NCBI RefSeq assembly: GCF_018139565.1
Contig: NZ_JAGSPK010000002.1
Coordinates: forward strand, 62,001 to 126,000
Direction: 5' to 3'
Origin: Cognatundibacterium rivi
Lineage (GTDB): Bacteria; Pseudomonadota; Gammaproteobacteria; Burkholderiales; Burkholderiaceae_D
DNA length: 64,000 nt
The notes beneath the pieces were generated by a model. The model ran no database searches. It had not been told where the DNA came from and was given only the letters and a program-made list of their open reading frames with translations. Both the position numbers and the translations under genes were made by a program. This document shows, piece after piece, positions 1 through 64,000 of this stretch; the stretch's first letter is position 1, and each line of letters opens with the position of its first letter.

Positions 1-1011
1 TTGCTGGCAAAAAATGGCGTGCTGATCAGAAATGGCAAGGCGATACAGGCAATGGCGGAAGCGACACACTTTGTCTTTGATAAAACCGGTACGCTCACAG
101 TCGGTAAGCTGCGCGTATCCGATACGATGGCTCTGCGGGAGCATGTACAGGCAGAGGCTATTGCATTTGTTATGGCTTCCGGCTCAACACATCCTGCAGC
201 AAAGGCCATTGCAGACAGTTTAGCTGCACAACATGCGCAGTCGTCAGGCATGAACCCAGCGATGTTACAAGAAATCGCTGGCGGCGGCGTGGAGGCGCAG
301 ATCGACGGCAGACTCTATCGACTCGGCAATGCGGATTTCGTTTCTGAGCTCACACATACCGATTTTGTTGCACCTGCTGCTTGTGCGAATAAAACCCTGT
401 CAATGTTGGCAGATAAAGACGGGGTAATTTTGTTGTTTGCCATGGCAGATGTCTTGCGCGATGATGCGGTAGATGCAATACAAAAACTAAAAGCCGCAGG
501 GAAAAAAATAGTGCTGTTGTCAGGCGACAGAGACGATGTGGTGATGGCGGTTGCGCAGCAATGTGGAATCACTGAAGCCCATTCTGGTTTGAGTCCGCGT
601 GACAAATTCAACGTAGTACAAATGCTTCAGGCAGAAGGGGCAAAGGTTGTGATGGTAGGTGACGGGATGAACGACGGACCAGTTCTGGCGATTGCAGATG
701 TCGCTGTCGCAATGGGGCAAGGCGCACCGATTTCTCAGACCAGAAGCGATTTGTTACTCATGTCAAACCGGTTAAATGATCTGACCTTTGGGTTTGTTGT
801 TGGGAACAAGGCATTCCGCTTAATCCGGGAAAATCTGGCTTGGGCAGTTCTTTATAATCTGATTGCGATTCCTGCTGCTATCATTGGCTGGCTGGAGCCT
901 TGGCATGCGGCATTAGGTATGTCCTTGAGCTCGCTGTTAGTCGTTTTAAATGCGCTGCGTTTATATCTTTTACCTCAGCCAGAATTTGTGATGACGGAGA
1001 CCTTGAATTAA
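1..1011 (+). CDS. ccoI: Cation-translocating P-type ATPase, CcoI/FixI-like (5'-truncated)
   Basis: This is the C-terminal 336 residues of a heavy-metal P1B-type ATPase; the metal-binding domain and first membrane helices lie outside the window. The phosphorylation motif DKTGTLT begins near residue 28 and the hinge motif GDGMNDGPVLA near residue 218, followed by two C-terminal membrane helices. The hinge has Gly where most relatives have Ala (NDAPVL). ccoS follows after 2 bp, and this pairing is the reason for calling it CcoI, the copper ATPase needed for cbb3 oxidase maturation, rather than CopA. The family and reaction (ATP-driven metal transport across the inner membrane) are secure. The substrate is inferred from context. 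Confidence 0.85.
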   Translation: MLAKNGVLIRNGKAIQAMAEATHFVFDKTGTLTVGKLRVSDTMALREHVQAEAIAFVMASGSTHPAAKAIADSLAAQHAQSSGMNPAMLQEIAGGGVEAQIDGRLYRLGNADFVSELTHTDFVAPAACANKTLSMLADKDGVILLFAMADVLRDDAVDAIQKLKAAGKKIVLLSGDRDDVVMAVAQQCGITEAHSGLSPRDKFNVVQMLQAEGAKVVMVGDGMNDGPVLAIADVAVAMGQGAPISQTRSDLLLMSNRLNDLTFGFVVGNKAFRLIRENLAWAVLYNLIAIPAAIIGWLEPWHAALGMSLSSLLVVLNALRLYLLPQPEFVMTETLN

Positions 1012-1013
1012 TT

Positions 1014-1157
1014 ATGGATATTTTGTATTTGCTGATACCTGTGAGTCTGGTAGCTGTCTTTGCGATTGGCGCCTTATTCTGGTGGGCTGTGAATCATCGT
1101 CAGTTTGACGAACTGGATCAGGAAGGGCAGCGCATTCTGGATGATGTCGAAGGTTGA
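1014..1157 (+). CDS. ccoS: cbb3-type cytochrome oxidase assembly protein CcoS
   Basis: A 47-residue protein with one N-terminal membrane helix (about residues 3-25, ending FWWAVNHRQF) and a short acidic tail, the usual CcoS size and shape. CcoS is required for cofactor insertion into cbb3 oxidase and is normally encoded directly after ccoI. It starts 2 bp after the ccoI stop, so translation is probably coupled. An open frame extends upstream to position 900, but that part overlaps ccoI and the ATG at 1014 gives the typical protein. The next gene is convergent, so the oxidase structural genes ccoNOQP do not follow on this side. Confidence 0.85.
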   Translation: MDILYLLIPVSLVAVFAIGALFWWAVNHRQFDELDQEGQRILDDVEG

Positions 1158-1162
1158 TCTGA

Positions 1163-2224
1163 TCATTTTTCAGCGACGATATTTCTGATTGCGTCTTGCA
1201 TACTCTTGACATCAATTCCGGGCAGGTGAATTTCCTGTGCTGCCAGAAATTGAGAAAAATTTTTGTTGATTGATTTGTGATACGCAGGGTCGTAGTGTTC
1301 CTCCAGTAATGCCCGCACCAGAGCCTGAATGTTCTGTTGAGATGCGAGGGTTTTCCATTGAGTGATTTTTTCTTTGCCGTGGAGTGAGGTTAAAAAATCT
1401 AACTGCTGCCCCAGATGGTCAGCGTTATCAATAAAGTGCGCATAATCTTCCATCAGTAAATTGACCCGCTCCCGGATGTCGAGTTTCAGTGAAATGCATG
1501 CTGCAGCTCTGATTCCTTCCATAATAGAATCCGGCACCCGCAGGTTTCCAACTTTCTTGCTTTCGGCTTCGACGTATACGTACTGGGTTTTATTAATCTT
1601 GCGTAAAGTTTCCCAGATGCGACTTTCAAAATGTTTTTGTGAGGGTTGCTTTTCATTCGGAATATCACCCAGTACTGATCCTCGGTGACAAGCAAATTTT
1701 TCCAGATCCAACACTTGTTGCCCAACGTTATCCAGTGCCTCCAATAGCCGGCTTTTAGCACTACCGGTTGGTCCGCATAAAACCTTCCAGTTGATTCCTT
1801 GCGCTAGAAGCGGAATGTTTTCGTTAACATGCTGGCGGTATGCTTTGTAGCCTCCATGTAGTTGTGCTGCGGGCCAGCCGATTCTGGAAAAAATGTGCGC
1901 CATTGAACCACTACGATTACCTCCGCGCCAGCAGTAAATCAGAGGGCGCCATTCTTTTGGCTTATCCTGAAATAACTGTGTCAGATGGTTTCCTATATTG
2001 ATCGCCACCAACGCTGCGCCAAGGCGTTTGGCTTCAAATGCGCCGACTTGCTTGTACATGGTGCCGACACGGATTCTTTCCTCGTCGTTGAGGACAGGGC
2101 AATTAATGGCGCCAGGAATGTGATCTTCAGCAAACTCGGATGGGCTACGGACATCAATGATGCAATCGAACTGATGTAAGTCCGGGACGATGTCATCAAA
2201 AAAACAGACCTCAGGATATTTCAT
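1163..2224 (-). CDS. mnmH: tRNA 2-selenouridine/geranyl-2-thiouridine synthase
   Basis: 353 residues matching SelU/YbbB (MnmH), which geranylates 2-thiouridine and exchanges sulfur for selenium at the wobble position of Lys, Glu and Gln tRNAs. The N-terminal rhodanese domain carries the active-site cysteine at C98 in the motif YCWRGGNRSGS. A P-loop GPTGSAKS lies at residues 151-158 in the second domain. Its length is typical. Use for selenation implies that the cell also makes selenophosphate (SelD), which is not in this window. The gene converges on ccoS with 5 bp between stops, and tesA lies just upstream on the same strand, 3 bp away, so the two are probably co-transcribed. Confidence 0.93.
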   Translation of the reverse strand: MKYPEVCFFDDIVPDLHQFDCIIDVRSPSEFAEDHIPGAINCPVLNDEERIRVGTMYKQVGAFEAKRLGAALVAINIGNHLTQLFQDKPKEWRPLIYCWRGGNRSGSMAHIFSRIGWPAAQLHGGYKAYRQHVNENIPLLAQGINWKVLCGPTGSAKSRLLEALDNVGQQVLDLEKFACHRGSVLGDIPNEKQPSQKHFESRIWETLRKINKTQYVYVEAESKKVGNLRVPDSIMEGIRAAACISLKLDIRERVNLLMEDYAHFIDNADHLGQQLDFLTSLHGKEKITQWKTLASQQNIQALVRALLEEHYDPAYHKSINKNFSQFLAAQEIHLPGIDVKSMQDAIRNIVAEK

Positions 2225-2227
2225 AAA

Positions 2228-2878
2228 TTATTTTCTGAGTAATGGGTAAAGGTGTGGCCAGACATTATTGAGAATAACAGGGTGTGCTTTCGCTACAGGA
2301 TGGATTCTGTCCGCCTGAAAAAAATCATTTGAATCGGCGATACCTTGTAGCAGGAAGGGCACCAGTACGATTTTCTGTTCGGTGGCCAGCATTGAATATA
2401 AAGAGAAAAATTTCTGCGCGTATTCCTTCCCGTAATTTGGCGGTATTTGCATACCGGTAAGGATCACCTGTGCCTTTTCTTTTTTTGCGAAGGTAATCAT
2501 GGCGCGAAAGTTATCTTCGGATGCTTTCAATGATAAGCCGCGCAAGGCATCATTGCCGCCGAGTTCGATGATCACAATGTCCGGATGGTGTTTTTCCATT
2601 AAAGACGGGAGTCGGGTTTTTCCACCGACAGTAGTTTCTCCGCTGATACTTGCATTGATAACCTGCGCACTTATTTTCTTTTCAGCCAGTTGTTTTTCCA
2701 TCAGGCTGACCCAACCTTCTCCTCTTGCCAGTCCATATTCGGCTGACAGGCTATCGCCGAGCACAAGTATGGTTTTTGATGCAGAATGAGCGTGCACAGT
2801 CGTCATTCCCAAACTGACAACGAACACTATTTTTAGCGGTTCAGATAAAAATTGGTACACAGATCGAAAAGACAGCAT
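2228..2878 (-). CDS. tesA: Arylesterase / lysophospholipase, SGNH (GDSL) family, TesA-like
   Basis: A 216-residue exported SGNH hydrolase. A signal peptide covers about residues 1-30, ending near VHAHS. Block I GDSLS holds the nucleophile S43; block III GGND and the C-terminal D..H pair in ADRIHP complete the catalytic set. Family members hydrolyse thioesters, lysophospholipids and aryl esters in the periplasm. The open frame runs on to 2971, but an ATG at 2878 is preceded by AGGA with a 6-nt gap and gives a normal signal peptide. That start codon overlaps the start codon of the divergent ABC ATPase gene by two bases. The tesA/ybbA divergent pairing is also found in enterobacteria. Confidence 0.9.
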   Translation of the reverse strand: MLSFRSVYQFLSEPLKIVFVVSLGMTTVHAHSASKTILVLGDSLSAEYGLARGEGWVSLMEKQLAEKKISAQVINASISGETTVGGKTRLPSLMEKHHPDIVIIELGGNDALRGLSLKASEDNFRAMITFAKKEKAQVILTGMQIPPNYGKEYAQKFFSLYSMLATEQKIVLVPFLLQGIADSNDFFQADRIHPVAKAHPVILNNVWPHLYPLLRK

Positions 2879-3569
2879 GACACATCCTAAAGAATCAGCA
2901 AAAGTAGCAATTGAAGTAAAAAATATTGTTAAGCAGGTCGATGATGCGACTGGCCATTTAACGATACTCAACGGTATTGATTTTACCGCGCATGCAGGGG
3001 AGACGCTTGCGATAGTTGGTGCATCTGGTTCTGGTAAGTCTACCTTGCTTGGTATTATCGCCGGGTTGGATGTGCCGAGTTCGGGTCAGGTGTTGTTAGA
3101 TGGTGTTGATCTGTTTTCCTTAAGTGAGGATGAGCGTGCCGGGTTTCGTAAAGAAAAATTGGGCTTTGTTTTCCAGTCTTTTCAGTTACTCGCGCATCTG
3201 ACTGCGCTTGAAAATGTGATGTTGCCGTTAGAATTACGTGGCGATAAACAAGCCAAAGAAAAAGCAGAGGCGATGCTTGATAGAGTCGGGCTTGCTGCAC
3301 GCCTGCGGCATTATCCAAAGTATTTGTCCGGAGGCGAACAGCAGCGTGTGGCGCTGGCACGCGCTTTTGTGACGGAGCCGCCGCTCTTGTTTGCAGATGA
3401 GCCAACCGGTAGTCTGGATGCGCAGACGGGAGAATCGATTATTCAATTGATGTTCACGCTGAATCGTGAACGACATTCAACTCTGGTCTTAGTTACGCAT
3501 GATTTGTCGATTGCGGCGAGATGCGGCCGAACACTGAAGATTTCAGCCGGGCATTTGGTGTCTGAATAG
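2877..3569 (+). CDS. ybbA: ABC transporter ATP-binding protein, YbbA/LolD-like
   Basis: A 230-residue ABC ATPase. Walker [10 protein letters not shown] spans residues 48-56, the Q-loop follows, the signature is [14 protein letters not shown], and Walker B is LLFADEPTG with a downstream switch histidine (VTHD). Similarity to YbbA and LolD, plus the divergent tesA, points to the MacB/LolCDE-type exporter class, whose permeases act on the periplasmic side. No permease gene follows: the next gene is lpxH on the other strand, so its membrane partner must be elsewhere or lost. The ATG at 2877 has only a weak ribosome site (GAAAAG). The transported substrate is unknown. Confidence 0.85.
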
Positions 3570-3575
3570 TCCTTT

Positions 3576-3610
3576 GGTCAGGAAATAACAGTTCCTTATA
3601 TTTCCTGACC
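3576..3610. repeat. Perfect 11-bp inverted repeat between convergent ybbA and lpxH
   Basis: Arms 3576-3586 and 3600-3610 (GGTCAGGAAAT and its complement) with a 13-nt loop. The right arm overlaps the last codons of lpxH. Neither strand has a T-run after the stem, so it may stall or protect 3' ends rather than act as an intrinsic terminator. Confidence 0.5.
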
Positions 3611-4375
3611 GTTGAGATCCGATAGGATTATTTTTCCGTCGTCAAAGATGCCAAGCCAACCACCTCTGTGTTTGTTGGTATCGATATCCCAGTCAGGCAG
3701 TACATAACGATATTTGCCCTTTTCTGTGTGTCTGGCGGGTCTGTGCGTGTGGCCATGAATCATGATGTCGGACGCTGATACTTCGAACAGCTTTGCAATG
3801 GCGTCACTATTGACGTCCATAATGTTGCTGTCTTTTTGCGCTTGTTCACTCTTGCTGTTCATGCGCATGCTCTGAACAATCAATTTTCGCTCAGATAACG
3901 GTCTGTTCAGAAATTGTCTTTGCCACTCAGGATTACGCACCATGGTCCGGAATTTTATATAGTCAGTATCGTCGGTGCATTGAGCATCACCATGACAAAT
4001 AACGATATGAAGCCCGGCAATGCTCACTGTGCTGGGATCTGGGAGGAGTTTGGCTCCAGTCGTTTCCGCAAAAATGCTACCGACTAAAAAATCCCTGTTT
4101 CCGGCGATCCAGAATAGCTCGACTCCTGATTTGGTCAGGGCATTCAGTGTAGACACGATCTCTTGATTGTAGTCATCAGTGATGTCATCATCGCCGACCC
4201 AGTATTCAAATAAATCACCAAGAATATAGAGTTGTTTTGCTTGCGTCGCTTTTTGCCTCAGAAAAGTCAGAAAGGCACTGGTTGTCTTTGGCAGGGCGGG
4301 AGACAGGTGGATATCGGAAACAAACAGCGCAACCAATTCTGGTTGCGCTAGTTCCTGTGAATGCTGAGAGTTCAC
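3596..4375 (-). CDS. lpxH: UDP-2,3-diacylglucosamine diphosphatase
   Basis: 259 residues, calcineurin-like metallophosphoesterase. The metal-binding motifs SDIHLS (D21, H23), GDLFEYWVGDD, AGNRDFL, CHGDA and HGHTHRP are all present in order. LpxH hydrolyses UDP-2,3-diacyl-GlcN to lipid X, the fourth step of lipid A synthesis, at the inner face of the cytoplasmic membrane. It is the last gene of a leftward run TPR-Ldt-ppiA-ppiB-lpxH, 19 bp after ppiB. ppiB-lpxH linkage is common in proteobacteria. Confidence 0.95.
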   Translation of the reverse strand: MNSQHSQELAQPELVALFVSDIHLSPALPKTTSAFLTFLRQKATQAKQLYILGDLFEYWVGDDDITDDYNQEIVSTLNALTKSGVELFWIAGNRDFLVGSIFAETTGAKLLPDPSTVSIAGLHIVICHGDAQCTDDTDYIKFRTMVRNPEWQRQFLNRPLSERKLIVQSMRMNSKSEQAQKDSNIMDVNSDAIAKLFEVSASDIMIHGHTHRPARHTEKGKYRYVLPDWDIDTNKHRGGWLGIFDDGKIILSDLNGQEI

Positions 4376-4394
4376 TGTGTTGCGAAGCTTTTAT

Positions 4395-4883
4395 TTAGAC
4401 CACTTCTGCTTTTTCGATGATCACGTCTTCAACTGGTACATCTTGGAACATACCTGAACGTGACGTTTTTACGCTTTTGATTTTATCAACGATGTCCGTA
4501 CCCTCTGTTACTGTTCCGAAAACGCAATAGCCCCAACCATCCTGACCTGGATAGTCTAAAAAACTGTTGTTAGCTGTATTGATAAAAAACTGAGCGGACG
4601 CAGAATGCGGTGCGCCGGTACGCGCCATCGCGATTGAGTAACGCTGGTTTTTGAGGCCGTTGTTAGCTTCATTCTCGATTGGTGCTTGCGTTTCTTTTTG
4701 TTTCATGCCTGGCTCGAAACCGCCGCCTTGAATCATAAAGCCATCGATGACGCGATGAAAAATAGTGCCTGCGTAGTGACCGGATTCAACATACGCAATG
4801 AAATTAGCAACGGTCTTCGGTGCTTTTTCTGCATCCAGTTCGATTTTGATAGCACCTAAATTTGTAGTCAGAATGACGGCCAT
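4395..4883 (-). CDS. ppiB: Peptidyl-prolyl cis-trans isomerase B (cytoplasmic cyclophilin)
   Basis: 162 residues without a signal peptide, a single cyclophilin domain: [13 protein letters not shown] holds the catalytic Arg and Phe, and SAQFFIN, FLDY and VFGTV follow in the usual order. It catalyses proline isomerisation in cytosolic proteins. It lies between its exported paralogue ppiA (36 bp upstream) and lpxH. Length and motifs match PpiB closely. Confidence 0.95.
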
Positions 4884-4919
4884 GATATTCCTTGGTAATG
4901 AAGTGAAGATAAAAGAAAA

Positions 4920-5582
4920 TTATTTAACTATGCTTGCAGATTCGATGATGATGTTTTGCTTAGGCACATTTTGCATCATGTGTGCATCGCTGGTCTCTAC
5001 GGCTTTGATTTTGTCGACAATATCCATCCCTTTGATGACTTTGCCGAACGGTGTGTAACCAGCAGTCGCGAGCAAGGCTTTGTTTCTTGGTGCTTTTACC
5101 ATACTGCCACGGTAGTTGAATTCTACGGGATCACCATCTGGCAATATCTGGTGATTTAAAAATTCGTTATTTTTTACATTAATAAAAAATTGTGCAGTCG
5201 CAGAGTTTGGATCTTCGGTTCTCGCCATAGCAATGGTACCAAGCTCATTTTTCAGGCCCTTATCCAAGGCGCGACGTGCTTCCAGAGGAATAGGTTTGCG
5301 CGTTTGCTTTTCCTTCATATTTTTATCGTAGCCACCACCCTGGATCATGAAGTCATTGATCACACGATGAAAAATCGTTGCTTTGTAGTGTCCGGCTTTA
5401 ACATACTTCAGAAAATTGTCTACAGTATTGGGGGCAGCATCAGGGTAAAGTTCCACCACGATTTCTCCAACGCTTGTTTTTATGGAGACTTTGGGTAACT
5501 CTTCCGCCATTAAAAGCTGTGAACTGAATAAAGTTACACCAGCAAAAATAAAACCTGAAATTTTTTTGTACAAGGATGTCAT
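4920..5582 (-). CDS. ppiA: Peptidyl-prolyl cis-trans isomerase A (periplasmic cyclophilin)
   Basis: 220 residues: an N-terminal signal peptide (about residues 1-26, ending SSQLLMA) and one cyclophilin domain with [28 protein letters not shown] and FGKVI. It is paralogous to the adjacent ppiB but exported, so it should act on folding envelope proteins. The loop around residues 140-170 is longer than in ppiB. It sits 12 bp downstream of the L,D-transpeptidase gene on the same strand. Confidence 0.93.
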
Positions 5583-5594
5583 TTTTTTCGCCTG

Positions 5595-6857
5595 TTATAC
5601 GTTTGCTTCATACACAATTCGCCATTTGGCTGCTTCTTTCCTCCAGTATTGCCTTTTTCTGGTAGTGGTCCTGGCTTTTCCTGAAGTAACTTCTTGTGTG
5701 AAGGTGCTGACTATCATTTCATCCTTACCTGGATAAATAAAATGAGTCACGTCTTTCACTTTAATAATGGGAGTAACCCAGTTATCCCATGTCTGTCTCT
5801 GCTTGGAAAACCATGAGTTTAAATCTTCCCCTTGGTTTGCTCTGAAATTTCTCGAGTAATTTGCAAAAATCCGGTTGGCATTCTGGCTTTCAAGATCAAG
5901 GCGCCATTCTTCCAGTAACTTTGCCGCAAACTGTTTATCAAGACTCCATTTTGCTTGATTAACGAATTCAATGTGCTCACTGATGATGACCGGAGTTCTG
6001 CCTATATCGACTGATGCAGCGATTTTTAAAAAATCTGGATTTGTCAGTACGACGCAGCCATCTGACGCTAAGGGCGGTCGACTGAAACTACTGGAGGGCA
6101 TGCCATGTAGCCAGATACCGGAACCACTGCGGCCGTTAATTTTATCCCATTCATTAGGATAATTCAGTGGAAGTGCTCCCGGGCCGTAAAAATCGGGAAG
6201 CTTGCTTCCGGATAAACGACTGGTAATGTAATAGACTCCGAGCGGGGTCTTTTGATCCCCCTCCTTAAATTTATTTGTACCAAATTTACCCTGACTGATG
6301 TAATGATCGCTGATAAGCCGGAGTTGCCCTGCAATGTTTTCGTAGAGATATAAGCGAGATTTTTTTGCGTCGACGAGAATTACTTGTTTTTGATCTTCAC
6401 GTAGCTGAATAACTGGTCTCGGAAGCAAATTTGGAGCCGGGCGTTCCCGAAAAGATCTGATTCTCGCTGCAGCTTCATCGCGTAGTTCTTTTAATTTTTC
6501 ACCCTGAACATTCGCTCCCGCACCAAAACTGGCTACCGGACGTGTGTGCATGAGTAACAAGTCCCCCCTGATCAGGTGCGCTAATTGAAAGTGAGGATAG
6601 GCTTCGATTAACTCATCAATTTTAACTTGAGCGTTTTGAAGCTTATTTTCTGCAAGATTTTTATAAACTTCAATTAAAAGCTGATCAGGATTCGCTGTAC
6701 TTGAAATTTGTTCAGCAGGCATTTTTTGCGGGCGCGTTCTGGCCTTAGCATCAAACGTAGCGATGCAGATTGAAATACAGTAGATAAGGAGGGCGCAAAA
6801 AACCCGCTTCGCGGCGATGTTGACGATCGAAGCATTTCTATTGACAGCGAAAAACAT
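5595..6857 (-). CDS. L,D-transpeptidase (YkuD family) with C-terminal NTF2-like domain
   Basis: 420 residues. The N-terminus is hydrophobic (signal peptide or anchor, about residues 15-38). A short TPR-like segment follows, then a YkuD catalytic domain (about residues 155-290) with WLHGMP and SDGCVVL, the latter carrying the catalytic cysteine. The last 110 residues look like a DUF4440/SnoaL-type domain. YkuD enzymes form 3-3 peptidoglycan cross-links or attach proteins to peptidoglycan. The usual Arg after GC (GCxR) is replaced by Val, as in some subfamilies. The start overlaps the stop of the upstream TPR gene by one base (TGATG). The C-terminal domain resembles that of the TPR neighbour. 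The exact substrate is unknown. Confidence 0.85.
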   Translation of the reverse strand: MFFAVNRNASIVNIAAKRVFCALLIYCISICIATFDAKARTRPQKMPAEQISSTANPDQLLIEVYKNLAENKLQNAQVKIDELIEAYPHFQLAHLIRGDLLLMHTRPVASFGAGANVQGEKLKELRDEAAARIRSFRERPAPNLLPRPVIQLREDQKQVILVDAKKSRLYLYENIAGQLRLISDHYISQGKFGTNKFKEGDQKTPLGVYYITSRLSGSKLPDFYGPGALPLNYPNEWDKINGRSGSGIWLHGMPSSSFSRPPLASDGCVVLTNPDFLKIAASVDIGRTPVIISEHIEFVNQAKWSLDKQFAAKLLEEWRLDLESQNANRIFANYSRNFRANQGEDLNSWFSKQRQTWDNWVTPIIKVKDVTHFIYPGKDEMIVSTFTQEVTSGKARTTTRKRQYWRKEAAKWRIVYEANV

Positions 6858-7891
6858 CAGCTACCCGCGCGCTCCTGCTTAATTTGCCATTTACCATCTT
6901 GCTTCGTCATGTTGATGGTTTTGCGGCTGTTGGCGGTCAGTCGGTCAGAGGTGTATATCTGGCGGAATTTAACGGTTGCATTGTTGCCGTCGATGTTGAC
7001 TTTGGCACTTTCAATTTTTACGCTGATGCGACCTTTGCCCTCAATTCTCTCGCGCCTTTCTTCTGCCCAAGCTTTTCGCGACTCGCCTTTAGGTGTCTGG
7101 AAGTCTTTGGCATAGTGTGCCAGATAGGCGTTGGTATCTTTGTTGCTCCATGCTTTCGCCCAATTTTCAATAGCTTTCATGACGTCATCTTCGTCCTTAT
7201 CCTGGATCTGTGACGCTTTTGATTTACTGCTTGTTTCGGCTTTAACTGGTTCTGGTTCGGCCTTTACTGGCGCAGTGACTTGCTTTGTTGGAGTCGGCGC
7301 AACTGACGCCTTGGGAGACGCCGCCTGTGCAATTTGTATTGCTGGCGATGGGCTTGTTTTAGGATTTGTTCCACCGGTGGTATTGCCAACCAGATTACGA
7401 ACTAAGGTCAGTTTTAACTTGGCAGTGGTATTTCCCGAATCAAGTTGCAGCGCCTTGTCGTACGCTTGGCTGGCTAACTTCGCATAGACATCGCCTAAAT
7501 TTTCGTGCGCCGTGCCATACGTCGGATTTGTTCTGATTGCCATTTCCAAAGATGCCCGGGCTTTATCATATTGTCCTGACGCCGCATATAAAACAGCAAG
7601 ATTATTATAGGGCTCAGGTAATTCCGGATAGTCGTCAGTTAACTTGGTGAAAATATTAATCGCTTCAGCGCTTTTGTTTTGTTCCGTAAGAATCAATCCT
7701 TTTAAAAAACGCATTTGAGCGTCTTTAGGGCGAACAGCCAGCGCACTGTCTACTTTTTGAAGTGCTTCAGATATTTGGCCTGCGCGAAGCAATTTTCCTA
7801 CATCGGCTGCATCGTCAGCGAACGAGGGGGCGGAGAATAACGCGAACGATAAATTTGATATGACGAAAACACTTTTTAAGATTTGGCGCAT
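6857..7891 (-). CDS. Exported TPR protein with C-terminal NTF2-like (DUF4440-type) domain
   Basis: 344 residues from the ATG at 7891: a signal peptide (ending near SAPSFA), three to four TPR units (about residues 25-160), a Pro/Ala/Lys-rich linker (about 165-230), then an NTF2-like domain ending in KQDGKWQIKQE. TPR units mediate protein contacts in the periplasm; the NTF2-like module may bind a ligand or partner. An alternative ATG at 7930 adds 13 residues, but the candidate promoter at 7943-7971 would place transcription start only a few bases before it, which favours 7891. First gene of the envelope operon, translationally coupled to the L,D-transpeptidase. Molecular function unknown. Confidence 0.75.
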   Translation of the reverse strand: MRQILKSVFVISNLSFALFSAPSFADDAADVGKLLRAGQISEALQKVDSALAVRPKDAQMRFLKGLILTEQNKSAEAINIFTKLTDDYPELPEPYNNLAVLYAASGQYDKARASLEMAIRTNPTYGTAHENLGDVYAKLASQAYDKALQLDSGNTTAKLKLTLVRNLVGNTTGGTNPKTSPSPAIQIAQAASPKASVAPTPTKQVTAPVKAEPEPVKAETSSKSKASQIQDKDEDDVMKAIENWAKAWSNKDTNAYLAHYAKDFQTPKGESRKAWAEERRERIEGKGRISVKIESAKVNIDGNNATVKFRQIYTSDRLTANSRKTINMTKQDGKWQIKQERAGS

Positions 7892-7931
7892 GGCGTTCTG
7901 GCTTGGATTTATCTGAGATTGACTGAACATA

Positions 7932-8436
7932 AGAGCGGCAATGTTATACTAAAGCTATACGTAAGCGTCATCTTATCAAATAAGTGTGCTCATTGGGCTT
8001 TTGCTCAAGTAAACATCAGAGATTCGTGAATTCATCTTTATTTTTGGACACAATGAAATACCTTATGTTTTGAATATTCAGTCCATTTTGAATAAGGCTG
8101 AATTTTATCGATAGGGAAATGGCTGCAGATAAAAGATGAAGGCAGTATTTATCTGTTGATTTGGTTTGAGAGCGAACGGATGCTGGACAGAATGGGCAAT
8201 TTTGATATTTAATCTGCGTCGTTCGAATATTTACAGCATTTCTTTGAGAAATCTCTGATTATTTATTTGTAAAGTTGTTCCATCAACTGATTTTGTATTT
8301 TGGGGTTGCGGCCAATTGAAGTTATTGCGCACGAGGGCTTCAGCGCGGCAAGCAATCTATGCAGGTGAACTATATATATATTGACTTTGTCAATTCGTAA
8401 GAATTTTCTCAACTCGTGTGGATTTAAGGAGGCACG
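7932..8436. other. Gene-free interval of about 500 bp upstream of accA
   Basis: No open frame with coding character and no tRNA-like fold is visible on either strand. The left end holds the promoter for the leftward operon. The right end holds an AT-rich stretch with TATATATATA at 8371-8380 and a consensus ribosome site AAGGAGG at 8426-8432 for accA. The rest shows nothing I can assign. In related genomes cysS and nearby genes often occupy this position, so the gap may mark where they were lost or moved. Confidence 0.5.
7943..7971 (-). promoter_or_regulatory. Candidate sigma-70 promoter for the TPR/ldt/ppiA/ppiB/lpxH operon
   Basis: Read on the minus strand: -35 ATGACG (7966-7971), 17-bp spacer, -10 TATAAC (7943-7948). 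The -10 matches 5 of 6 and the -35 4 of 6 consensus bases. The symmetric sequence CTTAT-CAA-ATAAG (7972-7984) lies immediately upstream. Confidence 0.5.
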
Positions 8437-9411
8437 ATGACTAAAACGACATTCCTGAGTTTTGAGCAGTCAATAGCTGAGCTCGAAACTAAAATTGAAG
8501 AGTTGCGCTTCGTACAGGATGACTCTGCTGTAGATATCTCTGAAGAGATCGACAGGCTTTCCAAAAAAAGTCAGATGCTGACAAAAGATATTTATGCAAA
8601 GTTGACACCATGGCAGGTGTCGCAGATATCTCGTCACCCTCAGCGTCCATATACGATGGACTATGTCAATAACGTATTTACCGATTTTCATGAGCTACAC
8701 GGTGACCGTAGCTTCGCTGATGATCAGTCGATTGTTGGTGGTCTAGCTCGTTTTAATGGGCAGTCCTGCATGGTCATCGGCCATCAAAAAGGACGCGATA
8801 CGAAAGAGCGGGCCATGCGTAATTTTGGTATGCCGAAACCCGAAGGCTACCGTAAAGCCATGCGCTTGATGAAGCTGGCAGAGAAATTTGATATTCCCGT
8901 TTTCACTTTTGTTGATACTACCGGTGCGTGGCCCGGGATTGATGCGGAAGAGCGTGGGCAATCGGAAGCGATTGGACATAATTTATATGTGATGGCTGAA
9001 CTGAAAGTACCGCTGATCACAACAATTATTGGTGAGGGCGGTTCTGGTGGTGCTTTGGCTTTAGCCGTTGGCGATGCGGTATTGATGTTGCAGTATGCGA
9101 CCTATTCCGTGATTTCACCTGAAGGATGTGCCTCTATTTTATGGAAAACATCGGACCGGGCATCTGATGCTGCAGAGGCGTTGGGGTTGACGGCTCATCG
9201 TTTAAAAGCAATGGGATTGATTGATAAGATTATCAACGAGCCGCTTGGTGGTGCGCACAGAGATCCTAAACAGATGTGTTCTCTGGTTAAGCGTGCGCTG
9301 GCTGATACACTGCGCCAGTTCCAGGGTGTTAAAACTAAAGATTTGCTTAGTGCTCGCCATGAAAAACTGATGAGTTATGGTAAGTTCAAGGAAACAAAGA
9401 TTTCTGAATGA
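8437..9411 (+). CDS. accA: Acetyl-CoA carboxylase carboxyltransferase subunit alpha
   Basis: 324 residues, the usual AccA length. The crotonase-like fold is recognisable by [38 protein letters not shown] and [15 protein letters not shown]. With AccD it transfers the carboxyl group from carboxybiotin to acetyl-CoA, giving malonyl-CoA for fatty acid synthesis in the cytosol. The ribosome site AAGGAGG is separated by 4 nt from the ATG. The stop overlaps the tilS start (ATGA), so tilS is probably translated by coupling. The accA-tilS order is typical of Burkholderiales. Confidence 0.97.
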
Positions 9412-10817
9412 ATCAACGTGGTAACAGCGGTGCTTTACAGCACCGCTTTTCTGAAGTACTGGACTCCTACTTTGCAGAGTTAGGGGTTGAGTCAGTCCCC
9501 GGGATGGCTATTGCATATAGTGGCGGGCTTGATTCTTCTGCTCTCCTTATGCTGGCAATTGAGTATTGTCGTCTTCGTAAAATTTCCCTAGTCGCAATTC
9601 ATATACATCATGGACTCAGCACAAATGCTGATTCATGGCTTGAGCATTGTCGATCGGTATGTCTTGCACATAGCGTAACTTTTTTATATGAAAAAATTAC
9701 GCTCGATGTTACTAAAACGGAGGGAATAGAGGGCAGCGCACGAAGTGCTCGGTATCTGGCTCTTGGGCGAATTTGCCAAGAGCACCAGATCAATTTTTGC
9801 CTGACCGCTCATCATCAGGATGATCAGGCCGAAACTCTTTTAATGCAGATGTTGAGGGGGTCTGGTGTTGCTGGATTGTCAGGGATGGATCGATTTAATA
9901 CTGCTGAGAGCTTGCTTGGTGTTGGCACCTTGATGTTGATGCGTCCTTTGTTGCAGGAAACCAGGGGAGACTTAGAGAAATTTGTTGATTCGCGTAACAT
10001 TTTGCACGTACACGACGAGTCAAATGATGACGCACGATTTCTGAGAAACGCGTTAAGACATAAAGTGATGCCCATGCTGGAAGAGGTGTCACCAGGGTTT
10101 TCTAAACGTATAGCAAGAACAGCAACGCACATGCGATCCACACGTATATTGTTGGAGGATCTAGCTGGGCATGATTTACGTACTTGCTCGGATGACGATG
10201 GTTTAAGTTTGCAATCTATTCGTTCGCTGTCGCCTGAGCGTGTTAATAATTTATTGCGACTGTGGTTTGTTAAGCTTCGATCAAAAATGCCAACTACCTC
10301 AAGGCTGACGGAGATACTCAAGCAATTGTTCGATGCGCGTGATGATGCCCGCGTTACAGTTTTCCATGATAATTTGGCGATACATCGATACCGAGACAGA
10401 ATCTATGCAACTTCCAGACTGGAGGAGCAGGATAGATCGGAAAAGTCTGAGATCTTTAAATGGTCAGGGGAAGATAAGTTAGAGTTCCCGGGCATGGGCG
10501 GTACTTTGTATTTTCAATATTCAGATTTTGGTGTTGATTGTGAATGGCTAAAAGAGCGATCACTTGAGCTTCATTTTCGCCGAGGTGGCGAGCGCCTGAA
10601 GTTGGCAGAAAATCGATCTACCCGTGATATGAAAAGTCACTATCAATCCTTAAAAATCCCGTTTTGGGTAAGGCAGCAGCTCCCTTTCGTATCAATTGGT
10701 GATCAACTTATATTCGCTGCAGGCGTGGGGATGCAGTCCAGTTTTTGTTCGCAAGGGAGTGGAAACAGGATTTTATTAAAGTGGGTTGCTGATCAATCGA
10801 ATAAGGTATCCATGTAA
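9408..10817 (+). CDS. tilS: tRNA(Ile)-lysidine synthetase
   Basis: 469 residues. The N-type ATP-pyrophosphatase loop SGGLDSS lies at residues 38-44, and [23 protein letters not shown] and [16 protein letters not shown] are all family hallmarks. The C-terminal part holds the substrate-binding domains ([10 protein letters not shown]). TilS ligates lysine to C34 of the tRNA-Ile that reads AUA, changing its codon and charging specificity; it is essential in most bacteria. It overlaps accA by 4 bp and dnaQ by 1 bp. lysC, often next in Burkholderiales, is absent here. Confidence 0.95.
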
Positions 10818-11536
10818 TGGAAAAGAATTTAAGGCAAATTGTTTTAGATACTGAAACAACCGGTTTAAGCGCGCGTGACGGCAATAGAATTATTGAGATT
10901 GGCTGCGTTGAGTTAATTAACCGGAAATTATCCGGTAATAATTATCATCAATATATTAATCCTGAGCGTGACTCTGAAGAAGGCGCGCTTGCAGTGCATG
11001 GATTGACCACAGAATTTCTCAGTGATAAGCCAAAATTTTCTGAAGTGGTCAATCAGTTTTGCGAATATATTAAAGGCGCTGAAATTGTTATTCACAACGC
11101 GCCTTTTGATATCTCTTTTCTGAACGCTGAGTTTGCCAGAGTTGGTCTGGGGCTGTTTACTGATTATGTTGAAATCGTTACCGATACGTTGGTTCAGGCT
11201 AAAGAGCTGCACCCGGGGAAGAGAAATTCTCTTGACGCTTTATGTGATCGTTACGAAATATCTAATTCGCACAGAAAGTTGCATGGAGCGTTGCTTGATG
11301 CGGAGCTTTTGGCTGACGTATTTTTGGCAATGTCCCGAGGGCAGAATAGTTTTGAAATTGATTTGCCTGTTGAAGAAAAGCCGGTAATTGAAGAGGTTGT
11401 GTTTGTTGATACTCCTATCGACGAAGTTATTCTTAAGACGGCGTCATCCGACGAGTTACGTGAGCACGAAGCACTGTTGTCTGGTTTGGATAAGCAGTTA
11501 AAGCAGAGTTGTGTGTGGCGAAGTCCACCTACATAG
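10817..11536 (+). CDS. dnaQ: DNA polymerase III subunit epsilon
   Basis: 239 residues, DEDDh exonuclease. ExoI VLDTETTGL supplies D11 and E13, ExoII is HNAPFDISFL, and ExoIII is HGALLDAELLA with the general-base histidine just before it. This is the 3'-5' proofreading subunit of the replicative polymerase. The C-terminal tail after about residue 185 is the segment expected to bind the alpha subunit. The ATG overlaps the tilS stop (TAATG). No terminator is evident downstream; the next 500 bp are AT-rich and regulatory. Confidence 0.93.
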   Translation: MEKNLRQIVLDTETTGLSARDGNRIIEIGCVELINRKLSGNNYHQYINPERDSEEGALAVHGLTTEFLSDKPKFSEVVNQFCEYIKGAEIVIHNAPFDISFLNAEFARVGLGLFTDYVEIVTDTLVQAKELHPGKRNSLDALCDRYEISNSHRKLHGALLDAELLADVFLAMSRGQNSFEIDLPVEEKPVIEEVVFVDTPIDEVILKTASSDELREHEALLSGLDKQLKQSCVWRSPPT

Positions 11537-11683
11537 ATTTGAATATAAATAAGTCGTTGCTGTTTCGTTATATTTGTTTTGTATTTTTACCTTCTTTTTC
11601 GTGGGTTCTCCACATCAAATCTAGGCAGTTTGTTGCGACATTGCACAAAAACAGAAAAAACTTTAAAAAAATCCAAAAAAAAT

Positions 11684-11710
11684 TAAAGTTTTTTCTGATG
11701 CTGCCGTTAA
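11684..11710 (+). promoter_or_regulatory. Sigma-28 (FliA) promoter P1 upstream of flhDC
   Basis: -35 TAAAGTTT (11684-11691), 11-bp spacer, -10 GCCGTTAA (11703-11710). The enterobacterial FliA consensus is TAAAGTTT-N11-GCCGATAA, so this site differs at one of 16 positions. It points towards flhD, with a predicted start near 11718. Confidence 0.75.
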
Positions 11711-11754
11711 GAAATTAACCGGAAAATATTTTTAAATTTATTTTCTAATTACCC

Positions 11755-11781
11755 TAAAGTTTTAAAAAATGCTGCCGTTAA
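11755..11781 (+). promoter_or_regulatory. Sigma-28 (FliA) promoter P2 upstream of flhDC
   Basis: -35 TAAAGTTT (11755-11762), 11-bp spacer, -10 GCCGTTAA (11774-11781): the same 15/16 match as P1, exactly 71 bp downstream. The spacers differ except for the last five bases, so only the sigma-contact elements are fully conserved. Predicted start near 11789. Confidence 0.75.
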
Positions 11782-11786
11782 TGGTA

Positions 11787-11813
11787 TTAAGTCCAATTGA
11801 TATTGGGTATTAA
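11787..11813. repeat. Imperfect inverted repeat at the predicted start of the P2 transcript
   Basis: Core CCAAT (11793-11797), loop TGAT, ATTGG (11802-11806), flanked by TTAA on both sides (11787-11790 and 11810-11813). It could form a 5' stem-loop in a P2 transcript or serve as an operator. Confidence 0.45.
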
Positions 11814-11911
11814 TATATCTAAGTATTTGATTTTTATAGAATTTTAATTTTTGAGCTTACTTTAGCTTTCTTGAAATAAAAAAATAAAAAATCAGCGTAC
11901 ATTCAAAAATA

Positions 11912-11940
11912 AAGCTTGTAAGAATTTGTCTTACAAGCTT
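11912..11940. terminator. Perfect 12-bp hairpin, possible bidirectional terminator
   Basis: Arms AAGCTTGTAAGA (11912-11923) and its exact complement (11929-11940) around the 5-nt loop ATTTG. The plus strand continues GTTCTGTTTTTCC, an interrupted T-run. The minus strand continues into TATTTTTG. It could end an RNA started at the FliA promoters, or act as a processing or binding site in the flhDC leader. Confidence 0.5.
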
Positions 11941-12061
11941 GTTCTGTTTTTCCTTCATCTAAATACCTGTTTTTTCCTATACACCCGGATTTTGTGGTCA
12001 CTCACAATGTATCTCAACGGCAAGATACTTCGCCTTTGAACATGTATTGGAGGGTAGGAAA

Positions 12062-12379
12062 ATGACACAGAACGACATGATGGCTGAAATACGTGATGCA
12101 AACTTGAGTTACTTAATGCTTGCTCAGCAAATGATTCGTGCTGATAAGGCAACTGCCATTTTTCGCCTCGGAATAGGTAAGGAAATTGCTGACTTAATTG
12201 AGGGTTTGAATAATTCACAAATCCTCAAGCTGGCTGGCTCCAATATGATGCTGGCAAGATTTCGTTTTGAAGACAGCTCGATTCTTTGCATGCTTACTAA
12301 CTACAATAAAGAGCGTTCTCTTGCTCATTCTCACGCAGCGATTTTAATGGCAGGACAACCTGTTGAAGAAATTCATTAA
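12062..12379 (+). CDS. flhD: Flagellar transcriptional activator subunit FlhD
   Basis: 105 residues from the ATG at 12062, preceded by GGAGGG at 12049-12054; an upstream TTG in frame at 12047 falls inside that ribosome site and is rejected. The sequence fits FlhD throughout (NLSYLMLAQQMIRADKATA, FRLGI, LAHSHAAILMA). FlhD4C2 activates class II flagellar promoters with sigma-70 RNA polymerase. flhC follows after 43 bp. In the Burkholderiales FlhDC sits above the che, mot and fli genes, in keeping with the genes that follow here. Confidence 0.95.
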   Translation: MTQNDMMAEIRDANLSYLMLAQQMIRADKATAIFRLGIGKEIADLIEGLNNSQILKLAGSNMMLARFRFEDSSILCMLTNYNKERSLAHSHAAILMAGQPVEEIH

Positions 12380-12422
12380 AACTGTGTGTTGAGTATCTTT
12401 TAAGTAATGAAGAGAGGTTGAT

Positions 12423-12977
12423 ATGGCTAGCAAAAGTGTTTTGAATGAAGCGTCAGAGATTCAATTGGCGATAGATTTAGTGAATCTTGGTGCTCGCTTG
12501 CAATTGTTGGAGTCTGAAACATCACTCTCACGCGAGAGGCTCTTGAAAATTTATAAAGAGCTGAAAGGTGTGTCTCCCCCTAAAGGAATGCTTCCATTTT
12601 CAACGGATTGGTTTACGACCTGGCAACCAAACATCCACTCATCGCTATTTATGAATATCTATAAATACTTGAATGAGCATGCTGAAGTTTCTGGTATCGA
12701 AGCAGTTGTTAAGTCTTATCGGCTTTATCTTGAGCAGGTTGGTTGTGTATCGCCTGATGAAGCGGTGCTGTCTTTGACGAGAGCGTGGACTTTGGTTCGG
12801 TTTTTCGAAGGGAAAATGCTAACATTTGCAAAATGTTCTGAATGCGGCGGTCATTTTGTTGCACATTCATTGGATTTGAATAATCATTATAAGTGTGGGC
12901 TTTGCCACGTGCCTTCCCGCGCAGGTAAAACTAAAAAAACGAGAGAGGCTGACATTCCTTTGGCGATGGTGGCTTAA
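12423..12977 (+). CDS. flhC: Flagellar transcriptional activator subunit FlhC
   Basis: 184 residues, full length. The C-terminal zinc site is visible as two CxxC pairs (CSEC near residue 138 and CGLC near 159). Motifs RLQLLESETSLSRERLLKIY and LTRAWTLVRFFEGKML are typical. FlhC carries the main DNA-binding surface of the FlhD4C2 complex. The ATG at 12423 is preceded by GAGAGG, so the start is well supported. Confidence 0.96.
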   Translation: MASKSVLNEASEIQLAIDLVNLGARLQLLESETSLSRERLLKIYKELKGVSPPKGMLPFSTDWFTTWQPNIHSSLFMNIYKYLNEHAEVSGIEAVVKSYRLYLEQVGCVSPDEAVLSLTRAWTLVRFFEGKMLTFAKCSECGGHFVAHSLDLNNHYKCGLCHVPSRAGKTKKTREADIPLAMVA

Positions 12978-13000
12978 TAATTAATTAAATAGGAGTTGCT

Positions 13001-13813
13001 TTGGAGGCATTGCGTGTTAGTCACAAAAGCCTTAGTCCTTCAAGCGTTCAGGCCAAATATCCCTTATTAAAGGCTCTACTGGTTCAGGTTTTATCATTTG
13101 TCGTTTGTTTTGCTTTTGCTGTCATTGCCAAAAAATTTTACGGATACGTATTTATTCCGTTCACATTTCTTCTCCTTCTTTTATTTCATTCATTTCTATC
13201 TCTCCTAATTTCACTTCTGCTTAAATCTGAGTGGTGGTGGAATGTTATTGCATTCATCTTTCCCATTTTTGTCTCCCTTGGTTTGTATTTGCAGATTTCG
13301 TCCGCGCTTAGCTTGGTTATATTTCTTTTTCTTTTTTTTGTCTTCGGTACCACTCTCACTACAAGGGTGCCATATTTCCCCTCTCATTCGTCGTTGTCGG
13401 AACGGCTTTTAGAATTTTTCTCTGATAAAGAAAAGTTGCAGCTACTTGATGCGGGAAGTGGTTTGGGTGGCTTGATTATCGATTTGTCTAAAGCCAGACC
13501 GGATTGGAAGTTAACTGGTGTTGAAATTTCCTCATTTCCCTGGTTGTTTAGTTTTCTAAGGTCAAAAATCTTACGTCGTCAAAACGTCAAATTTCAACTT
13601 GGGAGTTACGAATATTTAAATTTTGAAAAATTTGATGTTGTTTTTGCTTATTTGTCGCCAGTAGTGATGTCAGAAATTTGGAAAAAGGTGCAATATGAAA
13701 TGGTGCCTGGAAGTATTTTTATGAGTTACGAATTTCCTGTTGATGGTGAGCCTCCTAGTTTCGAAATTCAAGTGAGTGAAAAAGGGGCGATATTGTATGT
13801 GTGGCAAATGTGA
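13001..13813 (+). CDS. Membrane-anchored class I SAM-dependent methyltransferase
   Basis: 270 residues. The N-terminal third is strongly hydrophobic, with three to four membrane helices between about residues 20 and 118. A Rossmann-type methyltransferase core follows: motif I LLDAGSGLGG (about residues 146-155), an acidic residue after strand 2 (TGVEIS), and a motif IV-like segment FDVVFAYLSPV. Initiation is probably at the TTG at 13001, since AGGAG lies 5 nt upstream and no better ATG exists. It sits inside the flhC-motA interval, so a link to motility or its regulation is plausible. Substrate unknown; no flagellin-methylase signature is visible. Confidence 0.75.
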   Translation: MEALRVSHKSLSPSSVQAKYPLLKALLVQVLSFVVCFAFAVIAKKFYGYVFIPFTFLLLLLFHSFLSLLISLLLKSEWWWNVIAFIFPIFVSLGLYLQISSALSLVIFLFLFFVFGTTLTTRVPYFPSHSSLSERLLEFFSDKEKLQLLDAGSGLGGLIIDLSKARPDWKLTGVEISSFPWLFSFLRSKILRRQNVKFQLGSYEYLNFEKFDVVFAYLSPVVMSEIWKKVQYEMVPGSIFMSYEFPVDGEPPSFEIQVSEKGAILYVWQM

Positions 13814-13950
13814 TCTCCATCGTAAATTCTTTGAAAGAAACATCATTTCCGCATAGATTTACATCAATTTCTGATGATTCCTATCAATCGTGCTGATATG
13901 ATTGACGTAAGATATTTGAGCGTAATTTTCCAGTCAGGGAGTAATTTTCC

Positions 13951-14811
13951 GTGTTAGTTATTGTTGGCTATATTGTAATTTTAGGGTCTGTGTTTGGTGG
14001 CTATGCGCTAGCAGGTGGGCACCTTGCTGTTTTATTTCAGCCATTAGAGTTGCTCATGATCGGTGGCGCTGCTCTTGGTGCTTCTTTTGTGGGAAATAAC
14101 GCTAAGAATTTAAAAGCAACAATTAAGACTCTGCCAAACGTTTTCAAGGGATCCAAATACTCAAAAGCTCTGTATATGGAACTGATGACCATGCTGTTCG
14201 ATGTGCTTACAAAAGTTCGGAAAGAAGGGTTGATGTCGATTGAGGGTGATATTGAAAAGCCAGAAGAAAGTCCGTTGTTCAGTAAATACCCATCAATTGT
14301 CCATGATCATCACATGATGGAGTTTATCTGTGATTATTTAAGATTGATGGTGTCAGGAAATATGGATGCTTTTCAGATTGAAAATCTTATGGATAATGAA
14401 TTGGAAACGCATCACCACGAAGGAGCAATGCCTTTTCATTTTATCGCTAGATTGGGAGATGGCTTGCCGGCCTTTGGTATTGTTGCTGCGGTAATGGGCG
14501 TGGTGCATACAATGGAATCTGTTGGTATTCCTCCTGCTGAATTAGGGATTTTAATTGCGCACGCTTTGGTTGGGACTTTTTTGGGTATTTTGATTGCTTA
14601 TGGATTCGTGGCACCTCTGGCAAGTTTGCTGGAGCAGCAATTGGAGGAGTCATCAAAAACTTTTCAATGCATAAAAGTAACTTTGCTTGCCAGTTTAAAT
14701 GGTTACGCCCCCGCATTGGCAGTTGAGTTTGGGCGCAAAGTTTTATATTCAACTGAGCGACCAACTTTCAGTGAGTTGGAAGAGCATATAAAACAATCGA
14801 AGTCAAAATAG
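13951..14811 (+). CDS. motA: Flagellar motor stator protein MotA
   Basis: 286 residues with four membrane helices (about 1-22, 30-50, 170-190 and 200-222) and a cytoplasmic loop between helices 2 and 3. The conserved prolines appear in GDGLPAFGIV and YGFVAPLASLLEQQ. With MotB it forms the proton-conducting stator unit that turns the rotor. It starts with GTG at 13951, preceded by GGGAG 9 nt upstream. motB follows after 21 bp. Length matches E. coli-type MotA. Confidence 0.96.
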   Translation: MLVIVGYIVILGSVFGGYALAGGHLAVLFQPLELLMIGGAALGASFVGNNAKNLKATIKTLPNVFKGSKYSKALYMELMTMLFDVLTKVRKEGLMSIEGDIEKPEESPLFSKYPSIVHDHHMMEFICDYLRLMVSGNMDAFQIENLMDNELETHHHEGAMPFHFIARLGDGLPAFGIVAAVMGVVHTMESVGIPPAELGILIAHALVGTFLGILIAYGFVAPLASLLEQQLEESSKTFQCIKVTLLASLNGYAPALAVEFGRKVLYSTERPTFSELEEHIKQSKSK

Positions 14812-14832
14812 TGAGTCTAGCAAGGTTTTCCA

Positions 14833-15762
14833 ATGGCAAATGAAGAGCTGCGGCCGATAATAGTAAAGCGGATTAAAAAATCTGGTGGTGGTCACCATGG
14901 CGGCGCGTGGAAGATTGCCTATGCTGATTTTGTGACCGCAATGATGGCATTTTTTCTTCTTATGTGGCTTCTTGGTTCTACGGCGAAAGGAAATTTGCAA
15001 GGTATTGCTGAATATTTTCAGACTCCGCTAAAAGTCGCAATGGCCGGCGGTGATGGTAGCGGTGATAGCTCGAGCGTGATTAAAGGTGGTGGGAAGGATC
15101 TTAGTTTGCGTGAGGGGCAGAACCGCAAGGGAGATATCGAGTCGCAGAAACGCTCCTATAACCTTCAGGCTGCTGAGGCTGCGTTAGCAAAAGCTGATGC
15201 AGATAGGCTTAAAGCTTTGAAGGGGAAAATCGAAGCGGCAATTGAGTCCAATTCCACGCTGAAAATGTATAAAAAGCAGTTGCTGCTGGATATAACAACT
15301 GAGGGTTTGCGTATCCAGATGGTTGACGAGCAGAATCGCCCAATGTTTGCGTTGGCAAAGGCTGAATTGCAACCTTATACAAAAGAGATTTTGCATGAGA
15401 TTGGCAAAGCATTAAATGAGGTTCCGAATAAAATCAGTTTGTCTGGGCATACTGACTCGGCTCCTTATGGTTTGGGGGAAAAGGGATACAGCAATTGGGA
15501 GTTATCTGCGGACCGGGCGAATGCATCCAGGCGTGAATTGATTTTTGGCGGAATGGACGAGTCTAAGGTTTTACGGGTTGTGGGTCTATCCTCATCTGTT
15601 TTATTTGACAAGCAAGACCCGCTCAATCCGATTAATCGGCGTATTAGTATTATCGTGATGAATAAGAAAGCGGAAGAATCTGCATCGCAGGATGGTGGTG
15701 CGGTTGAGGTAGTAAATCAGGCAGATTCAAGCGCTGAAGTTTCTGTTAAGTCTGCAAAGTAA
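14833..15762 (+). CDS. motB: Flagellar motor stator protein MotB
   Basis: 309 residues: a short cytoplasmic basic N-terminus, one membrane helix (about residues 28-50) with the proton-accepting Asp at D32 in YADFVTAMMAF, a periplasmic linker, and a C-terminal OmpA-like peptidoglycan-binding domain (SLSGHTDSAPYG, ELSADRANASRREL). It anchors the stator to the cell wall. Spacing to motA (21 bp) implies one operon. Confidence 0.96.
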   Translation: MANEELRPIIVKRIKKSGGGHHGGAWKIAYADFVTAMMAFFLLMWLLGSTAKGNLQGIAEYFQTPLKVAMAGGDGSGDSSSVIKGGGKDLSLREGQNRKGDIESQKRSYNLQAAEAALAKADADRLKALKGKIEAAIESNSTLKMYKKQLLLDITTEGLRIQMVDEQNRPMFALAKAELQPYTKEILHEIGKALNEVPNKISLSGHTDSAPYGLGEKGYSNWELSADRANASRRELIFGGMDESKVLRVVGLSSSVLFDKQDPLNPINRRISIIVMNKKAEESASQDGGAVEVVNQADSSAEVSVKSAK

Positions 15763-15812
15763 CTTTTAATTGCACTTAGCCATTGAAAAATTATGCAGAG
15801 AGGATGCTTAAG

Positions 15813-16361
15813 ATGTCCGAAAAGAAACTGTTGAGTTCTCAGGTAAAGCAGTTGTTAACGGGAGTGTCAGATCATGGAAACGCCCATCTTTCTGAGGTTG
15901 AAACCGACTTGGCGCAAACAGCAATTTTGCTCGGTGAGGCCATTGAAAAACTTAGTGCCAGTTTTTTTGCGCTTCACTCTGCGATTTTGAGGGAGCAAGA
16001 AGAAATTCAACTGATCATTAATTCCGGTGTGATTCCTGAGGCAACAAGCGATAAATTGAAAACAATTCAAATTGAAATTGCTACCCATGTTAACGCCGCA
16101 GTAACTGGTTTGCAGTTTCAGGATATGACGAGTCAGTTACTTTCCCGCACGATGCAACGCTGCGAGGGGCTCCGAGAAGTGTTAACAACATTAGGCTTAT
16201 TCGGGGGGGATGTCACACTGGATATTGACAGTGACGATATCGCTTGTCTTTTGAAAGAAACCACCTCACGACTCGAAAAACAGAGCGCTGATCTGCAGAA
16301 TTTGTTGAGAAAGGTAGTTCATCAGAAACATTTGGAAAGCGGAGATGTTGAGCTGTTTTAA
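15813..16361 (+). CDS. Short CheZ-like chemotaxis phosphatase (DxxxQ motif)
   Basis: 182 residues, mostly long amphipathic helices. The segment LQFQDMTSQLL contains Asp104 and Gln108 in a D-x-x-x-Q arrangement, the catalytic pattern of CheZ-type CheY-P phosphatases. The C-terminal CheY-binding peptide of true CheZ is not evident, although the end is VELF. I use the ATG at 15813 because GAGAGG lies 9 nt before it; an in-frame TTG at 15783 lacks a site. It lies between motB and a cheY, so CheY-P removal is a reasonable inference. The canonical CheZ is encoded at 37557-38321. Confidence 0.7.
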   Translation: MSEKKLLSSQVKQLLTGVSDHGNAHLSEVETDLAQTAILLGEAIEKLSASFFALHSAILREQEEIQLIINSGVIPEATSDKLKTIQIEIATHVNAAVTGLQFQDMTSQLLSRTMQRCEGLREVLTTLGLFGGDVTLDIDSDDIACLLKETTSRLEKQSADLQNLLRKVVHQKHLESGDVELF

Positions 16362-16415
16362 GTTGCACTTCAGGCTTTCAGGTATGTTGCATTTAATTCG
16401 AAAAATGGAGTAATT

Positions 16416-16781
16416 ATGGCCAAAACGATTTTAGCGGTAGATGACTCTGGTTCATTGAGACAGATGGTTGCATTTAGTTTAAAGGCTGCCGGGTATCAGG
16501 TAATTGAAGCGGTTGATGGGCAAGATGGCCTTGAGAAAGCGAGGAATCAAGTAGTGGATCTCGTTTTAACTGATCAGAATATGCCAAGAATGGATGGGTT
16601 GACTTTAATTAAATCGTTAAGAGGATTGGCTACTTACCAAAGAGTGCCAATTCTGATGTTGACCACCGAGTCTAGCGATGACATGAAATCTAAAGGACGT
16701 GCAGCTGGCGCAAATGGTTGGTTAGTAAAACCTTTTGATCCGCAAAAGCTCACAGAAGTCGTTAAAAAAGTAATAGGCTGA
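16416..16781 (+). CDS. cheY: CheY-type response regulator, copy 1
   Basis: 121 residues, a stand-alone receiver domain: acidic pair D9-D10, phospho-acceptor D53 in LTDQNMPRMDG, Thr in MLTTES and Lys in LVKPFDP. There is no output domain. It lies directly upstream of cheA (36 bp), so it is a CheA substrate and may act at the motor or as a phosphate sink for the second CheY at 23994. Ribosome site GGAG precedes the ATG. Confidence 0.92.
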   Translation: MAKTILAVDDSGSLRQMVAFSLKAAGYQVIEAVDGQDGLEKARNQVVDLVLTDQNMPRMDGLTLIKSLRGLATYQRVPILMLTTESSDDMKSKGRAAGANGWLVKPFDPQKLTEVVKKVIG

Positions 16782-16817
16782 TTTCCAGTTTATTAATGTA
16801 TATCCCGGAGTTTAATA

Positions 16818-18866
16818 ATGACGATTGACATGAGTCAGTTTTTTCAAGTCTTTTTTGACGAGGCGGATGAACTTCTTGCCGAAATGGAAAAGCTGCTGCT
16901 TGCCGTCGATGTTTTGTCCCCTGAACCAGAGGACTTAAATGCTATTTTTCGTACAGCTCACTCAATAAAGGGAGGAGCATCTACTTTTGGACTTAATGAC
17001 ATGAGTGAAGTGACTCATGTTTTAGAATCCCTGTTAGATAAAATCAGAAAAGGTGAAATGGCGTTGACTGCTGAGCACGTTGATGCGTTTCTTATCGCAA
17101 AAGATATTCTGAAAATGCAAGTGAACGGTCATCGGCTTGGCACCCCGGTGGATCAGGATGCCGTTGGTGATGCCAGAATGCTGTTGCAATCTTTTTCAAA
17201 TGAGGCCGCGCCAGTTGTCGCTCCGCCGCCACCAACTCCTGTTATTGAGTTGGATAATACTGAATATAAATCTGCATTCAAAATTGAAATGGCGGGTTTG
17301 AGTGAGAATGATGCGAAGGCGTTGCAAGTTGAGCTGGAGTTGCTTGGATCGATTTATAAGATTGAATCTGAATCAGATAAAACCATTTTTTATCTGAGTA
17401 CAAACGAAGCTGCTGACGATATCGTTTCTATTTGCTTATTTATTCTGAATCCAGATTGCTTTACCGTTACAGAAGTGCCAGTTTCTGCGCAAGCTGCCGA
17501 GCAAAGTAAGGAAAAAACTGAAGATGAATTGGGGTACGGCTTTTTTGAGCCACTTGATTCTATGTTCCCTCCTTTAGAGTCTGCTTCGGATTCAGATAAA
17601 TCCACTGAACTAACAATGCAAGCTAACAGTGTTGCTTCGCCTGCGAATCATGTAGAGAAGAAGAGTTCAGTAAAGAAAGACGCGGAAAAGCATATTGCCT
17701 CCCAAGAAACTTCAACAATCCGTGTAGGAATAGAAAAAGTCGATCAACTCATTAATTTAATCGGCGAGCTTGTCATTACTCAGGCGATGCTCGAGCAGCG
17801 AACACAGGAATTAGATCCTATCGTTCACGAGCGCATATTGGGGAGTGTCGCGCACTTGACGCGGAATACACGTGATCTGCAAGAGGCCGTCATGTCAATT
17901 CGCATGATGCCGATGGATTATGTTTTTTCTCGTTTCCCACGCATGGTGAGAGACCTTGCGACAAAGTTAGGTAAAAAAGTCGATTTCATTACCCACGGAG
18001 CATCGACTGAGCTGGATAAGGGGTTGATCGAGAGAATCGTTGATCCTCTGACGCATTTGGTGCGAAATAGTATCGATCACGGGATAGAAATACCAGCAAT
18101 CAGAACGCAAAGCGGTAAAAGTGAAATTGGGAAATTATCTCTGTCGGCCGTTCATCAAGGTGGAAATATTGTCATAGAAGTGAGTGATGACGGTGGCGGA
18201 CTGAATCGGGAAAGAATACTTTCAAAGGCTCGTGAAAATGGCTTAGTGGCGCCAGATTCGATGTCAGATTCTGATGTTTGGCAACTTATTTTTGCCCCAG
18301 GGTTTTCAACGGCAGAAATTGTGACGGATGTTTCAGGACGTGGTGTGGGTATGGATGTCGTCAAGAGAAACATCTCTGCGATGGGAGGTGTTGTTGATAT
18401 TCGTTCTGCAATGGGGTTGGGTACTACCATAACGATTTCGTTACCGTTGACATTAGCGATTTTGGATGGGATGTCAATTAAGCTCGGTGATGAAATATAC
18501 ATATTGCCACTTGGTTTTGTAGTCGAATCTCTGCAACCAGCCGCAGTAGATGTTAAAGAGGTCAGTGGCAAAGGAACCGTTGTTAAGGTCAGAGATGAAT
18601 ACTTACCCTTAGTTCCTCTTTATCAGCGCTTTAATTTAACACCTAAATTTCTTAATCCGTCCGAAGGTATTCTCGTCATTGTTGAAGTGGATGGAAAAAA
18701 AGCAGCTTTATTTGTTGATGATTTAGTGGGACAACAACAAGTCGTTGTTAAAAATATTGAATCAAATTATAAAAAAGTGCCGGGAATTTCTGGGGCGACA
18801 ATTTTGGGCGATGGAGGCGTTGCTCTTATTCTGGATGTTTCTGCATTGCTCCGGTCAAACAGATAG
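16818..18866 (+). CDS. cheA: Chemotaxis histidine kinase CheA
   Basis: 682 residues with the full CheA layout: P1 Hpt domain with phospho-acceptor H48 in TAHSIKGG, a P2-like CheY-docking region (about 150-230), a Ser/Lys-rich linker, P3 dimerisation (about 295-360), P4 ATPase with N-box [12 protein letters not shown]1 DDGGG and G2 [12 protein letters not shown], and a C-terminal CheW-like P5. It phosphorylates CheY and CheB in response to receptor state. cheW follows after 32 bp. A second, shorter CheA is at 35719-37557. Confidence 0.96.
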
Positions 18867-18898
18867 TCATAGTTAGAAACGTAAATAAAGGATTGAAA

Positions 18899-19414
18899 AT
18901 GTCACAACCGACACAATTAGCCAACGAAACTAAAACTTCCGCTCACGAAGGAAATTCTGATGTCGCGGGCAATGAGTTTCTTGCGTTTACACTGGGAAAT
19001 GAGGAATACGGCATCGATATTTTAAAAGTCCAGGAAATTCGTGGGTACGAAGCCGTTACCAGGATTGCAAATGCGCCCGACTTTTTGAAGGGTGTGATTA
19101 ATCTGCGAGGAATTATTGTTCCGGTTGTAGACATGAGAATTAAGTTTAATCTCGGAAGTCCGACTTACGATCAGTTTACAGTTGTCATCATCTTAAACAT
19201 TGAAGGCAGAATTGTTGGGATGGTGGTAGACAGTGTGTCAGATGTCACAACCTTGTTGCCTAGTCAGGTCAGGCCCGCGCCGGAAATGGGAACGACCTTC
19301 AGCACTGATTTTCTGATTGGTTTAGGAACGTTAGAAGATCGTATGCTGATTCTGGTCGATATAGATAAATTGATGTCTAGCCCAGAAATGGGGCTCGTCG
19401 ATCAGTTAGCTTAA
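18899..19414 (+). CDS. cheW: Chemotaxis coupling protein CheW
   Basis: 171 residues from the ATG at 18899 (AAAGGA 7 nt upstream; a TTG two codons earlier is rejected). One CheW/SH3-like domain: [48 protein letters not shown]. It bridges CheA and the chemoreceptors at the membrane. Position between cheA and a receptor gene supports the call. Confidence 0.96.
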
Positions 19415-19476
19415 GTAGTAAATTTTTCTTTAAGATCATAATAAAAACAGAATAACTGTTTATCAGGGAGATAGTT

Positions 19477-21177
19477 GTGAATTTACGTAATTTGAAAATT
19501 GGTACTCGTTTAGCTTTAGGATTCGCCCTTATTCTTGGCGGTATTGTCGCGGTGATGTTGCTGGTCAATGCGTTGAATGCGTCGAATCGTAAAGATATGT
19601 CAGAAAGCCTGCGCTTGGCGAACCAAAAGCAGGCATTGGCTAATCTGATGAAAAGCTCTCTTTATGAAAGTGGTATTGCGATGCGTAATATCGGTATCCA
19701 ATCGGATGTCGGTGAGATGCAAAAAGAAGAAGGACGAGTCAAGGTTCAGCGTAAGTTATACGATGATTCAAAAGAAAAAATTTCAGCCTTAGGATTAAGT
19801 GACGACGAAAAAAAGATCGTTGACGAGATAGCTAAACTAGATAAAGAGGCCTCAGGTCCTTTTAAAGATGCGGTTGGTCAGGCTTTGGCTTTTAACGCTG
19901 AGGGTGCCGTAAAAATAATTGCAACGGTTTTAGACCCAATTAGTAATAAACAAATTATTGAAATCAATAAGTTGGTTGAGTTACAAGCCGTCGCCGCTAC
20001 TCAGGCTTTTGATCATGCAGATTCTGCAGCTAAAAAGTTGTCTTACATTCTTTATGTGATACTGTTTTTTGCGCTCTGTATAGGGGCATTGATTGCCTGG
20101 ATACTGACTAACAGCATCACCAAACCACTATCTGAAGCGCTTGGTTTGGCTGAAACAGTTGCCAGTGGTGATTTGTGTAGTGATGTTGTTGTTGCCGGTA
20201 ATGATGAAGTATCTTCGCTATTGCTCGCGCTCAAAAATATGAACAGCAGCTTGGCTGCAACCGTTGGCAAAGTAAGGGAAGGAACCGAAACAATTACTTT
20301 TGCAGCTCAGGAAATTGCGTCAGGAAATGCGGATCTTTCCCAGCGTACCGAATCTCAAGCGAGTTCTTTAGAAGAAACTGCCAGTTCTATCGAAGAGTTG
20401 ACAAGTACAGTGAAGCAAAATGCAGATAATGCGCGACAGGCAAATCAGTTGGTCGTATCTGCGACCGGCGTTGCAGTTAAAGGGGGAGCGGTTGTCGGTC
20501 AGGTTGTGAATACCATGGGATCAATTAAAGACAGTTCGAGAAAAATTGTCGATATTATTGGTGTTATTGATGGGATCGCTTTTCAAACGAATATTCTCGC
20601 GTTGAATGCTGCGGTTGAAGCCGCCAGAGCCGGGGAGCAGGGACGAGGCTTTGCAGTTGTCGCCGCCGAAGTGAGAAATTTAGCTCAACGCAGTGCCGGC
20701 GCAGCAAAAGAAATTAAATCTTTGATTGACGACTCGGTTGATAAGGTTGATCAAGGAAGTAAGCTGGTTGATGAGGCTGGTAAAACGATGGATGAAATCG
20801 TCACTAGCGTTCAACATGTTGCCGATATCATGAGTGAAATAGCCGCTGCAAGTCAGGAGCAAAGTGCTGGAATTGAGCAAGTCAATCTGGCAATTACTCA
20901 GATGGATGAAATGACTCAGCAAAATGCTGCGTTAGTTGAGCAGGCCGCAGCTGCAGCTGAAAGTATGGAAGAGCAAGCTGTCGAATTGGCCAGAGCGGTG
21001 AGTGTATTTAAATTGTCTAATTCACTGCGGCCAGTGGCGAGGCCTGTCGCGCAATATCGTGAACCATCAGCCAAACCAAATCACACTAAGCCAGCGGCAT
21101 TGCCTGCGGCATCAAAAAATACCGAATCTTCCAATGTTAAGAAGGTTGCTGCAGATGACTCATGGGAAGAGTTTTGA
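19477..21177 (+). CDS. Methyl-accepting chemotaxis protein
   Basis: 566 residues: membrane helix 1 (about 11-32), a periplasmic four-helix-bundle sensor, membrane helix 2 (about 188-212), HAMP, and a long coiled-coil signalling domain whose hairpin tip reads [20 protein letters not shown]. The C-terminus ends SWEEF, resembling the NWETF tether that recruits CheR and CheB in E. coli receptors, and cheR, cheD and cheB follow directly. It starts with GTG at 19477, 6 nt after CAGGGAG. Ligand unknown; the sensor resembles Tsr/Tar-class domains only in general form. Confidence 0.94.
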
Positions 21178-21260
21178 TTTTTAATGAATGCGTGTTCGTA
21201 TGTGGATTCGGGTGTTCTTTGGTGCTTAATAAGTTCTGAGTTTAGTTTTGAAAGTCTTTG

Positions 21261-22160
21261 ATGAGAAATACTGGCGCAAAAGAAAGATCAGAAAATTCAA
21301 AGGAGTTTGAATTTAACTCTCGTGACTTTGATCGTGTGAGAGAAATGATTTACAAGCGGGCAGGCATATCTCTCGCCGATAGCAAGCAAGAGATGGTTTA
21401 TAGTCGTCTCGCAAGGCGCTTACGGGCGACAGGAATAAATTCATTCTCGGATTATCTTAACAGTTTGGAGAGAGAGCACGACAGTTTGGAGTGGGAGGCG
21501 TTTACGAATGCCTTAACCACAAATTTGACTTCCTTTTTTCGGGAAGAACATCATTTTCCTATTCTTGCGGATTTTGTAAAACATCGTAAGCAACCGATTC
21601 AAATCTGGTGTTCCGCCAGTTCGACCGGAGAGGAACCTTATTCGATCGCCATGACTCTTTGTGAGGCCTTTGGTACTTTGCGTCCCCCTGCGCACATTGT
21701 GGCTACGGATATTGATACTAACGTTTTGAATACTGCGTCAAAAGGTGTGTATAACATCGATAGGGTAGAAAAATTATCTCCAGACCGGGTGAAAAAATTT
21801 TTCCTTAAAGGAAAAGGTAACCAAGATGGACTTGTCAGAGTAAGGCAAGAGCTAATCGATATGATTACCTTCAAACAGCTTAATTTGCTTGCTGATAGTT
21901 GGCCGCTGTCAGGGGAGTTTGACGCGATTTTTTGTCGAAACGTGATGATCTATTTTGATAAGCCTACTCAGGGCAAAATTCTCAGGAAATTTGTTCCATT
22001 AATGAAGCACGATGCATTATTGTTCGCTGGGCATTCAGAGAATTTTTTATACGTGTCGGATGATTTTAAGTTGAAGGGGAAAACCGTGTACGAGCTTTCT
22101 TCTGGTAATGCTGCCAATGGACGAGTTTCAACAAATCATTTGCACAAAGGTAGCTTATGA
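21261..22160 (+). CDS. cheR: Chemoreceptor glutamate methyltransferase CheR
   Basis: 299 residues. The N-terminal helical domain ([20 protein letters not shown]) is followed by a SAM-binding domain with [16 protein letters not shown] and [14 protein letters not shown]. CheR methylates receptor glutamates for adaptation. A TTG directly before the ATG at 21261 is part of the open frame but is not chosen. The stop overlaps the cheD start by 4 bp. Confidence 0.95.
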
Positions 22161-22765
22161 GTAAGTTGAGTGAAGAGCATTTTGCAACGAACGTATATTT
22201 TGATAGGACGTTTGATTGTGACGCTGCAAAAATTTTACCTGGAGAGTTTTATTTCACGAACAAAGATATGTTGATCGTGACGGTTCTCGGCTCTTGTGTT
22301 TCTGCTTGCATTCGTGATCGTGTGACTGGCGTAGGGGGAATGAATCACTTCATGCTTCCGGATACTGGTGGGGATGCTGACAATCCTGTTTCTGCCTCTA
22401 TGCGTTACGGTACCTATGCAATGGAAGTGCTTATTAATGAGTTACTGAAAGCCGGAGCGAAGCGAGAAAACATGGAAGCAAAAGTTTTTGGCGGTGGAAA
22501 TGTTTTGCGTGGTTTTACAGCTATCAACGTGGGCGAGAGAAACGCAAAGTTTGTCCTGGATTATTTAAAGGCGGAGCGCATGCGCGTGATTGCGGAGGAT
22601 CTGAATGATATTTATCCTCGCAAAGTATATTTTTTCCCAAAAACCGGTAAGGTTCTCGTCAAAAAATTAAAAGTAGAACACAATGACACACTGAGAAAAC
22701 GTGAGCAGGATTATGCAAGTCGCTTAAAAACGACCTCTGTGGGTGGGGAAGTCGATTTGTTTTAA
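22157..22765 (+). CDS. cheD: Chemoreceptor glutamine deamidase CheD
   Basis: 202 residues. The catalytic Cys and His are seen in LGSCVSACI and MNHFMLP, followed by the typical GGGNVL segment. CheD deamidates receptor glutamines to create methylation sites. It overlaps cheR (ATGA), which argues for coupled translation. The gene is found in betaproteobacterial che clusters but not in E. coli. Confidence 0.95.
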
Positions 22766-22800
22766 TTTTGACCTGAATTTTTTGTAAGCTTCAGGCGAAT

Positions 22801-23892
22801 ATGGAATTTTTCCAGATGAAAATAAAAGTATTAATTGTTGATGATTCGGCGCTCATTCGTAGCGTCATGAGTGAAATTATTCGTAGCCAACCGGATATGG
22901 AAGTTGTTGGCGTCGCGCCTGATCCGCTGGTTGCCAGAGAACTGATTAAACAGACGAACCCAGATGTTTTGACTTTAGACGTCGAAATGCCAAAAATGGA
23001 TGGTTTGGATTTTCTTGAACGCCTGATGCGTTTGAGGCCGATGCCGGTGATTATGGTGTCTTCACTGACTGAACGAGGGTCGGAGATCACGATGAAGGCA
23101 CTGGAATTAGGGGCGGTTGATTTTGTCTCAAAGCCAAAAATGTCGATTCAGAGTGGCATGCTTGATTATGCTGAGTTAATCGCCGATAAAATCCGCATTG
23201 CATCAAAAGCAAAAATCCGACCAAGAGTGCTTTCTGCTGTCGATCATACGAAAGATACACCGGGTGCTTTGCCATTGGTACGGAATCCTTTAACCAGTAG
23301 TGAGAAACTGATTATTATTGGCGCTTCGACCGGGGGTACCGAAGCGATAAAGAATTTTCTTGTGCAAATGCCGTCAGATTGTCCGGGTATCTTAATTACT
23401 CAACACATGCCAGAAGGTTTTACCCGCTCTTTTGCAAAGCGACTTGACGGTTTGTGTAAAATTTCTGTATCTGAGGCCGTGGGGGGCGAGCGTGTTTTGC
23501 CAGGGCATGCGTATATTGCACCAGGACATTCGCATTTACTCCTTGCCCGTAGTGGCGCTAATTATGTAACCCAACTCGATACCGGCGAGCCTGTAAATCG
23601 GCATCGCCCATCAGTTGATGTCCTGTTCCGTTCAGCCGCTGTTTATGCCGGTAAAAATGCCGTTGGTGTTATATTGACAGGTATGGGGAAAGATGGTGCA
23701 GCTGGTATGTTAGAAATGAAGAATGCCGGTGCTTATAATTTTGCGCAAGATGAAGCAACTTGTGTAGTATTTGGAATGCCTCGGGAAGCAATTGCAATTG
23801 GTGCGACACATGAAGTTGCACCCTTAAATGAATTGCCAACAAAGGTATTACATTATTTAGCAACACATGGAAGCCGTGCACTTAGGGTCTGA
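22801..23892 (+). CDS. cheB: Chemoreceptor methylesterase/deamidase CheB
   Basis: 363 residues: N-terminal receiver ([11 protein letters not shown], phospho-Asp in [13 protein letters not shown]) and C-terminal methylesterase domain with the catalytic Ser in GASTGGTEA, His in TQHMPEGF and Asp in MGKDGAAGM. CheA-dependent phosphorylation activates the esterase, closing the adaptation loop. The start is either ATG 22801 or ATG 22816. Neither ribosome site is strong, and the family usually begins at the second ([11 protein letters not shown]). Confidence 0.95.
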
Positions 23893-23993
23893 CGGAGCGA
23901 GGAGACATGCTTTAATGCAATTTAACCCACCTCTTATTCTTAAATTGACCGATAATATTAGTAATTGTATTCAAAGAAATAATGGAGTAATTC

Positions 23994-24389
23994 ATGGCCG
24001 ATCAAAACCTGAAATTTTTAGTTGTGGACGATTTTTCTACTATGCGTCGCATTGTAAGAAATTTGCTTAAAGAGTTAGGCTACTCCAATGTGGACGAGGC
24101 TGAGGACGGAGCGATGGGGCTTGCGAAGTTGAAAAACGGTGATTTCGACTTTATTATTTCTGACTGGAATATGCCTAATATGGATGGCCTCACTATGCTG
24201 CAACATATTCGTGCTGATCCTGCACTTTCTAAAATTCCAGTTTTGATGGTGACAGCAGAGGCGAAGAAAGAAAATATTATTGCTGCCGCACAAGCGGGCG
24301 CCAATGGCTATGTTGTTAAGCCGTTCACTGCCGCAACCTTGGATGAAAAGCTTTCAAAAATTTTTGAGAAATTGGGTAAGAGCGCCTGA
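23994..24389 (+). CDS. cheY: Chemotaxis response regulator CheY, copy 2
   Basis: 131 residues, very close to the enterobacterial CheY pattern, with the phospho-acceptor at D57 in [11 protein letters not shown], the acidic pair near residue 12, Thr in MVTAEA and Lys in VVKPF. It is the better candidate for the motor-binding CheY of the two in this cluster. GGAG precedes the ATG. cheZ, which commonly follows this gene in relatives, is not here but at 37557-38321. Confidence 0.95.
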
Positions 24390-24472
24390 TTTAAGCTGCT
24401 GCTAAATGTGAATGCATCTGGGTGGTTGGTTTATCGTCAGACTTTCTATTTGACCGTAGTCTTAGTTTTGTC

Positions 24473-24493
24473 GGTACTCTGTGACAGAGTACC
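24473..24493. repeat. Perfect 9-bp hairpin downstream of cheY
   Basis: Arms 24473-24481 and 24485-24493 (GGTACTCTG and complement) with a TGA loop. No T-run follows, so it is not a standard terminator. It sits in the 295-bp gap between cheY and the EAL/HDOD gene, in which I see nothing else assignable. Confidence 0.5.
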
Positions 24494-24684
24494 TGCCAAA
24501 TAGTCTTAAATGAGATGCTTGTCTTAGTCGGATGACTTTGAAAAAGTGACTGACGTTTTTAAATTGTCCGCAAAAACCTCGAGACAAAAAATGTTTTTGC
24601 CCATCAGTGAAATCAAATGACCTGTTGAATGAATTCTGTTCCTGATGACTTTGTCTTTGTGGTTAAATAAATAATAAATTCTAT

Positions 24685-25899
24685 ATGATTGAAGATAATT
24701 TCATCTTAAGAGAACCGTTGCTTGATCCTAAACAGCGTGTTATTGGTTTTCAGTTTTCATGGCAACAAGCGGATTCCAACGCTCAGGTAGATAGCCAAAA
24801 TCTCGATTATTTATTGGAATTTGTTGCTGGTCATCTGAATGATGATGACGGTTTTTTACTTGCGGACAGCTTGGTGTTTCTTGAAGCATTGCCTGAATTA
24901 TTGCATGCTGATGGACTCAAATCGTTTCCACCAAAAAATACAGTCTTGATTCTGCATAAGAAGTATTTTGCGGATGAATCTACACTGGCAGCAGTAAAGG
25001 AGCTGCGGGCTTTGGGCTTTGGCATTTGCCTTCGTGGGGCTGAAGTTACAACGTTGGAACGTTCATTTTTTGCGTTTGTCTCTCATATTGAAGTGCAGTT
25101 AAATGCGGCTAACTTTGCGTCTCAGGCAAAAGTATATGCATCGCTGAAGCAATCCTCGGTAAAGATGGTGGCGCGTAATGTGTCTACTTGGCAGGATTTT
25201 GATGCTTGCGCAGCTTTGGGCTTGGATAGTTTTGTTGGAAAGTTGCATTTGATTCCAAGACCAAGTTCCGCACCAAAAAGCTTGAATCCAGCGCAGACTA
25301 CGATATTGCAGTTGATGGAAATGGTCAGAAAGAATGCGGATGTCCAGCAACTGGAGTTGGTTGTTAAACGTGATGCTACGCTGGCATACAAGTTGTTGCG
25401 TTATATTAACTCTGCTGGTTTTGGCCTGCGCACAGAAATTCAGTCGTTGAAGCATGCGGTGCAAATGTTGGGGTACAGTCCGCTATACAGATGGTTAACT
25501 GTTTTACTTGCAACAGCTAGTACGAGCGGATATTCACCAGTGTTGCTGGAAACAGCAATTGTCAGGGGGCGCTTTGCAGAGTTACTCGGTCAAATGAAAA
25601 TGCCGAAGTCTGAAGCTGAGAATCTTTTTGTCGCAGGGATGTTTTCCTTGCTGGATCGCTTACTTGGTTTGCCTATGGAGGATGTACTCTCGACGATACA
25701 GTTGCCTGAAGTCGTTACAGAGGCATTGATTTCCAGGGGAGGGGTTTTTGGCCCTTACCTTGCCTTGGCAGAGGCATGTGAGTTGAATAGTATGCTGGTT
25801 GGTTCTTTGGCTGAGTCGTTAAAGATTTCGGCCGAGGACGTTAATACAGCTCATTTGGCTGCTTTAGTGTGGGCGAAAAATGTAGCGACAGCTGCATAA
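24685..25899 (+). CDS. EAL/HDOD (YuxH-like) signalling protein
   Basis: 404 residues. The first half resembles an EAL domain but is degenerate: the opening REPLLDPKQRVIGFQFSW lacks the E-x-L signature, so phosphodiesterase activity is unlikely. The second half (about residues 205-390) is an HDOD domain (LVVKRDATLAYKLLRYINS, SLKHAVQMLGY). Such proteins are usually regulatory adaptors in c-di-GMP, motility or stress circuits. It follows the che cluster by 295 bp on the same strand and ends at a strong terminator. Function not established. Confidence 0.8.
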   Translation: MIEDNFILREPLLDPKQRVIGFQFSWQQADSNAQVDSQNLDYLLEFVAGHLNDDDGFLLADSLVFLEALPELLHADGLKSFPPKNTVLILHKKYFADESTLAAVKELRALGFGICLRGAEVTTLERSFFAFVSHIEVQLNAANFASQAKVYASLKQSSVKMVARNVSTWQDFDACAALGLDSFVGKLHLIPRPSSAPKSLNPAQTTILQLMEMVRKNADVQQLELVVKRDATLAYKLLRYINSAGFGLRTEIQSLKHAVQMLGYSPLYRWLTVLLATASTSGYSPVLLETAIVRGRFAELLGQMKMPKSEAENLFVAGMFSLLDRLLGLPMEDVLSTIQLPEVVTEALISRGGVFGPYLALAEACELNSMLVGSLAESLKISAEDVNTAHLAALVWAKNVATAA

Positions 25900-25915
25900 C
25901 GATATTGATTGGCAA

Positions 25916-25948
25916 AAACGGCAAGCCTTCATGCTTGCCGTTTTTTTT
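25916..25948 (+). terminator. Intrinsic terminator after the EAL/HDOD gene
   Basis: Stem AACGGCAAGC (25917-25926) with its complement at 25933-25942, a 6-nt loop, and a T8 run (25941-25948). Confidence 0.9.
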
Positions 25949-25975
25949 ATTCATTGATTTGATACAAAATTACTG

Positions 25976-27640
25976 ATGAAGCGCGAGCATAACATTCAAT
26001 TTCCAGAAATACCTCTTTGGTTGGTATGGGGTATTGTTTGTTATTTTGTGAGCTTTAAGTTGGGTAGCTATCCGATTCTGGATAACAACGAAGGATTGTA
26101 CGCAGAAATTCCTCGTGAGATGTTACGTTCCGGTGATTGGCACCAGTGGATTATTCCTCATCTGAACGGACTACCGTACATGGAGAAGCCACCTCTTTTG
26201 TATTGGTTGACTGCCGTTTTTTTTGCAGTATTTGGTGAGTCAGAGTGGGTTGCCAGGTTGGTTCCTGTGTCCTCTGGTATTGGATGTGTGGGGCTGATTT
26301 TGTGGTTCACAAAATCGATAGGGCGAGAGTACGCTGGCAGGTTAGCAGCTATTGTGTTTATCAGCAGTCTCGGTGTTACCGCGATGTCCCGTATCCTGAT
26401 GTTTGATATGTTGCTGACGGTATTGCTGACGGCGGCAGTGATGTCGGGATATCTGTTCTGCGTACGAAAACAACGTAAATTACTTTACGTCTGTATGGCC
26501 ATGCTGGCACTTGCTTTGCTGGCGAAGGGATTTGTTGCGCTGATTTTATTTTTCGCGGTGATGGGCTCTTATCTCGCGTTAAGCTCGTCAACGTTGAAAA
26601 ATTTCCTGTCGCGTTTATATGAATGTTTGCACTGGAAGGGTTTGTTGGTTTTTTTCCTCATTGCGACTCCGTGGCATATCGCTGCAATGCTGGTTGAGCC
26701 TATCTTCCCGTGGTTTTATTTCATTAACGAGCACATCTTAAGATTCCTGGGTAAGAGGGAGCCTCATGATTACTATGCAGGTGCCTGGTGGTATTACCTT
26801 CCACGGGCGTTGCTGTTTCTATTCCCATGGTCATTTTTTCTTCCGGTCTTAGCATTGGCCCGAACGAATATTGCGCGTCACCGGGATATACATTTGTTCT
26901 TGTGCATTGCCTGGCTGATACCTATGGTATTTTTTTCTGTGTCCAGTGCGAAGGCAAATTATTACCTCGTCATTGTGATGCCATTTGTGGCTATTCAACT
27001 GGCTATCATGTTGGAGGATGCGAAGTTTGGTGGTCAGTGGGGACTGGTAATTCCGGGTGTGCTGTTGTCAATTTTATTTTTTGCGCTGACCTGGTGGTTT
27101 TTGAATGGAAAAAACGAGGCCCTGAATGGCCTGTTTATTAAGGGGATTTTTACCCGGTATTTTGCGGAAATTTTGTTGATCACATCAATCCTGGTGACAT
27201 TTTTCTCATTTCGCATACGTAAACTGGGAGTGTTGTTATACGTTTTGGTTCCGATGATGAGTTTGCCGGCCATGTTGCAAGTGATCGACGTGAGGCAAAA
27301 TTATATTTCCACAAAAGCAGTTGCTGCATGGTTGAGGACAGATTTTCCTCAGTCTGAGGTTGTCTTATACCGTGTTTTTGAGCATCAATCTTCATTGCCA
27401 TTCTATTTGAAATCTCCCGTTCGAATCGTTGATAGCCGAAGTAGTGATTTATTTTGGGGCAACAAGCTTCAAAAAAATAATATCGTGCTAAGTGATATGC
27501 AGTTTCAGAATCTGCTTGATAAGCAAAAGATTGCATTGATGGTTCTGAAAGAAGATTTACCTGATTTCAGACAAAAGAAGTATTTTTCTGAATTTAAACT
27601 AACAAGAGAATCTGGTAATACTCTGATTTTTACCAATTAA
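25976..27640 (+). CDS. ArnT-type membrane glycosyltransferase (GT83/PMT family)
   Basis: 554 residues with about a dozen membrane helices. The first periplasmic loop has the family pattern: DNNEGLYAEIPREML, GDWHQWIIPHLNGLPYMEKPPL and LYWLTAVFFAVFGESEW. Relatives move a sugar such as 4-amino-4-deoxy-arabinose from undecaprenyl phosphate to lipid A or other envelope acceptors. No other arn genes are nearby, so the donor and acceptor are unknown. It follows a terminator by 27 bp and is probably transcribed on its own. Confidence 0.85.
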   Translation: MKREHNIQFPEIPLWLVWGIVCYFVSFKLGSYPILDNNEGLYAEIPREMLRSGDWHQWIIPHLNGLPYMEKPPLLYWLTAVFFAVFGESEWVARLVPVSSGIGCVGLILWFTKSIGREYAGRLAAIVFISSLGVTAMSRILMFDMLLTVLLTAAVMSGYLFCVRKQRKLLYVCMAMLALALLAKGFVALILFFAVMGSYLALSSSTLKNFLSRLYECLHWKGLLVFFLIATPWHIAAMLVEPIFPWFYFINEHILRFLGKREPHDYYAGAWWYYLPRALLFLFPWSFFLPVLALARTNIARHRDIHLFLCIAWLIPMVFFSVSSAKANYYLVIVMPFVAIQLAIMLEDAKFGGQWGLVIPGVLLSILFFALTWWFLNGKNEALNGLFIKGIFTRYFAEILLITSILVTFFSFRIRKLGVLLYVLVPMMSLPAMLQVIDVRQNYISTKAVAAWLRTDFPQSEVVLYRVFEHQSSLPFYLKSPVRIVDSRSSDLFWGNKLQKNNIVLSDMQFQNLLDKQKIALMVLKEDLPDFRQKKYFSEFKLTRESGNTLIFTN

Positions 27641-27675
27641 TTCAGATATTTACTGAATTTAAAACCGACGCCTTC

Positions 27676-27704
27676 TGGAGCCTGTAAGGGCATCAAGGTA
27701 TAAT
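27676..27704 (+). promoter_or_regulatory. Candidate purL promoter
   Basis: A perfect -10 TATAAT at 27699-27704, 75 bp before the purL start. The -35 region is poor (TGGAGC at 27676-27681 with a 17-bp spacer). Confidence 0.4.
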
Positions 27705-27779
27705 CACGGTTTTCTCATCCAACCTGCGATAGTTAGAGAGAAACTGTCTCCTGCTATTGCCTCAACTACTCCTCTAGCC

Positions 27780-30700
27780 ATGTTGATATTGCCAGGCTCC
27801 AATGCCCTGTCTGTTTTCCGTACATCCAATCTTCTGAATCGTTTGCAGGAAGTCGATGCAAATATTATCGGCGTCACTGCAAGATACCAACATTTTGTTG
27901 ATGTCAGCGTTGAATTGCAAAAGAATGATATTGAACGCCTTGAAGCCTTATTAGTTTATGGCGACCATTTCAATGGATCTCAGGACGGCGAAACTTTTAT
28001 CGTGATCCCTCGTATCGGCACAATTTCTCCGTGGGCAAGTAAAGCAACTGATATTGCGCGCAATTGTGGTATGCATCAGGTGCATCGCATAGAGCGTGGT
28101 ATCAGCTACTTTGTGCAAATGAAAACAGGATTTTTTGGTGGAACCAAAGAAGTGAAGCAGTCGTCGCGAGAAGCCATCGCTGCTTTATTGCATGATCGTA
28201 TGACGGAAATGGTGTTGACGAATCTTGGTGATGCTGCTGCGCTGTTTTCCGAGTTGCAAGCAAAGCCTCTGGAATCTGTTGATATTCTGAGTGGTGGTAA
28301 AAATGCCTTACTGAATGCCAATACCGAGTTAGGTCTCGCCTTATCCGATGATGAAATCGATTATCTGGTAGACGCTTTTAATTCCGTCAACCGTAATCCG
28401 ACAGATGTTGAATTAATGATGTTTGCACAGGCAAACAGCGAGCATTGCCGTCATAAAATATTTAATGCAGATTGGACCATTGACGGCGTTGAGCAAGATA
28501 AGTCTTTGTTTCAGATGATTAAAAACACCCACGAGCTGCATCCGCAGGGAACTGTCGTTGCTTACAGCGATAATTCTTCAATTATCGAAGGTGCAAAGGT
28601 TCAGCGTTTTTATCCTCGTGACAGTAAAACGGGTATTTATGCGTTGTCGGAAGAATTAACCCATATTCTAATGAAGGTGGAGACGCACAACCATCCGACC
28701 GCAATTTCACCATTTCCTGGCGCATCTACGGGAGCAGGCGGCGAAATTCGAGATGAAGGTGCGACTGGCAGAGGGGCAAAACCGAAAGCAGGTTTGACGG
28801 GATTTACGGTTTCTAATCTGTCACTGCCTGGCATGACTCAGCCTTGGGAAAACGCGACGGATTGTGATGGCGGCGCAAAAACAAAATCTGCGTACGGAAA
28901 ACCCGACCGCATCGCTTCGCCGTTGCAAATCATGATTGATGGCCCCTTAGGCGGCGCGGCATTTAACAATGAGTTTGGTCGTCCTAATTTGGGCGGCTAT
29001 TTCCGTACTTACGAGCAAAATGTTGCTGGTACTGTGTACGGCTATCATAAACCCATCATGATCGCTGGTGGTATTGGCAGTATTTCCGCCCAACACACCA
29101 AGAAAAATGATTTGCCGGTAGGCAGCTTGTTGATACAACTTGGTGGGCCTGGTATGCGTATCGGGATGGGGGGCAGCGCTGCTTCTTCTATGGCGACAGG
29201 AACCAACACAGCAGATCTTGATTTCGATTCAGTTCAGCGCGGAAATCCTGAAATGGAGCGGCGCGCGCAGGAGGTGATCAATTCTTGCTGGCAAATGGCT
29301 GACGCGAATCCAATTTTGTCTATTCATGATGTTGGTGCCGGTGGTTTGTCGAATGCGTTTCCTGAAATAACCAATGACGCAAAGCGTGGTGCCATATTTG
29401 ATTTACGCAAAGTGCATTTGGAAGAAAGTGGTATGGCTCCAAAAGAAATCTGGAGTAACGAATCACAAGAACGTTATGTGCTCGCAATCGCTCCTGAGAG
29501 CCTGGAACTTTTCCGTGGATTTTGTGAGCGCGAGCGTTGTCCATTTGCTGTAGTCGGTACTGCGACAGAAGAGCGTCAACTGAAAGTGATCGATCCAGAA
29601 CATAGCAATACACCTGTCGATATGCCGATGAATGTATTGTTGGGCAAACCGCCTAAGATGCACAGAAACGTTGAGCGCCTGCAGGCATCATATAAGCCTT
29701 TGGATTTGACGGGTATCAGTCTTGATGATGCGGCGGAGCGCGTTTTAAGTTTACCTACAGTTGCGGATAAATCGTTTCTGATTACGATCGGCGACAGAAC
29801 AGTTGGTGCCACGACCGTACGTGATCAGATGGTCGGGCCATGGCAGGTACCTGTGGCTGATTGTGCCGTGACAACAATGAGTTTTGAGGGCTTTTTGGGT
29901 GAAGCAATGGCGATGGGGGAGCGTACTCCACTCGCGGTCATTAATGCGCCTGCTTCGGGTCGTATGGCCGTTGGTGAGGCGATTACGAATATTGCTGCGG
30001 CACCGATCAAAGATATCTCAGATATCAAATTGTCTGCAAACTGGATGGCGGCTTGCGGTCAGCCCGGTCAGGATGCAGCCTTGTTTGATACAGTGAAAGC
30101 CGTAGGGATGGATTTGTGTCCGGCGCTTGGCATCAGTATTCCTGTCGGTAAAGATTCGCTTTCCATGCGTACTACGTGGAAAGATAGTGGCGACAATAAG
30201 TCTGTCACGTCACCAGTGTCATTGATCATATCGGGTTTCTCACCTGTCTACGATGTGCGTAAGACACTGACACCGCAAATACGCTTGGATAAAGGTGATA
30301 CAAGCCTGATTCTGATCGATCTTGGTCGTGGACGAAATCGCCTCGGCGCTTCGGCTTTTGCACAAGTGATGCAAGTGATTGGCAATGAGGTACCTGATGT
30401 TGACAGCGCCGCTGACCTCAAGGCTTTCTTCGCTGCTATTCAACAATTGAACAGTGAAGATAAATTGCTGGCTTACCATGATCGATCTGACGGTGGTTTG
30501 TTTGCGACTTTGTGTGAGATGGCGTTTGCTGGTCGCGCAGGGTTGGCGATTAATCTCGATATCCTGACGATGGAAACTGAGCATGCTGCTGATCAGGGCG
30601 ATGCCAAAAATTGGGCTGGTCAAGTAGCGGAAAGAAGAAATGATCTGACATTGCGGGCGCTATTCAATGAAGAATTGGGCGCTGTGATTCAGGTGCGCAC

Positions 30701-31778
30701 GGAACAACGCTCTGAAGTCATGGATGTTTTGCGCTCACATAATCTCGGTGCCTGTAGCCACATTATTGGTAAGCCGAATGCCAGTGACTCTATTGAGTTT
30801 TACCGTGACGTAAAACAGATATTCAAAAAACTCAGATCAGAACTTCATCAGACATGGAGCAAAACCAGTTGGCAGATTGCACGCCTGCGTGATAATCCGG
30901 CTTGCGCTGATGCAGAGTATGCCCGCATCAGTGATGTGCAAGACCCAGGGATGCAGCCTAAGTTGAGTTTTGATATCAATGATGATGTTGCTGCGCCCTT
31001 TATCGCTACCGGTGTTCGTCCTAAGGTGGCAATCTTGCGCGAACAGGGTGTGAATTCTCACATTGAAACTGCGTATGTTATGCATAAGGCGGGATTCGAA
31101 TCTGTTGACGTGCACATGAGCGATTTGATTGCTGGTCGAGCGAATCTGAGTCATTTTAAAGGCCTGATCGCTGTCGGTGGCTTCTCTTACGGAGACGTAT
31201 TGGGGGCAGGTGAGGGCTGGGCAAAAACCATATTATTTAATTCCATGCTGTCGCAGCAGTTCTCAGAATTTTTCCACAGAACTGACACGTTTGGTTTGGG
31301 TATTTGTAATGGTTGTCAGATGATGAGTAATCTGAAATCGATTATTCCCGGGGCGGAAGCGTGGCCGAAATTTACAAAGAATAAATCTGAACAATTCGAA
31401 GCACGTTTTTCCATGGTGGAAGTGTTGGATTCTGCTTCTGTCTTTTTCAGTGGCATGGCGGGGACGCAAACCCCAATCGCGGTCGCTCACGGCGAAGGTT
31501 TTGCTGACTTTTCCACGACCGGCGATATCGCTAAAGCACAAGTGGCAATGCGATTCGTTAACAATAGCGGCGATGTTACTGAAAGTTATCCGTACAATCC
31601 GAATGGTTCACCGCAGGGCATTACTTCTGTAACGAATCAGGACGGGCGTTTTACAGTGATGATGCCGCACGCCGAACGTGTATTCCGTACAGCGATTCAT
31701 TCCTGGCATCCAGATGATTGGAGCGATGATTCCCCTTGGATGCGCATGTTCCGTAATGCAAGGAAATGGGTAGCTTGA
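27780..31778 (+). CDS. purL: Phosphoribosylformylglycinamidine synthase (large, single-chain)
   Basis: 1332 residues, the gammaproteobacterial/betaproteobacterial fused form: N-terminal PurS-like region, two AIRS-like halves of the synthetase ([10 protein letters not shown] and [36 protein letters not shown]) and a C-terminal class I glutaminase with the nucleophile in [11 protein letters not shown] and His in the [11 protein letters not shown] region. It converts FGAR, Gln and ATP to FGAM in de novo purine synthesis. Single gene between a promoter-like -10 and a strong terminator. Confidence 0.97.
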
Positions 31779-31792
31779 TTTGTGGTTGAATT

Positions 31793-31826
31793 AAGAAAGG
31801 GGGCTTTTGCCCCCTTTCTTATTTTT
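31793..31826 (+). terminator. Intrinsic terminator after purL
   Basis: Perfect 12-bp stem AAGAAAGGGGGC (31793-31804) with complement 31809-31820, TTTT loop, then ATTTTTG. Confidence 0.85.
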
Positions 31827-31862
31827 GTGACTTTGCTGATTTTATTTAACTGCGTAGAAAAT

Positions 31863-31893
31863 AAAAAAGAGGCGTATTAAACGCCTCTTTTTT
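31863..31893 (-). terminator. Terminator after the parvulin gene, near-symmetric
   Basis: Stem arms 31863-31875 and 31881-31893 (GAGGCGT core) flanked by six A and six T residues, so it can work in both directions. It lies 19 bp after the leftward ppiC-type gene. Confidence 0.85.
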
Positions 31894-31911
31894 AACTGAA
31901 TCAGCTTGCAA

Positions 31912-32685
31912 TTACTGGATTTTCGCTTTTTTCACCAACGCTTGTTGATAAGCTTGCACTTTTTGTTGCTGCAGTCCATCAACGATCTGTGGTTTTACTT
32001 CTTCCAGAGTCGGGAATTTTGCAGTACGGATGTCATCTAATTTGATGATGTGAAAGCCAAATTCAGTTTTCACCGGTGTTTCGGTAAACTGACCTTTTTG
32101 CAAAGCAGTCATTGCTTGAGAGAATGCAGGAACAAATGTTGCTGGTGTTGCCCAGTCCAGATCGCCGCCTTTTGCTGCGGATCCTGTGTCTTTAGACTGT
32201 TTAGCTAATTCTTCAAATTTAGCGCCAGCTTTCAATTTCAAGATGATCGCTTTAGCATCATCTTCTTTTTCTACCAGAATATGATAGGCGTGATATTCCT
32301 TGTCGCCAGCTTGTGCTTTTGCCTTGTCGTATTCAGCTTGAACTTCTGCATCGGAAACCGGATTTTTCTTTACATAATCAATCATCAGGGCGCGGATCAG
32401 TAAGGATTGGCGAGCGATTTCCAGTTGATTTTTTACTTCTGCATTTGAAGCGAGGCCAGATTTTTCAGCTTCCTGCATTAATACTTCACGATTAATCAGC
32501 TCTTGCTTCACCATTGCGCGCAACTGCGGGCTGTCTTGCTGACCTTGCGATGCCAGTTGTTTGACCATGGCATCTACGCGAGAAGAAGGAATTGCTTTGC
32601 CATTGACTACAGCGAGATTTTGAGCCATTGCAGGCACCGCTGCTGCAAGAAGTACTACCAGCAAATGAGCAGGTTTAAAAGTCAT
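31912..32685 (-). CDS. Exported parvulin-type peptidyl-prolyl isomerase
   Basis: 257 residues: signal peptide (about 1-21, ending VPAMA), a SurA-N-like helical region (about 35-125) and one rotamase domain (about 128-225; YHAYHILVEKEDDAK, AKGGDLDWATPATFVPAFSQAM, KTEFGFHIIKLDD). It should assist folding of envelope proteins in the periplasm. AGGA lies 7 nt before the ATG. bolA and yciB are upstream on the same strand, an order common in Burkholderiales. Confidence 0.93.
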   Translation of the reverse strand: MTFKPAHLLVVLLAAAVPAMAQNLAVVNGKAIPSSRVDAMVKQLASQGQQDSPQLRAMVKQELINREVLMQEAEKSGLASNAEVKNQLEIARQSLLIRALMIDYVKKNPVSDAEVQAEYDKAKAQAGDKEYHAYHILVEKEDDAKAIILKLKAGAKFEELAKQSKDTGSAAKGGDLDWATPATFVPAFSQAMTALQKGQFTETPVKTEFGFHIIKLDDIRTAKFPTLEEVKPQIVDGLQQQKVQAYQQALVKKAKIQ

Positions 32686-32739
32686 TGTCTGTTCCTAAAA
32701 TAACAAAATAAAAAACGGATTATAAGTAAACTGCTTAGG

Positions 32740-33012
32740 TTAGGTCGGTATCTCTGACGGAGCAAGTGCACTGATAGCCAGTGCATGAATTTCCGTGTGC
32801 ATCATATCGCCAATGGCATCATACACCAGACGATGGCGGGAAATGCGATTTAAGCCCTCAAATTGAGGACAAATTATTTTCAAACTGTAATGGCTTCCGC
32901 CGGATGCGGCGCCTGCATGTCCTGCATGTGCATGGGAGTCATCTTGAAGTTCACACAGCACAGGGTGCAAATTTTCTGTCAGGCGTATGCGTAGTTTTTC
33001 AAAACGGGTCAT
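32740..33012 (-). CDS. bolA: BolA family protein
   Basis: 90 residues. The BolA fold is recognisable by the segment FEGLNRISRHRLVYDAIG, including the conserved His. Histidine-rich insert HAHAGHAG precedes it. BolA proteins pair with monothiol glutaredoxins in iron-sulfur handling and influence morphology and motility genes. The start overlaps the yciB stop by 4 bp, so the two are translationally coupled. Confidence 0.9.
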   Translation of the reverse strand: MTRFEKLRIRLTENLHPVLCELQDDSHAHAGHAGAASGGSHYSLKIICPQFEGLNRISRHRLVYDAIGDMMHTEIHALAISALAPSEIPT

Positions 33013-33632
33013 GACTCAGTTTCTTCCATGTATTTTGTTAAAAATAAGCTTTGAATAATAACGAATGCGGGCATGATCCCTATCATCGATATCAGCTTGA
33101 AATTCGCCCAGGCTGACGTCGTGAAATTGTAGGCGACCAGCAGATTCGCGATTCCCATTACTAAAAAAAAGCAGATCCACGCAAGACTGAGACGAGACCA
33201 GATTAGCTCCGGAAGTTTCACCTGCGATTCCATTGCGGTGCGGATCAGATTTTTCTTAAAACCAAACTGTGCCAACATAAACGCGACGGCATAACACCAG
33301 TAAAGAACGGTCGGTTTCCATTTAATAAATGCTTCGCTGTGGAAATAAATAGTTGCGCTGCCGAATACCATGATAACGATGAATGAAATCCAGAGCATTG
33401 CATCGACTTTTTTTCTACGTAAAAGCAGATAGGCAATCTGGCACACAGATGCAACTAGTGTCACAGCCGTGGCAAGCAGAATTGGAGCAACCTCCTGGGC
33501 GCTGCCGCCACCGGACACAAGTCCGGAAAGAAATTCGGTTACATACGCCTGTGCAGCACCAGGGTGGCTCTCTCCCCATTTGAACGTCACAAAAAACAGA
33601 ATGACAGGGAAAATATCAAATAAAAATTTCAT
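33009..33632 (-). CDS. yciB: Inner membrane protein YciB (septation protein A)
   Basis: 207 residues from the ATG at 33632; an upstream in-frame ATG at 33659 would add nine residues before the family N-terminus MKFLFDIFPVILFF. Five membrane helices are visible, with FGFKKNLIRTAM and IWSRLSLAWICFF typical. YciB is a conserved inner-membrane protein tied to envelope integrity and cell division. It overlaps bolA by 4 bp and follows msrB by 7 bp. Confidence 0.92.
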   Translation of the reverse strand: MKFLFDIFPVILFFVTFKWGESHPGAAQAYVTEFLSGLVSGGGSAQEVAPILLATAVTLVASVCQIAYLLLRRKKVDAMLWISFIVIMVFGSATIYFHSEAFIKWKPTVLYWCYAVAFMLAQFGFKKNLIRTAMESQVKLPELIWSRLSLAWICFFLVMGIANLLVAYNFTTSAWANFKLISMIGIMPAFVIIQSLFLTKYMEETES

Positions 33633-33639
33633 TAAAAAG

Positions 33640-34038
33640 TTACTCAGGCAAAGGTTCAAATTTCAAGGACGCAGAATTAATACAATAACGTAGTCCTGTC
33701 GGCGGTGGGCCATCAGGGAAGACGTGCCCAAGGTGAGCGTCGCAGATATTACACACAATTTCGGTACGAGTCATGCCGTGAGATGTGTCCACTTTCTCCA
33801 GAACATTTGCTGGGTTGAGTGAACGAAAATAACTGGGCCATCCACAGCCAGAGTCAAATTTTGCGTCGGATGCAAAGAGGGGCGTGTTGCAACAGACGCA
33901 AGTGTAGATGCCGATATCGTGATGATCCCAGTATTGTCCGGTAAATGCCCTTTCCGTTGCTGCATGTCGGGTTACCTGATATTCAATCGGATCAAGTTGA
34001 GCGCGCCATTCAGCATCGGTCTTTTGTATTTTATTCAT
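33640..34038 (-). CDS. msrB: Peptide-methionine (R)-S-oxide reductase
   Basis: 132 residues. Zinc ligands are C47/C50 and C96/C99, and the catalytic Cys is C119 in RYCINS. The motif [11 protein letters not shown] is complete. It reduces methionine-R-sulfoxide in proteins. No signal peptide, so cytosolic. It lies 12 bp downstream of selO. Confidence 0.96.
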
Positions 34039-34050
34039 ATCTTCTTTCGT

Positions 34051-35547
34051 TTACGATGAACAACTGATTTCGAGATGTTGTGCCCATGTCGGTGGTTCGC
34101 CTGCGTATAGATGATGCTCGGGCTGCTCATCAAAAGGGTGTTCGAGAATTGTCAGCAGTTTTTGTACTTCACTGAAATCCTTATTCTGCGCTTTTTCAAT
34201 CGCAATTTGCGCAAGATAGTTTCTCAGCACATATTTAGGATTGCTCGCTTGCATACGGCCTTGTCTTTCTTCGGCTTGACTGCCTTCAGAGACCAGCCGC
34301 GCCCGGTAAAGTTCCAGCCAATTACTCGCGGCTTGAGCGTTGCTGAATAAACTGACAAAATCGTCGTCTTTTGAGCTGGTGTGATTGTCGAGATAACTCA
34401 GATATCTGAAGGTGTGTGTGAAATCAGCATGGTCTTCCTGCATGATATTAAACAGCTGATCAGTCAGTTCCTTATCGTCGTTTTGAATGGTCAATAATCC
34501 AAGTTTTTTACGTAGCAGCGCTTCCCACTTATTCGTAAAAGAAGACGAGTAACAATCCAGTGCCTGTTGCGTCTCTTCGACGCTGCCTATCAGTGGCAGT
34601 AGTGCCTGACCTAGTGCGTGTGTGTTCCAATGCCCAATTGTTGGCTGCATACGGTAGGAGTATCGGCCTTGTTGATCTGTATGATTGCAAATGTGCCTTT
34701 CATCATACTTTTCCATAAATCCAAACGGACCATAGTCCAGCGTTAAGCCCAGAATGGACATGTTGTCCGTGTTCATAACCCCGTGCATGAATCCGACTGA
34801 CTGCCAGCAGGCGATTAATTCTGCTGTTTTTTTCGTTACTGTACTGAGGAGTGCCTGATAGGGATTAGGCTGTCCCAGTGATTCAGGATAGTGATGCCGG
34901 ATCACAAAATCCGCCAGAATTTTTAATTCGTCAGGGCGGTTGTTGTAGTACCAGTGCTCAAATGATCCAAAACGAATAAAGCTGGGGGCGAGTCGGGTAA
35001 CAACGGCGCTGGTTTCTACCGTTTCTCGCATTACGCCCTGATCAGAGCCCGTGATTGCCAGCGCTCTGGACGTCGGTATTCCCAATGCCTGCATTGCTTC
35101 AGAGCACAAGAGTTCACGGATCGACGATCTTAGTACGGCGCGGCCATCGCCAGAGCGGGAATAGGGGGTCGGGCCTGCACCTTTTAATTGCACTTCAAAC
35201 CGTTGCTGGTGTTTGTCGATAGCATCGCCTAAAAGAATTGCCCGGCCATCACCGAGTTGTCCGGCCCATGAGCCAAATTGATGACCAGAATAAACACTGG
35301 CTAGTGGATTCGCTCCGAGGATATCTATGTTACCTGTGAAGGCATTAACGTACCTTGGCGTCAGCAGTGATGCTGGATCCAGATTAAATTGCTGCGCAAC
35401 CGGTGTGCTTACAGCGACGATGTAGGGCTGTGGCAGAGGTGTCGGCTGCAAGTAGGTAAAGAAATTAGCTGGCAGGCTTGAATATGTGCTGGGTTGTAAA
35501 AAATCGTCCAGATCAAGTGCTTGCTTTGTTAAGGATGGTGTAGGCAT
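34051..35547 (-). CDS. selO: Protein adenylyltransferase SelO (YdiU family)
   Basis: 498 residues, full length. The pseudokinase motifs LASVYSGHQFGSWAGQLGDG, LKGAGPTPYSRSGDGRAVLR and NTDNMSILGLTLDYGPFG are all present. SelO transfers AMP from ATP to Ser, Thr and Tyr of metabolic and redox proteins. The C-terminus ends SCSS, placing a cysteine (C496) at the third-last position, where some homologues carry selenocysteine. It is next to msrB, which fits a redox-stress role. It ends an operon-like run selO-msrB-yciB-bolA. Confidence 0.95.
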   Translation of the reverse strand: MPTPSLTKQALDLDDFLQPSTYSSLPANFFTYLQPTPLPQPYIVAVSTPVAQQFNLDPASLLTPRYVNAFTGNIDILGANPLASVYSGHQFGSWAGQLGDGRAILLGDAIDKHQQRFEVQLKGAGPTPYSRSGDGRAVLRSSIRELLCSEAMQALGIPTSRALAITGSDQGVMRETVETSAVVTRLAPSFIRFGSFEHWYYNNRPDELKILADFVIRHHYPESLGQPNPYQALLSTVTKKTAELIACWQSVGFMHGVMNTDNMSILGLTLDYGPFGFMEKYDERHICNHTDQQGRYSYRMQPTIGHWNTHALGQALLPLIGSVEETQQALDCYSSSFTNKWEALLRKKLGLLTIQNDDKELTDQLFNIMQEDHADFTHTFRYLSYLDNHTSSKDDDFVSLFSNAQAASNWLELYRARLVSEGSQAEERQGRMQASNPKYVLRNYLAQIAIEKAQNKDFSEVQKLLTILEHPFDEQPEHHLYAGEPPTWAQHLEISCSS

Positions 35548-35646
35548 TCCGCAAAAGTATGAATATCAATGCCGTTATTCTGACAGAGTGCAGGGAAGTC
35601 TGTTTTTGTCGTGCTGAAAGAGCCGAGTGGGAGTAAAAAGAGAGGG

Positions 35647-35691
35647 AAAAAAAACCTAAGGGCTTCAATCCAATCGGAGTGAAGCCCTTAG
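35647..35691 (-). terminator. Intrinsic terminator of the cheZ-cheA module
   Basis: Perfect 12-bp stem (35656-35667 with 35680-35691; CTAAGGGCTTCA) and a 12-nt loop. On the minus strand it is followed by T8 (35654-35647). It lies 27 bp after the second cheA. Confidence 0.88.
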
Positions 35692-35718
35692 ATTTAATTA
35701 AATGACGTGTAAGAAAAA

Positions 35719-37557
35719 TTACGCCGTCATCATCTCGCGTACTTTGCAGCCGTCAATGAGGAAAGATAAACTAGTAACCAGAACGAGTTCACCTTCAGCC
35801 GAGCGAGCAGTACCGGTAATGCCTGGGGTGCTGATGCAGGTTAGCGGTTTAATCACCAGATCTGCAGTTCCATCGACCGAATCTACCGACAAGATATAAG
35901 GGTTTGGTGCAGCGATAACAATGCCGACCCGTTCTGAGGATGGCATGTAACCGAGTACTTTACCCAGAGATTTAACCGGCAATGGGCGACCCAGATCACG
36001 AAGCACAGGCTGACCGCCGACACTTTCGAATGTCTCAGGCAATTCCACAACACGTTGCACTGTCGCCATAGGAAGCGCCAAGGATGCGCCATCGGTACGT
36101 ACCAGCATCGTTGGGACGATCGAAAGCTCAATTGGTAAGCGAATTAAAAACGTTGTCCCTTTGCCCAGTTCGGATGAAATGCGGATCGCGCCGCGATGAC
36201 GTTCCACGGCTGTTTTTACAACGTCCATGCCGACGCCGCGACCTGAAACGCTGGAGGCCACTTCTTTGGTGGAAAAGCCAGGTAAAAACACCAGCTGGAA
36301 AGCCTCATCATCAGTTCGTGCATCGTGTGCGTTGATCAGACCTTTTGATATGGCTTTATCCCGGAGTCGTTGCGCGTCCATGCCTTTGCCGTCATCAGAC
36401 ACTTCAATCATGACGCTGCTGGCCTCTTGCCATGCCTTCAGGGAAATGGTTGATCTCGCTGTTTTATTGCTTGCCAAACGTTCTTCTGCAGTTTCGATAC
36501 CATGATCGAGCGCATTGCGCAGCATATGCACCAATGGATCGTACAGACTATCAACAACAACGCGGTCAACTTCTGTTTCTGCTCCCTCTATATTTAAATC
36601 CACCTCTTTGCCCAAGTCTCTTGCCAGTTCGCGGACAAGGCGAGGGAATTTCTGAAACAGGCGCCCGACAGGTTGCATGCGGGTGGCTAATGTTGCGCGT
36701 TGCAGTTCCGTTGAATAACGAGATGCGCGGGTCAGCGTCTCTGTCAGCGCTGCCATCAGAGGCGCAGCCTGGCCATCGAACTTGAATTGCGATAATTTTT
36801 CCAGCAACACCGCAGCCTGATTTGCGGCTTGTACAGATTCGCCTGCCACCTCAAGCAGAACGTTCAGCTTGACGGCATCTATTCGTATGCTTTCTTCTTT
36901 GGCTGGAGCTGTATGCTTGACGTCTGTGCTGGACAACGACGATTTAACTGCTTCGTGTTCTTCTTTTGCCGAAGGCGCTTTGGGAGTCGTTGCTACGGCA
37001 ACGGCGACTGGTTCTGGTAATGTGCCGACCGGCGTCACTGCTTTGTAATATGCTTCCCAATCGACGCCATCAGTATTGTTGGCCGATGGCGATGATGTGC
37101 TAACCGCAACCGGTTCAGGCGCTGTTGCCGTTGCTTGAGGTGCAGCTGGTACTGCGGCTTTTTTGCTGACTCCCTTGCTTTCAATTGCATCTGTCAACAT
37201 TGCTTCCAACGCTTTCGGCATCGTTGACAGTTGCTCAGGAGGGATGCCGTTGTTCAGAGCGGTGAGTTGATCTGCGACAAAACCGCTGGCTTCCAACGCT
37301 GCCTCGATTGCTTCTGGTGTGACCGCGACCTGACCGGTTCTCAATGCATCAAACAGGTTTTCTGTTAAATGGCATGCAGAAACCATTGCAGACAGGTTCA
37401 TAAAACCTGCCCCACCTTTGATCGTATGGAAGGATCGGAAGACGGCATTCAGTGTGTTCATATCTCCCGGATTACGTTCGAGAGATAACAGGTGTTCTTC
37501 TACGTTTGTCGCGAGATCGAGTGCCTCAACGACAAATTCTTTGAGCATATCATCCAT
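35719..37557 (-). CDS. cheA: Second CheA-type histidine kinase
   Basis: 612 residues. P1 with phospho-acceptor H44 in SFHTIKGG; a long Ala/Pro/Thr-rich linker (about 130-215) instead of a clear P2; P3; P4 ATPase with LVHMLRNALDHGIE, DDGKGMD and [10 protein letters not shown]; and a CheW-like P5. It lacks the CheY/CheB docking domain, so target choice may differ from the main CheA at 16818. It starts one base from the canonical cheZ stop and ends at a terminator, forming a two-gene module with no receptor, CheW or CheY of its own. Confidence 0.92.
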   Translation of the reverse strand: MDDMLKEFVVEALDLATNVEEHLLSLERNPGDMNTLNAVFRSFHTIKGGAGFMNLSAMVSACHLTENLFDALRTGQVAVTPEAIEAALEASGFVADQLTALNNGIPPEQLSTMPKALEAMLTDAIESKGVSKKAAVPAAPQATATAPEPVAVSTSSPSANNTDGVDWEAYYKAVTPVGTLPEPVAVAVATTPKAPSAKEEHEAVKSSLSSTDVKHTAPAKEESIRIDAVKLNVLLEVAGESVQAANQAAVLLEKLSQFKFDGQAAPLMAALTETLTRASRYSTELQRATLATRMQPVGRLFQKFPRLVRELARDLGKEVDLNIEGAETEVDRVVVDSLYDPLVHMLRNALDHGIETAEERLASNKTARSTISLKAWQEASSVMIEVSDDGKGMDAQRLRDKAISKGLINAHDARTDDEAFQLVFLPGFSTKEVASSVSGRGVGMDVVKTAVERHRGAIRISSELGKGTTFLIRLPIELSIVPTMLVRTDGASLALPMATVQRVVELPETFESVGGQPVLRDLGRPLPVKSLGKVLGYMPSSERVGIVIAAPNPYILSVDSVDGTADLVIKPLTCISTPGITGTARSAEGELVLVTSLSFLIDGCKVREMMTA

Positions 37558-38321
37558 CAGAAACCCAGGCTATCAAGAAGATTATCTACGTCATCCTGTT
37601 CCAGTGCGGCGTTCGGTACGGATGGCCCCTCCATCAATTCGACTGCTTTCTCTTTCAGTTCTGTCGGCGCATTATCAAGAAGTATCTGAGCCAATTCGTG
37701 CTCTACCGCTTTATTAATTGCAACGACTTTCTTGATTAACTGACCGGTGAGATCCTGAAAATCTTGCGCCATCATGATATCGAGAAGGCGAGCTTTCTCA
37801 GCATCAGTCGCTGTCAGAACCGCATTGGCAAAAGCTTTGGAGTCTGATGCCAGCGCCTTGAATTCTTCTACGCTGAGTTTGCCTTCAAACAAATCGGTCC
37901 AACGCACATCCATGCTCTTCGCTTTTTTGGCCAGCTCATCTTGCTCTGGCATTCCGAGGTCAGTTGCGTTGAGTACTTTGTTTGCCGCTTGTTCTGTCAA
38001 TGTTGCGACATACTCGAGTCTGTCCTGCGCGTCTGCAACCTGAATCGCCACATCGGAGAGAGATCGATCGTAGCCCAGCTGTCGCATTGAATCATGCAGC
38101 ATGCGGACAACATTACCTAAACGATCAAAAATGGGCTTTGTAGACTCAATGTCCGTATTGCGTGGATTCAGTTTCGGAGGTTGTTCACCAACCTGCATTA
38201 ACGCGCTGTTTGTCGTTGCTGAAGCAGTGTCCGTTCCTGCGGAGGGTGACGTTTCTGTTTCCTGGCGCTGACTTGCCATCTCTTCAAACAATGCATCAAG
38301 ATCATCTGCTGAATCAGTCAT
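37557..38321 (-). CDS. cheZ: CheY-P phosphatase CheZ
   Basis: 254 residues. The catalytic motif QDFQDLTGQ gives D190 and Q194, flanked by the long helical hairpin, and the extreme C-terminus LEQDDVDNLLDSLGF is the CheY-binding peptide. The first 60 residues are polar and low in complexity. It dephosphorylates CheY-P. In relatives cheZ follows cheY in the main cluster; here it is separated by about 13 kb and paired with the second cheA, sharing one base with its start. Confidence 0.94.
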   Translation of the reverse strand: MTDSADDLDALFEEMASQRQETETSPSAGTDTASATTNSALMQVGEQPPKLNPRNTDIESTKPIFDRLGNVVRMLHDSMRQLGYDRSLSDVAIQVADAQDRLEYVATLTEQAANKVLNATDLGMPEQDELAKKAKSMDVRWTDLFEGKLSVEEFKALASDSKAFANAVLTATDAEKARLLDIMMAQDFQDLTGQLIKKVVAINKAVEHELAQILLDNAPTELKEKAVELMEGPSVPNAALEQDDVDNLLDSLGF

Positions 38322-38566
38322 AATTCTTCACTCTCCATAATCGCTGTGACTTTTGTGCAATTTTTCCACAAATATCATGGGTTATTGTTAATTTTAGGCA
38401 AAAATGAGTGTTTTTTTGTACTCAATAGTGCGTTATCTGTCTATTTAATTCATCGTGCAATTTTATTTTCAGCAATCTTTTTATTTCTGCCCGTAAATTG
38501 CATTTCAAGTCTCTGCAACATAGTAGCAGTACTTTATCGCAGAATGATCTATGGGAATAAAATTTA

Positions 38567-39049
38567 TCATTGTTTTACTTGATTGTCGTTGGTTTTGCTG
38601 TTTTCCTGAGTCCATGCAATTAAAAATTGCTCAGGTGTCTCTATAGAAAAGAGACCGGCTTTGCGTATTTTTCTTGCCAACTTAAGTAGCGCTTTGTCTT
38701 TTGTGACGAGAGTTGTTGCGGAACTGTCTCTGGCGATCTCAAGAAATTTCTGATCATCTTTGTCGCTACAAACCGGTAACCGTATATCCGTTTTTAATGG
38801 TGGTGCAACACACTCGATAAATAGATCGAATTGCTGGCAAATATTTGGCAGATTGTCCTGAGTCACCGGCAGGTGTGGATACTTCAGAACTGCCAGCCAT
38901 TCTTCTCTGCAGTCGGCGCGGGTAATGGCTTTTAACTGTTCATTTTTTAATCCGTGAAGAATGTCTAGCCAGCGCGGATCATTGAAAACGAATAAATCCA
39001 GACAGACATTTGTGTCAATGACGATGTGCTTGGGTATGATTGCGGTCAT
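38567..39049 (-). CDS. PIN-domain protein, putative toxin-type ribonuclease (COG1569-like)
   Basis: 160 residues. The PIN acidic residues are visible: D12 in VIDTNVCLD, a glutamate in CREEWLAV, and aspartates in CSDKDDQKFLEIA and LVTKDKALL. PIN proteins of this class are annotated as toxin components, but there is no small antitoxin gene on either side: yaaA is divergent 23 bp away, and a 245-bp empty gap lies downstream. RNase activity is inferred from the family. Confidence 0.75.
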   Translation of the reverse strand: MTAIIPKHIVIDTNVCLDLFVFNDPRWLDILHGLKNEQLKAITRADCREEWLAVLKYPHLPVTQDNLPNICQQFDLFIECVAPPLKTDIRLPVCSDKDDQKFLEIARDSSATTLVTKDKALLKLARKIRKAGLFSIETPEQFLIAWTQENSKTNDNQVKQ

Positions 39050-39072
39050 TATGTTTAATCTCGTTAATTTTT

Positions 39073-39852
39073 ATGCTCATTGTATTATCTCCAGCCAAAA
39101 GTCTTGATTTCCAAACCCCGATTTCTACAAATATTTCTACGATACCTGAGCTTTTGAACGAGGCGGAAGAATTGGTATCCATTTCAAGAGGACTATCTGA
39201 GCTTGATTTAATCAAGCTGATGGAAATTTCACCGGCCTTGGCTCGTTTAAATGTGGATCGTTTTCAGCAATGGACTAAAACACCAGACTCTAATCAGAGC
39301 AGGCAAGCCATTTTTGCATTTAATGGGGATGTTTACGAAGGGTTGAATGCGACCAGTCTGCAAGCGCGTCACTTAAATTATTTGCAGAAGCATGTCCGGA
39401 TTTTATCTGGTTTGTATGGCGTGCTGAGACCTATGGATCAATTGCAGGCGTACAGGCTGGAGATGGGGACTTCTTTAATCACTCCACACGGCAAGAATCT
39501 GTATCAATTTTGGGGGCAAAAAGTAACAGACGTGTTGAACGGGCAATTGCGCTCTTTAAACAAAAAAGTATTAATTAATCTGGCATCGGAAGAGTATTTT
39601 AAAGTTGTTAAACCGACCTCATTGAATGCGGACATTATTAATCCGGTTTTCCAGGACTGGAAAAATGGACGGTACAAAATTATTTCGTTTTATGCCAAGC
39701 GCGCGCGCGGCTTGATGGCGCGTTATTGCGCTGAAAATGCGATTGCAGATCCGGAATTATTGAAAAACTTCAACGTTGATGGTTATTTATACGACGAGGA
39801 GGCTTCTGAGAATGGACGTTGGGTTTTCAGGCGAAGAATAGAGGAGATTTAA
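39073..39852 (+). CDS. yaaA: Peroxide stress protein YaaA (DUF328/UPF0246)
   Basis: 259 residues from the ATG at 39073, giving the family N-terminus MLIVLSPAKSLDF; the open frame begins at 39040 but the first 11 residues are not conserved-looking. Motifs FNGDVYEGL, ILSGLYGVLRPMD, YRLEMGT and INLASEEYFK are diagnostic. YaaA limits free iron and DNA damage under peroxide stress. Divergent from the PIN gene. Confidence 0.94.
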   Translation: MLIVLSPAKSLDFQTPISTNISTIPELLNEAEELVSISRGLSELDLIKLMEISPALARLNVDRFQQWTKTPDSNQSRQAIFAFNGDVYEGLNATSLQARHLNYLQKHVRILSGLYGVLRPMDQLQAYRLEMGTSLITPHGKNLYQFWGQKVTDVLNGQLRSLNKKVLINLASEEYFKVVKPTSLNADIINPVFQDWKNGRYKIISFYAKRARGLMARYCAENAIADPELLKNFNVDGYLYDEEASENGRWVFRRRIEEI

Positions 39853-39860
39853 GCGTAGAC

Positions 39861-39886
39861 AAAAAAGCCGGTCATAGACCGGCTTT
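39861..39886. terminator. Bidirectional terminator between yaaA and bamD
   Basis: Perfect 10-bp stem AAAGCCGGTC (39864-39873) with complement 39877-39886 and an ATA loop. The minus strand continues with T6, so it best serves bamD; the plus strand is flanked by only a short T-run. Confidence 0.85.
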
Positions 39887-39907
39887 GCTATTTAAAGTTT
39901 TTCTACT

Positions 39908-40732
39908 TCAGGACCAGAACTTCCACCATGCGGATTTGTTTTTCGCGGTACCCGTCAGGTAAGCGCTGTTAGGAAAGTTTTTCAGAAATACGCGGTTTGC
40001 GTCGTCACGTAATTCAGTCATTCCCATTGCATCGTAAGATTTCACCAGTAAAAACATCGCTTCTTCAATTGCTGGCGCATCAGGATATTCGGTAATCGCA
40101 GCCTGAGCGCGGTTGGCTGCAGCAAGGTACGCGCCACGGCGGACATAGTAACGTGCAACGTGAACATCGTATTGCGCCAGCGCATTCACCAGGTATTTCA
40201 TGCGCGAGATTGCATCTGGCGTGTACTGACTATCCGGAAACTGAGTAGCCAGTTGTTTGAACGCATCGAAAGCATCGCGAGAGGCTTTCGGATCGCGCTC
40301 TGTAATGTCTTGATTTGCCAGGAAATTGAGTAAGCCTAATTGATCGTTAAAATTAATCAGACCACGCAGGTAATACATGTAATCGACATGACTGTGATTC
40401 GGATGCAATTTAATGAAACGCTCTACTGCAGCCAGTGCCTGCACCTGATCACCTTGTTTATAGTAAGCATAAGCGGTATCCATCTGTGCTTGCTGGGCGT
40501 ATGTACCAAAGGGAAAGCGAGATTCCAGCTTTTCGAAGTACTGAATTGCTTTTTCATATCCGCCATTCGCCATTTCGTCTTTTGCTTCAGCGTATAATTT
40601 TGATGCGGACCATGTTCTGGTCTCGTCGCCCTTGTCACCAAAAGCCCCGCAGCCGCTTAAAGTCAACGACGCGGCCATAGCCAGAACCAGCAATTTCAAA
40701 GATTTAATGTGCATAGATTTGTGCGTGAGCAT
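39908..40732 (-). CDS. bamD: Outer membrane protein assembly factor BamD
   Basis: 274 residues. Lipoprotein signal with lipobox LSGC (lipidated C28), followed by TPR repeats (YEKAIQYFEKLESRFPFGTY, QVQALAAVERFIKLHPNH). BamD is the essential lipoprotein partner of BamA for outer-membrane protein insertion. An alternative ATG at 40714 would give a shorter signal peptide. Neither start has a clear ribosome site. Divergent from rluD with only 25 bp between, a pairing widespread in Burkholderiales. Confidence 0.95.
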   Translation of the reverse strand: MLTHKSMHIKSLKLLVLAMAASLTLSGCGAFGDKGDETRTWSASKLYAEAKDEMANGGYEKAIQYFEKLESRFPFGTYAQQAQMDTAYAYYKQGDQVQALAAVERFIKLHPNHSHVDYMYYLRGLINFNDQLGLLNFLANQDITERDPKASRDAFDAFKQLATQFPDSQYTPDAISRMKYLVNALAQYDVHVARYYVRRGAYLAAANRAQAAITEYPDAPAIEEAMFLLVKSYDAMGMTELRDDANRVFLKNFPNSAYLTGTAKNKSAWWKFWS

Positions 40733-40757
40733 GAAAACAATTTACGGATTATAGCCG

Positions 40758-41798
40758 ATGACGAAAAATGTGAAACCAACTACAACAGTGATTTTGTCAG
40801 ATTCTGATGTTGACGTCGATTTAGACCTGGCAGTTGACGATACAGAAGTGGACGAAGACTTCTCGTCAACAGCTGAAAATATAGAATTAAAACTGACCTC
40901 CGCTGCATGCGGCGAGCGCTTGGATAAGACCATCTCAAAATTGGTTCCGGAATATTCCCGCAGCCGCATTCAGCAATGGATAGAGGATGGCTTCGTGACG
41001 GTTGACGGTAAGCCAGGCCGGACCAAAATGACGATGCTTGGCGATGAAAAAATTATTATTGAGCCGCAGGCAGCTCCCGATGAAGGTGCTTTTGCGCCAG
41101 AAGACATTCCGCTGGATATCGTTTATGAAGATGACGCCGTTATCGTTGTGAACAAACCGGCCGGACTGGTGGTGCATCCCGCCGCGGGCAATTGGTCGGG
41201 AACTTTGTTGAATGGCTTATTGTTTCGCTGGCCAGCGCTGTTAGGCGTCCCGCGAGCTGGCATTGTTCACCGTTTAGATAAAGATACATCGGGATTAATG
41301 GTTGTTGCCAAAACCCTGATAGCGCACACGGATTTGGTGCGTCAGCTGCAAGACCGTAGCGTGAAACGCGAATACTATGCGTTGGTATGGGGAACGCCTA
41401 ACGTTTCGGGCACCGTTGATGCCCCGATGGCAAGACATCCGCGTGATCGTATCAAGATGGCTGTTTCGCGCAGTATTTCTGCCAAGCCTGCCGTCACGCA
41501 TTTTCAACGTATCGCGACGGGAATGTTAGAGAAATTTCCTGTCAGTCTAGTGGCATGTCAGTTGGAAACTGGTCGTACCCACCAGATTCGCGTTCACATG
41601 CATTCTCTGGGATTTCCTTTGGTGGGGGATCCTTTGTACGGCAAACAGCATCTCGCACGTTTTTTCCCCCGACAAGCATTGCAAGCGAGGAAGCTGGGAT
41701 TAATTCATCCGCAGACGGGGGAACATGTGGGGTGGGAAGTGGCTGTTGCCGATGATTTTCTTCAGTTGCTGAACGAGGCTGGAATTTCCTTGCCATGA
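40758..41798 (+). CDS. rluD: 23S rRNA pseudouridine(1911/1915/1917) synthase
   Basis: 346 residues: an unusual acidic N-terminal extension (12 Asp/Glu in residues 15-40), an S4 RNA-binding domain (about 50-100), and the RluA-type catalytic domain with D174 in HRLDKDTSGL, plus LETGRTHQIRVHMHSLG. It modifies helix 69 of 23S rRNA. The stop overlaps the pgeF start (ATGA), so the two are co-translated. Confidence 0.95.
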   Translation: MTKNVKPTTTVILSDSDVDVDLDLAVDDTEVDEDFSSTAENIELKLTSAACGERLDKTISKLVPEYSRSRIQQWIEDGFVTVDGKPGRTKMTMLGDEKIIIEPQAAPDEGAFAPEDIPLDIVYEDDAVIVVNKPAGLVVHPAAGNWSGTLLNGLLFRWPALLGVPRAGIVHRLDKDTSGLMVVAKTLIAHTDLVRQLQDRSVKREYYALVWGTPNVSGTVDAPMARHPRDRIKMAVSRSISAKPAVTHFQRIATGMLEKFPVSLVACQLETGRTHQIRVHMHSLGFPLVGDPLYGKQHLARFFPRQALQARKLGLIHPQTGEHVGWEVAVADDFLQLLNEAGISLP

Positions 41799-42598
41799 GT
41801 CGTAGGCCGCTAGATACCTTACCGTTTCCCGTAATTCAACCTGACTGGTGCGGCATTCATTCTTCAGTAAAGGCATTTTCAACGTTACGTAGTGGCGGAG
41901 TGAGTTCCGGAGTGTATGGGGATGCTTTCGGCGTGCATGGAATGAATCTCGGGTTGCATGTTCAGGAACATCCTGCGGCAGTTCTTGAGAATCGCGCAAA
42001 AATAAATGCATGCCTGCCTTCCGATGTCATCTTGCCATCACAAGTTCACGGTAATATTGTCGTGGATGTTGGCGTCCTTGAGTCTGGAATAGAGGCTGAC
42101 GCCGTCGTCAGTTCGGTCAGCGGGAAGGTGTGCGCAATCCTGACCGCCGATTGTCTGCCAGTTTTGTTTTGTGATGAAAGTGGAAAAGTTGTTGCTGCCG
42201 CACATGCGGGTTGGCGTGGGTTGGCGAGTGGGATATTGCAGAATACGGTGGCCGAAATGCATGCTCGGGGAGCTGGCCGGATTTTTGCGTGGATGGGTGC
42301 AGCAATAGGCCCGGACGCATTTGAGGTTGGTCAAGATGTAGTTGATATTTTTACATCTACGGGTAAAAATTTTGTACACTGCTTCAGCAAAAAAACGTCT
42401 TCGCTTGATACTACGGAAAAGTATTTTGCTGATATCTATCAGTTAGCGAGAGAAATTTTATTGCATGAAGGGGTCAATGATATTTTTGGCGGCAGTTTTT
42501 GTACCTTTAGCGATAAAGAAAAATTTTACTCGTATCGGCGCGATGGTGTGACCGGGCGCATGATCAGTCTGATTTGGTTTGACGCCGCAGATGAATAA
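41795..42598 (+). CDS. pgeF: Polyphenol oxidase / multicopper-like purine nucleoside phosphorylase PgeF (YfiH)
   Basis: 267 residues. The DUF152 signature is present: SQVHGNIVVDV, LTADCLPVLFCD, AAHAGWRGLASGI, and GAAIGPDAFEVG. Family members have a Zn-dependent adenosine/inosine phosphorylase activity and help correct muropeptide composition in E. coli. Overlaps rluD by 4 bp. The rluD-pgeF order is broadly conserved. Confidence 0.92.
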   Translation: MSRRPLDTLPFPVIQPDWCGIHSSVKAFSTLRSGGVSSGVYGDAFGVHGMNLGLHVQEHPAAVLENRAKINACLPSDVILPSQVHGNIVVDVGVLESGIEADAVVSSVSGKVCAILTADCLPVLFCDESGKVVAAAHAGWRGLASGILQNTVAEMHARGAGRIFAWMGAAIGPDAFEVGQDVVDIFTSTGKNFVHCFSKKTSSLDTTEKYFADIYQLAREILLHEGVNDIFGGSFCTFSDKEKFYSYRRDGVTGRMISLIWFDAADE

Positions 42599-42609
42599 GT
42601 GTCTTCGGC

Positions 42610-42828
42610 TTATGTTTCTGAATGCGCTTTATCAGAGACGGATTGTTGCGGTGCAGCTTGATTTTCTGCTTGCTTATGCTTGCGTTGAGGGGCGCGCATC
42701 AGGTATAAAACAATAGACAAAGGAAAAACACAGTACATGATAAAAGTCATGCATCCTGTGATAAATGAAGGTTCAGTCATTGCCATCAGTAAAACAACAT
42801 AGATCCAGGCGATTGCGACAATGTACAT
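42610..42828 (-). CDS. Small membrane protein of unknown function
   Basis: 72 residues with two membrane helices (about 3-22 and 27-44) and a polar, Gln-rich tail. It converges on pgeF with 11 bp between stops and is divergent from phaC. I do not recognise a family. Size, membrane topology and isolated position make it a plausible real gene, but evidence is limited to its composition. Confidence 0.55.
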   Translation of the reverse strand: MYIVAIAWIYVVLLMAMTEPSFITGCMTFIMYCVFPLSIVLYLMRAPQRKHKQAENQAAPQQSVSDKAHSET

Positions 42829-42934
42829 AAAATTTCTTTCTAAAATCAGTCTGTCCGGCGAGGCAATGAAATATCAGAATGGCAGGACGTTCAATTATTA
42901 ATGTGAAACGATACGCGAAAATCAGGAGACTCGC

Positions 42935-44653
42935 ATGAAGACTTTCGATCCTCAAGCTATGTACTCCGAATGGATGTCACAGTTGGGAAGTCAGGCGCCT
43001 TGGCAGGATTGGATTCAGCCAGTAAAGGCTATGGCGGAAATGCCGGTATCAGATGTGTTAAAAGATATTGGGGCGACGATAGACCAGGCGGTGCTGGCAC
43101 GCTTGCAGAACGAATACATGCAGGAGTTTGGGCGTTTATGGCAGGATTTCGCTTTATCGAAATTGCCGGAATTGAACGATAAGCGTTTCTCCGCCACTGA
43201 CTGGCATAATCATGCGATGCACTCTTATAGCGCTGCCAGCTATTTGCTGAATGCACGGTTTCTGATGGCAATTGCTGAGGCAGTTGAAGCGCCGCAAAAA
43301 ATTAAACAAAAAATCAGTTTTGCGGTGCAGCAAATGATTGATGCGATGTCGCCAGCCAATTTTCTGGTCACAAACCCCGAGGCGCAGTCAAAGCTCATAG
43401 AAAGCAAAGGGGAAAGTCTGGCCAGAGGTATCAGTCAGATGCTCGCTGATATGCAAAAAGGACGCATTTCGCAGACGGATGAGTCAGCATTTGAAGTGGG
43501 TAAAAACGTAGCGACAACAGAAGGTAAAGTGGTTTTTGAAAACCATTTATTTCAGTTGATTCAATATACCCCCCTGACGAAAACAGTTCATCAGCGCCCG
43601 TTGCTGATGATTCCGCCTTGCATTAATAAATATTACATTCTTGATCTGCAGCCGGAGAACTCGCTGGTGCGCTATGCCGTTGAGCAAGGGCATATGGTAT
43701 TTCTCGTTTCTTGGGCCAACCCCGATGAGTCTATGTCTGAAGTGACATGGGACGACTACATTGAAGACGGTGCAATCAAAGCTTTTGAGGTCGTACGCAC
43801 AATCAGTAAACAGGAAAAGGTGAACGCCTTTGGTTTTTGCGTCGGTGGCACGATTATTTCGACGGCTTTAGCGGTGTTGGCGGCACGTGGAATTCATCCC
43901 GCAAGCAGCCTCACACTGTTGACCACCTTGCTGGACTTTTCAGACACAGGTGTGCTGGACGTGTTTGTAGATGAAGTGCAGGTTGCATTGCGTGAGCAAA
44001 GTATCGGACGAAAAGGCATCATGCCGGGCCGTGATCTGGCCAGCACTTTTTCAAGCTTACGTGCAAATGATCTGGTGTGGAGCTATGTGCAATCGAATTA
44101 TCTGAAAGGAGAGGCACCACCGCCGTTCGACCTTTTATATTGGAATGCCGACAGCACTAATTTACCGGGGCCTATGTTTTGCTGGTATCTGAGAAATACT
44201 TACCTGGAAAATAAATTACGACAAACCAGCGAGTTGACCGTTGCAGGTAATCAGGTTTCTCTGGGCGCGATTGATGCGCCTGTATTTGTGTACGGTTCCC
44301 GCGAGGATCACATCGTGCCCTGGAAGGCCGCTTTTGCATCGCTGAAAATATTGAATCCGGAGCACAAGGAGCGAAATATGTTTGTGCTCGGTGCTTCAGG
44401 TCATATCGCTGGCGTTATCAATCCTCCGGCAAAGAAAAAACGTAGCTATTGGTTTAATCCGGTTGCAACGGAGAGCGCTGATGCCTGGTTTTCCGGCGCA
44501 GTTGAACATCAAGGTAGCTGGTGGCCGGTATGGTCAGAATTTCTGGCAAAACATGGCGGGAAAATGGTGAAGGCACCTGCGAAACCGGGAAATGCAGAAT
44601 ATGCGGAAATCGAAGCGGCCCCCGGACGCTACGTCAAAGTCAGAGCAAATTAG
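42935..44653 (+). CDS. phaC: Class I poly(3-hydroxyalkanoate) synthase
   Basis: 572 residues, class I length. The lipase-like box GFCVGG gives the catalytic C302. The Asp in SREDHIVPW and His in ASGHIAGVINPP complete the triad. PhaC polymerises 3-hydroxybutyryl-CoA into PHB at the granule surface. CAGGAG precedes the ATG. phaB follows after 49 bp; phaA is not in this window. Confidence 0.97.
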   Translation: MKTFDPQAMYSEWMSQLGSQAPWQDWIQPVKAMAEMPVSDVLKDIGATIDQAVLARLQNEYMQEFGRLWQDFALSKLPELNDKRFSATDWHNHAMHSYSAASYLLNARFLMAIAEAVEAPQKIKQKISFAVQQMIDAMSPANFLVTNPEAQSKLIESKGESLARGISQMLADMQKGRISQTDESAFEVGKNVATTEGKVVFENHLFQLIQYTPLTKTVHQRPLLMIPPCINKYYILDLQPENSLVRYAVEQGHMVFLVSWANPDESMSEVTWDDYIEDGAIKAFEVVRTISKQEKVNAFGFCVGGTIISTALAVLAARGIHPASSLTLLTTLLDFSDTGVLDVFVDEVQVALREQSIGRKGIMPGRDLASTFSSLRANDLVWSYVQSNYLKGEAPPPFDLLYWNADSTNLPGPMFCWYLRNTYLENKLRQTSELTVAGNQVSLGAIDAPVFVYGSREDHIVPWKAAFASLKILNPEHKERNMFVLGASGHIAGVINPPAKKKRSYWFNPVATESADAWFSGAVEHQGSWWPVWSEFLAKHGGKMVKAPAKPGNAEYAEIEAAPGRYVKVRAN

Positions 44654-44702
44654 GGTAATGGTAGATATTTCTGCAGTTTAAATTTAAAACAGGAGAAAAA
44701 GT

Positions 44703-45443
44703 ATGGCGAAACGTGTTGCGTACGTAACTGGTGGTATGGGTGGAATCGGGACTCCAATTTGCAGACGTTTGTGCAAAGAAGGCTATACCGTCATTGCAGG
44801 TTGCGGCCCGAACTCTCCTCGTAAGGATAAATGGTTGGCCGATATGCGTGCCGAGGGACTGGATATTCACGCTTCTGAGGGGAATGTTTCAGACTGGGAA
44901 TCGACCAAAGCTGCTTTTGATAAAGTTAAGGCAGAAGTTGGTGAAATTGATGTGTTGGTGAATAACGCCGGCATTACCCGTGATGGTCAGTTCCGGAAAA
45001 TGAGCAAGGCCGATTGGGATGCTGTGATGGATACCAATTTGAACTCTTTGTTTAACGTCACTAAGCAAGTTATTGAAGGCATGGTTGATCGTGGCTGGGG
45101 GCGGATTATTAATATCTCTTCAGTCAATGGGCAGAAGGGGCAATTTGGTCAGACTAATTATTCCACTGCGAAAGCTGGTATTCATGGATTTACGATGGCG
45201 CTGGCACAGGAAGTTGCGACCAAAGGTGTGACGGTTAACACGGTCTCTCCAGGTTATGTCGGTACGGATATGGTGAAAGCGATTCGCCCAGATGTGCTTG
45301 AAAAAATCGTTTCCGGCATCCCGGTAAAACGTCTGGCAGAACCTGAAGAAATCGCTTCTATTGTCGCCTGGATCGCATCGGATGAAGGTGGATATGCAAC
45401 AGGGTCCGACTTCTCGATTAATGGCGGTTTGCATATGGGATAA
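44703..45443 (+). CDS. phaB: Acetoacetyl-CoA reductase
   Basis: 246-residue short-chain dehydrogenase. NADPH loop TGGMGGIG, NNAGITRDGQFRKM, catalytic Ser in ISSVNGQKGQFGQ and Tyr-Lys in YSTAKAG. It reduces acetoacetyl-CoA to (R)-3-hydroxybutyryl-CoA for PhaC. AGGAG lies just before the ATG. It ends 89 bp before a terminator that closes phaCB. Confidence 0.96.
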   Translation: MAKRVAYVTGGMGGIGTPICRRLCKEGYTVIAGCGPNSPRKDKWLADMRAEGLDIHASEGNVSDWESTKAAFDKVKAEVGEIDVLVNNAGITRDGQFRKMSKADWDAVMDTNLNSLFNVTKQVIEGMVDRGWGRIINISSVNGQKGQFGQTNYSTAKAGIHGFTMALAQEVATKGVTVNTVSPGYVGTDMVKAIRPDVLEKIVSGIPVKRLAEPEEIASIVAWIASDEGGYATGSDFSINGGLHMG

Positions 45444-45531
45444 CAGTGATGCCAGTGGTCACGGTTGTTTGTTGTTCGATGTCAATTTAAACAAGTTTGC
45501 TACTGTTTTTTTACTGCAATGCGGTAGAATA

Positions 45532-45570
45532 TGCTCACCAAAGTAAGGATTTTGGTGGGCATATTTTTTT
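45532..45570 (+). terminator. Intrinsic terminator of phaCB
   Basis: An 11-bp stem with one G-T pair (45532-45542 with 45551-45561), 8-nt loop, then TATTTTTTT. Confidence 0.85.
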
Positions 45571-45739
45571 GCCGATTTAAAAACAACGTTAAAAATAGCG
45601 ATAAAAAAAGGGGACAATCAAATTGCTGTACTCAGTCACGTCGGAGTGCAAGCGTTTGTTTGAGTGAGTCTTGGTTTTATTTAGTCGAAATTTGATTTCG
45701 CGATGAAGCCAGATGTGTAAGTTATCAATTGAGATTTCA

Positions 45740-46297
45740 ATGAATAGCGCAAAAAAATCAACACAGCATCTGATTAAAAAATATCCGAATCGCCGTCTCT
45801 ACGATACGCAAACGAGTAGTTACATTACCTTGGTGGATGTAAAGCAGTTTGTGCTTGAAAACGACGATTTCGCCGTGGTTGATGCTAAAACAGGTGAAGA
45901 TCTGACGCGTAGTATTTTGCTGCAGATTATTCTCGAAGAAGAGGCCGGTGGCTCACCTATGTTTTCCAGCGTTGTGTTATCCCAAATCATTCGTTACTAC
46001 GGCCATGCTATGCAAGGGATGATGGGTAATTACCTTGAGAAAAACGTACAGGCATTCATTGATATCCAGAATAAACTGGCTGAAAATTCCAAAGGAATCT
46101 ACGAAGGTAAGCCGTTCAGCCCTGAAATGTGGACGCAATTCATGAATGTTCAGGGGCCGATGATGCAGGGCATGATGGGTAATTACATCGATCAAAGTAA
46201 AAATCTGTTCGTACAAATGCAGGAGCAGATGCAAAATCAGGCTAAAAATATATTCAATGTTTTTCCGTTTAACCCGGAAGATGTGAATAAAAAGTAA
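45740..46297 (+). CDS. phaR: Polyhydroxyalkanoate synthesis repressor PhaR
   Basis: 185 residues from the ATG at 45740. The N-terminal DNA-binding domain reads LIKKYPNRRLYDTQTSSYI, and two PHB-accumulation repeats follow (HAMQGMMGNYLEKN and GMMGNYIDQSKNLF). PhaR represses phasin and its own gene and is titrated by nascent PHB granules. An in-frame ATG at 45713 adds nine residues. It has its own 296-bp upstream region beyond the phaCB terminator, so it is transcribed separately. Confidence 0.94.
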   Translation: MNSAKKSTQHLIKKYPNRRLYDTQTSSYITLVDVKQFVLENDDFAVVDAKTGEDLTRSILLQIILEEEAGGSPMFSSVVLSQIIRYYGHAMQGMMGNYLEKNVQAFIDIQNKLAENSKGIYEGKPFSPEMWTQFMNVQGPMMQGMMGNYIDQSKNLFVQMQEQMQNQAKNIFNVFPFNPEDVNKK

Positions 46298-46375
46298 GCA
46301 AGCATTTTAATTGCAGCAGCTTAAGCCTCTGATTTTTCAGGAATTTTCATCCTGAGCTGGGCAAAAAAAGGTGGT

Positions 46376-46413
46376 AAAGGGTACAATGGCGGATTCGCTT
46401 TTGTACCCTTTTT
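46376..46413 (+). terminator. Intrinsic terminator of phaR
   Basis: Stem AAAGGGTACAA (46376-46386) with complement 46401-46411, 14-nt loop and a T-run (46409-46413). It lies 18 bp before the rimO ATG. Confidence 0.85.
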
Positions 46414-46430
46414 GTTATCTACGCACCGTT

Positions 46431-47813
46431 ATGTCCATTACTGAAATACGCCGCACCGAAGCCACGAACTCTCCTAAAGTTGGATTTGTATCCCTTGGAT
46501 GCCCGAAGGCACTGGTTGACTCTGAACAAATCCTGACCCAGCTTCGTGCTGAAGGATATGAAACTGCGAAATCTTATGACGGTGCCGATCTGGTCATCGT
46601 CAATACCTGCGGATTTATTGATGCGGCGGTTCAGGAGTCTCTTGATGCCATCGGCGAAGCTTTGGCTGAAAACGGCAAGGTGATTGTGACTGGTTGCCTT
46701 GGTGCGAAGAAGGATGCAGATGGCAACGACATGATTCAGTCTATTCATCCCAAAGTTCTGGAAGTGACCGGGCCACACGCTCTCGGTGAAGTAATGAATG
46801 CTGTTCATAAGCATTTGCCTAAGCCGCACGAACCTTTCATTGATCTGGTGCCAGCGCAGGGCGTGAAGCTGACACCTAAGCATTTTGCTTATCTCAAAAT
46901 TTCTGAAGGTTGTAATCATCGCTGCAGTTTCTGTATTATTCCTTCTATGCGCGGCGATCTGGTGTCGCGTCCAATCGCGGACGTGATGCTGGAAGCGGAA
47001 AACCTGTTCAAAGCTGGAGTGAAAGAGTTGCTGGTTATTTCGCAGGATACCAGTGCCTATGGCGTGGACGTGAAGTTCCGCACTGGCTTCTGGAACGGCA
47101 AACCAGTTAAGACACACATGACGCAACTGGTTGAAGCGCTCGGTGAACTCGCGAAGCAATACGATGCATGGGTGCGTCTGCATTATGTCTATCCGTATCC
47201 GCACGTGGATCAGATTATTCCATTCATGAACAACGGCCATGTTTTACCTTATCTGGATGTGCCACTGCAACATGCGCACCCCGATGTGCTGAAACGGATG
47301 AAGCGCCCAGCCAGTGGCGAAAAAAATATAGAACGTATCAAGGCCTGGCGCGAGATGTGCCCGGAAATCACGATACGCTCGACCTTTATCGCCGGTTTCC
47401 CTGGTGAGACAGAAGAAGAATTTGAATACCTTCTGGATTTCCTGAAAGAAGCAGAAATCGACCGACTTGGTTGTTTTGCGTATTCACCGGTGGAAGGCGC
47501 AACAGCGAACGAATTAGCTAATCAATTACCGGATGATGTTCGCGAAGATCGCCGTCGTCGTGTAATGGAGTTGCAGGAAGAAATTTCTAAAAAACGTTTG
47601 CAAGCGAAAATCGGTAAAACGGTACGCGTGTTGATCGATTCTCTCGACCGTAGTGGCGGCGTTGGCCGCTCGTCTGCGGATGCACCGGAAATTGATGGTG
47701 TTGTTTATGTCAAACCCCCATTTGAACCGCATCGCAAGTTGAAGGTGGGAGAATTCGTTAACGTCACCATTACCGCGGCAGATGCGCATGATTTGTGGGG
47801 TGAGGCTGTTTGA
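46431..47813 (+). CDS. rimO: Ribosomal protein S12 methylthiotransferase
   Basis: 460 residues from the ATG at 46431. The open frame starts at 46371, but that extension would run through the phaR terminator hairpin. N-terminal cluster cysteines are C24, C60 and C89; the radical-SAM motif CNHRCSFC gives C161, C165 and C168. A C-terminal TRAM-like domain begins near 395. RimO attaches methylthio groups to an Asp of ribosomal protein S12. The next gene overlaps its stop (TGATG). Confidence 0.96.
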
Positions 47814-48265
47814 TGAAGTTGATGTTATCAGTCGGACTATCGCTGCTAGCTTGCCTGTGTATAGGGACAGTCCAGGCGCAGGAGCTGCAAACTGCTGGCG
47901 CGATGTCAAATCCCGTGTTTACCAGAGCCATAGAATTGCGTGGTCACTTGGGTACTAAGCAGGTGCGTATGCATTTGCAACCGAAAACCGAAGATCGCGA
48001 CAGTGTTGAAGGCAATTATGTCGTTATCGCAGGTGCGCAGCAAAGTCAGAAAATTTTGCTGGCCGGGGAAGTGACCGCAGACAGGCTGAGTATGGAAGAA
48101 TCGGTGGATGGTACGGATGTTTCCGGTCAATGGGATGGTGATCTTCAAGGTCAAACTGTGCGTGGTATCTGGTTATCCGCTGATGGCAATATCCGGCAGG
48201 ATTTTACGTTAGAGATAGTGAATACTGAACCACAGAAAACGAAGAAGCTACGTAGCAAGAAATAA
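47813..48265 (+). CDS. Exported protein of unknown function
   Basis: 150 residues: a signal peptide (about 1-23, ending VQAQE), then a beta-rich, polar domain and a basic C-terminal tail. I recognise no family. Its ATG overlaps the rimO stop by one base, so it is probably translated by coupling to rimO, and it ends at a terminator just after the stop. Confidence 0.65.
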   Translation: MKLMLSVGLSLLACLCIGTVQAQELQTAGAMSNPVFTRAIELRGHLGTKQVRMHLQPKTEDRDSVEGNYVVIAGAQQSQKILLAGEVTADRLSMEESVDGTDVSGQWDGDLQGQTVRGIWLSADGNIRQDFTLEIVNTEPQKTKKLRSKK

Positions 48266-48292
48266 AAAAAGGCGCATATAGCGCCTTTTTTT
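48264..48292. terminator. Symmetric terminator after the rimO operon
   Basis: Stem arms 48264-48275 and 48281-48292 with the GGCGC core flanked by seven A and seven T residues and a 5-nt loop. It can serve both the rimO operon and the leftward solute-binding gene. Confidence 0.9.
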
Positions 48293-48342
48293 ATACGAAT
48301 AGTATCCGCAAACCTGAGTGGCAAATACGACGTATGCTCATG

Positions 48343-49227
48343 CTATTTGACGGGAACATACCAAAGTTTTGCATCGTTCACTGGTGTATTTTTCGGAAGC
48401 AGCGGGTTGCTCAGGCGTATAAGGTTTCGTCCTTTTAAATTCAGCTTTTCGATTGCATCTTGATGGTATTTATTGAAGATCGCATCGAAGCTGCCATCTT
48501 TTTGCATGATACGTAAACCGGCTTCCACTCTGTCCCGTATCGCGGTGTCTTGTTTGTTAAAGAAAAAGTAGTAGGGGAACGGGTAGTAAATCAGCAGATT
48601 CTTTTCTATGGTCAGTTCTGGATTGCGTTCTTTGTTTTTTTCGTACTCGCTCAGGATTTCGCCAATGCCACGCGGGAATCCATCGAAACGATTGGCGGTC
48701 AGCATTTTGAAAAGCTGGGAATATTTTCCCTGTATAACCCTGATGCCGTAATTCTCATAGATTGCATTGTCATTCCAGGCAACACCCTGACCCAGACTCA
48801 CTTTTTTCAGGTCTTCCGGCGTCTTTATCTGGTCAAATTTCTGTTGATTTTCTTTGTTGATCAAAAGAACGCGATAACCGAGCAAGCCTTTGCGCAAAGG
48901 AAAGCGTATCGTCGCAAAGCGTTGTTCCAACTCGATCGAGGTTGGATTCCACGTGACATTAATGTTATGTTCGGATTTTTCCAGTTCTTGTAATACCCGT
49001 TTTTTCGGCATGATTTGCGCGTCTGGCAGACACTCATAATCACCGTATCGTGAGCGGGTTTTTTCCAGTGCAGTACACAGAATTTCAATCACGTCATTAA
49101 AGCGCGTTTCATTCTGAACTTCACCGGCTGAATAGATGACCCGGGTGACTGCTGCCTGGGTGAAGACTGGAATCAGAATCAGATAGACGAGTAAGCTACT
49201 GCGGAGTATTAAAAGGAGGGCATTCAT
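48343..49227 (-). CDS. Periplasmic solute-binding protein (SBP family 3-like)
   Basis: 294 residues with a signal peptide (about 1-26, ending PVFTQA). The body follows the two-lobe pattern of amino-acid-type binding proteins (ATIRFPLRKGLLGYRVLL, QIKTPEDLKKVSLGQG, LLIYYPFPYYFFFNK). No permease or ATPase gene is nearby, so it may serve a distant transporter or a sensor. The ligand is unknown. Confidence 0.7.
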   Translation of the reverse strand: MNALLLILRSSLLVYLILIPVFTQAAVTRVIYSAGEVQNETRFNDVIEILCTALEKTRSRYGDYECLPDAQIMPKKRVLQELEKSEHNINVTWNPTSIELEQRFATIRFPLRKGLLGYRVLLINKENQQKFDQIKTPEDLKKVSLGQGVAWNDNAIYENYGIRVIQGKYSQLFKMLTANRFDGFPRGIGEILSEYEKNKERNPELTIEKNLLIYYPFPYYFFFNKQDTAIRDRVEAGLRIMQKDGSFDAIFNKYHQDAIEKLNLKGRNLIRLSNPLLPKNTPVNDAKLWYVPVK

Positions 49228-49394
49228 CTCATTGCAAATACGGGGGTGTACTTTCGTTTTAGTCGTGGTGTAGTCAATGATTGATATGGCCGCATTTTTC
49301 CTTCTGCTGGTCGGACTGAGACAAGGGTGAAAAATAGCGATGTCCTCTTGGATACAAAGGTGTCATTCTAATCGACTTTTATTACAGGAAATTT

Positions 49395-49472
49395 ATGTTG
49401 GTCCTCAGTCATACTGGTTTTTGCTGCGTTGAAACGATGTTTTACAAAATGACGATGATGTTCTGTTTTTGA
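49395..49472 (+). CDS. Candidate Met/Cys-rich leader peptide upstream of metC
   Basis: A 25-codon frame ATG to TGA, with AGGA 5 nt before the ATG. Five residues are Met and three are Cys (8 of 25), with two Cys adjacent at positions 10-11 and two Met adjacent at 21-22. It lies 219 bp before the metC start, on the same strand. That bias upstream of a methionine-pathway gene is what a ribosome-mediated attenuator would show, but there is no direct evidence of translation. Confidence 0.3.
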   Translation: MLVLSHTGFCCVETMFYKMTMMFCF

Positions 49473-49553
49473 TGGCGGGAATAATTGGCGCCGATCTGTT
49501 TCCGTTACGCTAATGAGATAGGTGATTTATCTGGGAAAATCTGGTTTTGATGG

Positions 49554-49631
49554 ATACTCCCCCATTTTTTTGAGTAAATGTATGAAATCTCCTTGTCGAA
49601 TATGGGTCTCTCAATATACTGGGGGGAGTAT
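49554..49631. repeat. Long-range inverted repeat in the metC leader
   Basis: ATACTCCCCCA (49554-49564) and TGGGGGGAGTAT (49620-49631), complementary apart from one extra G, separated by 55 nt. A T7 run follows the left arm directly (49565-49571). Confidence 0.5.
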
Positions 49632-49691
49632 ATTCTTTGCTCAGATGTGTGCTGGAATGTTTTGATATTACTGAATCAATCAAGGTGTTAT

Positions 49692-50882
49692 ATGACAAAA
49701 AAAGAAGCTCAGATATCTGGTGTTGCTACCCGTGCGATTCATAGTGCTTATACAGCGCCGGATGGTTTTGGTGCGTTTCCGGTCGCGATTCATCACGCGT
49801 CGACAGTGTTGTTTGACAGTGTCGCGGCGATGCGATCACGCAGTTGGCAGGATAAATCCTCATATACCTATGGCTTGCATGGCACGCCAACCAGTTTTAC
49901 CCTCGAGGCGCGTTTAGCAGAAATAGAGCAGGGTGATCATTGCCTGTTGGTGCCGAGTGGTCTGGCGGCGATTACGCTGATCAATCTGGCGTTGTTGAAA
50001 AGTGGAGATGATGTCCTGATTCCGGATAACGTCTATAACCCGAATCGAGATCTGGCGAATTGGCTGAGTCAGAATTATGCTGTCAGCGCACGTTTTTATG
50101 ACCCGTTGATTGGTGCAGATATTGCTGGTTTGATTCAGGAAAATACCCGCCTGATCTGGACTGAAGCACCGGGCTCGGTATCGATGGAAGTGCCGGATAT
50201 CCCGGCCATTTGCGCTGCTGCACATGCCCGGGGAGTGTTGGTAGCGCTTGATAACACCTGGTCTGCAGGCATCGCATTTCCAGCATTTGAACATGGCGTC
50301 GATATCATTATGCAGGCCCTGACGAAATACCAGAGTGGTGGCTCGGATGTCTTAATGGGGGCAGTGATTACCAAAGACAAAGCAATACATACCCGTTTGC
50401 AGCTTGCACACATGCGTCTGGGGTTTGGTGTGGGCATGGATGATGTGTATCTGGTATTGCGTAACTTACCGAGCCTGAAATTACGTTTTGAGGCGCATGA
50501 CCGCAGTGCGCGTGAAGTTGCTGCCTGGCTGGCGCAGCGGCCGGAGATCAGTACCGTGCTGCATCCCGCATTGCCCGATTGTCCCGGACATGAGATCTGG
50601 AAACGTGATTTCAGCGGTGCCGGAGGCTTGTTTTCTGTGCTGTTTGATGAGCGTTATACAGAGCAGCAAACGGATCGTTTTGTCGATAGTCTGAACTTAT
50701 TCAAGATTGGTTTCAGCTGGGGTGGTGCGCACAGCTTGTGTCTGCCTTATCGCATAGAGCAGATGCGGGATCGCTGGCAGGCACGTGGTATTTTGGTGCG
50801 CTTTAATATTGGTCTGGAAGAGCCGGCAGATTTGATTGCCGACATTGAGCAGGCGCTGGCAGAAATGAAAAAAGCTGCCTGA
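49692..50882 (+). CDS. metC: Cystathionine beta-lyase (PLP-dependent, MetC-type)
   Basis: 396 residues from the ATG at 49692 (AAGGTG just upstream); the longer frame from 49578 runs through the leader repeat. Cys/Met-metabolism PLP fold with YGLHGTPTSFTLEARLAEIE, DNTWSAG and the PLP lysine in ALTKYQSGGSDVLMG. MetC cleaves cystathionine to homocysteine, pyruvate and ammonia in methionine synthesis. Family members can also act as cysteine desulfhydrases. Confidence 0.93.
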   Translation: MTKKEAQISGVATRAIHSAYTAPDGFGAFPVAIHHASTVLFDSVAAMRSRSWQDKSSYTYGLHGTPTSFTLEARLAEIEQGDHCLLVPSGLAAITLINLALLKSGDDVLIPDNVYNPNRDLANWLSQNYAVSARFYDPLIGADIAGLIQENTRLIWTEAPGSVSMEVPDIPAICAAAHARGVLVALDNTWSAGIAFPAFEHGVDIIMQALTKYQSGGSDVLMGAVITKDKAIHTRLQLAHMRLGFGVGMDDVYLVLRNLPSLKLRFEAHDRSAREVAAWLAQRPEISTVLHPALPDCPGHEIWKRDFSGAGGLFSVLFDERYTEQQTDRFVDSLNLFKIGFSWGGAHSLCLPYRIEQMRDRWQARGILVRFNIGLEEPADLIADIEQALAEMKKAA

Positions 50883-50900
50883 AATAAGGCAGCTTTTTTT
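50868..50900 (+). terminator. Intrinsic terminator of metC
   Basis: Stem 50868-50880 with 50887-50899 (GCTGCCT core) and a T7 run to 50900. The left arm covers the last metC codons. Confidence 0.9.
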
Positions 50901-50954
50901 ACTCACTAATCAATGCGGAAAATTAATGGATTGATGCAGAGAAGAGCGACTAAA

Positions 50955-51164
50955 TTATTTGCTGCCGGTAGCGGCATCGCTGGCTGGAGCAGGCGCGGCA
51001 ACCGGTGTTGGTGTTGCTGCTTCGGCGCTGGCGGACGCTGAATGAACTTCGGTTGGATTGTGACCAGCCGCTTCGCCTTGCATGTCAACTTTGTCGCCAG
51101 CTTTGAAAATTAAAAACAAAGCTGCAGCGGCAAAAATAATAAAGCCGACGAGAATTTTCCACAT
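50955..51164 (-). CDS. Small membrane-anchored protein of unknown function
   Basis: 69 residues: an N-terminal membrane helix (about 3-21) followed by a short basic-acidic segment and a low-complexity Ala/Pro/Ser/Thr tail. GGAG precedes the ATG at 51164, supporting translation. No recognisable domain. It lies downstream of acnA on the same strand, past two hairpins, so it is probably transcribed separately. Confidence 0.55.
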   Translation of the reverse strand: MWKILVGFIIFAAAALFLIFKAGDKVDMQGEAAGHNPTEVHSASASAEAATPTPVAAPAPASDAATGSK

Positions 51165-51317
51165 AATTGTCTCCTGAAAGAATTTGAAACTGTTTTAGTA
51201 GCTGATTGTTTGAATGCCGTCTGCGACACGGCAGATGTAATTCAGGCATAGCGTTACATTAAACGGGCTGGCTTACAACTTCCTTGCAATCACACACAAG
51301 CTTATGGATTATCAGGC

Positions 51318-51357
51318 AAAAAAATGGGGTGCATTCCAGAAGGAGTGCACCCCATTT
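51318..51357 (-). terminator. Intrinsic terminator of acnA
   Basis: A 16-bp stem with one G-T pair (51322-51337 with 51342-51357; core ATGGGGTGCA), 4-nt loop. On the minus strand it is followed by T7 (51324-51318). Confidence 0.88.
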
Positions 51358-51366
51358 TTATTTCAC

Positions 51367-51392
51367 AATGCCGCTGTTTTGACAGCGGCATT
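51367..51392 (-). repeat. Second hairpin directly after acnA
   Basis: Perfect 11-bp stem AATGCCGCTGT (51367-51377) with complement 51382-51392 and a TTTG loop. It lies 6 bp past the acnA stop, before the true terminator, with no T-run on the minus strand. It may protect the mRNA 3' end. Confidence 0.6.
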
Positions 51393-51398
51393 GATGCA

Positions 51399-54137
51399 TT
51401 ACGCTGCCGACAATAATTGACGCAAGACGAATGGCAGGATACCGCCATGTTTGTAGTAATCAACTTCGATAGGCGTATCAATGCGCAACAGCACTTTCAC
51501 TTCCTGAGTTTCACCGTTAGCACGGTGGATGACCAGAGTAACTTCCTGTTGAGGTTTGATGTCGTTTTCGATACCTTTCAGATCGAAAGACTCATTGCCT
51601 GTAATGCCTAAGGAATCAACACTGTCGCTGCCCAGGAATTGCAATGGCAATACACCCATACCAACCAGATTGGAGCGGTGAATACGTTCGAAAGAGCGAG
51701 CGATAACTGCTTTCACGCCCAGCAATTGCGTACCTTTCGCAGCCCAGTCACGGGAGGAGCCTGTACCATATTCTTCGCCGCCGAAGATCATGGTTGGTGT
51801 GCCTTCAGCAACGTATTTCATCGCTGCATCGTAGATTGACATCTGTTCACCTGTTGGCTGGAACAATGTTTCGCCACCTTCAACGCGGGAGCCATCTTCT
51901 TTCGCAGGGATCATCAGATTTTTGATACGTACATTGGCAAACGTACCGCGCATCATGATTTCGTGGTTACCGCGACGTGAACCGTAGGAGTTGAAGTCAG
52001 CCTTCAATACGCCATTTTCTTTCAGCCATTTACCTGCTGGGCTGGATTCTTTGATAGAGCCAGCTGGAGAGATATGGTCAGTCGTGATGGAGTCACCAAA
52101 TACGCCCAGTGCGCGTGCACCAGTGATGCCAGTCGCAGCAGCTTTTGGCTCCATAGCGAAGTCAGCAAAGAATGGTGGTTCAGCAATGTAAGTGGAAGCA
52201 GGCCAGTTGTAGACTTCGCCTTCTGCCACACCCTTGATGTTTTCCCACAATTTGCCTGGCGCGCCTTTCACGTCAGCATAGTTGTCTTTGAATGTTTTTG
52301 CATTCATCGCAAACTTCATCAGTTTTTGAATTTCTGCGCTGGTTGGCCAGATGTCACCCAGGAAAATGTCTTTACCTTTAACGCGACCAACTGGTTCTGT
52401 CATCAAATCTTTCGTCATGTTGCCAGCAATAGCGTAAGCAACGACGAGTGGAGGGGATGCCAGGAAGTTAGAGCGGATATTCGGATGGATACGCGCTTCA
52501 AAGTTACGGTTACCGGACAATACTGCTGCGGCAACCACATCGTTGGCGACAATCGCTTCGTTCATTGCTGGTGTCAGATCACCGGCGTTACCGATACAGG
52601 TGGTGCAACCGTATGCAGTTACGCCGAAACCCAGTTTTTCCAGGTAAGGCAACAGACCAGCGGCTTCCAGATATTTAGTCACAACGCGGGAGCCAGGCGC
52701 CAGCGATGTTTTGATATGTGGAGCTACTTTCAAGCCAGCTTCAACTGCTTTTTTCGCCAGCAAGCCAGCTGCCAGCAATACGCTAGGATTGGATGTGTTA
52801 GTGCAAGATGTAATCGCCGCGATCAGAACGTCACCGTTTTTCACTTTGACGCCATCTGCGTTGGTGTACTCTTTACTCAGATCGTCAGCGTTCTTGTTGA
52901 AGCCGTTTTCTGCAACAGGCTTGGAGAACAGGTCAGCAAAAGTCGATTTGACGTTGCCGATTTCAATACGATCCTGTGGACGTTTAGGACCAGCCAGGGA
53001 AGGAGCTACGGTGGACAGATCGAGGTTCAGTTCGGTGGTGTAGTCAATGTCGCCTTTTTTCGGAATACCGAACATTTTTTGCGCTTTGAAATAGCCTTCG
53101 AATGCATCGATTTCTGCTTTAGTACGGCCAGTGCCTTTGAAGTAGTCGATGGTTGCTTCATCAACTGGGAAGAAGCCCATCGTTGCGCCGTATTCCGGTG
53201 CCATGTTGGCGATGGTTGCGCGATCTGTCAGAGACAATGTGCGTGTGCCTTCACCGAAGAATTCAACGAATTTTCCAACAACTTTTGCTTTACGCAGCAA
53301 CTCAGTGATTGTCAGTACCAGATCGGTTGCAGTGCAGCCTTCGCGCAATGCGCCTGTCAGATTTACACCAACAACGTCAGGAGTCAGGAAGTAGACCGGT
53401 TGACCCAGCATACCGGCTTCCGCTTCGATACCACCAACACCCCAGCCGACCACGCCGATACCGTTGATCATGGTGGTGTGAGAATCAGTACCTACCAATG
53501 TGTCCGGATAGTAAACTTCGTTTTTCTTCGCGTCTTTAACTTTGTGTACGCCACGTGCCAGGTATTCCAGATTCACTTGGTGAACGATACCGAAGCCAGG
53601 AGGAACCACGCCGAATGTATCAAACGCTTGCATACCCCATTTCATGAACTGATAACGCTCGTTGTTGCGTGAGAATTCCAGTTTCATGTTCAGATCCAGC
53701 GCTTTCTTTTCGCGGAAATGATCGATTTGTACAGAGTGATCCACGACCAGATCAACTGGTACCAGTGGTTCGATATTTTTTGGATTTTTGCCTTGTTTTG
53801 CGGCGACGTTACGCATCGCTGCCAGATCGGCCAGCAAAGGAACGCCGGTGAAATCTTGCAATACTACGCGGGAAACCACGAAAGGAATTTCGTCTACGCG
53901 GGCTGCAGTCGCACCCCAGTTAGCTAATTGCTTGACGTGTTCTTCCGTAACTTTTTTGCCGTCGCAATTACGCAGAACAGATTCCAGAACCACGCGAATG
54001 GAAACTGGCAGACGGGAAATTTTAACGTCCAGGGTTTTTTCCAGTGCAGGCAAAGAGAAGAACTTGCCTTTCTTCGTGTCTGAAATTTTAAAATCTTTCA
54101 GGGTTTTGAATGCATCTTGATACGCATTTTGGCTCAT
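51399..54137 (-). CDS. acnA: Aconitate hydratase A
   Basis: 912 residues, AcnA/IRP-type length. The [4Fe-4S] ligands are in [19 protein letters not shown] and [11 protein letters not shown]; the swivelling domain ends with [18 protein letters not shown]. It isomerises citrate to isocitrate in the TCA cycle; AcnA-type enzymes can also bind RNA when iron-depleted. AGGAA precedes the ATG. A long imperfect inverted repeat sits 53 bp or more upstream of the start. Confidence 0.97.
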
Positions 54138-54189
54138 GGCTGTTCCTTATTTACAAAAATCAAAGATCAAATAACATGTTTACTACTAT

Positions 54190-54241
54190 CCCACGCCACC
54201 CGATGCATACACAGATGTGTGTGCACATTGGGTGAAGTGGG
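54190..54241. repeat. Long imperfect inverted repeat upstream of acnA
   Basis: CCCAC (54190-54194), CACCC (54197-54201) and ACACA on the left mirror TGTGT, GGGTG (54230-54234) and GTGGG (54237-54241) on the right, with mismatches. It lies in the 127-bp gap before acnA and could be a leader hairpin or an operator. Confidence 0.4.
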
Positions 54242-54264
54242 CTTGAACTTAAAAAGCTTGAAAA

Positions 54265-54747
54265 CTATTTTGTTTGTACAGCACTGTCGGTGCCTGCTGA
54301 CGATTCGGCTAATACCTGCTGCTGGGTCTTGCATTCGTTTGCAAGTTGCAGACCTTTGCGAGAGTCAAGCAGTAGTCCTTTCGCAGGAATGCCGATCCAG
54401 ATAAAGCCAGCCTTCGTATTTTCGAAGCGATTGGCACCGGTCGTCGTTTCTACGCGTGACATACGGTACAGGCGCTTTTTCCAACGCATGGCGATATGTT
54501 GCGGATCCTCTGCATTGCTGTACATCGTGAGGGAATTACCCAGTTCGCATTTGTAATCAGCGCTGGCATGTAATTGCACATCCGGTTCAGCTTCTTCCTC
54601 GTCCTTGACGGCATGCGCCGTGGTCTTGCTTGCTTTGGATGACACTTTTGCTTTGTTCTTTGCGATTTCAGCGTGTGCTGTCATCGGCGAAAAAATAAAG
54701 CTGCCGGCAAACACCAAGCCTGCAATGCGGAGTGACAAGGTATTCAT
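54265..54747 (-). CDS. Exported protein with MliC-like (C-type lysozyme inhibitor) domain
   Basis: 160 residues: a signal peptide (about 1-26, ending TAHAE), a Lys/Ala-rich linker, then a domain (about 65-143) with YKCELGNSLTMY, KRLYRMSRV, TGANRFE and a closing Cys in LANEC. The two cysteines framing a small beta domain and the central basic/aromatic strand match the MliC/PliC pattern. By analogy it would protect peptidoglycan from host or predator lysozyme in the periplasm. It is coupled to the citE-like gene (2 bp). The call is by pattern, not by alignment. Confidence 0.6.
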   Translation of the reverse strand: MNTLSLRIAGLVFAGSFIFSPMTAHAEIAKNKAKVSSKASKTTAHAVKDEEEAEPDVQLHASADYKCELGNSLTMYSNAEDPQHIAMRWKKRLYRMSRVETTTGANRFENTKAGFIWIGIPAKGLLLDSRKGLQLANECKTQQQVLAESSAGTDSAVQTK

Positions 54748-54749
54748 AG

Positions 54750-55730
54750 TTAGTCTCCTTTAAGTAAATCTTGCGCCATTGCTGGCAAGTCAGTTGCACC
54801 TGATTCGGCGCGTTTCAAGATAGTCCAGTAGTAACGGTAACTGGCCCTGTCATGCAATTTTCCCTGAAATTGAATCGGGGCCCATTGTTTTTCTTGTGCG
54901 GCCACCAGTATAGCGGTTGCTTCAGCCACTTCATCATATTTGGGGGCCATTGCGTTGATGATCGTTTGAATCTGATCCGGATGAATACTCCACATGCGTG
55001 TGTAACCTAAATCATTTTTCGCTCGCTTCGCATCATTGGCGATGATACTGGAGTCCTTGATCTCTGTTGTTACATTGTGTGATGGTACTTTTCCGTAGCG
55101 ATGGCAAGCTGCCGCTATTTCCAGTTTTGCGCGAACGACTAAGGGATGTTCAAATTGTCCCGGCGAACGCATTGCAGAAGCAGGAATTGCGCCAAAATGA
55201 GCTGAGACAAAATCCATAACGCCAAATGACAGGCATTCAACTTGTGGGAGCGCTGCGATCGCCATCACATTCGCGATTGCTTCGTGCGATTCAATCAGAA
55301 CATGAACGGGTAAATGCTTTCTGCCAGCGGCTTCCGCATGCAAATTTATTCTTTTTATCGCATCTGCAACCTGTGGTGCTGAGTCAACTTTGGGTAATAC
55401 GACATAAGCCAGTTTATGTGCTGCGGCTGGCAATATGATGGATAAATCCTGTTCAAACGCCGCGTGATGGATGTCGTGTACTCTGACACCGATGCGGTTG
55501 TGATGATTTTCCTGACTATTCAGCAGATCTACTACCAGCCTGGCGTGCTCAGTTTCATTGCCAGTCGCGGCACCATCCTCACAGTCAAACGTGATGTCAA
55601 ATATGGCGCCAAGCTGCTGCTGAAGCGCCATAGACTTACGCATTAACTTTTCTGAACCTGCATAGTGATCGCAAACCGGTAAAAATACCGGTGTTAGCTG
55701 ATCCTGAAATAAGGCTTGAGAAGGATGCAT
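54750..55730 (-). CDS. HpcH/HpaI aldolase / citrate lyase beta-like (CoA ester lyase family)
   Basis: 326 residues, a TIM-barrel member of the CitE family. Features are FDITFDCEDGAATGNE (metal-binding acidic residues), RIGVRVHDI, VLPKVDSAP, HVLIESHEAI and FGVMDFVSAH. Relatives cleave malyl-, citramalyl- or citryl-CoA. No citrate lyase alpha or gamma genes are present, so an autonomous CoA-ester lyase is more likely. The acnA / citE-like / mdh order recurs in Burkholderiales. Confidence 0.82.
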   Translation of the reverse strand: MHPSQALFQDQLTPVFLPVCDHYAGSEKLMRKSMALQQQLGAIFDITFDCEDGAATGNETEHARLVVDLLNSQENHHNRIGVRVHDIHHAAFEQDLSIILPAAAHKLAYVVLPKVDSAPQVADAIKRINLHAEAAGRKHLPVHVLIESHEAIANVMAIAALPQVECLSFGVMDFVSAHFGAIPASAMRSPGQFEHPLVVRAKLEIAAACHRYGKVPSHNVTTEIKDSSIIANDAKRAKNDLGYTRMWSIHPDQIQTIINAMAPKYDEVAEATAILVAAQEKQWAPIQFQGKLHDRASYRYYWTILKRAESGATDLPAMAQDLLKGD

Positions 55731-55795
55731 CAGGCTATGGCAATAAATGCTGACAGGCAGAGCTCACATTTGCATGAATTCTGCCTTTATTAAAA

Positions 55796-56785
55796 TCAGC
55801 CAACCAGATGTTTTACACCATCACGCTCTTCTTGCAATTCGTTGAGTGTGATGTTGATGCGTTCACGGGAGAATTCGTCGATTTCCAGACCCTGAACGAT
55901 TTTGTATTCGCCATTTTCTGTTGTTACGGGGAAGCCGAACATCGTGCCTTCAGGGATGCCATAAGAGCCATCGGAAGGAATGCCCATGGTTGTCCATTTA
56001 CCGTTTGTGCCCAAAACCCAGTCACGCACGTGGTCAATTGCGGCATTCGCTGCAGACGCTGCAGAAGACAGGCCACGGGCTTCAATAATTGCTGCGCCGC
56101 GTTTGCCGACTGTTGGCAGGAATACGTCTTTGTTCCAGACTTGATCGTTGATCAGATCTTTAACGGAAGCGCCATCTGCAGTCGCAAAACGATAGTCAGC
56201 ATACATTGTTGGGGAGTGATTGCCCCATACGCAGAGTTTTTCGATTGCAGCAACTGGCTTGCCAATTTTTGCAGCGACTTGAGACAGGGCGCGGTTGTGA
56301 TCCAGGCGCAGCATCGCAGTGAAGTTTTTCGCAGGCAGATTAGGTGCCGATTTCATTGCGATGTAAGCGTTCGTGTTAGCTGGATTACCAACCACCAGAA
56401 CTTTGACATTGCGTGATGCAACTGCATCTAAGGCTTTACCTTGAACTGTGAAAATCTGCGCATTGGCTTCGAGCAGATCTTTACGTTCCATGCCTGGGCC
56501 ACGTGGACGTGCACCAACTAACAAAGCAACGTCGATATCTTTGAATGCTGTCATTGGATCGCTGTGTGCTGTCATGCCAGCCAGCAATGGGAACGCGCAA
56601 TCGTCGATTTCCATCATCACGCCTTTCAGCGCTTTTTGAGCTTTTTCGTCTGGGATTTCCAGTAATTGCAGAATGACTGGCTGATCTTTACCAAGCATAT
56701 CGCCATTAGCAATACGGAACAGAAGGGAATAACCGATTTGACCAGCAGCGCCGGTAACAGCTACGCGCATAGGTGATTTAGCCAT
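55796..56785 (-). CDS. mdh: Malate dehydrogenase
   Basis: 329 residues from the ATG at 56785, with GGAG 8 nt upstream; the longer frame to 56851 is rejected. NAD loop [32 protein letters not shown], the catalytic Asp in [10 protein letters not shown] and His in [11 protein letters not shown]. It oxidises malate to oxaloacetate in the TCA cycle. Divergent from the GntR regulator, with a shared 343-bp region containing a 20-bp palindrome. Confidence 0.97.
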
Positions 56786-57052
56786 GATGCATCTCCGAAA
56801 AGTGGTATGAAAAATGATGTTCAAACATGTTGCGACGATACTTGCCCGCAACGGAAAATACTCAATGATACCGCTGAAATTGTCTGCTGGTCAGCCAAAA
56901 TACATGTTTCCATGTGCTTTTCGCTTTACATTGCAGATATTTAAACTATATTGCCTGATAGTTGTTTGCTGCATTTACGCCTTTGCTGCTATCAGTGTTA
57001 ATCGCTCGGACGCGAGTGTAGGCTCTAAGTTTTACCATGTCAATCACTATCT

Positions 57053-57072
57053 TATGTCTTATATAAGACATA
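57053..57072. promoter_or_regulatory. Perfect 20-bp palindrome between mdh and gntR, candidate operator
   Basis: TATGTCTTAT followed by its exact reverse complement, 57 bp before the chosen gntR start. The symmetric TGTC...GACA form is what GntR dimers of the HutC class recognise, so autoregulation and control of mdh are plausible. The rest of the 56786-57128 interval shows no other clear element. Confidence 0.55.
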
Positions 57073-57128
57073 TAAGTCGGAAGTTATTTCTGGACGTGAC
57101 GGGTGTTTTTGTGGTGAAATTGCGGACT

Positions 57129-57932
57129 ATGACTTCTATCACACCAAATGCCAATATTTATCCGGGGAGCTCGATGAGTTCCGGCGCTGGCGTTGCAGGT
57201 TCGGTTGCCGGTGCGGCGCCAACCTTTAGTCCTCTTTATCAGCAAATCAAAGCATTGATTACTCAGGGTTTGCAATCCGGAGAGTGGAAGCCGGGCGAGC
57301 TCATTCCCAGCGAGATGGAGTTGGCGAGTCGCTTTAAAGTTAGTCAAGGTACGGTGCGCAAAGCAATCGACGAATTGTCTGCTGAAAATCTGGTGGTACG
57401 CCGCCAGGGGAAGGGGACTTTCGTTGCGACTCATCACGAGGCCAGAGCGCAGTTCCGTTTTCTCAGATTGGCGCCGGATGAAGGTGTGCCACATTATCCC
57501 GAAAATCAAATTATTGAGGTTCGCCGTTTGCGGGCGCCGGCTGAGGTTGCGCGTTTGCTTGAAATTAAGTCCGGTGATTCCGTAGTCTTTATTCGTCGGG
57601 TTCAGTCATTTTCAGGTGTGCCGACAATTCTTGATGATCTGTGGTTGCCGGGCTCTATTTTTAAGGGGTTGACGGCTGAACGGCTGAATGAATATAAAGG
57701 GCCGATGTACGGTTTGTTTGAGACCGAGTTCGGTACGCATATGATTCGTGCTTCCGAGCAGATCAGAGCGGTTTGTGCTGACGATGTTGCCGCGCATTTG
57801 CTGCATGTGAATATGGGAACGCCGCTGCTGAATGTTGAGCGTGTTTCCTTTACTTATGGTGATAAGCCGGTGGAGTTGCGACGGGGTTTGTATTTGACGA
57901 CCAGTCATCATTACCGGAATGAATTGAGCTAG
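57129..57932 (+). CDS. GntR family transcriptional regulator, HutC subfamily
   Basis: 267 residues from the ATG at 57129; an ATG at 57174 with GGGGAG just upstream gives 252 residues and is a serious alternative. A winged-helix domain (about 35-101; LYQQIKALITQGLQSGEWKP, SRFKVSQGTVRKAIDELSAE) is followed by a UTRA effector domain (about 120-262). It lies between mdh (divergent) and the sdh operon, so it probably senses a metabolite linked to the TCA cycle. The effector is unknown. Confidence 0.88.
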   Translation: MTSITPNANIYPGSSMSSGAGVAGSVAGAAPTFSPLYQQIKALITQGLQSGEWKPGELIPSEMELASRFKVSQGTVRKAIDELSAENLVVRRQGKGTFVATHHEARAQFRFLRLAPDEGVPHYPENQIIEVRRLRAPAEVARLLEIKSGDSVVFIRRVQSFSGVPTILDDLWLPGSIFKGLTAERLNEYKGPMYGLFETEFGTHMIRASEQIRAVCADDVAAHLLHVNMGTPLLNVERVSFTYGDKPVELRRGLYLTTSHHYRNELS

Positions 57933-58034
57933 TGAATTGGGCTGGTTTTTGCGCGATTTTAGCCGGAGTCAGCTCAGCGCATAATTGTATTTAGTATTAA
58001 GATAGAGAAGTTTTGCAGAATGAGGTCATTTTTG

Positions 58035-58051
58035 TTGGTGCAATGCACCAA
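58035..58051. promoter_or_regulatory. 17-bp palindrome upstream of sdhC, candidate operator
   Basis: TTGGTGC-AAT-GCACCAA, 54 bp before the sdhC start. Symmetry is perfect apart from the centre. It differs from the palindrome at 57053-57072, so it would bind a different protein. Confidence 0.5.
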
Positions 58052-58105
58052 AATGAGCGAAAATTGCAGGGTTTTTGTACAGACTAGTTAATGGGGAGAT
58101 TATTT

Positions 58106-58513
58106 ATGTCTGAAGTAGTGAAAAACAGGCCGCGCTATGGAGTGATGCGCCTGGTAGATGCAACTGGATACCGCTTGCCGCTGGCGGGTGTGGTTTCTAT
58201 TTTGCACCGCATTAGTGGAATGTTGATGTTCTTGTTGTTGCCTTTCATTCTGTATTTGTTGGACAAGAGCGTTACTTCTGAGGTGTCGTTCGCGGAGTTG
58301 CAGCGTTTTACTTCCGGCGTATTTGTTAAGTTGGTTATTCTCGCACTCGTCTGGGCCTATCTGCATCACTTTTGTGCAGGTGTACGCCATCTGATTATGG
58401 ATCTGCACTACGGTCTTGATAAGCATACAGCGCGTAAATCTGCTTTAAGCGTGTTGATCGTCAGTGTTTCTTTGGCTGCCTTGATCGGCTTGAAATTGTT
58501 TGGAGTATTTTAA
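58106..58513 (+). CDS. sdhC: Succinate dehydrogenase cytochrome b556 subunit
   Basis: 135 residues, three membrane helices. Start at ATG 58106 with GGGGAG 7 nt upstream. Family motifs LHRISGMLMF and HHFCAGVRHLIMDL carry the quinone-site and haem-ligand residues. It anchors SdhAB to the inner membrane. The stop is adjacent to the sdhD start. Confidence 0.95.
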   Translation: MSEVVKNRPRYGVMRLVDATGYRLPLAGVVSILHRISGMLMFLLLPFILYLLDKSVTSEVSFAELQRFTSGVFVKLVILALVWAYLHHFCAGVRHLIMDLHYGLDKHTARKSALSVLIVSVSLAALIGLKLFGVF

Positions 58514-58882
58514 ATGGCAAATAACAACATTGGCCCTAAGCGCCTCGTTGTAGGTGCACATTACGGTGTGCGTGATTGGCTGGCACAACGTGTTACGGCG
58601 ATTGTCATGGCATCGTACACAGTTATTTTGCTGGCGATGTTTTTGACGGGCAGTAACTTTACTTACGAAGGTTGGGCCGGGATTTTTGCTCACCAATGGT
58701 TTAAGTTGGCGACGTTTTCTGTAGTTATCTGCTTGTTGTATCACGCTTGGGTTGGTATGCGTGATGTCTGGATGGATTATGTGACACACAATGTGTTTGT
58801 CCGTCTGGTATTTCAGGTTGCCACTATTTTGTGGCTGGTTGCTAGTGCTGGTTATGCAGCACAGATTTTGTGGAGAGTATAA
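58514..58882 (+). CDS. sdhD: Succinate dehydrogenase membrane anchor subunit
   Basis: 122 residues, three membrane helices, with [12 protein letters not shown] and [16 protein letters not shown], the second carrying the haem-ligand region. It pairs with SdhC to hold the haem and ubiquinone site. It starts immediately after the sdhC stop and ends 2 bp before sdhA. Confidence 0.94.
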
Positions 58883-58884
58883 AA

Positions 58885-60660
58885 GTGGCTGCAATTAAAT
58901 CCGCAATTCCTACCCGTCGTTTTGATGCGGTTATCGTCGGTGCTGGTGGTTCAGGCATGCGTGCTTCGTTGCAATTGGCTGAAGCTGGTCTGAATGTCGC
59001 GGTGCTCTCTAAGGTTTTTCCAACGCGTTCTCACACGGTTGCAGCACAAGGTGGTATCGGTGCTTCTTTAGGGAATATGTCTGAGGATAACTGGTTCTGG
59101 CACATGTTTGATACGGTCAAGGGTGGTGATTACCTTGGCGATCAGGACGCAATTGAATTTATGTGTCGCGAAGCACCAAAAGTGGTCTATGAGCTGGAGC
59201 ACTTTGGTATGCCATTTGACCGCAATGCTGATGGTACGATTTATCAACGTCCATTTGGCGGTCACACTGCGAATTTTGGTGAAAAGCCAGTTCAGCGCGC
59301 TTGCGCGGCAGCTGATCGTACCGGTCACGCGTTGTTGCATACGCTGTATCAGCGTAACGTTCGCGCCCGTACACACTTCTTTGTTGAGTGGATGGCGATT
59401 GACCTGATTCGTGATGCTGAAGGCGATGTTGTTGGTGTCGTTGCGCTGGAAATGGAAACTGGCGAAGTGATGATGCTGGAAGCGAAGCAAACGATTTTTG
59501 CTACCGGCGGCGCTGGTCGTATCTGGGCTGCTTCTACTAACGCATTTATCAATACCGGCGACGGTATGGGTATGGCGGCACGGGCTGGTTTGCCTTTGCA
59601 GGATATGGAATTCTGGCAGTTCCACCCGACTGGTGTTGCTGGTGCGGGTGTTTTGATCACTGAAGGTGTGCGCGGTGAGGGCGGTATTCTGGTGAATAGC
59701 CAGGGTGAGCGTTTCATGGAACGCTACGCGCCAACGCTGAAGGATCTGGCTCCACGTGATTTCGTTTCCCGTTCTATGGATCAGGAAATTAAAGAAGGTC
59801 GCGGCTGTGGTCCGAATAAAGATCACGTTATGCTCGATTTGCGTCACATTGGTGCTGACACAATTCAGAAGCGTCTGCCATCCATTCTCGAAATCGCACA
59901 TAAATTCGCGAACGTGGATGCAACTAAAGAGCCTATTCCTGTCGTTCCAACAATCCACTACCAGATGGGCGGTATTCCGACCAATATTCACGGTCAGGTT
60001 GTTACGACTAAAAACGGCAGCAATGAAATTGTAAACGGCTTGTATGCGATCGGCGAATGTGCCTGCGTATCCGTGCATGGTGCAAATCGTCTGGGTACAA
60101 ATTCTTTACTTGATCTGTTGGTGTTTGGACGTGCTGCGGGTAATCATATCGTTGCAAGTAACCTCAAAGCACGCAGCAATAAAGAGTTGCCTGCTGACGC
60201 GGCTGATGTTGCCCTGGAGCGTTTATCACGCATTGAAAACTCTACTGGTTCAGAGCGCGTTCAGGATGTGGCAAATGCGATCCGGAAAACGATGCAGCAG
60301 CATTGCGGCGTATTCCGTACAGACGAGTTACTGCAAGAAGGCTACAAAGAAATTATGGAGCTTGATGAGCGCCGTAAGCATGTTTCGTTTAAAGATAAAT
60401 CCAAAGTGTTTAACACAGCCCGTGTTGAAGCGCTGGAGTTGGATAACCTGATTGAAACAGCGAAAGCGACCATCACATCGGCGAATGCACGTAAAGAATC
60501 TCGTGGTGCGCATGCTCACCGCGATTACGAAAAACGTGATGACGATAACTGGATGAAGCATACCCTCTGGTATTCCGAAGGCAATCGCCTCGACTACAAA
60601 CCAGTTGTGACTAAGCCTCTGACTGTTGAAACCTTCAAGCCAAAAGCTCGTACATTCTAA
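58885..60660 (+). CDS. sdhA: Succinate dehydrogenase flavoprotein subunit
   Basis: 591 residues from GTG 58885, with GGAGAG 7 nt upstream. FAD loop [17 protein letters not shown]; covalent FAD histidine H50 in [10 protein letters not shown]; and the substrate-site residues in [10 protein letters not shown] and [10 protein letters not shown]. It oxidises succinate to fumarate. sdhB follows after 12 bp. Confidence 0.97.
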
Positions 60661-60672
60661 AGAGATAACACT

Positions 60673-61383
60673 ATGGCACGTACACTGAAATTTAAAATTT
60701 ATCGCTATGATCCTGATAAGGATGCAAAGCCTTACATGCAGGATCTCACCGTCGAATTGCAAGATACCGACAAAATGTTACTCGATGCATTGCAGCGCAT
60801 CAAAGCTGACGTTGATGATTCGTTGGCCTTGCGTCGTTCATGCCGTGAAGGTGTGTGCGGTTCTGATGCGATGAATATCAATGGTAAGAACGGTCTGGCT
60901 TGTACTACTAATCTGAATGAATTGTCTGAGCCTATCGTTTTGCGTCCATTGCCAGGTTTGCCTGTGATTCGCGATCTGATCGTGGATATGACGCAATTCT
61001 TCAAGCAATACAATTCCATTAAGCCTTACCTGATGAATGACTCTATTCCTCCGGAAAAAGAGCGTCTGCAATCACCTGAAGAGCGTGAAGAGTTAGATGG
61101 CTTGTACGAATGTATTCTTTGCGCATGCTGCTCAACCTCATGCCCATCGTTCTGGTGGAATCCTGATAAATTCGTAGGTCCTGCCGGTCTGTTGCAGGCA
61201 TATCGTTTTATCGCTGATTCACGCGATGAAGCAACTGCGCAGCGTCTGGATAATCTGGAAGATCCATATCGTCTGTTCCGTTGCCACTCAATCATGAACT
61301 GTGTTGATGTTTGCCCTAAAGGTCTGAATCCGACCCGGGCAATCGGCAAAATCAAAGAATTAATGGTTCGTCGCGCAGTCTGA
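60673..61383 (+). CDS. sdhB: Succinate dehydrogenase iron-sulfur subunit
   Basis: 236 residues. The [2Fe-2S] cysteines are in [17 protein letters not shown]; the [4Fe-4S] and [3Fe-4S] sites are in [16 protein letters not shown] and [17 protein letters not shown]. It passes electrons from SdhA to the membrane subunits. Followed by two hairpins before sdhE. Confidence 0.97.
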
Positions 61384-61390
61384 TCAATTT

Positions 61391-61453
61391 GAAGTGGCGC
61401 TGTCAGGCGCCACTTCTATTTCATGCAGTTTTTTTTGAAGAGCTGCATGAAAT
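61391..61453 (+). promoter_or_regulatory. Two consecutive hairpins in the sdhB-sdhE gap
   Basis: Hairpin 1: GAAGTGGCGC (61391-61400) with complement 61407-61416, 6-nt loop. Hairpin 2: ATTTCATGCAG (61418-61428) with complement 61443-61453, a 14-nt loop containing T8 (61429-61436). The T8 also follows hairpin 1 at a distance of 12 nt. They could reduce read-through into sdhE/gltA or protect the sdh mRNA. Confidence 0.5.
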
Positions 61454-61478
61454 GGAAGCATTAAAAGAGAAAGTAACT

Positions 61479-61760
61479 ATGTCTGAGCTTGCAGGAAATT
61501 CTCATCAAAGTGATCCGGTGAAGCGTGCTCGTCTTCGCTGGCGTGCACGACGCGGATTATTGGAAAACGATCTGATACTGACGCGATTTCTGGATATCAA
61601 TGAAGAGTCATTAAGTGATGAAGAGGTGGATGCCTTCAGTCGCCTGATGGAATTGTCAGACAGTGTCCTGATGGACTTGATAATGGCGAAGAAAGAGCCG
61701 GAAGCAGAAGTGGATTTGCCACATGTTCACGCTTTGCTCTCTCGTCTGCGGATTGCCTGA
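61479..61760 (+). CDS. sdhE: Succinate dehydrogenase flavinylation factor SdhE
   Basis: 93 residues from ATG 61479; the open frame starts at 61389 but that part runs through two hairpins. The family signature RRGLLENDLIL (RGxxE) is present. SdhE assists covalent attachment of FAD to SdhA. It lies between sdhB and gltA, the usual place in Burkholderiales. Confidence 0.9.
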   Translation: MSELAGNSHQSDPVKRARLRWRARRGLLENDLILTRFLDINEESLSDEEVDAFSRLMELSDSVLMDLIMAKKEPEAEVDLPHVHALLSRLRIA

Positions 61761-61823
61761 CTGGAAATGATTTTTTTTGTGTTTTTTTGATTAACGACTC
61801 ACCTCTTATCTGAAGGAAGAGCC

Positions 61824-63128
61824 ATGACTAATTCTGAAACAAAAGCAACCCTCTCATTCTCTGATGGCTCGCCATCATTGGATATGCCGATTTACAAGGG
61901 ATCGATTGGTCCTGATGTTATAGACATCCGTAAGTTGTATGGCTCTACCGGCATGTTCACATATGATCCAGGTTTCATGTCGACTGCGGCATGTAATTCT
62001 TCGATCACCTATATTGATGGCGACAAAGGTGAGTTGCTGTACCGCGGCTATCCGATTGAGCAATTGGCGGTCAACGGCGGTGATTTTCTTGAGACTTGCT
62101 ATTTGCTGTTGAATGGTGAATTGCCTACAGCAGAAGAAAAAGCAAAATTTGTTGCGACCGTGACTAATCACACGATGGTTCACGAACAGATGCAATTTTT
62201 CTTCCGTGGCTTCCGCCGTGATGCGCATCCGATGTCTGTGCTGGTTGGTACGGTTGGTGCCTTGTCCTCGTTCTATCACGATTCTCTGGATATTAACGAT
62301 CCTCATCATCGTGAAGTATCAGCGATTCGTCTGATCGCAAAAATGCCGACGCTGGTAGCTATGGCATATAAATATTCTATTGGTCAGCCTTTCGTTTACC
62401 CACGTAACGATTTGTCTTACAGCGCGAACTTCATGCATATGATGTTCTCGACACCATGCGCAGAATACAAAGTCAATGAAGTTCTGGTTCGTGCTTTGGA
62501 TCGCATCCTGATTTTGCACGCAGATCACGAGCAAAACGCATCGACATCGACAGTGCGTCTGGCTGGTTCTTCTGGCGCGAATCCATTTGCATGTATTGCT
62601 GCTGGTATCGCTTGCTTGTGGGGGCCTGCTCACGGCGGTGCAAATGAGGCTGCACTGAGCATGCTGGAAGAAATCGGCAGTGTCGATAATATTCCTAACT
62701 TCATCGCCCAAGTCAAAGACAAAAACTCTGGCGTCAAGCTGATGGGCTTTGGCCATCGCGTTTATAAAAACTATGATCCACGTGCAAAACTGATGCGCGA
62801 AACTTGCTATGAAGTATTGCAAGAACTGGGTCTGCAAGATGATCCATTGTTTAAACTGGCAATGGCTCTGGAAAAAATCGCGTTGGAAGACGAATACTTC
62901 GTGAGCCGTAAGCTGTACCCGAACGTTGACTTCTACTCCGGCATCGTACAACGTGCACTGGGTATCCCAACTGCTTTGTTTACTGGTATTTTCGCGTTGG
63001 CGCGTACAGTTGGTTGGATCGCTCAATGGAAAGAAATGATTTCTGATCCTGAGCAAAAAATTGGCCGCCCACGTCAATTGTTCGTCGGCGCCGCAAAGCG
63101 CGACGTTCCTGCGATCGATAAGCGTTAA
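61824..63128 (+). CDS. gltA: Citrate synthase
   Basis: 434 residues, type II length. The catalytic histidines are in [13 protein letters not shown] and [12 protein letters not shown] with [15 protein letters not shown], and the Asp in [10 protein letters not shown]. It condenses oxaloacetate with acetyl-CoA. Upstream TTGACCT-type elements are not obvious; AAGGAAGAG precedes the ATG. Terminator at 63161. Confidence 0.97.
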
Positions 63129-63160
63129 TTCTGTCAGTCAGCTACCGCGCTGCAACATCG

Positions 63161-63194
63161 AAAAAAGCGAGTCTTTGAGGCTCGCTTTTTTTTT
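63161..63194 (+). terminator. Intrinsic terminator of gltA
   Basis: Stem GCGAGTCT (63167-63174) with AGGCTCGC (63178-63185), one G-T pair, flanked by A6 and T9. Confidence 0.88.
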
Positions 63195-63310
63195 ATTCGT
63201 TAAATATGCTATGCTTCGGCTCGAATGTAAATTTTAGATGTTTTTTCGTTTTGGAATCAAAAAATATATTGTGATTGATGTGCGTTTTGACTCCGATACG
63301 AGAATAGTTT

Positions 63311-63422
63311 GAAACAAGCCCTTCCCCACAACTTGATGTGCAATCCGCTAACCGGTCAGGCCGTGTCGCGGAAGGTTAGACTAACCCGCTAATCTCGCGA
63401 AACGCGAAGAAAGGTGAGCAAG
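63311..63422 (+). ncRNA. Structured 5' leader of sucA, likely the Burkholderiales sucA RNA motif
   Basis: A structured leader immediately before sucA. CTAACC (63348-63353) can pair with GGTTAG (63374-63379); a second CTAACC (63381-63386) offers competing partial pairing (GGTT with AACC). TCGCG (63395-63399) pairs with CGCGA (63403-63407) around AAA, just before the ribosome site AAGGTGAG. A conserved cis-regulatory sucA RNA has been described upstream of sucA in Burkholderiales; I assign this by position and layout, not by covariance search. Confidence 0.6.
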
Positions 63423-64000
63423 ATGATGCAACAATATAACGCTAATTCGTATTTGTTCGGCGGCAATGCGCCGTATGTAGAAGAACTTTACGAAGCGTAT
63501 CTGAATAATCCCGGTTCTGTTCCTGAAAACTGGCGTGCGTATTTCGACGCCATGCAACATGTGCCAGCAGTTGACGGCTCCAGTAAGCCCGACGTCGCTC
63601 ACGCACCAGTGATTGCTTCTTTTGCAGAACGTGCAAAACAAGGTCCTATCCGTGCCGTCAGCGCGAACGCCGATGCCGATATGGGTCGTAAGCGTGTTTT
63701 CGCACAGCAACTGATTGCAGCTTATCGTTTCCTGGGTAGCCACTGGGCTAACCTTGATCCTTTGCAGCGTCAGGAGCGTCCAGGCATCCCTGAGCTGGAT
63801 CCTAGCTTTTACGGATTCACCGATGCCGACATGGACATCAAATTCAATATCTCAAATACTTATTTCGGACCTGAATTAGCTTCTTTACGTGATCTGATTA
63901 ATTTTTTACGTGATACTTACTGCCGTTCTATCGGTGCTGAGTTCATGTATATCAGCGATCCGGCTGAAAAACGCTGGATACAGCAAAAACTTGAATCCAT
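63423..64000 (+). CDS. sucA: 2-oxoglutarate dehydrogenase E1 component (3'-truncated)
   Basis: The first 192 residues of the E1 component, running off the right edge. The N-terminal segment SYLFGGNAPYVEELYEAYL and PGSVPENWRAYFDAM is the E2-binding region, and the thiamine diphosphate domain begins near FGPELASLRD and FMYISDPAEKRWIQQKL. SucA decarboxylates 2-oxoglutarate. The frame opens with two ATG codons; I use the first (63423), 4 nt after AAGGTGAG. It follows gltA after a terminator and the leader RNA. Confidence 0.95.
   Translation, partial: MMQQYNANSYLFGGNAPYVEELYEAYLNNPGSVPENWRAYFDAMQHVPAVDGSSKPDVAHAPVIASFAERAKQGPIRAVSANADADMGRKRVFAQQLIAAYRFLGSHWANLDPLQRQERPGIPELDPSFYGFTDADMDIKFNISNTYFGPELASLRDLINFLRDTYCRSIGAEFMYISDPAEKRWIQQKLES

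Follow-up and report, generated by a model that had tools for sequence, protein, structure and literature searches.

In the textbook flagellar cascade, FlhDC turns on FliA and not the other way round. In the 64,000-nucleotide stretch of Cognatundibacterium rivi DNA analysed here (the window), the two strongest FliA-type (sigma-28) sites of 142.7 kb of sequence stand ahead of the master operon flhDC itself. The question is what FliA-type sites could be doing at the top of the cascade. The original prediction left two answers open, namely positive feedback onto the master operon or a separate FliA-dependent RNA. The features that bear on this question are collected in Table 1.

Table 1. Features of the flhDC upstream region and neighbouring genes (positions in the window)
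Feature	Position	Strand	Basis or remark
DnaQ-like gene	ends 11536		upstream of the sites; 525-bp gap, then flhD
FliA-type (sigma-28) promoter site 1, TAAAGTTT-N11-GCCGTTAA	11684–11710	+	exact match; 27.5 bits; position kept in Undibacterium
AT-rich stretch before site 2, UP-element-like (AAAATATTTTT...)	11723–11745	+	AT content and motif
FliA-type promoter site 2, TAAAGTTT-N11-GCCGTTAA	11755–11781	+	exact match; 27.5 bits; conserved in family
Predicted RNA from site 1, ~235 nt	shares 3' end of site-2 RNA	+	predicted ends
Predicted RNA from site 2, ~165 nt	11788–11952	+	predicted ends
Conserved stretch TAAGTATTTGATTT	11820–11833	+	alignment of 26 Undibacterium-like loci
Hairpin, 12 pairs (4 G-C), loop of 5	11912–11940	+	folding; arms covary between loci
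Dyad TGTAAGA-N5-TCTTACA inside hairpin	11917–11935		only perfect match in genome
T-rich tract after hairpin (GTTCTGTTTTT)	11941–11951	+	terminator-like together with hairpin
Block AAATACC ... CCTATACA	11961–11983	+	conserved in alignments
Block CACAATGTATCTCAACGGCAA before flhD	12003–12023	+	conserved in alignments
flhD	12062–12379	+	Pfam PF05247, 147.6 bits; start ATG 12062
flhC	12423–12977	+	Pfam PF05280, 297.2 bits

The two sites lie in tandem on the + strand with their starts 71 bp apart and are oriented toward flhD with no gene in between, as the original prediction described. They are the only matches to the 27-mer pattern in the window, and 100 dinucleotide shuffles of the sequence contained no match. 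The E. coli FliA consensus is TAAAGTTT-N11-GCCGATAA with an 11-bp spacing. Each site agrees with it at 15 of 16 positions, the single deviation being a T for an A in the -10 element, and T is the usual base at this position in the conserved sites of relatives (150/183). Transcription would be predicted to start at about 11717 from site 1 and at about 11788 from site 2. In the family loci, the 28 nt preceding the -35 elements are 80% AT, as against 58% for the upstream regions overall, and a stretch resembling AAAWWTWTTT (at least 9/10 matching) precedes 148 of 183 sites. This AT-rich stretch resembles a UP element. The FlhD encoded downstream is identical to that of U. aquatile, and the genome is treated here as an Undibacterium genome. 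Between flhC and motA, at 13001–13813, lies a gene for a 270-aa protein whose methyltransferase matches are weak and fall under Pfam cut-offs in every case.

We then placed the two sites among other candidate FliA sites. Exact matches in the 3.92-Mb genome, allowing A or T at the variable -10 position, number three: the two flhDC sites and one located 71 nt before flgM. Matches with up to three mismatches fell below the control level (36 and 30 versus 63 and 72) and were therefore left unused. We trained a matrix on 126 sites taken from non-Undibacterium loci and ran it over 142.7 kb, made up of the window and four other stretches, the fliC and flgM–fliA regions included. Each flhDC site scored 27.5 bits, followed by flgM with 25.4 bits, flgK (named by eye from the sequence) with 18.7 bits and the next match with 11.1 bits, so that the flhDC pair is the joint top of the scanned sequence and stands above flgM. 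With 11.1 bits as the next best score, nothing else in the window stands out from noise by this matrix, and the mot and che genes have no equivalent of the 27.5-bit sites, in agreement with the earlier claim. The genome encodes FliA (279.7 bits, over the cut-off) and FlgM (53.9 bits). The locus thus has, by sequence, -35 and -10 elements of sigma-28 type with 11-bp spacing in a genome that carries both FliA and its anti-sigma factor. The organism's own fliC (locus L249) has only a degenerate sigma-28 site, with four mismatches and a 10-bp spacing, about 115 bp before the ATG. In this it differs from flgM and flgK, which have good sites.

The search upstream of flhD in relatives that had been proposed as a check was run on successive sets of loci. 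In the first set, the best 80 of at least 220 relatives, every locus (80/80) had at least one match with up to three mismatches and a spacing of 10–12 bp within 900 bp upstream. A further 70 family loci were picked from 222 genomes with flhD, one of which (L145) came without upstream sequence because the wrong side was taken. The count was made on 128 distinct family loci with an FlhD identity of at least 60% and at least 550 bp upstream, which excludes 15 diverged family loci (L173–L187). A site was present in 53 of the 128 loci at up to one mismatch, in 109 at up to two and in 119 at up to three; 76 loci had two or more sites at up to two mismatches. At up to two mismatches, first-order Markov controls averaged 0.1 loci (maximum of 1 over 20 runs), and a single locus had a match on the opposite strand. 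Of 80 distances between consecutive sites, 77 fall within 65–114 bp, and the median distance from the start of the last site to flhD is 320 bp. The elements are thus conserved in relatives. That they are chance matches or dead is hardly credible against 109 of 128 loci where 0.1 would be expected, and on one strand. Sites at up to three mismatches are absent from L120, L138, L146, L147, L148, L156, L158, L167 and L168. The 15 excluded diverged loci have none at up to two mismatches, and most of them have none at three. Outside the family, where 20 of 33 matching genomes were used, 8 of the 20 loci have a site with up to two mismatches within 650 bp. Some relatives, for example L050 and L129–L131, carry three FliA-type sites in series ahead of flhD.

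The relatives also bear on the origin of the pair. The original prediction had argued from differing spacers that the two sites reflect selection and not a recent duplication. The spacers differ less than it claimed: the two 27-mers differ only in their five central bases and share the other 22, namely 9 bp at the 5' end and 13 bp at the 3' end. However, relatives keep both positions with differing spacers, so the pair is old, a conclusion that the window alone would not give. Both positions are conserved across the genus, which rules out a recent duplication. Conservation strongly supports the interpretation of the sites as FliA-type promoters ahead of flhDC that have been kept by selection.

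Three further elements are conserved in the alignments. The first is a dyad core, GTARGACAAANTCCTAC, which lies some 145 bp ahead of the ATG; closer to flhD come the blocks AAATAC...CCTATT and CAGAATGTATCTCACTGGCAA, in this order. With the core of each locus defined as the best match inside a fixed range, all 125 family loci carry G at core positions 1 and 5 and T at position 2, and the dyad is also recognisable in most loci outside the family. In the form TGTARGA-N5-TCYTACA it is found about 110–190 bp before flhD across much of the order, with or without FliA sites, and is thus independent of them. The dyad is probably an operator of flhDC; its shape recalls RcsB or GacA boxes, which makes a regulator of the NarL/FixJ type a candidate for binding it. 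The block at 11961–11983 is probably a proximal flhDC promoter or regulator site, and the conserved proximal elements together suggest a separate promoter for flhDC between the hairpin and flhD. In E. coli, the FlhDC box consists of half sites AAATANCG and CGNTATTT about 10 bp apart. The proximal block is like these half sites in letters and unlike them in spacing, since 12 bp separate AAATA and TATTT (read by eye). An E. coli-type box at this block was rejected because the spacing is off and a genome scan came out near its control (41 versus 33).

The dyad lies inside a larger hairpin. The segment 11905–11952 folds at -16 kcal/mol (z -6.12), and the arms around the dyad vary between genera with complementarity retained. 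As an alignment-free test of arm pairing we swapped flanks between loci (200 swaps), using for this and for the outer-stem, T-tract, upstream-hairpin and G.T analyses the 67 of 125 loci left after thinning at 75% likeness. For loci with FliA sites (n=58), the native mean was -15.40 kcal/mol, compared with -10.05 (sd 0.35) when the 5' flank was swapped and -11.78 (sd 0.31; lowest of 200, -12.60) when the 3' flank was swapped. The effect was present both in Undibacterium (n=16; -14.79 native versus -10.90 and -10.98 for the 5' and 3' swaps) and in the other loci with sites (n=42; -15.63 versus -10.44 and -12.32). L068, which by its coordinates belongs to the same genus as the window, was counted with these other loci. 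Loci without sites (n=26) gave -10.41 native versus -9.80 and -9.72, and the native value was reached or undercut by 20 and 10 of the 200 swaps, respectively. For this set, outside loci needed a core score of at least 13 and L216, with a site at -643, was classed as lacking sites. L065, which has a 12-bp spacing, was excluded from the 26 loci; it was counted as lacking sites in the family flank swap and as having them in the other four analyses. The arms thus covary where FliA sites exist and hardly where they are absent, a comparison in which lineage and site presence are partly confounded because the two groups differ in lineage too. Four diverged loci with sites outside the family gave no clear arm signal (-13.35 versus -11.26 and -13.54).

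Counting pairs in the outer stem with a fixed arm window, we found 6/6 pairs in 18 of 43 non-Undibacterium loci with sites, where swapped flanks gave a mean of 4.0 and a largest value of 11. Outer-stem pairing was not in excess in the eight family loci that lack sites. The Undibacterium count was 2 of 16 against a swapped mean of 1.5, the fixed arm range being unsuited to this genus because its arms adjoin the core. The covarying arms in the flank swaps led us to reject the hairpin as a DNA palindrome alone. In stems defined by Watson–Crick pairs alone (56/59 loci), mismatches favoured G.T over A.C by 22 to 5, where base composition predicts a G.T share of 59% (p 0.018). This bias modestly favours a + strand RNA.

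Alternatively, the hairpin could be unrelated to the FliA sites, either as a regulator's DNA palindrome or as a terminator serving the dnaQ-like gene upstream. The dyad does occur without FliA sites as well. However, the arms beyond the dyad covary only where such sites exist, the hairpin lies 376 bp after dnaQ and no more than 32 of the 110 loci tested yielded a DnaQ-like gene, so that we consider this explanation very improbable. By the same count, we rejected an assignment of the sites or the hairpin to the dnaQ-like gene. FliA sites occur without it, in the sequence examined, in examples from Massilia, Duganella, Pseudoduganella, Rugamonas and Janthinobacterium (L070, L072, L080, L103 and L112); with upstream genes differing across genera in this way, the arrangement goes with flhDC.

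We next considered the sequence that follows the hairpin. T makes up 59% of it in Undibacterium and A 8%, where the background has 34% and 31%. The values are 33% T and 11% A (background 29% and 23%) for other loci with FliA sites and 22% T and 15% A (background 30% and 22%) for loci without them. The hairpin with its T tract therefore resembles an intrinsic terminator in Undibacterium, whereas the picture in other loci is ambiguous, termination being doubtful where the tract is as weak as 33% T. In the window itself, the stem has only four G-C pairs and the T tract is interrupted. An additional hairpin upstream is more stable than its shuffles in Undibacterium (mean z -1.71 for 16 loci), with no clear effect in 43 other loci with sites (-0.69) or in 8 loci without (-0.87). 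In the window this hairpin is not clear.

These observations bear on the two outcomes that the original prediction had left open. Because the hairpin and the T-rich tract stand between the sites and the conserved proximal flhDC elements, the separate FliA-dependent RNA is favoured, as it is by the covariation of the hairpin arms. Under direct positive feedback, FliA polymerase would read through the hairpin into flhDC and boost it after basal-body completion. The orientation of the sites toward flhD with nothing coding in the way would suit this, as would the want of a clear T tract outside Undibacterium, but the terminator-like hairpin of Undibacterium and the putative proximal promoter downstream speak against it, and we regard read-through as unlikely, though less so in genera whose hairpin is followed by no clear T tract.

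With moderate confidence, we propose instead that the tandem sigma-28 sites drive structured RNAs of about 235 and 165 nt that feed back on the cascade and end before the proximal flhDC elements. FliA would drive transcription toward flhDC from the two conserved promoters, and in Undibacterium most of this transcription would end at the hairpin and T-rich tract (11912–11951). The products would be stable, structured non-coding RNAs. Because FliA acts after hook-basal body completion, such an RNA would signal to the master operon that assembly has reached a late stage. It could do so as a trans-acting small RNA, or in cis if its transcription runs over the flhDC operator. A further alternative makes the RNA a by-product, with FliA-driven transcription over the dyad and proximal promoter displacing regulators or polymerase and so lowering flhDC late. 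The hairpin overlies a dyad that is conserved order-wide and kept also without FliA sites, and competition of FliA and sigma-70 promoters has been proposed for E. coli fliL (PMC4183435). Such interference, however, does not require selection on paired arms, and we judge it improbable.

For the favoured RNA, two features of a sigma-28-dependent small RNA were found: a FliA promoter of its own, by sequence, and conserved RNA structure, by the flank swaps. The predicted RNA from 11789 to 11952 folds at -35.6 kcal/mol (z -4.15), and 1 of 200 shuffles folded as well. A known Rfam RNA was rejected, as no family fits: Rfam 15 gave six matches for the window stretch, all far under gathering scores, and only a tRNA among 13 loci. 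In a crude duplex scan that took no account of accessibility, no flagellar target stood out among 175 (flhC ranked 14th, fliC 26th, flgM 83rd and flhD 169th). The predicted Undibacterium RNA contains a conserved stretch resembling TAAGT-NN-TTG-N-TTT at 11820–11833. The motif AACTTAGG, near the ribosome site in 11 of 16 fliC upstream regions, could pair with it, a match made by eye and without statistical support.

A FliA promoter may also precede flhDC in Yersinia, but the literature examined, including passages of PMC3017118 and PMC4563271, contained no confirmation of this. FliA acts after basal-body assembly, and in Salmonella the cascade feeds back onto the master operon, for example through RflM, as proposed here; the loops described in that part of the source are protein regulators and not sigma-28 promoters before flhDC (PMC4563271). 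The E. coli RNAs UhpU, MotR, FliX and FlgO are likewise sigma-28-dependent and feed back on flagellar genes, UhpU acting on LrhA, a flhDC regulator; as far as the consulted part of the paper goes, they are derived from UTRs and located elsewhere, whereas the unit predicted here is intergenic, with tandem promoters directly ahead of flhDC (PMC10578931). Non-coding RNAs tied to the flagellar cascade are also described, in the portions available, for Campylobacter (PMC4626219, PMC11187230), where sigma-28 dependence is reported (PMC4626219); we set them beside the present case by description only. Class 2 operons of E. coli such as fliL have dual FlhDC/FliA promoters and so place FliA sites outside the late class, but the part of PMC4183435 covered names flhDC as the only class 1 unit and describes no FliA promoter upstream of it. 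Four flagellar terms that were looked for are absent from PMC4603805. Among the sources searched, mostly outside subscription journals and in part available as extracts, we found no report of FliA promoters ahead of flhDC in the family. Sigma-28-dependent small RNAs are thus already known from E. coli and Campylobacter, and their placement ahead of flhDC was not found described, which is weak evidence of novelty because most subscription papers fell outside the search.

The prediction that follows from the arrangement is an inbuilt feedback of the cascade's last tier on its first, together with a candidate RNA in Oxalobacteraceae. More tentatively, many Burkholderiales may possess an undescribed family of sigma-28-dependent RNAs with one to three promoters ahead of flhDC and a 3' hairpin over an ancient operator, which would couple basal-body completion to a reset of the master switch; we offer this as a possibility on the doubtful side. 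The relatives that have no FliA sites provide a natural comparison for how the hairpin arose over the older operator.
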